Source of the DNA: an uncultured Flavobacteriales bacterium
GTDB taxonomy: Bacteria; Bacteroidota; Bacteroidia; Flavobacteriales_E; Vicingaceae
Direction: 5' to 3'
Length of the DNA: 35,262 nt
Assembly: GCA_905479995.1 (NCBI GenBank)
Contig: CAJQON010000002.1
Span: 1-35,262 of the forward strand
Shown here: one piece after another, positions 1 through 35,262 of the stretch
Layout of the letters: each line of letters starts with the position of its first letter
Numbering within the stretch: the first letter of the stretch is position 1
Notes under the pieces: model-generated
Databases searched by the model: none
Told to the model about the DNA's origin: nothing
The model's input: only the letters and a program-made list of their open reading frames with translations
Program-made: the position numbers and the translations under genes

Positions 1-608
1 ACTAGCGCATCTTGCACACCTGCATACCAAGAGTAACTTTTCATAAATGAAATTGGCAACTCAAATGAGTTAAAAATGTGCAACATTGCAACTGTAACAA
101 ACGTTGCTATAAAAAACCATATGGCTACATATAAATGTTGAACTCTTCTGGCTAAAATGGTCGCAAACATGTTCCATCCAAACACTACCCATATACCAGC
201 TATCATAATATCAATCCACCATTCTAATTCAGCATATTCTTTCCCAGAAGTCATTCCTAATGGTAAAGTAGCTACAGCACAAACAATTATTAATTGCCAG
301 CCCCAAAAGTTAATGTTACTCAACTTATCACTCCACATTCTGGTCTTTAATAAGCGCTGTAAAGAATAATGAACTCCAGTAAAAATTCCATTCCCTACAA
401 AAGCAAAAATTACTGCATTGGTATGCAGTGGTCTTAACCTTCCAAAAGAAATATATTTAAACCCTAAATACTCATTAAAAAAAAGCGGAAACGACATTTG
501 TAGAGCTACAATTAGTCCTACAACCATTCCGGTAATTCCCCAAATTATTGTTGCATAAGCAAACTTTTTTACGATGGCATTATCGTACTTAAACTTTTCC
601 AGTTCCAT
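1..608 (-). CDS. ccoN: cbb3-type cytochrome c oxidase subunit I, N-terminal part (runs off the window)
   Basis: This is the catalytic subunit of the high-affinity cbb3 terminal oxidase in the inner membrane, which reduces oxygen to water and pumps protons. I translated it by hand because the frame is open to the left edge. The first 202 codons start MELEKFKYDNAIVKKF and give several hydrophobic helices. The segment GRLRPLHTNAVIFAF, with its histidine near residue 62, is the conserved heme-ligand region of CcoN. The ATG at 606-608 lies inside the 3' end of ccoS, a 20-bp overlap that suggests coupled translation. In many Bacteroidota this gene is a ccoN-ccoO fusion, but only the CcoN start is visible here. 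Order and strand match ccoI-ccoS-ccoN. The identification is firm; the total length is unknown. Confidence 0.93.
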   Translation of the reverse strand, partial: MELEKFKYDNAIVKKFAYATIIWGITGMVVGLIVALQMSFPLFFNEYLGFKYISFGRLRPLHTNAVIFAFVGNGIFTGVHYSLQRLLKTRMWSDKLSNINFWGWQLIIVCAVATLPLGMTSGKEYAELEWWIDIMIAGIWVVFGWNMFATILARRVQHLYVAIWFFIATFVTVAMLHIFNSFELPISFMKSYSWYAGVQDAL

Positions 609-780
609 TTAAATTATCTTTTAGTTGATTGTCTTTTAGCTGTTCATCGTCAAATAGAATTCTAACGGATGGTGTGTAATCATCATCAAACTGACCATTT
701 TTTGACGCCCATAAAAAAAATGAAAGAAATACAATTGCAATAACAACACTAACTCCTATTAACAAATAAATTACTCCCAT
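589..780 (-). CDS. ccoS: cbb3 oxidase maturation protein CcoS
   Basis: This 63-residue single-pass membrane protein has one N-terminal hydrophobic helix (about residues 3-25), followed by WASKNGQFDDDYTPSVRIL. That follows the usual CcoS pattern of a tryptophan after the helix and a GQFDD-type motif. CcoS is needed for cofactor insertion into cbb3 oxidase. It lies downstream of the copper ATPase gene ccoI and overlaps the start of ccoN by 20 bp, the standard Bacteroidota order. The C-terminal tail contains a small direct repeat (QLKDN twice), which is probably without consequence. Confidence 0.9.
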   Translation of the reverse strand: MGVIYLLIGVSVVIAIVFLSFFLWASKNGQFDDDYTPSVRILFDDEQLKDNQLKDNLNGTGKV

Positions 781-864
781 TTTTTTATGAACTAACCGCT
801 ATCTAAAATTATATGGTAAAGGTAAAATGCAACGAAAACAGAAGATGAAATGCAGGTCAGCATT

Positions 865-889
865 AAAACTGATTTTCATCAGTTTTTTT
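865..889. terminator. AT-rich hairpin between ccoI and ccoS
   Basis: A perfect 9-bp stem (865-873 with 878-886) closes a 4-base loop and is followed on the plus strand by a run of T (883-889). Read on the minus strand, the direction of the cco genes, the loop is GAAA and the stem is followed by only four T. It could be a weak attenuator or a processing hairpin between ccoI and ccoS. It could also be a plus-strand terminator, although no plus-strand gene precedes it. Confidence 0.4.
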
Positions 890-894
890 ATCAA

Positions 895-1000
895 AACGAT
901 ATTGCAAAAATTATAAACGCTAAAATTATAACTTGAAGCAATCTCATATAAAAATAAGATTAGTTCCTCGTTACACTTCATTCATTGCAATGACGTAGTT
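895..1000. repeat. Degraded inverted intergenic repeat (GTCATTGC...GCAATCT type)
   Basis: The right arm (about 951-997), read on the minus strand, begins CGTCATTGCAATGAATGAAG and ends AACTAATCTT. The left arm (about 895-943) begins CGATATTGC and ends TTGAAGCAATCTC. The arms face each other around a short centre and fit the common bacterial intergenic repeat form that starts CGTCATTGC and ends GCAATCT. Both arms have diverged. It lies between ccoI and ccoS and differs in sequence from the two repeats at 32.7-33.2 kb. No convincing coding frame is present here. Confidence 0.45.
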
Positions 1001-1012
1001 TATTTATTTTTA

Positions 1013-3409
1013 TTAGAAATTCTTATTACCATAAAATCGAATTAATACAGTTGCTATTAAAACCACCGAAACAGAACTTAGTGGCATCAAAATAGCAGCA
1101 ACCAATGGCGATAATTGGTTCGTAATTGCAAAAGACAATCCAATAATATTATAGAGTAAAGAAATGACATAACTCACTTTAAGAACTGACAAACTGTACT
1201 TCCCAAATTGAAGAAATTCAGGAATTTTCGCAAACATTCCTGCATCCAATATGCCATCGCAAGCCGGGGTGAAATTGTACACATCTTCAGAAATTACAAT
1301 CCCTACATCGCTCTGCTTTAAAGCTCCAGCATCATTCAACCCATCACCCACCATCATAATGATATTGTGCTCATTTTTTAAATTCTTGATGTAATTCAAT
1401 TTATCAATTGGTTGTTGATTAAAATGAATATTTGAAGCATTTTGAAAATAAGTAGATAAATTCTTTTTCTCATTATTATTATCACCCGATAACACATGAA
1501 GGTTGTAATTATGATTTAAACACTGAATTGTTCTTTCAAATCCCGTTCTGTACTTATTCTCTATTTGATAATAGCCTTTTACATCACCAGCTATTTTAAT
1601 ATAAATCCGTGTTGATGACTGATTTGGTTCAACTGTATTTTTAACCCATTCTTGAGAGCCAATATAAATTTCTTTCTCATCTAATTCACCACAAATCCCT
1701 TTACCCGAAACCTCTTTAAAATTGGTAATTCCATCTAAAAAAGCAACATTTTCTTTTAAGTAATCATAAAGTATTCTACTCAAAGGATGTGCGGAATTTC
1801 TTACTAATGACATTATTAATTCTTCTTCATTTTCTTGAAGTGTTTCACCAATAAATTTTATGGATGCTTGATTTTGAAAAGTTAGGGTCCCTGTTTTATC
1901 AAAAACGATATCAGTTACTTTACCTAGTTTTTCTACTACATCAGCATTTTTTAAATAAAGCTTATTTTTCCCCATTACCCTTAAGGCATTTCCAAATGTA
2001 AAGGGAATTGATAGTGCTAATGCACAAGGACAAGCAACTATTAACACTGAAACTATTACATTAAAAATATGTTCGGGAGCAATAAAACTCCAAGCAACTC
2101 CTGCTATTAAACTTATTCCTAAAACAACGAGAATAAAGTAATGACTGAGCTTAGTGTTTATATTTTCTAAATTATTATTGTCTTCCTTTTTAAAGACACT
2201 TTGGTTCCACAACTGTGTTAAATAACTTTGATTTAAGGTATTGGTTACTTCAACCTCTATACTATTGCCAATTTGTTTTCCTCCAGCATAAACTTGATCT
2301 CCATTTTTTTTAGAAATATGTTTTGATTCTCCTGTTACAAAGCTATAATCAATGTTAGCTTCCCCTTTTATAATGATTGCATCTGCAGGAATTACCTCAT
2401 CATTTTTTATTAAAAGTTTATCTCCAACCAGAACATCTTTAACAGGCTTTATCACTTCCTTACCCCTTATTAAAAGGGTTATAGCTAAAGGGAAATATGA
2501 TTTATAATCTCTATCAAAAGATAAGGCTTGGTAGGTTTTATCTTGAAACCATTTGCCTATTAATAAAAACAAAATAAACCCTGCAAACGAATCCATATAA
2601 CCAGGTCCATTTCCTGAAAAAATATCATAAACACTTTTTAAATACAACGTTACAATCCCTAATGAAATTGGAACATCTAGATTTACAACTTTATGCTTAA
2701 TAGCTTTAAGTGCAGAAAACAAATAATCATTAGCCGAATAAAGAATTACAGGCAATGAAAATACAAATGTTAATGAGGTAAAAAACTGCCTATATGAAAT
2801 TAAAAATGTTTCATCGGGATTTAAATATTCAGGAAAACTAAAGAGCATAATGTTTCCGAAACAAAAAAAAGTTAGCCCAAGTTTTAAGTAAGTACTCTTG
2901 TTACTTGCCCTTGAAATATTCTCCGAATCAAACTTAACAGTATATCCAACCTTATCAACCAAAACAGCTAAATCACGCAAACTAATCTCATCTACATTAA
3001 AAGTAATTAAGGCTTCTTTTTTTAAAAAATTAACCTGAGATGAAATTATTCCCTTATCCATCTTATTCAAGTTTTCTAACAACCAAATACAAGAAGTACA
3101 ATGGATACTTGGCAAAAACAGTCTAACAACTCTGGTATTCCCATCAATAAAATCAAATAACGGATTGGCTATTTCATCTATATCTAAGTATTTATATTGA
3201 TTAGAATTTTGTTTATGATTTTTAGTACCAGGAGTAGTTTCTAACTTGTAAAACTGATTAAGATGATGACTATTTAAAATTTCATAAACTGACTTACAAC
3301 CATTGCAACAAAAGTTTTTTTCTTCAACTTTAATTGATTGGTTTTCACAATAATCACCACAGTGATAACAAGCTATTATTCCATTATGTTTCACCTTACA
3401 AAGTAACAC
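1013..3409 (-). CDS. ccoI: Copper-translocating P-type ATPase for cbb3 oxidase assembly (CcoI/FixI type)
   Basis: This 798-residue P1B-type ATPase supplies copper for cbb3 oxidase. From N to C terminus it has a cysteine-rich metal-binding region (C14, C17, C21, C34, C35, C38), a heavy-metal domain with HCTSC (C104, C107), membrane helices, the CPC metal site in VACPCALALS (about residue 460), the phosphorylation site DKTGTLTF (about 506), the HP motif in SAHPLSR, and GDGLNDAG in the hinge (about 690). The extra N-terminal cysteine cluster is typical of Bacteroidota CcoI. The start is uncertain: the longest frame begins with GTG at 3407-3409, and another in-frame GTG lies at 3392-3394; neither has a Shine-Dalgarno site. 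ccoS follows after 232 bp that hold a hairpin and a degraded repeat. All catalytic motifs are intact. Confidence 0.93.
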   Translation of the reverse strand: MLLCKVKHNGIIACYHCGDYCENQSIKVEEKNFCCNGCKSVYEILNSHHLNQFYKLETTPGTKNHKQNSNQYKYLDIDEIANPLFDFIDGNTRVVRLFLPSIHCTSCIWLLENLNKMDKGIISSQVNFLKKEALITFNVDEISLRDLAVLVDKVGYTVKFDSENISRASNKSTYLKLGLTFFCFGNIMLFSFPEYLNPDETFLISYRQFFTSLTFVFSLPVILYSANDYLFSALKAIKHKVVNLDVPISLGIVTLYLKSVYDIFSGNGPGYMDSFAGFILFLLIGKWFQDKTYQALSFDRDYKSYFPLAITLLIRGKEVIKPVKDVLVGDKLLIKNDEVIPADAIIIKGEANIDYSFVTGESKHISKKNGDQVYAGGKQIGNSIEVEVTNTLNQSYLTQLWNQSVFKKEDNNNLENINTKLSHYFILVVLGISLIAGVAWSFIAPEHIFNVIVSVLIVACPCALALSIPFTFGNALRVMGKNKLYLKNADVVEKLGKVTDIVFDKTGTLTFQNQASIKFIGETLQENEEELIMSLVRNSAHPLSRILYDYLKENVAFLDGITNFKEVSGKGICGELDEKEIYIGSQEWVKNTVEPNQSSTRIYIKIAGDVKGYYQIENKYRTGFERTIQCLNHNYNLHVLSGDNNNEKKNLSTYFQNASNIHFNQQPIDKLNYIKNLKNEHNIIMMVGDGLNDAGALKQSDVGIVISEDVYNFTPACDGILDAGMFAKIPEFLQFGKYSLSVLKVSYVISLLYNIIGLSFAITNQLSPLVAAILMPLSSVSVVLIATVLIRFYGNKNF

Positions 3410-3610
3410 TCGAATGGAGCTATTCGGATATGACTTAAATCATATTCCTTTATGATGACAATCAGGCTAAATCAGGTTTACAACTCCTAAAACTCACAAA
3501 CAACAACACTGTCAGACGGATTTTTTTAGTCCAAAACAAATCAAACGACCAAGCAACATTTTCTAAACTCCTTAAAATTATACTTATATTGGCGCTTTAT
3601 ACATCAACAT

Positions 3611-4702
3611 ATGACAAAGACTCAACAAGCACAACCGAAATTTCAGAAGGAAGGAGAGTTTGCTAAGGTTTTAAAAAGTAGGGTAAACGCCTATTTTAAA
3701 GACAATAATATTTCTAAGCATTGTAATACAGAAATGGTGTTTAAAACCATTTTTTATTTAGCGTTGTTATTTACGGTATATTTTACCATTCTATTTGGCC
3801 CTTTTACGGGTTGGGCTTTATTGGGCTTAGTATTTTTATTGGGTTCTACTTGTGGTTTAGTAGGTTTTAATGTTGGGCACGATGCTATACACGGTGGTTA
3901 TTCCTCTAAGAAATGGGTGAATAATTTACTGGGTCAAACATTTACTGCTTTTGGAGCTTATGCTCCTAATTGGGCGTTTACACACAACCTTTGTCATCAT
4001 ACTTACACTAGTATTCCGGGTGCAGATGGTGATTATACTCCTGCTCCTATCTTACGATTTCATGAGGATACTGCTTGGAAACCTATACATCGATTTCAGC
4101 ACATTTACGTTTGGTTTTTATATTCTATTTTTACTATTGAATGGGTATTGGTTAGAGATTTAAAACAGCTAAAAAAGAAACAGCATTTAATTTACCAAAA
4201 ACCACCACTTAAAAAAGGTGCTATGACAAAGCTGGTAATTGCTAAGCTAATTTATTATGCCAATGTGTTTTTATGGCCGGCCTTGTTATTAGATGTGCCT
4301 TGGTGGGGAATTCCTGTTGGATTTTTAGTAATGCAAGCAGGCTTAGGTCTTACCCTATCATTGGTATTTCAGTTGGGTCATATGGTAGAGGATATGCCTA
4401 AAGATTGGCCAGATGAAAATGGAGTATTAAACCAATCTTATACAGAACATCAATGTTCTACTGCGGTAAATTTTGCTACACGTAGCTGGTTTGCTTCGTG
4501 GATGACAGGTGGTTTAAATACGCAAATTGAACACCACCTTTTTCCTAACATTTGCAGCATTCATTACCGTAATATAGGGCCAATTGTTAAGCAAACTGCA
4601 AAGGAGTTTGGGGTTGGATATAGAGAGTATTCTAGCTGGCCAAAAACGGTAGCATCACACTATAGATTGCTAAAAGGTTTAGGGCAAGAGATTAAAGCTT
4701 AA
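3611..4702 (+). CDS. Membrane fatty acid desaturase (front-end / linoleoyl-CoA desaturase-like)
   Basis: This 363-residue di-iron desaturase introduces double bonds into acyl chains of membrane lipids. The three histidine boxes are visible: GHDAIHG (HxxxH), HNLCHH (HxxHH) and QIEHHLFP, where Q replaces the first H, as in front-end and related acyl-lipid desaturases. Hydrophobic pairs of helices flank the boxes (FYLALLFTVYFTILFG; YANVFLWPALLLDV). There is no fused cytochrome b5 domain, so it must take electrons from a separate carrier. It is transcribed alone, divergently from ccoI across a 201-bp spacer in which I see no clear promoter match, and ends at a strong hairpin terminator. Substrate and regiospecificity cannot be read from the sequence. 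Confidence 0.9.
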   Translation: MTKTQQAQPKFQKEGEFAKVLKSRVNAYFKDNNISKHCNTEMVFKTIFYLALLFTVYFTILFGPFTGWALLGLVFLLGSTCGLVGFNVGHDAIHGGYSSKKWVNNLLGQTFTAFGAYAPNWAFTHNLCHHTYTSIPGADGDYTPAPILRFHEDTAWKPIHRFQHIYVWFLYSIFTIEWVLVRDLKQLKKKQHLIYQKPPLKKGAMTKLVIAKLIYYANVFLWPALLLDVPWWGIPVGFLVMQAGLGLTLSLVFQLGHMVEDMPKDWPDENGVLNQSYTEHQCSTAVNFATRSWFASWMTGGLNTQIEHHLFPNICSIHYRNIGPIVKQTAKEFGVGYREYSSWPKTVASHYRLLKGLGQEIKA

Positions 4703-4727
4703 TATTGAAATTAAATTTTGATTAATT

Positions 4728-4760
4728 AAAAAAGCCGCTAACTTTTGTTAGCGGCTTTTT
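4728..4760. terminator. Strong bidirectional rho-independent terminator
   Basis: GCCGCTAAC and GTTAGCGGC form a GC-rich perfect stem around a TTTT loop. An A-run lies on the left and a T-run on the right, so it works as an intrinsic terminator in both directions. It sits between the convergent desaturase and RND pump genes and can end both transcripts. Confidence 0.93.
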
Positions 4761-4788
4761 ATACTCGTTTAGTAATCCTCAGTCATTC

Positions 4789-7700
4789 TTACGCCTTAGT
4801 TTGCTGCTTGTTAAAGAAACGATACTTGAGTTTCTCTACCAATAGGAACAATACTGGAACTACTATTAAGGTTAGGAAGGTAGCTATGAATAAACCATAG
4901 ATAACGGTCCATGCCAATGGCCCCCAGAATATAACGTTGTCTCCACCAAAGTAAATATGAGCATCAAATTCGCTAAACAAGGTGTAAAAGTTAATGTTTA
5001 ATCCAGTAGCCAGTGGAATTAACCCTAGTATAGTTGTAATTGCAGTAAGTAATACTGGACGTAAACGTGCTTTACCTGATTTTACAATAATTTCTTTTAA
5101 GGTAGCAATGTCCAACTTATCTTTTGGTCCAAGGTTTTTAGTTTGCTTCATTCGGTTTATTAATAGCTCAGTATAATCTAACAGTACTACTCCATTGTTT
5201 ACTACTATTCCTGCTAGTGAGATTATGCCCATCATAGTCATCATAATAACAAATGGTTTACCGGTAATTATTAATCCACCAAATACTCCTATTAAACTTA
5301 AAAAGATAGCCAACATAATAATGGTTGGTTTGGATATGGAGTTAAACTGGAAGATTAGTATTAGAAAGATTAATCCTAATCCAGTAAAGAAAGCACCCAT
5401 TAAAAATAGCATTTGTTTTTCTTGTTCTTCTATTTGCCCAGTATAATCTATGTTTACATGATCTGGTTTGCCTTTAAAGTTTTCCATTTCGCTTTGCACT
5501 TGTTTTACGATGGCGCCTGCATCTGTAAAGCCAGGACTTAATGCAGAGTAAACGGTTACTACTCTTTTGGAGTTTTTGTGTTTAATGGAACTAAAGCCCG
5601 AATTGTTTTTAGGTTTGGCTATTACCGAAACAGGTATTTCTTTTATTTGACCTGAAGCCATATCTCTAAATGTAATTTTCTGATCAAACAAAGCACTCGT
5701 GTTGTACTTATCCTTCTCGTTAAAACGCACGTAAATATCAAAGTCATCACCGTTTTCTTTGTATACTCCAGCTTTTGCACCAAATATTGAGTTACGAAGC
5801 TGCTGTCCTATTTGAGATGCATTTACTCCAAGTTCTCCCGCCTTTTCTCTGTCTATGTCTACCAACATGGTAGGTTTAGATTTGTTTACGTCTATTTTTA
5901 ATTCATCAATACCTGGTATGTTTTTGGTGTTAATAAATTCTTTCATGCGCTCAGCAGTTTGTATAAGTTCGTTGTAGTCCTTTCCATTTAACTCAATGTT
6001 AATTGGATAACCAGCAGGAGGCCCAACGGCTTCTTTTTCTACCGATATGGCTACTCCAGGATATACATCTTTTAAGGCTTCTTGAATTGTTTTTTGCAAG
6101 TCTTTACTGTCTTTGCCTCTTCTAAATTTATACTCGCGCATGGATGCGGTAACTTTTCCTTTGTGCGGCATTTCTGCTGCCGACCCTCCATCTGTTTGAG
6201 GGTTACCTGCTCCTTCACCAACTTGTGATACAGCACTTTCCACTAAAAAGTTGTAGTCGCCATCCATGTATTCGTCTGCGTTAAGCAAGGCATATACTTT
6301 GGTTTCTATTTCTTTGGTTATTTTATTGGTTTTTTCTATTGCTGTACCTTCTGGATATTCTATGTAAACAATAATTTGGTTGGGTGTATTATCTGGAAAG
6401 AATTCTACTTTGGTTCGTTGACTGGAAACAGAGCTTCCAAAACCTCCAAAAGCAACAAATAATAAAATTACGGTACTGATACTAACTACATATGGTCTCC
6501 ATCCTCTTAAGGCCCAACGCAATATTTTTTCGTAACCACGCTCCCACTTGGTGAGTACTTTTGTTTGAAACCATTGTACCGATTTTCTTATTCCTAAACG
6601 GTATAACCATAAAAGTATAGCGGTAACTAACATAATGCTACCCAATGCTCGATTGTCGCCACCAAATACCATTATAAGAATACCTAACCCTCCTATTATA
6701 GAAGTTAAATAGAATACTTTTTTAAGGGGCATTTCTTTTTCTTCGGTGGTCATAAAACCTGATACTAAAACGGAATTAAAAAATATGGCTACTATTAATG
6801 ACGATCCTAGAACCACTGATAGTGTTATGGGAAAGTACACCATAAATTCGCCCATTACTCCCGGCCACATGCCTAAAGGAACAAATGCTGCTACGGTGGT
6901 TGCGGTACTAATTATAATTGGAAAGGCAATTTCTCCAATTCCTTTTTTGGCAGCTTCTACCCTTCCCATTCCTTCTTCGGTCATGAGTCGGTAAACGTTT
7001 TCTACTACTACAATACCATTGTCAACTAGCATACCAAGCCCCATTATTAAACCAAATAATATCATGGTGTTTAAGGTGTAACCTAGCATGTCTAATATCA
7101 ATAAGGACATTAACATGGACATGGGTATTGCAAAGCCAACAAATAGAGCGTTTTTAAATCCTAAAAAGAACATAAGTACAGCAACTACGAGTATTATCCC
7201 AAAAATAATGTTGTTTACTAAGTCATCAACCTGTCCTATTGTTTTAGAAGATTGATCGTTGGAAACGGTTACTTTTAAGTTATTAGGAAGAACATCTAGT
7301 TTTGCATCCTTTAATATTTGTTCTACTTTTTCGGCCGCAGCTACCATGTTTTTACCAGCTCTCTTTTTAACATCGAGCATTACTACTCTTTCGCCAAACT
7401 CTCGAGCATAAGTGGTCCGTTCTTTTTCTTTGAATTTAATTTCGGCTAAGCTTCCTAAGTAAATAGGGTTACCGTTTTCGGCTTTTACTACAAAGTTTTT
7501 AAGCTCATTAGGGTTTTCTATTTCACCGAGTATTCTAATAGTACGTCTTTGTCCACTAGCCACTAGGTTACCTGCCGACATGGTTACGTTACCTCCGTTA
7601 ATGGCATTAACAATATCAGTAAAACTTACTTTTGCTGCCATCATTTTGTAGATATCTACAGCAACTTCAACTTCTTTGTTTTGTGCTCCTCGAATGTCTA

Positions 7701-8265
7701 CTTGTTTTATTTCTTCTAGTCCTTCTATTTCATCTTCTAAGTATTCGCCAAACTCCTTTAGTTTTTCTACCGGATAGTCACCCGATATGTTAATATTTAG
7801 GATGGGTATTTCTTCAGACATGCTTAAATCAAAAGCATTAGGCTCTACTTTGGCTCCATTAAAGGTTGGCCAATCTTCGCCCGATGTTTCTGCATCGATT
7901 TTGTCTTTTACATTTTGTTTGGCCTGCTCTACAGTAACTTTCTCATCAAACTCTACAATTATCATGGAGTAATCTTCTTGCGATGTAGAGGTTATTTTAG
8001 ATACATTACTTACCGTTTTTAGTTTACTCTCTAATGGGTCAGTAATGAGCTTTTCTATGTCTTCGGCCGTGTTACCAGGATATAAAGAACTCACATATAT
8101 TTTAGTTTCTTTAATTTCCGGAAAGCTTTCACGAGGCATACTTGAATAAGCACCTACTCCTAAGAAAAGAATGATGGCCATAGCCACATAAATGGTGGTT
8201 TTGTTGTTAATTGCCCATGAGGCCAACCCAAATTCTTTCTCGGTATTTTTCTTTTGTTCTGTCAT
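4789..8265 (-). CDS. RND efflux pump, inner-membrane permease (AcrB/HAE-type)
   Basis: This 1158-residue proton-driven exporter is the inner-membrane part of a tripartite pump. After a short cytoplasmic start come the first helix (IYVAMAIILFLGVGAY), a periplasmic porter domain beginning FPEIKETKIYVSSLYPGNTA, a helix bundle with GMLVDNGIVVVENVYRL, a second periplasmic half and a second helix bundle with GIVVNNGVVLLDY. AcrB has two adjacent aspartates in its fourth helix; here it is Asp-Asn, a common variant in related families. The protein is about 100 residues longer than AcrB, partly from an extra hydrophobic stretch in the middle (about residues 530-580). It lies 7 bp after the membrane fusion gene and is the last gene of the operon, ending near the shared terminator. 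The pumped compounds are unknown. Confidence 0.93.
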   Translation of the reverse strand: MTEQKKNTEKEFGLASWAINNKTTIYVAMAIILFLGVGAYSSMPRESFPEIKETKIYVSSLYPGNTAEDIEKLITDPLESKLKTVSNVSKITSTSQEDYSMIIVEFDEKVTVEQAKQNVKDKIDAETSGEDWPTFNGAKVEPNAFDLSMSEEIPILNINISGDYPVEKLKEFGEYLEDEIEGLEEIKQVDIRGAQNKEVEVAVDIYKMMAAKVSFTDIVNAINGGNVTMSAGNLVASGQRRTIRILGEIENPNELKNFVVKAENGNPIYLGSLAEIKFKEKERTTYAREFGERVVMLDVKKRAGKNMVAAAEKVEQILKDAKLDVLPNNLKVTVSNDQSSKTIGQVDDLVNNIIFGIILVVAVLMFFLGFKNALFVGFAIPMSMLMSLLILDMLGYTLNTMILFGLIMGLGMLVDNGIVVVENVYRLMTEEGMGRVEAAKKGIGEIAFPIIISTATTVAAFVPLGMWPGVMGEFMVYFPITLSVVLGSSLIVAIFFNSVLVSGFMTTEEKEMPLKKVFYLTSIIGGLGILIMVFGGDNRALGSIMLVTAILLWLYRLGIRKSVQWFQTKVLTKWERGYEKILRWALRGWRPYVVSISTVILLFVAFGGFGSSVSSQRTKVEFFPDNTPNQIIVYIEYPEGTAIEKTNKITKEIETKVYALLNADEYMDGDYNFLVESAVSQVGEGAGNPQTDGGSAAEMPHKGKVTASMREYKFRRGKDSKDLQKTIQEALKDVYPGVAISVEKEAVGPPAGYPINIELNGKDYNELIQTAERMKEFINTKNIPGIDELKIDVNKSKPTMLVDIDREKAGELGVNASQIGQQLRNSIFGAKAGVYKENGDDFDIYVRFNEKDKYNTSALFDQKITFRDMASGQIKEIPVSVIAKPKNNSGFSSIKHKNSKRVVTVYSALSPGFTDAGAIVKQVQSEMENFKGKPDHVNIDYTGQIEEQEKQMLFLMGAFFTGLGLIFLILIFQFNSISKPTIIMLAIFLSLIGVFGGLIITGKPFVIMMTMMGIISLAGIVVNNGVVLLDYTELLINRMKQTKNLGPKDKLDIATLKEIIVKSGKARLRPVLLTAITTILGLIPLATGLNINFYTLFSEFDAHIYFGGDNVIFWGPLAWTVIYGLFIATFLTLIVVPVLFLLVEKLKYRFFNKQQTKA

Positions 8266-8272
8266 GGCTTAA

Positions 8273-9439
8273 TTAGTTCTTGTCAATTTTAATGGCTTGT
8301 CCATTGCTAATACTTCTTGCTCCTTCTATCACTATTTCATCTCCACTGGTAATTCCTTTTAACACTTCTACTATATCTCCTTGCGATTGACCTGTTGTAA
8401 TAATAACTTGTTCGGCTGTTGCATATGCTCCTTTTTTATTTCTTACAACATAGATGTATTGCTCACCATTAGCGTTTTCTGAAATTATACTTTGCGGTAT
8501 TAATAATGCTGTATCGTTGGTATAATCATTAATTCTTAGCCTTGCCGTTAGGTTAGGCTTTAATGTTTGGTCTTCATTAATTAGTGGAATTTCAATTTTA
8601 AAGGTTCTGTTTGCTGGGTTAATGTAGTTACCCACTGCACCAACTTTTGCTTGTATTGTTTGACCAGTTACTGGAAATGAAACTTCTACGTTTTTATTGG
8701 TTGTAACACTGGCAATGTATCCTTCTGGCACATTGGTTTCTATGTACATGCTGTTTAGGTTAATTACTCTAAACAATGGGTTAGCTCCAGGACTTACCAA
8801 AGCACCCTGCTCAATAATTACCTCATCAACCACTCCTGTAAAAGGTGCTTTAACGTTGGTTTTTGCTATTTGTTCTTGCAATTGGTTTACCGCTTTTTGT
8901 TGTCCTTCATAAGCAGTTTTGGCTTGTAAAAATTGTATTTCACTTCCAATTTTTTCTTTCCATAAACGCTCTTGTCTTTCAAAGGTAGTTTTGGCCAAAT
9001 CACGTTGTATTTCTAGTTGAGACAGTTGCTGACTTAGTCCTCCATCATCAATTTTAGCCAATATTTGTCCTTTAGTTACTTTGTCTCCTTCTTTAACAAA
9101 CACTTGTTTTAGTAAACCAGCATATTCTGGATAAACCACCAACAAGTTTTTGGTGGTTACGTTTCCTTGAAACTCTAAGTAATGGTTAAATACTTCTTCT
9201 TTAACTTTTTTCGAAGAAATTAATTCTATCTTTTTATCAGTATCTAATTCCGAAATTCTATTGTCGAGTTGCTTTAATTGTTCAGCATACTTCTTTTGTT
9301 CTTTATCAATTTCTGTTCTAAATGCTCTTACCTCTTTTAAGTCGGTAGAAGTTAAAACAGTTTCTATTGATTTTTTATCGTCCCCACCACATCCTATTAA
9401 AAAGAGTGCTATAACTGAGGCTGTAATAATTTTATTCAT
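8273..9439 (-). CDS. RND efflux periplasmic adaptor (membrane fusion) lipoprotein
   Basis: This 388-residue HlyD/AcrA-family protein bridges the RND pump and the outer-membrane channel. A lipoprotein signal ends FLIGC, with the acylated Cys near residue 17. Then come a helical region (about 35-80), a biotinyl-lipoyl half-motif (GLLKQVFVKEGDKVTKGQIL), a coiled-coil hairpin (about 135-195), the second lipoyl half (APFTGVVDEVIIEQGALVSP) and C-terminal beta-barrel and membrane-proximal domains ending in GDEIVIEGARSISNGQ. It starts 26 bp after the tolC-like gene and stops 7 bp before the pump gene, so all three are very likely one transcript. The family assignment is firm; the substrate is unknown. 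Confidence 0.93.
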   Translation of the reverse strand: MNKIITASVIALFLIGCGGDDKKSIETVLTSTDLKEVRAFRTEIDKEQKKYAEQLKQLDNRISELDTDKKIELISSKKVKEEVFNHYLEFQGNVTTKNLLVVYPEYAGLLKQVFVKEGDKVTKGQILAKIDDGGLSQQLSQLEIQRDLAKTTFERQERLWKEKIGSEIQFLQAKTAYEGQQKAVNQLQEQIAKTNVKAPFTGVVDEVIIEQGALVSPGANPLFRVINLNSMYIETNVPEGYIASVTTNKNVEVSFPVTGQTIQAKVGAVGNYINPANRTFKIEIPLINEDQTLKPNLTARLRINDYTNDTALLIPQSIISENANGEQYIYVVRNKKGAYATAEQVIITTGQSQGDIVEVLKGITSGDEIVIEGARSISNGQAIKIDKN

Positions 9440-9465
9440 TGTGTATTGTTTTTAGTCATAATGAT

Positions 9466-10800
9466 TTATAAGTTTCCAAATGATTTTTGCAATTCTGATT
9501 TGGATTTAAGCACACTTAATAGTGATTGTATGTATTTTCCTTCTGAATTTAAATATTGATTTTGAGCTTGTGACAATTCTAAACTTGAAGCCACTCCTTC
9601 TTTGTATTTAATTATTGTTTTATCGTAAATTTTCTTGGCCAACTCTAAGTTTGCCTTTTGGTTTAAGTAGGTTTCATATTCTGTTTCGTAATTGGATTTT
9701 GATACTTGGGATTGGTAGTTTAAGTTTTGTTTTGCCTCCTCAGCATCTATCATTGTTTTTTCATATTCTAACTTTGCCTGACTCATTTTAGCCAAACGTG
9801 ATCCACTCGTTAGTATAGGCAAGTTTAATGATGCTCCAATAACGGTTGTTGGATAAAATTTTCCTCCACTAAACATGTCAAACTGATTGTTCATGTTTGT
9901 TTGAGTATGACTCAAAAAGACATTCATAGATGGTAAAAAGGAGTATTTTTCTTTTCGCAAGCTCAGCTTCATCAACCTTAAATTGCTTTCCATTAGTTGA
10001 AAATCAACATGATTGTTAACGTTAAATTCTTTGTTTAAGGGCTCTAATGAGACTTCATTTACAAAAGTTTCTATTCCATCAGATAAGGTAATGGTACTGT
10101 CAATATCCATTCCCATTTGAAGCTTTAATAATTTGGTAGCAAATCTAATTTGTCCTTCTGCTATTGCTACAGCTGTTTTCAATTCGTTGGCAGTAAGTGT
10201 TAGCTGATCAACATTTTGCTCTTCTACTAATCCTTCATTATACAATGCTTTCGTCTCATTTAATATTTGCTCTGTAGATTGGTAAGACTTGACCAATACA
10301 GCAGTGTTTTCTGTTGCTACTAATACGGTAAAGTAAGCTTGAGTAACAGCTTCTTTTAGTGCTACCTCAGTTTTAATTTGATTGTTAATAGACAATTCTT
10401 TGTATGTTTTTGCTGCTTGCAAACCAACTATGTATGATCCATCAAAAATTAATTGAGATGCAGTAATTCCGAAAGTATTGTTGTATTCTAATCCAAATTG
10501 AAGTTCTGTTAATTCATCTGCTGGTGCAGCAGGATTAAATGAACTTGCTGGCGCTAAGCTTACTGGAATATCTAAAAACTTTTGCACTTTAGCTTCAGCA
10601 GACACTTGAGGCAAACCCATTGCTCTAGTTTCAGCTACTTTCCTTTTGGCAATAGTAATGTCTAGTTCCGATTTTTTATTGCCATAGTTGTTTTCTAAAG
10701 CATAAGCTTTAGCCTGCTCTAAGGTAAAGTTACCTTGCTCTTGAGCCAAGGCATTTAAACTTATGCCGAGTATACTTAAGGCTACAATAATTTTTTTCAT
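9466..10800 (-). CDS. TolC-like outer-membrane efflux protein
   Basis: This 444-residue protein of the outer membrane efflux (OEP/TolC) family forms the trimeric exit duct of the pump. It has a signal peptide (MKKIIVALSILGISLNALAQ) followed by FTLEQAKAYALENN, the usual first helix of OEP repeats. Long alpha-helical coiled-coil stretches surround two short beta segments, and a second OEP repeat ends with a KEGVASSLELSQAQNQYLNSEGKY helix. The length is normal for the family. It is the first pump gene after tetR, with 197 bp between that may contain a 49-residue ORF. I see no clear TAnnTTTG box directly upstream, so it may be read from the tetR promoter or from one I cannot recognise. Confidence 0.92.
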   Translation of the reverse strand: MKKIIVALSILGISLNALAQEQGNFTLEQAKAYALENNYGNKKSELDITIAKRKVAETRAMGLPQVSAEAKVQKFLDIPVSLAPASSFNPAAPADELTELQFGLEYNNTFGITASQLIFDGSYIVGLQAAKTYKELSINNQIKTEVALKEAVTQAYFTVLVATENTAVLVKSYQSTEQILNETKALYNEGLVEEQNVDQLTLTANELKTAVAIAEGQIRFATKLLKLQMGMDIDSTITLSDGIETFVNEVSLEPLNKEFNVNNHVDFQLMESNLRLMKLSLRKEKYSFLPSMNVFLSHTQTNMNNQFDMFSGGKFYPTTVIGASLNLPILTSGSRLAKMSQAKLEYEKTMIDAEEAKQNLNYQSQVSKSNYETEYETYLNQKANLELAKKIYDKTIIKYKEGVASSLELSQAQNQYLNSEGKYIQSLLSVLKSKSELQKSFGNL

Positions 10801-10838
10801 TTCAGTGTTTGTTTACTTTATATAATTAATGATGTCCA

Positions 10839-10988
10839 TTAATTTAGAGTTGTTGAAGTTAAATGAAGAGATGACTCTAACTCATCTTTTGATAATGACA
10901 CATTACTAATACATTTTTTAGGTTGATCAACTTTTCTTTCTTTAAAAAACTGTTTACTAAGCTGTATCATATTCTTACACTTCCACAT
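10839..10988 (-). CDS. Possible 49-residue ORF between tetR and the tolC-like gene
   Basis: A frame from ATG (10986-10988) to TAA (10839-10841) encodes 49 residues beginning MWKCKNMIQLSKQFFKERK. It starts 9 bp after the tetR stop on the same strand and ends 38 bp before the tolC-like start. The product is lysine-rich with two cysteines, with no signal peptide, no membrane helix and no domain I recognise. The spacing fits an operon member, but a frame this short can occur by chance in AT-rich DNA. It could be a small regulatory protein, a remnant or noise. Confidence 0.33.
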   Translation of the reverse strand: MWKCKNMIQLSKQFFKERKVDQPKKCISNVSLSKDELESSLHLTSTTLN

Positions 10989-10997
10989 AACGCTATT

Positions 10998-11636
10998 TTA
11001 ATCAATGGATAATATATCTAACTTTTCATTTTTGATAATGGTTTCTAAATAATCCAATCCTTTTTTATTACAGATACCACTAAAGTGATAGTTTATAGCC
11101 TCAAGATGCAGTTTATCCATGCTCATCTTTTTGCTTAATTCACTTTCGGTATTCATAATGTTTTCTACCAAAATCATGTAGATCGAGGCTACTACTTCAG
11201 AATTGATATTTTTCCGATAATAACCTTCTTTAACCCCTCTCTTCAAATTATTTAACATTACGCCATAAACAAATTCTGTTTTATGATCGAGTAACATTTT
11301 CCATGCCTCAGGATGGTATTTTTGAATGTCGTAAATTACCGCTGGATGAATGTTGCCTAGTTTAGTATTAACACATTTTGTAATTGCAATTAATCCATCT
11401 ACTGCATTGTTAGATGCTTCAATTGCCAATTCAACCATTTCGCGTTCATCCTCCATACTTAATAGCACCCCTTTATTTACCAAGTCTTTTTTATCGCTTA
11501 CATATAAATAGAGTGATTTTTTAGACATGTGCAGTTTGCGTGAAATGTCATCCATCGTTAAACTTTTAATTCCGAAAGTCATAAACAGCTCTAATGCTGC
11601 TGCAACCACTTCTTTTTCTTTAGCCTTATCTTCCAT
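10998..11636 (-). CDS. TetR/AcrR-family transcriptional regulator
   Basis: This 212-residue protein has an N-terminal TetR helix-turn-helix: the helix AALELFMTFGIKSLT, then MDDISRKLHMSKKSLYLYV as turn and recognition helix, then KKDLV. The C-terminal ligand-binding part is all-helical and not recognisable by eye. As the first gene of the efflux operon it is probably the local repressor, released when a pump substrate binds. The start ATG is only about 11 bases after the predicted transcription start from a good Bacteroidota promoter that overlaps an inverted repeat, which suggests autoregulation. Confidence 0.9.
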   Translation of the reverse strand: MEDKAKEKEVVAAALELFMTFGIKSLTMDDISRKLHMSKKSLYLYVSDKKDLVNKGVLLSMEDEREMVELAIEASNNAVDGLIAITKCVNTKLGNIHPAVIYDIQKYHPEAWKMLLDHKTEFVYGVMLNNLKRGVKEGYYRKNINSEVVASIYMILVENIMNTESELSKKMSMDKLHLEAINYHFSGICNKKGLDYLETIIKNEKLDILSID

Positions 11637-11653
11637 TTTATATTATTATAATA

Positions 11654-11707
11654 CAAACGTAAGAAACATTTAATGAATAGGAAACGTTTTTTGTATATTT
11701 TGTTTCC
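11654..11707 (-). promoter_or_regulatory. tetR promoter with overlapping inverted repeats (candidate TetR operator)
   Basis: On the minus strand TACGTTTG (11654-11661) matches the Bacteroidota -7 box TAnnTTTG exactly, and TTTC (11681-11684) lies 19 bases upstream in place of TTTG. Two inverted repeats lie over this promoter: AAACGT (11655-11660) with ACGTTT (11684-11689), and GGAAAC (11680-11685) with GTTTCC (11702-11707). Dyads over a promoter in front of tetR are where its operator would be expected. The promoter call is fairly good; the operator is inference. Confidence 0.55.
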
Positions 11708-11765
11708 GAGGAGTCATTAAAACAATTTTAAGTAGTTTTGTTGCTCACTCAAACCAAACACCTCA

Positions 11766-12164
11766 ATGAAATTTTTTATCTTAGTTAGCCTTGTTTTAAG
11801 CTCATTATTTAGTTTCTCTCAAACTTTACGTGGAACCGTAAAACACACTGCCAACATACTATCCAAAGCCAACGATTCTAGTGGTGTTATTATTCAAGTT
11901 AATCCTGGAGATGATTTTGTGATATCGGATGTTTCTGATTCTAATTTTGTAAAAGTATCGTACCGAAAAAAAGCCAGTACTTATACTGGATACATTAATA
12001 AAAAAAATGTTAATGCAGATGAAGCTTATGAAAACCACCTGAAGGTTTTAAAGGCTAAACAAGATTTAAAGGATGAAAAAGATCGCTTTTCGACACAAAA
12101 AAAAGTGGAAAAAGATTGGGATGGCTTTGTAAAGGATAAAAAAGAAGGCTCTTCTAAAAAGTAA
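11766..12164 (+). CDS. Small secreted protein with SH3-like domain
   Basis: This 132-residue protein has a signal peptide (MKFFILVSLVLSSLFSFSQ) and a compact beta-rich region (about residues 20-83: LRGTVKHTANILSKANDSSG, then IIQVNPGDDFVISDVSDSNF, then VKVSYRKKASTYTGYINKKN). This fits the bacterial SH3 (SH3_3-like) pattern, in which a GYI/GWI strand closes the domain. The C-terminal 50 residues are a charged lysine-rich helix. Such domains often bind cell-wall or other proteins in the periplasm. A perfect TAGTTTTG box (11733-11740) lies upstream, but without a -33 element at the right distance. It is transcribed alone, divergent from tetR and convergent with the next gene. Confidence 0.75.
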   Translation: MKFFILVSLVLSSLFSFSQTLRGTVKHTANILSKANDSSGVIIQVNPGDDFVISDVSDSNFVKVSYRKKASTYTGYINKKNVNADEAYENHLKVLKAKQDLKDEKDRFSTQKKVEKDWDGFVKDKKEGSSKK

Positions 12165-12182
12165 GATTCCAACTAATTTAAA

Positions 12183-13142
12183 TTAACGTTTTACTGGTTT
12201 TATTCCTATTTTCTTTTTTGGAATAGCTCCTATTGGAATGGAGTGAAATTGCATGAATTTACCGCGTTGGTTGGTAATATAAAACACGACATTATTGTTG
12301 CTTTTTGATCCTGTTTTAACAATCTGAATGTCTAAACAGGTTTTTTTATCTTTCTCTTTCATTACATGTAAACTGTTTGCCCAAACTCCATCTTTAGACG
12401 CGTTTACTTTTAAGCCTGGTGAAGACATAGATATAAGTTTTATATAAGCATCTGCATCAAAATCAAAATTATATTGTTTTACAGATATGGTATATTCATC
12501 TACATATGGGTAAATGTGTGCAATTTGCTTTTGAGCATTTAACCTAAACGAATATTCGTACATGAATGCATTTCCACCTTCTACTGGTTTATTTTCAGTA
12601 TTACTAACCGACATAAACAAACGGTAAAGATTACCATCGTCACCAGTTTCTCCATTAACAACCAATTTAAAAACATAGCCACCTAAATCTGGGAGCAATT
12701 CTCCTTCTAATGGATTAATAGGACCAATAGAGTACCACTTATCATCAAAAACAGCTTCAGCTCCAAAGGTTTTTGTGCTTATTAAATTTCCCTTTTTATA
12801 ATTCCCAACGGGATCTTTATTTTCTTCATCTTTTGTCGAAAAACTGCCTGCACCATACAACGAAAATTTTGTTTTGGTATTATATCCTTGTCTATTCTCA
12901 TCATGCTTTCCCCCAGTGTTTGGGTCAAAAATTCTAATGTAAAATGGAGCCTTTTGATCTTTGGGTACCGAGAAAAATACCATTTGATTAAAATCATCAT
13001 CACCATATTTTAAACTAGCCTTATTGCCAAAGGTTACTAAAAAAGGAATGTTTTCATTTTTTGCAGGAACACCTTGGGCCTTTACCTTATAGTTACTAAA
13101 CAAGATAACAATTACGAATATAAAAATGGTGTTTTTCTGCAT
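12183..13142 (-). CDS. Secreted protein of unknown function, last gene of the T9SS adhesin operon
   Basis: This 319-residue protein has a signal peptide (MQKNTIFIFVIVILFSNYKVKAQ) and otherwise looks like an all-beta secreted protein, with many aromatic and glycine-flanked strands such as APFYIRIFDPNTGG and YVFKLVVNGETGDDG. I cannot name a family. It lies 88 bp after the OmpA-type gene on the same strand, with no visible terminator between, so it is probably co-expressed with the adhesin, PorP/SprF and OmpA genes. It has no type A or type B T9SS sorting domain, so it is more likely periplasmic than a cargo. Its job may be linked to export or anchoring of the adhesin, but that rests on position alone. 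Confidence 0.75.
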   Translation of the reverse strand: MQKNTIFIFVIVILFSNYKVKAQGVPAKNENIPFLVTFGNKASLKYGDDDFNQMVFFSVPKDQKAPFYIRIFDPNTGGKHDENRQGYNTKTKFSLYGAGSFSTKDEENKDPVGNYKKGNLISTKTFGAEAVFDDKWYSIGPINPLEGELLPDLGGYVFKLVVNGETGDDGNLYRLFMSVSNTENKPVEGGNAFMYEYSFRLNAQKQIAHIYPYVDEYTISVKQYNFDFDADAYIKLISMSSPGLKVNASKDGVWANSLHVMKEKDKKTCLDIQIVKTGSKSNNNVVFYITNQRGKFMQFHSIPIGAIPKKKIGIKPVKR

Positions 13143-13230
13143 GTAGATTTTATATCAAAATTTGAGCCAATATAGCTATTTAAAAATAGAATGCTTTCTT
13201 GAACTAAGTAGTTTGGTAATCCCTATCATA

Positions 13231-15459
13231 TTATTGTTTAATAATTTTAAACGCTACCCTCCTATTTTTCGTTCTTCCATCGGAATTATCGCTTCCGTCT
13301 TTATTAAAGTTTGGCGCTATCGGATTGGTTTCTCCATAACCTTTAGGTATTACTTGTTTTTTATTTACACCCATGCTCACCATATATTTCACTACACTAT
13401 TGGCTCTCTTTGTAGAAAGTTTTAAATTGTATTTATTACTCATTTTGTCATGTTTTTGCCGAGTATAAACTTCATTTCTTGCTTTAAAACTTTGTTTTGC
13501 TTTTTCAATATTTCTATACCCATCAGTATGCGCACCAATTTCAACAACATTGCTTGGGTGTTTTTTTAAAAAAGTTATCAATTGGCCTAACTCCTTTTTA
13601 GATGCTTCATCTAACTCAAATCCATTAAATGCAAAATTAACATTGGCTAAAACAACACTCACTTCACCAGATAAGTCACTGTATAGCATGTCAATATTTT
13701 GTGTGTTAATTTTACCAGCCTCAAACACCTTGACTACCGCATTATTGAAACCATCTTTATGAGCCAATCTAAACAGTGCTATTAAATCAAAAGGGTTATT
13801 TGTTTTTGCCAGTAAGTAGGTATATTGATTACTTGTAGAATCGTAAAACTCTTGTACTTTATTGACATACCCTTTTAGCAATTTTCTATTATTTTTAATA
13901 GATGTTTTAGAGGATAATAACTCTAAGGAATAAAATGATTCGTCAAAAACATGCAGTTGTTCGGCATTAAATCCTGCATAATTCAATTGTTCTAAAAACT
14001 CCTGTTGTTCTTGTTGATGCGTAATTAATGTATTCTCTGATGAAACAAAAACAGTTTTATAAAAACAGTTTTTTTGTATTGTATTCTGCTCTTTATCTTG
14101 TCCAGAAATTAATATTTTGAGCTCTTTAAATCCACCTTCTAAATATTTATGCCCCTTTTTATCATTTTTTACAATTGCAGTAGAATCTCCATAATCAATA
14201 TAATAATCGTGTATTTCGTATGCATTCCATTTACCCTGAAGTACCTCAACTGTAAATAATTCATGTGAAGAAATAGTATCTAAACTAATTACTTTGGGTT
14301 GAATAATTTCTTCAATTTCTAATTCGTAAGTCGCTTCATTTACAAATGTAGCACCAACAAAAGGATCTTTAATATTCAATTCAACGGTATAAAAACCAGA
14401 TTTCTCATAACAGTGGTATGTTTCTAGTGATCTTTCTTTATGGCCATCTCCAAAATCCCATTCGTAAATCATTGCCACTGAATCTACATTAAGAGTAGCT
14501 TCTTCAAAAAACTCGTAACACAACAATTCATTCACTAATTCTTGGCAATCGCTAAATTCTGGATAACTAATATTGAGTTTATAAATATCGTCTGATCCTG
14601 CTCTATTAGAACAAAAATAGCCTTCATTTCCAGTGCTATTGTGTACCAACCCAAAATCATCAAAAGAAGAATTAACAGTTGTGTCCATTAATACTGGAGT
14701 AGTCCAATCATTATTAATGTTGTTGCTTGAATATATATCTAACCCTCCATAACCACTTGTTCTATCTGAAGAAAAATAAAGTTTACCATTGCCCTGTATG
14801 GTTGGAAACACATCATTGAATTCACTATTAATAGGAGTTCCTAAATTAATTAAAGGACCACAAACTCCACCTACTATATTTGAGTAATACACATCTAATC
14901 CTCCCTGGCTACCTGGCTTATCGCTAACTACAAAAAGCTGTTTACCATTGGCAGATAAACTAGGCTGACCAACATTGTACTCAATGCTATTAAATGAACA
15001 AGGCTCAATATCCGACCAAACGCCATCTTTTAAAGTTGTTTTATATACGCCAAAACCATTGGAAGAAGCTGTTCTGTTTTTAAGTTTTCTATTAATGTTT
15101 TGGCTTCTTGTAAAGTAAGCTGTATTACCATCTGTTGAAAAAGTAATTGGGCCATCATGAAAGCTTGATTTTAATTCAGTACTAAAGAGTTGAATTTTTT
15201 TTACTTTAACCCCTTTTAAAGGCACAAAGAAAATATCATCCATTTGTTTCTTGGATTTTTCATCTACAAATGTTAATGCCTCATTTTTAGGATTTACGCC
15301 ACAAAATACTAATCCGTTTTTATAATATACTGGAGCATAGGCTCTGTTCGAAGAATTATAAGAAACTCTTTCTATGGTAATTTGATCTTGACCAAAAGTC
15401 AAGTTAATTGTCAAAAGACAAAACACCAAAAGCAGGTATGGAAGTTTAACTATTCTCAT
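13231..15459 (-). CDS. OmpA-family protein with PD40 propeller repeats and PKD domain
   Basis: This 742-residue envelope protein has a signal peptide (about 1-24), four PD40/WD40-like propeller repeats (for example PSLSANGKQLFVVSDKPGSQ and FPTIQGNGKLYFSSDRTSGY), a PKD-type domain with MIYEWDFGDGH near residue 335, a linker, and a C-terminal OmpA peptidoglycan-binding domain (about 620-742; EIGAHTDGY, LSTKRANSVV, RTKNRRVAFKI). The architecture resembles PorE/SprE-like proteins that link T9SS parts to peptidoglycan. Its start shares one base with the PorP/SprF stop (TAATG), so translation is probably coupled. One oddity: the stretch between HTD and LSTKRA is about 20 residues longer than usual and very basic. 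Confidence 0.88.
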   Translation of the reverse strand: MRIVKLPYLLLVFCLLTINLTFGQDQITIERVSYNSSNRAYAPVYYKNGLVFCGVNPKNEALTFVDEKSKKQMDDIFFVPLKGVKVKKIQLFSTELKSSFHDGPITFSTDGNTAYFTRSQNINRKLKNRTASSNGFGVYKTTLKDGVWSDIEPCSFNSIEYNVGQPSLSANGKQLFVVSDKPGSQGGLDVYYSNIVGGVCGPLINLGTPINSEFNDVFPTIQGNGKLYFSSDRTSGYGGLDIYSSNNINNDWTTPVLMDTTVNSSFDDFGLVHNSTGNEGYFCSNRAGSDDIYKLNISYPEFSDCQELVNELLCYEFFEEATLNVDSVAMIYEWDFGDGHKERSLETYHCYEKSGFYTVELNIKDPFVGATFVNEATYELEIEEIIQPKVISLDTISSHELFTVEVLQGKWNAYEIHDYYIDYGDSTAIVKNDKKGHKYLEGGFKELKILISGQDKEQNTIQKNCFYKTVFVSSENTLITHQQEQQEFLEQLNYAGFNAEQLHVFDESFYSLELLSSKTSIKNNRKLLKGYVNKVQEFYDSTSNQYTYLLAKTNNPFDLIALFRLAHKDGFNNAVVKVFEAGKINTQNIDMLYSDLSGEVSVVLANVNFAFNGFELDEASKKELGQLITFLKKHPSNVVEIGAHTDGYRNIEKAKQSFKARNEVYTRQKHDKMSNKYNLKLSTKRANSVVKYMVSMGVNKKQVIPKGYGETNPIAPNFNKDGSDNSDGRTKNRRVAFKIIKQ

Positions 15460-16376
15460 TAAAAAAATCTTGGATCAAATGTTTTTACATTATATCTAAA
15501 ATCGTAGCGCAAAAATATTTCATGGCTACCATTATTGTATTGTTGTAATTTTGAGATGGAGTGATCGTATGCGTACCCTAAAATAAGTTGGTCTGATGCA
15601 TGGAATTGCAACAAGCCAACTATTGCATCTTTTGTTCGATAGGAGACTCCAACACCCACAAAATTATTAACATCAACCAAACAGTTTAAATCCATTTGAA
15701 ATGTTGAGCTTGGCAAATACCTAGACAGGATGGAAGGTTTAATTTTTACTTTATTTACTTCAAATGATAATCCAGCTTCTAGCAAGTAATTGTATTGCTT
15801 AAAGTCATTTTTGATGGCATAATTTTTTGATGCGCCATCAAGATTATGCTGTAAAAACATAGGCATTGAAAAACCAACAAAATACTTGTTTGTATTGTAA
15901 TAAACTCCAGCACTAAAATCAGGAAATATGTATTGTGGTGAATCTTTTGAAAAGACATCATCATTAGCATTAGTCGTTACAACTTGACTCCATTGATTGG
16001 AAGCAAAAACTGCGCTTGCCGAAATTCCAAATGATAAATGATGCTCTTCTTTTACTTTTAATTTATAGGCAAAGGATCCTGAAATGTTGTTTTCTTTACT
16101 CACTCCCAAAACATCTCTTAAAAATATAATTCCAAAACCTAGCTTCCCTTTTAATGCAGGACCATGAATGGTTAAGTTTTGAGTAGTTGGAGCTCCCTCA
16201 ATTCCAACCCATTGATTTCGATAGGATAAACTGGCAGAGTAAAAACCTAATTCGCCTGCATAAGCTGGGTTAATAGCGAGTCTATTCATCATATAATTGC
16301 TATTCAGCGGAACTTGTTGAGCCAACATTGGTAGACAACACACTAAAATTGATATGATAAGTATTAGTTTTCTCAC
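15459..16376 (-). CDS. PorP/SprF family type IX secretion membrane protein
   Basis: This 305-residue outer-membrane beta-barrel has a signal peptide (MRKLILIISILVCCLPMLAQ) followed by QVPLNSNYMMNRLAINPAYA, the typical start of the PorP/SprF family, with alternating strands to the C terminus (EIFLRYDFRYNVKTFDPRFF). SprF of Flavobacterium johnsoniae is needed for secretion of the adhesin SprB encoded beside it. PorP/SprF genes commonly follow genes for large type B cargo, as here. It begins with GTG at 16374-16376 and overlaps the adhesin stop by 4 bp (GTGA); its stop overlaps the next start. This packing suggests it is dedicated to the upstream adhesin. Confidence 0.92.
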   Translation of the reverse strand: MRKLILIISILVCCLPMLAQQVPLNSNYMMNRLAINPAYAGELGFYSASLSYRNQWVGIEGAPTTQNLTIHGPALKGKLGFGIIFLRDVLGVSKENNISGSFAYKLKVKEEHHLSFGISASAVFASNQWSQVVTTNANDDVFSKDSPQYIFPDFSAGVYYNTNKYFVGFSMPMFLQHNLDGASKNYAIKNDFKQYNYLLEAGLSFEVNKVKIKPSILSRYLPSSTFQMDLNCLVDVNNFVGVGVSYRTKDAIVGLLQFHASDQLILGYAYDHSISKLQQYNNGSHEIFLRYDFRYNVKTFDPRFF

Positions 16377-19300
16377 TTCTTTAATACAATAAAACCACTC
16401 AAGTCTTTATTTAAACTAGGTATTTTGAGGGTATAGTAATAGGTGTCTTCGGGCAAATCGTCTCCTGATTTACTTTTTCCGTTCCAATCATTTTGATAAT
16501 TATGCGATTGATATAATTCTACTCCCCATCTGTTGAATATGATTAACTCATTTTCTAACAAGTCCAATCCTTCAATTTCAAAATAATCATTATTGCCATC
16601 ATTGTTTGGTGAAAAACCATTGGGTATTTTTAAATCAACCATAGTAATTATCACATCATCATAGGCATCAATACATGTTCCATTAGCAACTCGCCATTCA
16701 AAAATATTTGTACCAACTTCCAAATTCTCTACCATTGACTTTGGATCGTTATATGTTTTAATAAATCCATTTCCTGCACTAATAGACCAAACTCCCAAGC
16801 CAACAGCAGGAATATTTGCTTCAAAGCTGGTTGAATTAACTCCATACAACTTTTGATCTTCACCAGCATAGGCTGCTGGAGGTATCTCAGCAGTTATTGT
16901 CATGGTACATGTGTTGTTGTTTCCAGCTACATCTGTTACAATCCAATTAACAGTTGATGTTCCATAAGGATATATATCTGAAGCATTATTAGTGGTATTG
17001 TAATTGTTTACTACTGAACTAACCACGCAATTATCGCTAAAAAGAGGAAGAGGAACTGTAACGCTTGTATCGCAAACAACAATGTCATTCGGACAAGTTA
17101 TTGTAGGGTTTTCAGTATCTAAAACACGTACAACAAAACTACAAGAATCTGCATTTCCTGCTAAATCATAAACTATGTAGGTTACACCAGTATATCCAAC
17201 ATTAAATGCCGTTCCACTAGCATCATTTAAACCAGACCCAATAGTGGCGCCACTAAAAACATAGCTTATGCTATCAATACCACAATTATCGGAAGAAGAG
17301 ATTGGACCTATATTGTTTACAATTGAAGAACAAACCCCTAAATCGTTTGATATAGAAACACTGTTTGGACAGAAAATACTTGGAGCTTCAGCATCAATAA
17401 CTTCAATTGTAAAAGAGCAGCTATCAATATTACCAGCAAAATCTAAAATATAATATGTTATTAATGTTGTACCGTGGTTAAAAGTATTGCTACTGGCATT
17501 GTTAGGACCAGATCCTATGGTTGCTCCCGTTAAATTATAATAAACAGTATCTACTCCGCAATTATCATTCAATGAATTGGGTTGTATCCCTGAAACAACA
17601 GCACTACAAAACCCTGTATCATTATTTACAATACGGTTACTTGAACAGCTTATGTTTGGAGCTACACTATCTATAATATTAACAGTAAAAGAACAGCTAT
17701 CTACATTTCCAGAATTATCTGTTATTAAATATGTTACGGTTGTTAAACCTAAATAAAACACCGAACCACTTGCATCATTTAACCCTGAACCGGTTGAAGC
17801 GCCACTTAATTTATAACTTATACTAGCTATAATACAGTTTTCGCTAAAATTAATTGGAGCAATATTATTAATAACATTACTACAAGCTGCATTAGATGTG
17901 CTCATACTTAAGTTTCCGACACAACTTATTGTTGGTTTTTGATTATCGATAACTGTTACCAAAAAGTTACAAGAGTCAATATTTCCAGATTGATCTATTG
18001 CAAAATATTTAATTGTGGTTATGCCAACATTAAACATATTTCCACTTGCATCATTCGGTCCAGATCCTATGGTTGCTCCCGTTAATTTGTAATATACAGT
18101 ATCAATTCCACAATTATCGTTAATTGCACTAGGAGCAATTCCAGTTACAATTGCACTACAATTGTTTAAATCGTTATTAACTGTTCTATTAACTGGACAT
18201 GTTACAATAGGTCTTTTATTATCATTTACTTGAACTGTAAAAGAACAAGAATCTACATTACCAGCTAAGTCGAACAAATAATATTTTACATCGGTTATAC
18301 CCAAGTTAAAATATACTCCACTAGCATCATTGGCTCCCGAACCAGTTGTCGCTCCTGATAAAAGGTAACTCACACTGTCAATTGCACAATTATCATTTAC
18401 TGTAGTTGGTCCAATTCCAATTGCTGAAGTTCCACAGCTATTTGCATCGGTATATAAAACAACAGCACCTGCACAAGTAATAGTAGGAGCCACAGAATCT
18501 ATAATTGTTTGAGTAAATGAACAGGTATTTGTATTTCCTGCCAAATCGTGTATGGTGTAGGTTACGGTACTTACCCCTAAATTAAAAGCTGTTCCACTAG
18601 CATCGTTTAAGCCTGAAGCTATTGTAGCTCCAGATACAACAAAGTTTACGCTATCTATTGCACAGTTTTCTGTTATTCCCACAGGGGCAATTCCAGTAAT
18701 TATTTGGTTACAAGTTAAATTTGAAGTGCTAGAAGATTGGTTGTTGGGACAAGTTATAATTGGGTTTTCAGTATCTGTTACAGTCACAGTAAATGAAGAT
18801 GAATCTGAATTGCCTGCTAAATCAAAAATGTAGTATCTAACTGTAGTTATACCAACGTTAAAAGAGGTTCCGCTGGCATCATTTAATCCTGAACCAAGGG
18901 TTGCTCCGGTCAATACATAACTTATACTATCTACTCCACAATTATCTCCAGAGGTTAAAGGAGCAATTCCATTGATAACTGCTGTACATAAATTAATGTC
19001 ATTTGTATCATTCTGATTACCGATACATGTAATAAATGGAGCTATAGTATCTACTACAAGTAAATTAAAACTACAAGAATCAACATTATTATTTGCATCG
19101 GTAAGGTAAAGTGAAATAGTTGTTACGCCTGAAGTCACAATTGTTCCAACAACTGGTAATTGTTTAACACTAACTATTCCACATGAAGCAACGGGCGTTG
19201 CTAATCCGGTATAGTCGGGCAATGCAAATTGACAACTAGCATTAGCCGTATCGGTTTGGTTAGCTGGACAACTTAAACTTATTGAACATGAATTAAGCCT

Positions 19301-20740
19301 AGCAACAAAACCATTGTTTTGCAAGTCACTGTTTATAATAATGGTTCCAAAAGTAGTGGCTAAATCGTAAAATCCACCTGAATAAACTCCACCAAAATTA
19401 TCAAAACCTATACTCAAACCTTGATCATCACCAGTACTTCCTGCTGTTTTTACCCAATTAAAAACTCCTGTATTTTTTCTGCTCATCACAAAAACATCAG
19501 TCCCACCGGAACTAGTCACAGAATTAGCGCCACCATTAAATGATGTAGTACCATTGTGATATCCAATAGTTATCAAGTTTCCGCTTCCATCAACTTCAAT
19601 TCCCATTCCCTCAGAATCTAAGGCAGTATTATTTTGTTCAAGGGTAACCCAATCTCCCAGACCAGTCGCTAAAAAAAGTTTAGATGTAAAAATATCTTTT
19701 GCGGTTCCAACAGAAGGTACCACTCCTAATCCTGGAAAATTAATAGATCCTCCTCCTAATCCTCCAGTTAAATATAAACCAGTTGCATCAATTGCTATAC
19801 CTCTAGCCAAATCATTTTCAACGCTCCCTATAGCTTGCGACCAATTAAAATTAAAAGTAGCCTCATCAATTGAAGCAACCCAAATATCTACTGTTCCTGC
19901 AGCTCCATTATTGTTATCGGGCGGGCTAATACTTGTAGGTCCAAAAGTCCAAGTAGTACTTCCGGCAGATCCAACTGCGTAGATAGTTGTAGCATCTACA
20001 ACAAGATTAAAAGCCTTAACATATCCATCTCCAGAACCAACAATAGTTTTTACATTAATAGCGTTTCCAGAAAAATCAAATTTTGCAACATAACCGTCTA
20101 AATATGAGGCTGACGCACTCCAAATAACTGGAGCTAAAGGAGGAAATGTAATGTCATCAGAAAATCTACCAGCAACATAAATACCATTAGCACCTGTGGT
20201 AATTCCAAAGCCTATACTGTTTCCAAGTCCTGAAGAACGAGTAACCCACAACAATTCTCCACTAGAATTATAGGAGGCTAAAAACATATCTCTTGTAACT
20301 CCGGTTGGTGTTTCAGTAGCAGTAACAGATGTAGCAACACCTTGAAAATTTACAGTTGCATCATAAAATTCTCCGGTAATATATATATTCCCCAAAGGAC
20401 CAATAGTTATTGCTTCTGCTTCAACTGTTGCCCCTATTCCTCCAATTTTAAAAGCCCAAATTACGTTTCCTGAAATATCATATTTAGCTACAAAAGCATC
20501 TCTTTGCCCTAATGAAGCAGACATATTAGGAGTTCCATTCAACCCCATGGAAAACTCTCCTGAAAAATCTCCTTCAAAATAACCGCAAGCATAAGTTTCT
20601 CCGTTTACTGGGTTGGTAGTAATATCTAGTGTTTTCTCATCAAGGTTAGATCTTAACTCATTGGCCCATTCCCAACTAATTTGAGCAGTGCTACTTGAAG
20701 CACTCAATAGAAAAAATAATATGTAAAAATAATACTTCAA
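16373..20740 (-). CDS. Giant T9SS-exported surface protein: SBBP-like propeller, HYR repeats, type B sorting domain
   Basis: About 1455 residues from a TTG at 20738-20740. I chose this start because it gives a clean signal peptide (MKYYFYILFFLLSASSSTA). The frame is open to an ATG at 20807-20809, which would add 23 residues unlike a leader. Residues about 20-480 are propeller-like repeats with motifs such as GNIYITGEFYDATVNF and DAFVAKYDISGN (SBBP type). Then come nine HYR-type immunoglobulin-like modules (about 485-1280), seven of exactly 92 residues, each with DNCxxDS and (D/N)xxGNxDSCSF. A final beta region precedes the type B domain (about 1370-1455; KIPNGFSPNNDGNNDYFEIE, IFNRWGVELY, ending GFIVLKK). 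It is exported by T9SS and attached to or released at the cell surface, probably as an adhesin. PorP/SprF overlaps its stop. Confidence 0.9.
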   Translation of the reverse strand: MKYYFYILFFLLSASSSTAQISWEWANELRSNLDEKTLDITTNPVNGETYACGYFEGDFSGEFSMGLNGTPNMSASLGQRDAFVAKYDISGNVIWAFKIGGIGATVEAEAITIGPLGNIYITGEFYDATVNFQGVATSVTATETPTGVTRDMFLASYNSSGELLWVTRSSGLGNSIGFGITTGANGIYVAGRFSDDITFPPLAPVIWSASASYLDGYVAKFDFSGNAINVKTIVGSGDGYVKAFNLVVDATTIYAVGSAGSTTWTFGPTSISPPDNNNGAAGTVDIWVASIDEATFNFNWSQAIGSVENDLARGIAIDATGLYLTGGLGGGSINFPGLGVVPSVGTAKDIFTSKLFLATGLGDWVTLEQNNTALDSEGMGIEVDGSGNLITIGYHNGTTSFNGGANSVTSSGGTDVFVMSRKNTGVFNWVKTAGSTGDDQGLSIGFDNFGGVYSGGFYDLATTFGTIIINSDLQNNGFVARLNSCSISLSCPANQTDTANASCQFALPDYTGLATPVASCGIVSVKQLPVVGTIVTSGVTTISLYLTDANNNVDSCSFNLLVVDTIAPFITCIGNQNDTNDINLCTAVINGIAPLTSGDNCGVDSISYVLTGATLGSGLNDASGTSFNVGITTVRYYIFDLAGNSDSSSFTVTVTDTENPIITCPNNQSSSTSNLTCNQIITGIAPVGITENCAIDSVNFVVSGATIASGLNDASGTAFNLGVSTVTYTIHDLAGNTNTCSFTQTIIDSVAPTITCAGAVVLYTDANSCGTSAIGIGPTTVNDNCAIDSVSYLLSGATTGSGANDASGVYFNLGITDVKYYLFDLAGNVDSCSFTVQVNDNKRPIVTCPVNRTVNNDLNNCSAIVTGIAPSAINDNCGIDTVYYKLTGATIGSGPNDASGNMFNVGITTIKYFAIDQSGNIDSCNFLVTVIDNQKPTISCVGNLSMSTSNAACSNVINNIAPINFSENCIIASISYKLSGASTGSGLNDASGSVFYLGLTTVTYLITDNSGNVDSCSFTVNIIDSVAPNISCSSNRIVNNDTGFCSAVVSGIQPNSLNDNCGVDTVYYNLTGATIGSGPNNASSNTFNHGTTLITYYILDFAGNIDSCSFTIEVIDAEAPSIFCPNSVSISNDLGVCSSIVNNIGPISSSDNCGIDSISYVFSGATIGSGLNDASGTAFNVGYTGVTYIVYDLAGNADSCSFVVRVLDTENPTITCPNDIVVCDTSVTVPLPLFSDNCVVSSVVNNYNTTNNASDIYPYGTSTVNWIVTDVAGNNNTCTMTITAEIPPAAYAGEDQKLYGVNSTSFEANIPAVGLGVWSISAGNGFIKTYNDPKSMVENLEVGTNIFEWRVANGTCIDAYDDVIITMVDLKIPNGFSPNNDGNNDYFEIEGLDLLENELIIFNRWGVELYQSHNYQNDWNGKSKSGDDLPEDTYYYTLKIPSLNKDLSGFIVLKK
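17105..19036 (-). repeat. Seven tandem 276-bp repeats coding 92-residue HYR modules
   Basis: 1932 bp divide into exactly seven units of 276 bp. Each unit codes a module starting (F/I/T/N/S)xxC and ending in a D-rich linker to P. Shared blocks include SGLNDASG-type turns at positions 49-56 and (D/N)xxGNxDSCSF near 72-82. Cysteines at module positions 4, 17, 33 and 80 recur; the first of the seven has Ser at 80. Diverged HYR units flank both sides. The constant length means no indels have been kept, as expected from duplication under structural constraint. Confidence 0.85.
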
Positions 20741-20846
20741 TGATAGGACAAACAATCTCGTAACCCACGAATATAGTACAAATTGGCGAACTATACAATA
20801 CGATTGCATAACTACAATATTTTTCTTTTTATGGCTTTTTTTTAAT

Positions 20847-20854
20847 TAGATTTG
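20847..20854 (+). promoter_or_regulatory. Candidate -7 box for the sensor/phosphatase gene
   Basis: TAGATTTG matches TAnnTTTG exactly and lies 20 bases before the TTG start at 20874. No TTTG is found 19 bases upstream, so this is half a promoter. The spacer to the divergent adhesin operon is only 133 bp (20741-20873). Confidence 0.4.
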
Positions 20855-20873
20855 AGTTTATCATTGTCAACAA

Positions 20874-23800
20874 TTGAAATTTAAGGGTTTTTATATTACG
20901 TATATCGCCAGTCTACTTGTCATTTTTTCAAGTACAATACCCATATTTGGACAATCCTATCAGTTTTCAAAATACAATGTAGATCAAGGTCTTCCACAAC
21001 AATATGTTTACTCAATAAACCAAGATAACAAAGGCTTTATTTGGGTAGGAACTGGTGAGGGAATTGCTAAATTTGATGGTGTAGACTTTACTCCTTACAC
21101 AGAAGAAGAAGGTCTGTCAGAAAATTTTATTTCGTGCTCAGCCCAACGTCAACAAAACCAAATTTGGTTAGGGCATAACCGAGGAAGCATAAGTAGAATT
21201 TTAAATGGAGAAATTACTTCGATTGTATCAGACACACTAGTTAACAGTAAGATTACTTCCATAATTGTTGATCAAGATAATTACGTATGGGCTACTTCAC
21301 AAAATGGGTACTTGATTAGAATAAGCCCAAAGCTTGAGGTTTTTCGGTTTGATTTATTTTACGACAAAAAAAACATTACCGCGATTACCGGAAAAATAGA
21401 ATCTAATTTATTAATTGGAACCAATGAAGGTTTATTCTCTTACGAATTAAATCAAAAACTTGAACCTGTAAATAAAACAGCTATTGAAGCTTTTAAGACG
21501 AAAAGCATACAATGCATTACATCGAGTAAATCCATCACAAATAATTTTTGGGTAGGCACTCAATCCTCAGGTTTTTACCAACTAAAATATACTCAAGAAG
21601 CTAAATATAAAGCGCGTCATTACAACGATGACTCTCTTCTTTACTCAGCATCAGTTAAACACATTGAAGAAGATAAATTTAACAATATCTGGATTTCAAC
21701 ATTTGATGGTTTATTCAAGTTAATTTACAATAAAGAAATAGATGGAATCTCCAAATCTGTTCTTTATAACTCAAAAAATGGATTAGGAAATTTCATTAAT
21801 AAAACCTTAACAGATCGAGAAGGAAATACCTGGATAGGGATGTATGGAGAAGGTTTAGCCATGTTAAAGGATGAAATTTTTACCTTTTACCAACATGATT
21901 TTGATAAAGCTCCAAATGATACAAGGTCATTTCTTATAACCGATAGTATTCGATGGTACGGAATGTCAAACGGCTTACTACGCGTATCCACAAAAAACAA
22001 AAATGAATATAAATTTTACTGCAAAGAAAATGGCTTTAAAGATGTAGCTGTTACACAAATAATTGCCAAAGGCGAAGAGTTATTTTTATCTACAGATGGA
22101 GAAGGCTTATATCGATTTAACCAAACAACAGAAAAATTTAAAAAAGAATATTTAATTACCTCATATTTAGCTAACAAAATAAACAAGTTTGAAGGATACA
22201 AAAACGATTTATGGATAGCAACGGAAGGTGGCTTAATAAAGAAAAACCTTTTAAATGATGAAACTCAATTATTCAACACCAACAATGGATTAAAACACAA
22301 CTCCATTCATGATGTTATTGTTTTAAAAGAACAAACTGTAATTTCTTCGCACAGCAATCATCTTACTTATATTAAAAAAGGTGAAGTTACCCACCAGTTA
22401 ATTTCTGATGAAGCTCAAATTATGGATGTTATAGCCATGACTACTGATTCAGAAAAAAACTTATGGTTAGCCACTTTAGGAAATGGTGTTTATAGACAAG
22501 TAAAGGATAGTTTTATTCAAATAAATTCCGCCAGTGGATTAAATTCAGATTACTGCTATAGTATAATTGCTGACAACAATGGTGGGATTTGGGTTGGGCA
22601 CAGAGGAGCATTAAGCAGAATAAGTGTAGAATCTAATTTGGTTGATGTATTTTCTAGTAAGGAAGGAATTATAGACGACTTTAATGCTAGAGCTACATTA
22701 AAAGATAAATCGGGTTTTATTTGGTTTGGAACCAACAAAAGAACAATAAAATTTAACCCAGAAAAATTCATTAAAAATACCATACCTCCTATTGTTAGTG
22801 TTAAAAACATATGGATTTCCGAAAAGAAAACAGCAGTCAATCCAATTATAGAACTTCCATATAAATTGTACAAAATTAAAGTAGAATTTATAGGCGTGAG
22901 TTTTAAAGAACCTGAAGGAATTAAATACCAGTATTTTTTAGAGGGCTACGATTTAGATTGGTCGGAAAGTACATTTGACAACTCAGTAACTTACCCAAGA
23001 TTAAATGATGGAGAGTATACATTTAAAGTAAAAGCTTGTAATACGGATGGATATTGTTCTGAAGAAACACTTGGTTTTACCATAATTATTGCCACCCCTT
23101 TCTGGAAAACTTGGTGGTTTATTTCTTTAATGTTTTTACTAGTACTAGTTCTAATTGTTTATGTTATAAAAAAGAGAGAAGCCAATCAAAAAGCCATTCA
23201 AAAAAGATTAGAAGATGAACTAGATTTAAGAACAACTGAAGTAGTTAAGAAAAGTGAACTACTCGAAGAAAAAAACAAAAACATTACCGACAGTATAAAT
23301 TATGCTCTTCGCATTCAAAAATCGATATTACCAAGTGATGAATTGCTAAAAGAACATTTTCCTGAATCGTTTATTTTATACAAACCAAGAGACATAGTAA
23401 GTGGTGATTTTTATTGGCACCAACAAATTGGCAATAAATTTTTAGTTGCCTGTGCAGACTGTACAGGGCATGGTGTTCCCGGAGCATTTATGAGCATGAT
23501 TAGCAGTACGCTCTTAAAGGAAATTGCCAAACAATACAGACTAACAAATCCTGCTAATTTTCTAACTAAGCTTGATGAATTACTTAATAAAACATTGGTT
23601 CAATCTGATGAAAAAAGAATTCATGATGGACTAGATCTTTCTTTGTGTGTATTTGATTTGAAAACAAATGAGCTCAGTTTTTCTGGAGCATATAGACCCG
23701 TTATTATCTATAAAGACGGTATTTTAGAACGATTTAAGACTTCTTCTTTTTCTATTGGCGGAAACGATTTTATGGAAAAAGAGTTCAAGACAACCAAAAT

Positions 23801-24032
23801 TCAACTAAAGCCTGGAGACATCGTATATTTATTTAGCGATGGATATCCTGATCAATTTGGTGGGATAAAAGGAAAAAAAATGTACCTTAAGGGCTTCGAA
23901 AGTGTTTTAAAAGAAAATTTACACCTTCCGATGGATGTTCAACGAGAAAATTTGAAAGACTTTTTACAAGACTGGAAAAAAGGTCAAAAACAGGTTGACG
24001 ACATTTTAGTAATGGGAATAAAAATTAGTTAA
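20874..24032 (+). CDS. Propeller/Y_Y_Y sensor fused to a SpoIIE-type PP2C phosphatase
   Basis: This 1052-residue membrane receptor starts at TTG; no in-frame ATG lies between an upstream stop and this codon. A signal sequence (about 1-27) precedes two-component-regulator-type propeller repeats (about 30-640; for example QDNKGFIWVGTGEGIAKFDG, REGNTWIGMYGEGLAML), a Y_Y_Y domain (about 665-740), one membrane helix (about 743-766), a coiled coil (about 770-815) and a C-terminal SpoIIE/PP2C phosphatase. The metal-binding aspartates are in place: DIVSGDFYW (about 840), ADCTGHGVPGAFMS (about 861), LFSDGYPDQFGG (about 987) and VDDILVMGI (about 1042). It probably senses an outside signal and dephosphorylates the SiaC-like protein encoded two genes downstream, the role of SiaA in Pseudomonas. 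There is no histidine kinase domain. The SiaB-like gene follows after 3 bp. Confidence 0.9.
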   Translation: MKFKGFYITYIASLLVIFSSTIPIFGQSYQFSKYNVDQGLPQQYVYSINQDNKGFIWVGTGEGIAKFDGVDFTPYTEEEGLSENFISCSAQRQQNQIWLGHNRGSISRILNGEITSIVSDTLVNSKITSIIVDQDNYVWATSQNGYLIRISPKLEVFRFDLFYDKKNITAITGKIESNLLIGTNEGLFSYELNQKLEPVNKTAIEAFKTKSIQCITSSKSITNNFWVGTQSSGFYQLKYTQEAKYKARHYNDDSLLYSASVKHIEEDKFNNIWISTFDGLFKLIYNKEIDGISKSVLYNSKNGLGNFINKTLTDREGNTWIGMYGEGLAMLKDEIFTFYQHDFDKAPNDTRSFLITDSIRWYGMSNGLLRVSTKNKNEYKFYCKENGFKDVAVTQIIAKGEELFLSTDGEGLYRFNQTTEKFKKEYLITSYLANKINKFEGYKNDLWIATEGGLIKKNLLNDETQLFNTNNGLKHNSIHDVIVLKEQTVISSHSNHLTYIKKGEVTHQLISDEAQIMDVIAMTTDSEKNLWLATLGNGVYRQVKDSFIQINSASGLNSDYCYSIIADNNGGIWVGHRGALSRISVESNLVDVFSSKEGIIDDFNARATLKDKSGFIWFGTNKRTIKFNPEKFIKNTIPPIVSVKNIWISEKKTAVNPIIELPYKLYKIKVEFIGVSFKEPEGIKYQYFLEGYDLDWSESTFDNSVTYPRLNDGEYTFKVKACNTDGYCSEETLGFTIIIATPFWKTWWFISLMFLLVLVLIVYVIKKREANQKAIQKRLEDELDLRTTEVVKKSELLEEKNKNITDSINYALRIQKSILPSDELLKEHFPESFILYKPRDIVSGDFYWHQQIGNKFLVACADCTGHGVPGAFMSMISSTLLKEIAKQYRLTNPANFLTKLDELLNKTLVQSDEKRIHDGLDLSLCVFDLKTNELSFSGAYRPVIIYKDGILERFKTSSFSIGGNDFMEKEFKTTKIQLKPGDIVYLFSDGYPDQFGGIKGKKMYLKGFESVLKENLHLPMDVQRENLKDFLQDWKKGQKQVDDILVMGIKIS

Positions 24033-24035
24033 AAA

Positions 24036-24623
24036 TTGGAAAAAACAGTACAATACGAACACTGCCAAGAATTTGTTCTTAATGAGTACAACAACATTAA
24101 AGACAATCTTGGAGAAGACGAAAAAATCGTCTGCCAGCATATTGGTACTTTTAAGCAAGACATCCTAATTTCTATTATCTCTTTATTAGACCATGCTTTA
24201 GTTGAAAATTGTGAACCCAAAGGCTTGTCTAAAAGATTAAGTTACATTACCATTGAATCAATTCAGAACATTATTCAACACTCCGACAACTTTCCAGATG
24301 ATGCTCAATTGGCTTATTTGCTAATTATAAAAAACAATGATGGTTATCAATTAAAATCATCAAACACAATACTAAACAATCAAGTAGATAAGTTTTCTTC
24401 CAAAATGGACGCTCTTTTAAAAGAAAAAATAAGTCATTTAAAAGCACTTTTTGAAAAGAAAATGAAATCTGGAAAAATTAATAAAAACGGTAGAGCTGGA
24501 ATAGGCTTACTCACGATGGTAAGCAAAACAGGCAAAGAATTTAATTACGACATTATTGAAATTACCAACGACATGTCTGTGCTAAATTTTGACCTCAATT
24601 TAAAATATAAAAATTACCCATGA
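24036..24623 (+). CDS. siaB-like: SiaB-family protein kinase (GHKL-like)
   Basis: This 195-residue cytoplasmic protein matches the SiaB/DUF6272 family, which in Pseudomonas phosphorylates SiaC on threonine. Visible marks are the helix IESIQNIIQHSDNF, which supplies the E..N metal-binding positions of an ATP-binding fold, and NKNGRAGIGLLTMVSKTG, the glycine-rich loop typical of the family (GxAGxGL). The start is TTG at 24036-24038, 3 bp after the sensor stop; there is no ATG nearby. Its stop overlaps the SiaC-like start by 4 bp (ATGA). The pairing phosphatase-kinase-phosphoprotein supports the assignment more than sequence alone does. Confidence 0.82.
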   Translation: MEKTVQYEHCQEFVLNEYNNIKDNLGEDEKIVCQHIGTFKQDILISIISLLDHALVENCEPKGLSKRLSYITIESIQNIIQHSDNFPDDAQLAYLLIIKNNDGYQLKSSNTILNNQVDKFSSKMDALLKEKISHLKALFEKKMKSGKINKNGRAGIGLLTMVSKTGKEFNYDIIEITNDMSVLNFDLNLKYKNYP

Positions 24624-24997
24624 AAAACTCAATAGAAAGAACTGCAACGGACGACAAGCCCGAAATTCGCTTTAACGAAAGTTCCAACACATTAACTATA
24701 GTGGGTAATTCTTATCCAGAAAATTGCTCCGTAATTTATGAACCTATTAAGAAGTTTATAGAAAACCTAGACCTCCAAAAAAAGTTAACCGTATCGTTTT
24801 ATTTCAACTTACTTAATTCCACCTCATCGGTTTATGTGGCCCAAGTTGTTATATTAATTGCCGAAAAATCTCAAGATGGTTTAGCCACTGAAATTGATTG
24901 GAAATATGATGAACATGATGAAGAAATGTTAGATTTAGGTCAAAAACTAGCTTCAATTTCTAAATTGGACATTAATTTTATAAGCGTAAAAGACTAA
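24620..24997 (+). CDS. siaC-like: SiaC-family regulatory phosphoprotein (DUF1987)
   Basis: This 125-residue protein has the DUF1987 features: PEIRFNESSNTLTIVGNSYP early on (substrate-like strand, then the G-S-Y-P-E-N motif), then a YF(N)...N-S-T-S-S segment at residues 61-70. From memory, Pseudomonas aeruginosa SiaC is phosphorylated on Thr68 in the equivalent NTSS motif; Thr68 is present here at the same number. In that system unphosphorylated SiaC binds and activates the diguanylate cyclase SiaD. No cyclase gene lies beside this one, so the target here is unknown. It is translationally coupled to the kinase gene by ATGA and is the last gene of the group. Confidence 0.85.
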   Translation: MKNSIERTATDDKPEIRFNESSNTLTIVGNSYPENCSVIYEPIKKFIENLDLQKKLTVSFYFNLLNSTSSVYVAQVVILIAEKSQDGLATEIDWKYDEHDEEMLDLGQKLASISKLDINFISVKD

Positions 24998-25059
24998 AAA
25001 ATTACGCTCTTTTTTAGCCTTCTAAAATTTATCTTTCCAACTAGTTTGCCTCAAAATAT

Positions 25060-25176
25060 CTATCTGTAAAGTTTTTCAGTGAGTAAAACTTCGTTTTCGG
25101 TAGTTACGTTTAACACATACAATCCGGAAGGCATATGATTTAACGATAACAAGAAATATACTGGGCAAACTTGAAC
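25060..25176 (-). pseudogene. Remnant of a T9SS cargo gene: C-terminal type A sorting domain tail
   Basis: A 38-codon open frame on the minus strand ends LNHMPSGLYVLNVTTENEVL then LTEKLYR and a stop (25060-25062). This is the classic end of a type A Por/T9SS sorting domain (xLPSGxYxVxVxTEN...K). An in-frame stop at 25177-25179 and the absence of the rest of the domain show that it is a decayed fragment. Homology stops near 25150, where the LuxR tail on the other strand begins. Confidence 0.75.
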
Positions 25177-25232
25177 TTAGAAATACCGCTGAAATGATAC
25201 GCTACGCAATAGAAAATCAATTTAATGCATAA
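25137..25232 (+). pseudogene. Remnant of a LuxR-type response regulator: end of the HTH domain
   Basis: In this frame the translation reads DLTITRNILGKLELRNTAEM then IRYAIENQFNA and a stop (25230-25232). This matches the end of LuxR/NarL helix-turn-helix domains (HRxNILxKLxLRNTAELIRYAI). The frame is open back to 25104, but the upstream residues are not HTH-like; they read through the antisense of the T9SS tail. There is no start codon, receiver domain or first half of the HTH. Confidence 0.72.
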
Positions 25233-25275
25233 GCCTTTATTTTAACAAAAGCTAAACAAAAAATAGCAAACTTTA

Positions 25276-25306
25276 TATGTCAACTCTTTTAATACTTATA
25301 TCTTTG
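25276..25306 (+). promoter_or_regulatory. Promoter of the DUF2490 gene
   Basis: TATG (25276-25279), 19 bases, then TATCTTTG (25299-25306): an exact -7 box and a one-mismatch -33 box at the standard Bacteroidota spacing. The start codon is 20 bases downstream at 25326. Confidence 0.7.
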
Positions 25307-25325
25307 TCTCTAATAAATATTTCAA

Positions 25326-26024
25326 ATGAAAAAAGTTACTTTCTTGTTCGTTTTGTTTATCTCGTTGAGCCTTCCTAAAATAGGATTAAGTCAGATTGAC
25401 GAAGATAAAGTTGGTGCATGGTACATGTATTTTTTCAATACCACCTTAAAAGAAAGTCCATGGGGTATTCAAGGAGATATTCAATACAGAAATTGGGATG
25501 CTGGTGGAGATCTTGAACAGCTACTTCTTCGTGGAGGATTAACTTATAAGCCTAAAAATTCAGATATAAAATTCACTTTGGGGTATGGCAACATAACCAC
25601 TGGGTCTTATGGAGCTGATAATTCTACCACATCAGAAAGCCGAATTTACCAAGAAGCATTATTTCCAGCTCAATTCGGAAATAGAATTTACACGAACCAC
25701 AGATTTCGCTACGAACAACGTTTTGCTAAAAATCAGAACATGAGAACGAGGTACAGGTATAACCTGTTTGTAAATGTTGCCTTAAATAAAGCTGCCATGG
25801 AAAAAGGAACCATTTACTTAGCTTTATACAACGAAATATTTATTAACGGAGAACGAAACATTGGTAATGGAAGCCGAGTTGAAATATTTGATAGAAATAG
25901 ATTTTATAGTGCCTTAGGTTATAAATTGAGTAACAAGATTAAAGTTCAATTGGGAATAATGCGGCAGGTTACCAATAGCTGGAGAAAAAATCAGCTTCAA
26001 CTAAGCCTCCATCAAAAATTCTAA
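25326..26024 (+). CDS. DUF2490 outer-membrane beta-barrel protein
   Basis: This 232-residue protein has a signal peptide (MKKVTFLFVLFISLSLPKIGLSQ) followed by amphipathic strands of an outer-membrane barrel: KVGAWYMYFFNTTLKESPWG, IQGDIQYRNWD, NRIYTNHRFRYEQRF and MRTRYRYNLFVNVAL, ending in strands that close with a final Phe. The pattern GAWYMYFF...QGDIQYR...RYEQRF...RYR is that of DUF2490 proteins, whose role is unknown. It has its own promoter and stands between the gene remnants and a small membrane protein gene. Confidence 0.85.
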   Translation: MKKVTFLFVLFISLSLPKIGLSQIDEDKVGAWYMYFFNTTLKESPWGIQGDIQYRNWDAGGDLEQLLLRGGLTYKPKNSDIKFTLGYGNITTGSYGADNSTTSESRIYQEALFPAQFGNRIYTNHRFRYEQRFAKNQNMRTRYRYNLFVNVALNKAAMEKGTIYLALYNEIFINGERNIGNGSRVEIFDRNRFYSALGYKLSNKIKVQLGIMRQVTNSWRKNQLQLSLHQKF

Positions 26025-26114
26025 CACGCCCACCCCTACTTATCTTAACAAAGAAGTCTATCATTCCATTAGTGGAGTGTTTATTTAGTAATTTGGAGAT
26101 AAAAGAAATTAACA

Positions 26115-26402
26115 ATGTTGTTTATTGCCATATACTTAAAACTATTCCTCGTATATATGCTAATTTGCTTTTCTTGGAGAATTTGGATTTTAACCCAAAG
26201 AGATAAATCGAGTGTTTTTGTTGACTTTAAAAAAGTATCTAGGATCGATATATGGCTACCTTCAAAACTTCATAGTGAACTAGAGCCAAATTTAACATTG
26301 AACCAAATATTAACATACAACAGGTTAGCATTGTTTCACTGGTTAGGAATCCTATCAATATTCTTATTATCTCTTGTCATGACTATCATAGAATTCATTT
26401 AG
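26115..26402 (+). CDS. Small membrane protein of unknown function
   Basis: This 95-residue protein has two hydrophobic helices (about 2-25, LFIAIYLKLFLVYMLICFSW; and about 72-94, LFHWLGILSIFLLSLVMTII) and a polar loop of about 45 residues between them. I recognise no family. It lies 90 bp downstream of the DUF2490 gene on the same strand and could be co-transcribed. Both ends of the frame look natural, with an ATG preceded by an A-rich stretch. It could be an unrelated orphan. Confidence 0.55.
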   Translation: MLFIAIYLKLFLVYMLICFSWRIWILTQRDKSSVFVDFKKVSRIDIWLPSKLHSELEPNLTLNQILTYNRLALFHWLGILSIFLLSLVMTIIEFI

Positions 26403-26468
26403 AATTGTCCCAAATTCTATCCCTACAACTCAACTCCTTTTTTCACAACATCATGCAAACAAAAAAGC

Positions 26469-26573
26469 TCTTCAATATTGAAGAACTTAAATTGAACCTG
26501 AGTTGGGATTGACTTCGTCTTTCCCAACTACTAGTCGAGGTCAACATCAAAAACGAAATGCTTGTGGCATTTC
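26469..26573. other. Non-coding stretch rich in dyad symmetry (possible structured RNA)
   Basis: A 16-bp perfect palindrome (26469-26484) is followed by an 8-bp stem (AGTTGGGA 26501-26508 with TCCCAACT 26522-26529) and a 7-bp hairpin (GAAATGC 26555-26561 with GCATTTC 26567-26573). The loop segment TTGACTTCG (26509-26517) can also pair with CGAGGTCAA (26536-26544), which would compete or form a pseudoknot with the 8-bp stem. I find no convincing coding frame. The tRNA terminator follows at 26591. Function and direction are unknown. Confidence 0.4.
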
Positions 26574-26590
26574 AACCCAATTTATCGCAA

Positions 26591-26623
26591 ACAAAAAAGA
26601 GCAAGCTCTATTAGCTTGCTCTT
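26591..26623 (-). terminator. Rho-independent terminator of the tRNA-Leu unit
   Basis: AAGAGCAAGCT (26597-26607) pairs with AGCTTGCTCTT (26613-26623) in a perfect 11-bp stem with a 5-base loop. On the minus strand it is followed directly by a run of six T, and it lies 30 bases after the tRNA 3' end. On the plus strand there is no T-run. Confidence 0.88.
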
Positions 26624-26653
26624 AAATTGTGTTTGGAGCTTTTGATGCTCTAG

Positions 26654-26734
26654 TACCTGAGGTGGGAATCGAACCCACACTCCAGTGGAACACGAGTTTG
26701 AGTCGTGCGCGTCTACCAGTTCCGCCACTCAGGC
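26654..26734 (-). tRNA. tRNA-Leu (anticodon CAA)
   Basis: The acceptor strands GCCTGAG and CTCAGGT pair with one G-U at the end. The anticodon stem CACGA/TCGTG encloses the loop CTCAAAC, giving anticodon CAA, which reads UUG. The T arm is GTGGG-TTCGATT-CCCAC. The long variable arm is that of a class II tRNA, as expected for leucine. CCA is not encoded. The gene has a clear promoter and terminator on the minus strand, so it is an independent unit. Confidence 0.95.
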
Positions 26735-26747
26735 ATTTAATGGAATG

Positions 26748-26779
26748 CGAAAGTAAACATCAATTTTTAATTGCTCAAA
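26748..26779 (-). promoter_or_regulatory. Promoter of tRNA-Leu
   Basis: On the minus strand TTTG (26776-26779), 20 bases, then TACTTTCG (26748-26755): one mismatch in the -7 box and spacing one base longer than ideal. The tRNA 5' end is 13 bases downstream. Confidence 0.6.
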
Positions 26780-26889
26780 TTATTAGAACACTAATATTTA
26801 GACTCTTCCTCAAAATTCTTTTTTACATATATGCATTTATCCCTATTATTTTATATTTTCGCCCACTACTAAATAAATTAAACCTTATC

Positions 26890-27906
26890 ATGCGTATCAA
26901 TAAAAAGTTACTGGCAATATTCATTTCCAGTCTAATTTCGTTGTCATCTTATAGTCAATCTTTATCAAAACTAAGCGATGAAGAACTTGAGACAAAAAAA
27001 ACAGAAGCCATTGCTAAAGAAGATTTTGAATTGGCAAAGCAAATTAAAATAGAACAAACTTCTAGAAAATCGATTGATGATAAGTTAGCAGAAAAAAATG
27101 AAGCACTTAAAACTGCTTTAGCAAATGAGGATTACGCTAAAGCTGAACTACTCAAAAAGGAAATCAAAAAATTAGAAGCAGACAAAGCAACATATATTAC
27201 ACTTGAAGAAGATAGAAAAATTGCCATTTTTCAAGAAAACTATGACCAAGTAATGGCCATTGAGCAAAAAATGAACACTTTACGAACAGGCAAACAACCA
27301 AAAGCTACACCTCCGACTACTGTTCTCCCTACAACTTCAGAAACACCTAATAACTTAATACTCGCTGAAATTTATGGTACTAATTCTACAGCAAAATCAA
27401 ATAGCACGGGATCCCTTAAAAAATCTACTGTCCCATTGTCTAAATACAGCTTTAATGAAAAAACCATCGCCAACATTGGTTATGGAATCAATGCTGAAAA
27501 CAGTTACGACTATAGCTCTCCCAACTATTCTCCAGGAGGTGTAGTTTTTGACTTTAACGCAAATGCCTGGTGGATTAATAAATATTTAGTAGGTGGTATT
27601 TTTGAAACTTTCGGAATTATTGATGGTGGGCTGAACTTATCCATTGGTGGTCAAATGACTGCTTTAGCAGAATTTGATGCCATAATTCTTCCTTATACTT
27701 CTCTTGGTTTTGGATTCGGAATAAATGGTTATGAAGAAGAATTTTACACTCCACTAGTTTATAAACTGGGTACCTACATCTTTGTAAAGAAAAATAGAGG
27801 ATTCGGGTTTTACACTGAATTTAATATAGACTTAATGAATGAATACCTTCCAAAATGGAGATTTGGAGTAGCTTGGAGTGGTGTAAAAAGAAAATACAGA
27901 CGATAA
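26890..27906 (+). CDS. Secreted protein with UVR-like helical repeats and outer-membrane barrel-like C-terminus
   Basis: This 338-residue protein starts at ATG 26890, followed by a proper signal peptide (MRINKKLLAIFISSLISLSS...YSQ). The same frame is open further upstream, but that part would be translated through the antisense of tRNA-Leu, so I reject it. Residues about 22-135 form helical hairpins of UVR type, such as LAEKNEALKTALANEDYAKA followed by ELLKKEIKKLEADKA, then a low-complexity linker (about 135-190). The last 145 residues have glycine-rich amphipathic strands (GGVVFDFNANAWWINKYLVG, ALAEFDAIILPYTSLGFGFG) like a small membrane barrel. It sits 29 bp before a gene with a related N-terminus, probably in one operon. 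Function unknown. Confidence 0.78.
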   Translation: MRINKKLLAIFISSLISLSSYSQSLSKLSDEELETKKTEAIAKEDFELAKQIKIEQTSRKSIDDKLAEKNEALKTALANEDYAKAELLKKEIKKLEADKATYITLEEDRKIAIFQENYDQVMAIEQKMNTLRTGKQPKATPPTTVLPTTSETPNNLILAEIYGTNSTAKSNSTGSLKKSTVPLSKYSFNEKTIANIGYGINAENSYDYSSPNYSPGGVVFDFNANAWWINKYLVGGIFETFGIIDGGLNLSIGGQMTALAEFDAIILPYTSLGFGFGINGYEEEFYTPLVYKLGTYIFVKKNRGFGFYTEFNIDLMNEYLPKWRFGVAWSGVKRKYRR

Positions 27907-27935
27907 TTTAGTAGCACAGATATAAAAGACACATT

Positions 27936-29645
27936 ATGAATACATTAAGAATAATTTCACTCATCATTTTAACGATAATAACTTTAGCTGGTAATGTACA
28001 AGCTCAAGATTATTTATCTAATGAAGAATTAATAGCTCAAAAAGCAGCCGCTGTTAGCAATTCTCAATATCGTTTGGTTAAAATAATTCAAGATGAAATA
28101 GCCAAAAGAGAAGCGGCAGCTGTATCACTAAACAGCATACCCAAAAGCTCTGAAGTGATCGCATTAGAAGAAAAACAAAAACAGGCAGTTGAACAAGAAA
28201 ACTGGACATTGGCAAAATCAATTAAAGCTGAAAAAAATGCAGCTTTAGGGCTTGTTGAAATTGCCCCTGCTGGACAACCTAATAATGCTGCTTTAGGAAT
28301 TACAACAAGTGTACCTCCTACTAAAGTTAACTTTGAACCACTTCCTAAAAATAGTAGAGAAACAGCTTTGCAAAAAATTAAATCAAATGATTATGCTGTA
28401 CTAAACGCTTCAATTCCAGCACCAGCTGCACCAATCACACTAAATAGCGATGCCCCGGAAGCAAGTAAACTAAAACATACTGGAGAAAACGAAGCAGCTA
28501 AAGGATTAAAATACCGTAGAAGTTCATTATACACATTAATGGTAAATGATCCAGCAAGAATGCATGCTCCAATTATTAAAGATGCTTTTGGTAATTCTAA
28601 AATGCCTCAAAAATTTAACAGCCACAATATTGGCCCTTACTTAATTAATGGTCAAGCAAATTCTGATGATCAAACTGCTATTATTACGGAATACTTAAAC
28701 ACTAACAATGTTGCTAAAGATTTAATTTCTAAATGGTTTAATAGAAATAAAGAAGGAAAATTTAACTTAGATTTAATTGCAGCCCGAGGCATGTACGATG
28801 CTTCAGCTATTGATAAAGCTGTTGCAAATTCTAGCCAAAGAGGTAATGCATTATTAGCCGATGCTGGTGAAGAGTTAATTGGAAACACTTTTGTTATTAT
28901 TAATGATTACAAATTTACCAGCAAAGAAGAAGCTGTTGCAAAAAGCAAAAAAGCTTCAGGATTTGCAAAGTTCGCTGCAGGATACATTCCGGGTGCAGGA
29001 GCTGCCATTCAAAAAGGAATAACTGCTGCCGAAACGGCTGCAACTATTGCTGGAAAAGGCTACTGGGTAAGAACAACATCCTATCTATATCGCCTTGTTT
29101 GGGATGAAGAAACTGCAGCAATTTTTTACAATAACTATTGGACAGATGAAAATAATTTTGACCCGACAAAAGTTGAAAGCTTTAACAATTCTTCTAATTT
29201 TAAACTTCAATTAGTGGGTTCTCAAACAGCTGGAGCAGATGTTCAATCATCAATATTTGCTGATAAAAATGAAGAGGATTTGATTAGAATGGCAACAGTT
29301 AAAGCAACTGATAGAGCAATTGCTAAACTTGAAAAAAAATATGAAGAGTTTAGAACTAAAACTCCATTGTATTCAACAGATCCATTAACCGCAAAAATTG
29401 GACTTAAAGAAGGCTTAGAAAAAGGAGATCGATTTGCGGTTTTAGAGCAAGTTTTGACTCCTGAAGGAAAAACAATTTACAAAAAAGTTGGAATAATAAA
29501 GGCAACCCAAGTATGGGACAACAGTCTTTCTCAAGAAGAAACAGCACAACTAAAAAAAGAAGGTAAACTAACCGAAAATCAATACTCCACATTTAAAGGA
29601 ATTGGTAAATTTTATCCAGGAATGCTCATCAAGCAAGTAAATTAA
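27936..29645 (+). CDS. Secreted protein with UVR-like helical N-terminus, function unknown
   Basis: This 569-residue protein has a signal peptide (MNTLRIISLIILTIITLAGN...AQ) followed by LSNEELIAQKAAAVSNSQYR, which mirrors LSDEELETKKTEAIAKEDFE in the preceding gene, and a second hairpin (LEEKQKQAVEQENWTLAKSI). The region about 190-300 and the C-terminal half match nothing I can name. A glycine/alanine-rich stretch near 350 (GFAKFAAGYIPGAGAAIQKG) may insert in or contact a membrane. The end (LKEGLEKGDRFAVLEQVLTP; then KKVGIIKATQVWDN) looks like a beta-rich domain resembling those in periplasmic lipoprotein-associated proteins. No sorting domain is present. It is 29 bp after its partner gene and probably co-expressed with it. 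Confidence 0.75.
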   Translation: MNTLRIISLIILTIITLAGNVQAQDYLSNEELIAQKAAAVSNSQYRLVKIIQDEIAKREAAAVSLNSIPKSSEVIALEEKQKQAVEQENWTLAKSIKAEKNAALGLVEIAPAGQPNNAALGITTSVPPTKVNFEPLPKNSRETALQKIKSNDYAVLNASIPAPAAPITLNSDAPEASKLKHTGENEAAKGLKYRRSSLYTLMVNDPARMHAPIIKDAFGNSKMPQKFNSHNIGPYLINGQANSDDQTAIITEYLNTNNVAKDLISKWFNRNKEGKFNLDLIAARGMYDASAIDKAVANSSQRGNALLADAGEELIGNTFVIINDYKFTSKEEAVAKSKKASGFAKFAAGYIPGAGAAIQKGITAAETAATIAGKGYWVRTTSYLYRLVWDEETAAIFYNNYWTDENNFDPTKVESFNNSSNFKLQLVGSQTAGADVQSSIFADKNEEDLIRMATVKATDRAIAKLEKKYEEFRTKTPLYSTDPLTAKIGLKEGLEKGDRFAVLEQVLTPEGKTIYKKVGIIKATQVWDNSLSQEETAQLKKEGKLTENQYSTFKGIGKFYPGMLIKQVN

Positions 29646-29697
29646 TTCTGCAGCCTTGATTAAGAGCATTTTAAACCAATAATGTTTTTAACATTTA

Positions 29698-29728
29698 TTT
29701 GGCTTAAACTAATAAATTAATACATTTG
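29698..29728 (+). promoter_or_regulatory. Promoter of prs
   Basis: TTTG (29698-29701), exactly 19 bases, then TACATTTG (29721-29728): a perfect match to the Bacteroidota vegetative promoter. The ATG of prs is 33 bases further on. This is the best promoter in the window and probably drives prs-rplY-pth. Confidence 0.85.
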
Positions 29729-29761
29729 CAGCCCCTAAATTATTTGGGTAAAGTATAAAAA

Positions 29762-30691
29762 ATGTCAAAAATTAAATTATTCGCAGGGCTAGCATCCATG
29801 GATTTAGCAGAGAAAATCGCTGCTAAACACGGTATACCTTTGGGTAATGTAATTATTAACACTTTTAGTGATGGTGAATTTCAACCATCATTTGAAGAGT
29901 CTGTTCGTGGTGCAGATGTATTTATTATACAATCTACCATTCCTCCAGCAGACAACTTAATGGAATTATTGATGATGGTTGATGCTGCAAAACGAGCCTC
30001 AGCACGAAGAATTGTTGCCATTATGCCTTATTTTGGGTTAGCCAGACAAGACAGGAAAGATAAACCAAGAGTTCCAATAGGTGCAAAACTGGTTGCTAAC
30101 ATGTTAGCTGCTGCCGGTGTTACACGTATTATGACCATGGATCTTCATGCCGATCAAATACAAGGCTTTTTTGAAGTACCAGTTGATCATCTTTATGCTT
30201 CTACTATTTTTATTCCTTATTTAAAGAATCTTAATCTTCCCAACATTATGATGGCTTCGCCAGATATGGGAGGTACTAAAAGAGCTAATGCTTATGCAAA
30301 GTACTTAGATTGTGGAGTGGTTGTTTGTTACAAGCAACGTAAAAAAGCCAATGTAATTTCCGATATGTTTTTGATTGGAGAGGTTGAAGGAAAAGATGTA
30401 ATTATTGTTGATGATATGGTAGATACTGCCGGAACATTAACTAAAGCTGCTGATTTAATGATGGAAAATGGCGCAAATAGTGTTAGAGCTATGACCACTC
30501 ACCCAATATTATCAGGAGAAGCATACCAAAGAATTGAAAATTCAAAACTAACAGAATTGATTGTTACAGATACAATACCTTTAACTCAATCGAGTCCAAA
30601 GATTAAAGTACTATCAGTAGCTGATTTATTTTCTGATATTATGAAAAAAGTAACTAATCACGAATCGATTAGCGAAGTATTTATTGTTTAA
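29762..30691 (+). CDS. prs: Ribose-phosphate pyrophosphokinase (PRPP synthase)
   Basis: This 309-residue cytoplasmic enzyme makes PRPP from ribose 5-phosphate and ATP, for purine, pyrimidine, histidine and NAD synthesis. Motifs present are FSDGEFQPSFEESVRGADVF (N-terminal flexible region and substrate loop), the signature DLHADQIQGFF, and the PRPP-binding loop VIIVDDMVDTAGTLTKAA. The length is normal for the family. The gene starts 33 bases after a consensus promoter, and rplY follows after 24 bp. Confidence 0.97.
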   Translation: MSKIKLFAGLASMDLAEKIAAKHGIPLGNVIINTFSDGEFQPSFEESVRGADVFIIQSTIPPADNLMELLMMVDAAKRASARRIVAIMPYFGLARQDRKDKPRVPIGAKLVANMLAAAGVTRIMTMDLHADQIQGFFEVPVDHLYASTIFIPYLKNLNLPNIMMASPDMGGTKRANAYAKYLDCGVVVCYKQRKKANVISDMFLIGEVEGKDVIIVDDMVDTAGTLTKAADLMMENGANSVRAMTTHPILSGEAYQRIENSKLTELIVTDTIPLTQSSPKIKVLSVADLFSDIMKKVTNHESISEVFIV

Positions 30692-30715
30692 AAAATTATT
30701 TAAAACCCAACTATA

Positions 30716-31348
30716 ATGAAATCAGTAGCGTTAAGCGGAAACAAGAGAGCAGAAAGAGGAACATCTAATGCTAAATCCCTTAGAAAAGAAGAGAAAATAC
30801 CATGTGTAATATACGGTGGTAAGGAAAATATTCATTTCACTGTAAATGAAATTAAATTTGAAAAAATAGTTAGCTCACCTGAGGTATATTTTGTTGATTT
30901 AGATATTGATGGTACTGCTATTAAGGCAATCATTCAATCTGTTCAATATCACCCGGTAACTGACAGACCAATACATGTTGATTTTTTAGAAGTAACAGAT
31001 AAGAAAGCTGTAACTATTAAGTTACCTGTTGTTTTAACTGGAGCTTCAAAAGGTGTTTTAAATGGTGGTAAATTAAGAATGGTAACTAGAAAACTTAAAG
31101 TTAGCGGTTTACCTTCTGCATTGCCAGAAAATGTTGAGATAGACATTACAGAATTAAAAATTGGTGACTCTATTAAAGTAGAAGAGATTAACGTTGATGG
31201 CCTTACATTCTTAGATGCATCTAACGCAGTAGTTGTTGCTGTAAAGAGATCTAGAGTAACTGTAGCTGAAGAAGAAGAAGAAGGTGCTGAAGGAGAAGCT
31301 ACTGCTGAAGGAGCTGAAGCTGCACCAGAAGCTGCTGCTGCAGAATAA
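30716..31348 (+). CDS. rplY: 50S ribosomal protein L25 (long Ctc/TL5 type)
   Basis: This 210-residue protein is of the long L25/Ctc form that binds 5S rRNA. The N-terminal part has the usual SLRKEEKIPCVIYGGKENIH and later YHPVTDRPIHVDFLEVT, followed by the second beta domain (TIKLPVVLTGASKGVLNGGK; LPSALPENVEIDITELKIGD). The C-terminal tail is acidic and alanine-rich (about residues 184-210), common in Bacteroidota. The order prs-rplY-pth with short gaps (24 and 11 bp) is a conserved housekeeping arrangement in this phylum. Confidence 0.96.
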   Translation: MKSVALSGNKRAERGTSNAKSLRKEEKIPCVIYGGKENIHFTVNEIKFEKIVSSPEVYFVDLDIDGTAIKAIIQSVQYHPVTDRPIHVDFLEVTDKKAVTIKLPVVLTGASKGVLNGGKLRMVTRKLKVSGLPSALPENVEIDITELKIGDSIKVEEINVDGLTFLDASNAVVVAVKRSRVTVAEEEEEGAEGEATAEGAEAAPEAAAAE

Positions 31349-31359
31349 TTATTGAAATT

Positions 31360-31923
31360 ATGAAGTACTTAGTTGTCGGTCTTGGAAACATTGGACCAGA
31401 ATACGAAGATACTAGACATAACATAGGGTTTAAAATATTGGATGCTTTAGCTAAAGCATCCAATATTTTTTTTGAACCCAATCGATTGGCCTGCACGGCC
31501 ACTTTAAAATTTAAAGGACGTACCTTTATTTTAGTTAAACCTACCACTTTTATGAACCTAAGTGGCAAAGCGGTAAACTATTACCTGCAATCAGAAAAAA
31601 TTAAGCAAGAAAACCTTTTGGTTATTACTGATGATATTGCTCTACCTTTCGGAACCATTCGTTTAAAAGGTAAAGGAAGCGATGGTGGACACAATGGATT
31701 AAAAGACATTATTAAGGTATTGGGCAACGCCAATTATGCCCGATTACGATTTGGTGTAGGAAGTGATTTTGTTCAAGGAAAACAAATTAATCATGTGCTT
31801 GGAAATTTTGCCCCTGAAGAACAAATTGAAATGGGTGAACGACTAGAAAAAACTACAGCTGTAATTAAAGCCTTTGGAACGATAGGCTTAGGTAGAACTA
31901 TGTCGGAATTTAATGGGAAATAA
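31360..31923 (+). CDS. pth: Peptidyl-tRNA hydrolase
   Basis: This 187-residue enzyme frees tRNA from peptidyl-tRNA dropped by ribosomes. The N-terminal LVVGLGNIGPEYEDTRHNIG carries the catalytic His (in RHNIGF, about residue 22). KPTTFMNLSGKAV and the segment GSDGGHNGLKDIIKVLGNAN are family signatures, with Asp in VITDDIALPFG. The length is normal. It starts 11 bp after rplY and its 3' end overlaps the convergent alpha/beta hydrolase gene by 14 bp. Codons 25-37 contain a 38-bp perfect DNA palindrome, yet the protein sequence there looks normal for the family. Confidence 0.96.
   Translation: MKYLVVGLGNIGPEYEDTRHNIGFKILDALAKASNIFFEPNRLACTATLKFKGRTFILVKPTTFMNLSGKAVNYYLQSEKIKQENLLVITDDIALPFGTIRLKGKGSDGGHNGLKDIIKVLGNANYARLRFGVGSDFVQGKQINHVLGNFAPEEQIEMGERLEKTTAVIKAFGTIGLGRTMSEFNGK
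31432..31469. repeat. Perfect 38-bp palindrome without spacer inside pth
   Basis: The 19 bases 31432-31450 are the exact reverse complement of 31451-31469, and no base separates the arms. As a result both strands encode KILDALAKASNI across the centre. In RNA it would form a very stable hairpin within the pth message, about 70 bases after the start codon. Confidence 0.95.
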
Positions 31924-32701
31924 ATTCCTTAATCAAATTCAAACACTTTTTCTTTTCTTCAAAAAACCCCATATGCCCAACAGTTTCTAACAATTCCAAT
32001 TGACCTTTTTCAGCCAGTTTAGACTGTTCCTTTAAATCTTTGAAAGGCAAAATATTATCTTCTTTTCCAACAATAAACAATACCGGATAAGGTGCAAATT
32101 TCAATACAATTTCTCTATCCAATCTAATCTTCATTCCTTCTAAAGAAGCAATAACTCCTTGTTTTGTTGTATTTAAAGCTATTTTTTTTGATTTTTCTAT
32201 CGCTAAAGTATTTGGCTTAACTGCTGTATTAAACAAATTCGGAATGGCTTCATCTATAAATATTTTTGGATTTCTCTTTACCACTTTAATGGCCCTATCC
32301 CTGTCTTTTTGTTTGGGCAATAAATCAGCTTTTGCCGAAGAATGGAACATACACAAACCTCTTACCTCATCAGGAAAACGCTCAGCCAAAGCTAAACTTA
32401 CATAACCTCCCATAGAATGGCCAACCAAGTAGTATTTTCGCAACTTTAAGTGCTTTATCACTTCAAGTACAGCTTCACTCATTTCTTCCATGGTGTGAAC
32501 GTAACTTAAACTGTCCGTTTTTCCATGGCCTAATAAATCAATAGTAACAACACGAGTGGTTGATGATGCAAGCTGCTTTTGGTAATAGTCCCAAACTGAT
32601 TTATCACCCAAAAAACCGTGTAAAAAAACCACAGTTTTTCCTTTACCTGAATCTGTATATGAAACGTTAATACTCTTAAATGTTATCGTTTGGTTTTTCA
32701 T
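31910..32701 (-). CDS. Alpha/beta-fold hydrolase
   Basis: This 263-residue cytoplasmic hydrolase has the oxyanion-hole motif VVFLHGFLGDKSVWDYY, the nucleophile elbow VGHSMGGY (Ser near residue 95), an acid in GKEDNILPF and the catalytic His in VGHMGFFEE near the C terminus. The triad is therefore complete. A helical cap lies between. The family includes esterases, C-C bond hydrolases and haloperoxidase-like enzymes; the substrate cannot be told from the sequence. The start ATG (32699-32701) is only 12 bp from the boundary repeat of the GIY-YIG element, so that repeat forms its 5' leader or promoter region. The 3' end overlaps pth by 14 bp, convergently. Confidence 0.9.
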   Translation of the reverse strand: MKNQTITFKSINVSYTDSGKGKTVVFLHGFLGDKSVWDYYQKQLASSTTRVVTIDLLGHGKTDSLSYVHTMEEMSEAVLEVIKHLKLRKYYLVGHSMGGYVSLALAERFPDEVRGLCMFHSSAKADLLPKQKDRDRAIKVVKRNPKIFIDEAIPNLFNTAVKPNTLAIEKSKKIALNTTKQGVIASLEGMKIRLDREIVLKFAPYPVLFIVGKEDNILPFKDLKEQSKLAEKGQLELLETVGHMGFFEEKKKCLNLIKEFISH

Positions 32702-32703
32702 TA

Positions 32704-33083
32704 TAGTTACACTGTCATTCCAACCTTGTGAAGGAATCTTTTAATTAAAAATTTGATCATTTAAAAAGTCCCAATTTGGATTTTCACCACTTAGTAAATT
32801 TTCTTTCTTTTTTCTACTCCACTTTTTTAATTGTTTTTCTCTTTCAATTGCATGTGTTATATCATAAAAATGTTCAACGTAAATAAGTTTATAACAATAA
32901 TATCTCCCAGCAAAAGTTTTTGGTTTTCCTTTATTTTCTTGATGCTCAAATAATCTTCGTTTCAAATCATTCGTAACTCCAATATATAAAACTGTTTTAT
33001 CAGGATTAGTAGTTATATAAACATAGTAATTGCTGCCCATTAAAAAAGATTTCTCGACTACGCTGCTCTTAGCTCGAAATGAC
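32704..33083 (-). mobile_element. Candidate small mobile element: inverted repeats enclosing a GIY-YIG gene
   Basis: The left end (from 32714) reads GTCATTCCAACCTTGTGAAG then GAATCTTTT. The right end, read on the minus strand, starts GTCATTTCGAGC at 33083 and reaches GAGAAATCTTTTTT at about 33042. The two ends are imperfect inverted repeats about 30-42 bases long. The GIY-YIG frame fills the space between them almost completely. Both this element and the 106-bp element 34 bp away have TAGTTAYACT just before the left end. I see no clear target-site duplication. That it moves is inference. Confidence 0.5.
32741..33040 (-). CDS. GIY-YIG nuclease superfamily protein (single domain)
   Basis: This 99-residue protein of the small GIY-YIG (UPF0213/YhbQ-like) type has YYVYITTN and VLYIGVTNDLKRRLFEH, which supply the two GIY/YIG strands and the catalytic Arg region. 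HAIEREKQLKKWSRKKK provides the metal-binding Glu helix, and NPNWDFL closes the domain. There is no DNA-binding domain besides this. Small GIY-YIG genes of this kind are common and often multicopy in Bacteroidota. Its stop codon touches the left repeat and its start is 1-2 bases from the right repeat, so gene and repeats probably form one unit. What it cuts, if anything, is unknown. Confidence 0.88.
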   Translation of the reverse strand: MGSNYYVYITTNPDKTVLYIGVTNDLKRRLFEHQENKGKPKTFAGRYYCYKLIYVEHFYDITHAIEREKQLKKWSRKKKENLLSGENPNWDFLNDQIFN

Positions 33084-33116
33084 TAAGGTATTAATTTTAT
33101 CATTTTAATTCCCTTT

Positions 33117-33232
33117 TAGTTATACTGTCATTCCGACCTTGTGGAGGAATCTTTTTAGTTAAGAACTAAAAACATTATTATTATTATCCATTTAAAGATT
33201 TCTCAACTCCTAGTTTCTGCGTTCGAAATGAC
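33117..33232. repeat. Short repeat element related to the GIY-YIG element (no gene inside)
   Basis: The left end GTCATTCCGACCTTGTGGAG then GAATCTTTTT (from 33127) is nearly identical to the left end of the neighbouring element. The right end (to 33232), read on the minus strand, begins GTCATTTCGAACGCAG and runs to GAGAAATCTTTAAATGG. The inside is about 30 bases, including a small stem (TTTTTAGTT/AACTAAAAA). The CCATTTAAAGAT just inside the right end corresponds to the GIY-YIG start codon region of the larger element, so this may be an internally deleted copy. It lies just past the stop of the M24 gene. Confidence 0.65.
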
Positions 33233-33239
33233 AAGATAA

Positions 33240-34526
33240 TTAAGCCATTAAAGCTTCAATCTCATCTGCTTCCAATGGAATGTTTCCCATTAAATCCAAC
33301 TGCCCATTTTCGGTAATAAGAACATCATTTTCTAAACGAATACCCAAATCCTCTTCTGGAATATAAATACCTGGCTCTACTGTTAATATCATTCCTACTT
33401 CAAACGGACGATTACGTTCTTCTACATCATGAACATCTAAGCCCATATGGTGAGATGTTCCGTGCATAAAGTACTTTTTATATAAAGGACTTTTAGGATC
33501 TTGATTGGCTACAGCATCCTTATCTAATAATCCTAATCCAATTAGCTCATTTTCCATCAACCTACCTACTTCATCATGATAATCATTATGCAAAGTTCCA
33601 GGAACCAACATAGCAGTTGCTCCTTTCATTACTCTTAAAACAGCATTGTAAACGTCTTTTTGTCTCGGTGTAAATTTTCCGCTTACTGGTATACATCGCG
33701 TCATATCAGATGCATAATTTGCATACTCCGCACCAATGTCTAATAAGATTACATCTCCAGCCTTACACTCTTTATTATTATCTACATAATGCAAAACACA
33801 AGCACTTGCACCTGAAGCAATAATAGGTTCGTAAGCAAATCCTCTTGATCGGTTCATTAAAAACTCATGGGCTAACTCTGCTTCTATTTCGTATTCTTTC
33901 ACACCTGGCTTTACAAAGTTTAACAACCTTCTAAATCCTTTTTCGGTAATGTTACAAGCATGCTGAATCGTATCTATTTCCAGTTGAGATTTGATTGGTC
34001 TCAATTTTCTCATAATTGGAGCCAAACGCTCGTATTCATGGTCAGGATATTTTGCTTTGCAATCTTTTCTAAATCTACCGTCTCTTGTTTCAACCGTAAC
34101 AATTGCTCTTAAGTGCTCATTTTGGTTTAAATAAATATGCTCAGCTTCAGTAACTAAACTATGAAATATGTTTTCAAAATCGGTTAACCAACAAATGGTT
34201 TGAACACCAGATTGTTTGGTAGCTGCCTCCTTATCTAACTTTGCTCCTTCCCAAATGGCAATTAGCTCACTTGTTTCTTTTACAAAAAGTATTTCTCTGT
34301 GCTTTGGGTTAGATGCGTTTGGCGCAATAACCAAAATAGATTCTTCCTGGTCTACTCCACTTAAATACAACAAATCGTTATTCTGGCGAAATGGCATAAG
34401 CCCATCTGCGTTGGTTGGCATTAAATCGTTAGAATTAAACACTGCTACCGAGTTAGGTTTTAAGTGCTTTACAAAGTTTTTTCTGTTATTAATGTATAAC
34501 GAATTATCGATTGCTGTATATTTCAT
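33240..34526 (-). CDS. Xaa-Pro aminopeptidase (M24B, aminopeptidase P family)
   Basis: This 428-residue metallopeptidase removes N-terminal residues before proline. The N-terminal creatinase-like domain (about 1-165) has ADGLMPFRQNNDLLYLSGVD, as in PepP. The pita-bread domain carries all metal ligands: Asp in ILLDIGAEY, Asp in NYASDMTR, His in HGTSHHMGLDVHDV, Glu in TVEPGIYIPEEDLGIRLE and the final Glu in RLENDVLI. The length is close to E. coli PepP (about 440). It lies 30 bp after the antiporter gene and may be co-transcribed with it, although a perfect -7 box sits in the gap. The repeat element follows its stop within 8 bp. Confidence 0.94.
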   Translation of the reverse strand: MKYTAIDNSLYINNRKNFVKHLKPNSVAVFNSNDLMPTNADGLMPFRQNNDLLYLSGVDQEESILVIAPNASNPKHREILFVKETSELIAIWEGAKLDKEAATKQSGVQTICWLTDFENIFHSLVTEAEHIYLNQNEHLRAIVTVETRDGRFRKDCKAKYPDHEYERLAPIMRKLRPIKSQLEIDTIQHACNITEKGFRRLLNFVKPGVKEYEIEAELAHEFLMNRSRGFAYEPIIASGASACVLHYVDNNKECKAGDVILLDIGAEYANYASDMTRCIPVSGKFTPRQKDVYNAVLRVMKGATAMLVPGTLHNDYHDEVGRLMENELIGLGLLDKDAVANQDPKSPLYKKYFMHGTSHHMGLDVHDVEERNRPFEVGMILTVEPGIYIPEEDLGIRLENDVLITENGQLDLMGNIPLEADEIEALMA

Positions 34527-34547
34527 AAGTCAAATTTTATAGGCTAA

Positions 34548-34555
34548 CAAATGTA
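34548..34555 (-). promoter_or_regulatory. Candidate -7 box for the M24 peptidase gene
   Basis: On the minus strand TACATTTG is an exact TAnnTTTG match 21 bases before the start codon. No TTTG lies 19 bases upstream, which is antiporter coding sequence, so this is a weak call. Confidence 0.35.
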
Positions 34556-34556
34556 G

Positions 34557-35262
34557 TTATTCTGGCTGAATATTTTCTTCTGAAGAAGAGTCTTCTTCAG
34601 CGTCATAATCAAATTCTGTAGCTGATGCATCACCCACATTTATTCTCAACATATCTTCTTCTGAACTACCACTAGATATCAACCCTATCATCATAATAAT
34701 ATTGGTACCAATAATTACCCAAGCTAAAATAGCCTCATTAAAAGGTAAAACACCATAGTGTTCTACTATTTTACTAAACAGCAATATGGTTACCAAACCT
34801 CTTGGTGCTATTAACATTTGAGGAAATATTGTGCTCTTTAAAAACACCTTTAAGTTTAACGCTCTAGTTAAGAAAATCACGATCATTACCAAACAAGCAA
34901 TAATGATGGATTCAACATCAAACAAACCTTCTAAATTCATGGTTAATCCAAACATTACAAAAAAGAACGTTCGAATTAAAAATGAAGTTTCGTTGGTAAT
35001 AATTACAAACTCATCTCGAATTTCTTCTACCTTTTCTTTATTAATCAGCTTCTTTAAAAAGCCTCTAAAAAATGCATGGGTATTGTTTAAAACTAAACCA
35101 AATATTAAAATAATGAGTAAGGCCGAGTAATGGAAATACTCTCCTACGGAAAACAACAAAGCCAAAATTGCCAAAAACAAAAAGAACTTAATTTCTGTTT
35201 TAATTTTATGAAAAACATACACCAAAACATAACTCAGCACTACAGATAAAACAACAGAAATA
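34557..35262 (-). CDS. Cation:proton antiporter (CPA family), C-terminal part (runs off the window)
   Basis: The frame is open to the right edge, so 235 residues of the C-terminal part are visible. It has several membrane helices (KFFLFLAILALLFSVGEYF, HYSALLIILIFGLVLNN, FLIRTFFFVMFGLTMNL, IIIACLVMIVIFLTRALNL) and the typical PQMLIAPRGLVTILLF motif of Na+/H+ or K+/H+ antiporters before the last helices. The cytoplasmic tail is short and acidic (DYDAEEDSSSEENIQPE). It exchanges protons for sodium or potassium across the inner membrane. A GTG at 35238-35240 is an internal codon, since the frame continues upstream as ISVVLSV. The exact ion and subfamily are unknown. Confidence 0.88.
   Translation of the reverse strand, partial: ISVVLSVVLSYVLVYVFHKIKTEIKFFLFLAILALLFSVGEYFHYSALLIILIFGLVLNNTHAFFRGFLKKLINKEKVEEIRDEFVIITNETSFLIRTFFFVMFGLTMNLEGLFDVESIIIACLVMIVIFLTRALNLKVFLKSTIFPQMLIAPRGLVTILLFSKIVEHYGVLPFNEAILAWVIIGTNIIMMIGLISSGSSEEDMLRINVGDASATEFDYDAEEDSSSEENIQPE

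Follow-up and report, generated by a model that had tools for sequence, protein, structure and literature searches.

The 35,262-nucleotide stretch analyzed here (the window), from an uncultured Flavobacteriales bacterium of the Vicingaceae, contains a 370-bp unit that is completely filled by one small GIY-YIG nuclease gene and is tagged with GTC at both ends. Such units are probably minimal, REP-like selfish elements, consisting of outward-tagged inverted hairpins, a GIY-YIG gene and gene-less copies, with the nuclease acting on its own folded ends. Comparison of genomes shows that gene and ends are matched by clade and that both come and go at orthologous sites, and likewise that gene-less copies arise which keep the ends of the gene.

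The nuclease gene of the window lies on the reverse strand (32741-33040) and encodes 99 amino acids (PF01541, E 2.2e-18). It is bounded by a stop-side arm (32714-32739, forward strand; GTCATTCCAACC...GGAATCT) and a start-side arm (33047-33083, reverse strand; GTCATTTCGAG...GAGAAATCT), imperfect hairpins of opposite orientation whose GTC tags both point outward. The stop codon is 1 nt from the core of the former and the start codon 6 nt from the latter, in keeping with the original prediction of a GIY-YIG frame that fills its element. The unit is located between the host genes for an alpha/beta hydrolase (31910-32701) and an M24 aminopeptidase P family protein (33240-34526), both on the reverse strand. 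The tag reads TGTC in three of the four arms of the window (the stop-side arm and both arms of a gene-less copy nearby) and AGTC in the start-side arm. A loose arm pattern, composed after the arms had been read, has three matches in the window, where 100 shuffles average 0.00. The one arm that it misses, at 32714-32739, has CAA in place of CGA. The ends of the filled unit are inverted only in plan (GTCATTYC...RAATCTTTT), and a generic inverted-repeat test of the locus with 250-bp flanks did not reach significance, 98 of 200 shuffles scoring equally well. The four arms fold weakly (z -1.3, 0.0, 0.1 and -0.1), and the ATTCC/GGAAT stem is 5 bp long, short of the 8-9 bp specified for CGTC-tagged REPs.

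The catalytic residues of the GIY-YIG domain are Tyr, Tyr, Arg and Glu. Residues Y8, Y19, R29, H33 and E68 are invariant among 34 aligned sequences, and the conserved residues stand at the positions expected for catalysis, going by the roles generally given for this domain. An AlphaFold2 model of the 99-residue protein has a mean pLDDT of 90.8; its nearest solved fold is that of the UPF0213 protein 1zg2 (Foldseek, E 5e-4), and Slx1, UvrC and I-TevI are weaker matches (E 0.03 to 1.4). The ratio dN/dS is 0.04-0.17 in the seven of ten gene pairs with finite dS, dS being high in some of these seven and saturated in the other three. By this measure, the nuclease genes are under purifying selection.

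A gene-less copy of exactly 106 bp (33127-33232), the length originally given for it, is found 43 nt beyond the filled unit. It comprises a first arm on the forward strand (33127-33152; hairpin ATTCC/GGAAT, -3.4 kcal/mol, z only -1.3), a linker in which a gene remnant is not demonstrable (33153-33195) and a second arm on the reverse strand (33196-33232); the folding z of the whole copy is -1.9. The two elements had been described as sharing one end and having similar opposite ends, and both resemblances were recovered: 54 nt at 83% (32696-32749 and 33109-33162) and 50 nt at 70% (33045-33094 and 33194-33243). The further claim that the short copy keeps the region around the lost start codon is not supported, as 113 of 1000 shuffles match the gene start equally well. 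Comparison of the copy with both ends of five genes (the window's and those of four relatives) gave 43 of 2000 shuffles as the best of ten results, which is not significant after correction.

Ten bases immediately outside the filled unit (32704-32713, forward strand) match nine of the ten outside the gene-less one (33117-33126). Since the shared stretch thus includes about 10 bases that lie outside the element (TAGTTAYACT), the neighbor may be a local duplicate, and it is probably one that is without its former gene. For this pair only, tandem duplication of the unit with its flanks, followed by loss of the gene from one copy, is slightly favored and would leave no need for transposition. Besides the common outer bases, it is supported by the frequency of neighboring direct copies at GIY-YIG loci: a further direct copy occurs within 250 bp in 12 of 30 loci of the genus (direct score of at least 40, the largest shuffled score being 29 in shuffles made for the inverted comparison). 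The linker, which has no significant gene remnant, argues against it. Among the 14 junctions read between the same two host genes, a gene-less copy of the window's arm type (F1) standing alone was not found; three have gene-less pairs of a type other than F1.

Seven protein-search rows correspond to five small GIY-YIG loci in the window's own genome, and a family search adds just one frame, whose size of 614 amino acids indicates that it is presumably UvrC. All five loci have repeats at both gene ends when the flanks are judged by eye; four of them appear inverted and the fifth (L004) direct, and the start-side arm of L002 has lost its tag. A broken copy (C2:53122-53416) is the sole close subfamily member besides the window's gene and has the same arm type, so that subfamily genes lacking these ends, the finding that would have spoken against the original prediction, are absent from this genome. 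The other three loci have arm types unlike that of the window. The genome has seven F1 arms, of which three are at the window, one is at the broken copy and three are elsewhere. It also has eight arms of another type, F3 (GTCAGTTCGAGT...TATCGAGAAC). A reversed-pattern control gave none.

Within the genus, GIY-YIG matches at E 1e-8 occur at 41 places in 11 of 14 genomes. Thirty-one places were examined, with ten left out, and one of the 31 ends at a contig edge, leaving 30 loci for testing. Inverted flanks are present in 23 of the 30 (at most 2 of 200 shuffles as good), and the seven that fail this generic test include the window's. The arms of 29 loci fall by eye into eight types, with judgment calls in placing L002 with the window's type and L023 with the GTCATTGCG type. 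Most follow one plan of GTC tag, short stem, loop and stem, with stems such as ATTCC/GGAAT (window), ATTGC/GCAAT, GTTC/GAAC and ATACC/GGTAT. When these by-eye classes are placed on a maximum-likelihood tree of the 29 genus proteins without internal stops, the eight types require seven changes, which is the minimum; shuffled labels require a mean of 19.6, and none of 200 shuffles is as low. F1 and F8 each fall on more than one branch of the best tree, where support is weak. A label-free test gave the same picture: the similarity of the arms rises with the identity of the proteins, both over 97 loci (rho 0.42) and over 27 loci of the genus alone (rho 0.38), with none of 500 permutations as high in either case. 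For control flanks at a distance of 600-700 bp, rho is -0.005. A single genome carries several clades whose arms differ, which argues that the match is not a genome-wide background. That gene and ends behave as a unit is therefore supported, the arm class tracking the protein tree. At L012 (G001:C110:17257-18426), five direct copies of the F1-type arm surround one GIY-YIG gene, a sign of local amplification. The 60 bases read on either side of the gene at L025 (G007) are identical to those at L052, from a Vicingus serpentipes MAG, so that Vicingus (Flavobacteriales) is the probable genus.

Of 85 distinct F3 arms, 73 have an inner stem that runs for 5 bp or more without interruption, compared to 6.5% of shuffles and 22% of half-swapped copies, and these arms contain 53 different stem sequences. 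Judged from this pairing, the F3 hairpin is conserved though its letters change. In 42 stretches taken around strict arms in G005, G001 and G000 (the window's genome), neighboring F3 arms are arranged head-head in 20, head-tail in two and tail-tail in none; the remaining 20 stretches are single-armed. A strict tag-plus-stem test, which does not catch F3 arms, was applied to 29 loci of the genus, with 1 and 4 hits in 111 control windows. It found nine outward and four inward arms upstream of the gene and 14 outward and six inward arms downstream, and 15 of the 29 loci have no arm of the expected strand on either side. Inside the left arm of F1, the length is variable and an extra hairpin can be present (e.g., TTCCGAAAGCTTTCGGAA), as at L234 (G002) and G001:C90:303-352, as if hairpins had been inserted into hairpins.

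Orthologous junctions reveal the unit in several states. The junction between the pepP-like peptidase and hydrolase genes, which holds the window unit, was read 14 times in 13 genomes. Two of the 14 contain a GIY-YIG unit (the window's genome and G011), three contain gene-less pairs of another type, two an unrelated repeat and one other DNA; the remaining six are clean, with matched gene ends 6-22 nt apart. Loci L039 and L041 at this junction, from two genomes, have a different palindromic repeat of CTCAAGGGAGG / CCTTGAGGGAGGATTAAGGTGG type, and L042 (G002) has a short element, GTCATACTGAGCTTGTCGAAGTATTA, seemingly nested in an arm of another type. At the hemL-hemE junction (11 loci), the unit in the window's genome contains a broken gene. 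Gene-less F1 pairs occur there in two genomes and half a pair in another, and two genomes are clean with 12 nt between the genes; five loci hold other DNA or are unreadable as far as hemL. One of the clean genomes is G008, in which hemE is 96% identical. In G012 (L163:1088-1495) and G005 (L165), hemL-hemE contains a gene for a protein of the 23S rRNA intervening-sequence family. The G012 copy matches PF05635 (E 2.6e-27) and has partly inverted flanks (21 nt, 81% complementary), and the PF05635 gene is perhaps a second kind of one-gene unit at the same site. At the glycosyltransferase-pyrC junction (12 loci), the window's genome has both a gene-less and a filled unit, and G005 has arms around a decayed GIY-YIG gene (none of 500 shuffles resembles the gene as closely). 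G007 has a gene-less pair of another type there, while a similar remnant is present in G002 and a half in G006; four loci are clean (8-52 nt) and three are unreadable across. The unit is thus present, gene-less, decayed or absent at three junctions, the polymorphism that would be expected of the mobile element originally proposed.

Gene-less relatives with the same kind of ends are scattered through the genus. Among 20 stretches tried, 16 in six genomes are gene-less F1 elements, 80-102 bp long, in which a loose pattern recognizes the two ends, and a TACTAAAAA-like linker is, by eye, common to 12 of the 16. Two copies preserve parts of a gene. The copy beside L002 in the window's genome keeps the leader and first codons (0 of 1000 shuffles) as well as the last codons (0 of 1000). 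In G002, the gene-less unit between hemL and hemE (L164) retains the final codons of L010, an intact gene (0 of 500 shuffles), which lies approximately 1.3 kb away on the same contig; the start of L010 has no match in it (368 of 500 shuffles). The retention of gene ends indicates that these two copies descend from filled ones. The original notion of an autonomous element with a MITE-like derivative is thus carried by two copies elsewhere rather than by the window's own 106-bp copy, which has no significant remnant. A target duplication was sought in 36 flank pairs, and no consistent excess was found, small excesses being seen only at 5 and 7 nt (three and two of the 36).

Dependence of the arms on the gene was assessed with F3 in 46 genomes of the family. 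At a cut-off of E 1e-40, chosen after the list was seen and close to the 1.3e-39 of L017, a protein whose arms are of another type, the F3 arm is present in 9 of 9 genomes with the F3-type gene and in 11 of 37 without it (p 1.5e-4). The corresponding values are 8 of 8 versus 12 of 38 at 1e-50, 9 of 13 versus 11 of 33 at 1e-36 (p 0.046) and 9 of 14 versus 11 of 32 at 1e-30 (p 0.10); within the genus, the link is not significant (7 of 7 versus 4 of 7, p 0.19). Given the post hoc cut-off and inflation by relatedness, little weight is placed on this association. Arms are also found without a cognate gene, including eight F3 arms in G012 and F1 arms in G007, G012 and G013. These show that gene-less copies outlive or outspread the gene.

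The arrangement extends beyond the genus. Species genomes were scanned with five proteins of the genus, and the best 80 of at least 418 relatives were taken; the 80 loci are the best-scoring ones of one protein subfamily and do not constitute a census. They come from Bacteroidota, Patescibacteria, Chloroflexi, Nitrospirae, Proteobacteria and others. Among these best 80, inverted-repeat flanks beyond 198 of 200 shuffles are present in 55 of 77 testable loci, a count that includes one locus (L065) with a masked flank that should not count. When partners were swapped between loci, 37 of the 77 also passed. Since the arms are alike between loci, the figure of 55 argues for a common arm type and not for pairing within a locus. 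The tag-plus-stem test on 75 loci of the same best 80 found 49 outward and six inward arms upstream and 44 outward and 11 inward downstream, versus 7 of 278 control windows on each strand; under its strict form, 16 of the 75 have no arm of the expected strand on either side.

Many of these distant arms match the definition of CGTC-tagged REPs, taken here as a CGTC or TGTC tag at one end, an 8-9 bp stem starting with AT, a 4-5 nt loop and a CCA-like tail, with one stem mismatch and one tail mismatch tolerated. Within the best 80 of at least 418, 29 of 75 loci have such a repeat on both sides. An outward-tagged one is present upstream in 43 of the 75 (inward in 3) and downstream in 36 (inward in 6), and control windows gave 0 and 4 of 278. 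By the same definition, the 29 loci of the genus have one repeat upstream, three downstream and none on both sides. The rarity of matches in the genus indicates that the window arms represent a variant form, their stems being shorter and their loops longer. The original guess that the element could explain one type of repeat in Bacteroidota was too narrow in reach, as there is more than one repeat type, each matched to a nuclease clade of its own, and several phyla are involved.

The conserved residues, the GIY-YIG model, the retained pairing of F3 arms and the clade matching together suggest that the unit's own folded ends are what the protein acts on. GIY-YIG enzymes hydrolyze DNA and cannot by themselves join ends. 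Joining must therefore fall to host repair or replication. The nuclease would recognize and nick its own ends when these are folded as hairpins in single-stranded DNA, which could arise during replication, repair or DNA uptake. Host repair would then complete copying into new intergenic sites, much as in REP/RAYT systems, with a hydrolytic nuclease in place of the tyrosine transposase. Cutting by the protein, a preference for single strands and the step from cutting to spread are what we infer.

A different role is conceivable for the same enzyme. The Ssn nucleases, said to have been described in Nature Communications in 2025, are GIY-YIG proteins that reportedly cut single strands at a repeat, named NTS, present in hundreds of copies in Neisseria. 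The nucleases described here could similarly cut their repeats in incoming single-stranded DNA and so tune transformation or recombination, with recombination and selection, not mobilization, spreading the repeats. This reading is rather doubtful as a full account. It draws on the properties reported for the Ssn family and on the neisserial repeat dRS3, ATTCCC(N8)GGGAAT (PMC3898611), which equals the CGTC-1 REP (PMC3733652) and has the same plan as the arms here. On its own, however, it leaves unexplained the presence of a gene with its two arms at junctions where relatives have nothing, the gene-less copies with gene ends, and the occurrence of several clades with several arm types in one genome.

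The repeat pairs might instead be older than their genes, with the nuclease gene homing into empty pairs that it had cut and the arms serving as homology. The gene abuts the arms in most loci whose flanks were read, and the direct copies near 12 of 30 genus loci would suit such a process. Yet at least the two gene-less copies that keep gene ends come from filled ones, and both filled and gene-less units separate genes that in relatives have 6-22 nt between them. The window's genome also has its unit where G008 is armless (19 nt at pepP-hydrolase and 12 nt at hemL-hemE), unless the unit was lost in G008. Homing as the origin of the arrangement is thus unlikely. Far less probable still is that the GIY-YIG genes are passengers with no functional link to their surroundings, merely residing in intergenic DNA rich in terminator-like repeats. 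The repeats are indeed intergenic and hairpin-like, as terminators are, but the outward orientation bias and the match of arms to clade, set against the control at 600-700 bp, disfavor this reading.

If the selfish-unit reading is correct, it provides sequence-matched candidates for single-strand nucleases and might explain many scattered intergenic hairpins of Bacteroidota. The same arrangement of a gene between repeats in several phyla points to an enzyme for repeats thought to have none, and the pairing of GIY-YIG clade with repeat type makes the question of the missing transposase of CGTC REPs directly testable. The broader proposal is that small GIY-YIG nucleases are the missing enzymes of GTC-tagged repeats across bacteria, forming a mobile class, parallel but unrelated to REP/RAYT, in which each clade owns its repeats and the units spread through hydrolytic nicking of their folded single-stranded ends followed by host repair. 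It is offered tentatively, as a little short of an even chance. Should the Ssn work already cover Bacteroidota, the novelty would consist of the mobile-unit evidence alone.

CGTC-tagged REPs are known from five phyla and include neisserial dRS3 and two rickettsial RPE families (Di Nocera et al. 2013, PMC3733652). In that survey, they 'apparently lack a dedicated transposase', association with a transposase gene is listed as absent in Table 1, head-head pairs are noted, and dRS3 repeats are equated with CGTC-1 (PMC3733652); almost 700 copies of dRS3 are given for Neisseria (PMC3898611). The units described here resemble CGTC REPs in the GTC tag, the AT-starting stem, the head-head pairs and the intergenic location, and differ in having a GIY-YIG gene inside the pair where no transposase is associated (PMC3733652). 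Word searches of titles and the starts of abstracts found no paper tying GIY-YIG genes to REP-type repeats, and the passages searched in PMC12306157 and PMC5896051 make no mention of GIY or nuclease. In fold and size, the protein is like UPF0213 and other small GIY-YIG proteins (1zg2, 1ywl), solved members that are named hypothetical proteins. The gene-less copies of 80-102 bp are like MITEs in having the ends of the gene-bearing unit, two of them keeping gene ends; unlike MITEs, which have plain terminal inverted repeats, the ends are tagged hairpins, and no consistent target duplication is seen.

The paired-hairpin arrangement of REP/RAYT systems is known as a REPIN. According to PMC3733652, REP/RAYT systems share with the units described here one small nuclease gene between tagged hairpins and many gene-less paired hairpins. 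The enzymes differ, as RAYT belongs to the tyrosine transposases of IS200/IS605 type whereas the window unit encodes a GIY-YIG protein of unrelated fold. The nearest enzymes to the window nuclease are, we assume, the Ssn nucleases. Ssn is reportedly likewise a small GIY-YIG protein tied to a many-copy repeat, copies of which both surround the gene and occur at other places in the genome. Relative to Ssn, the mobility of the unit is the added claim.
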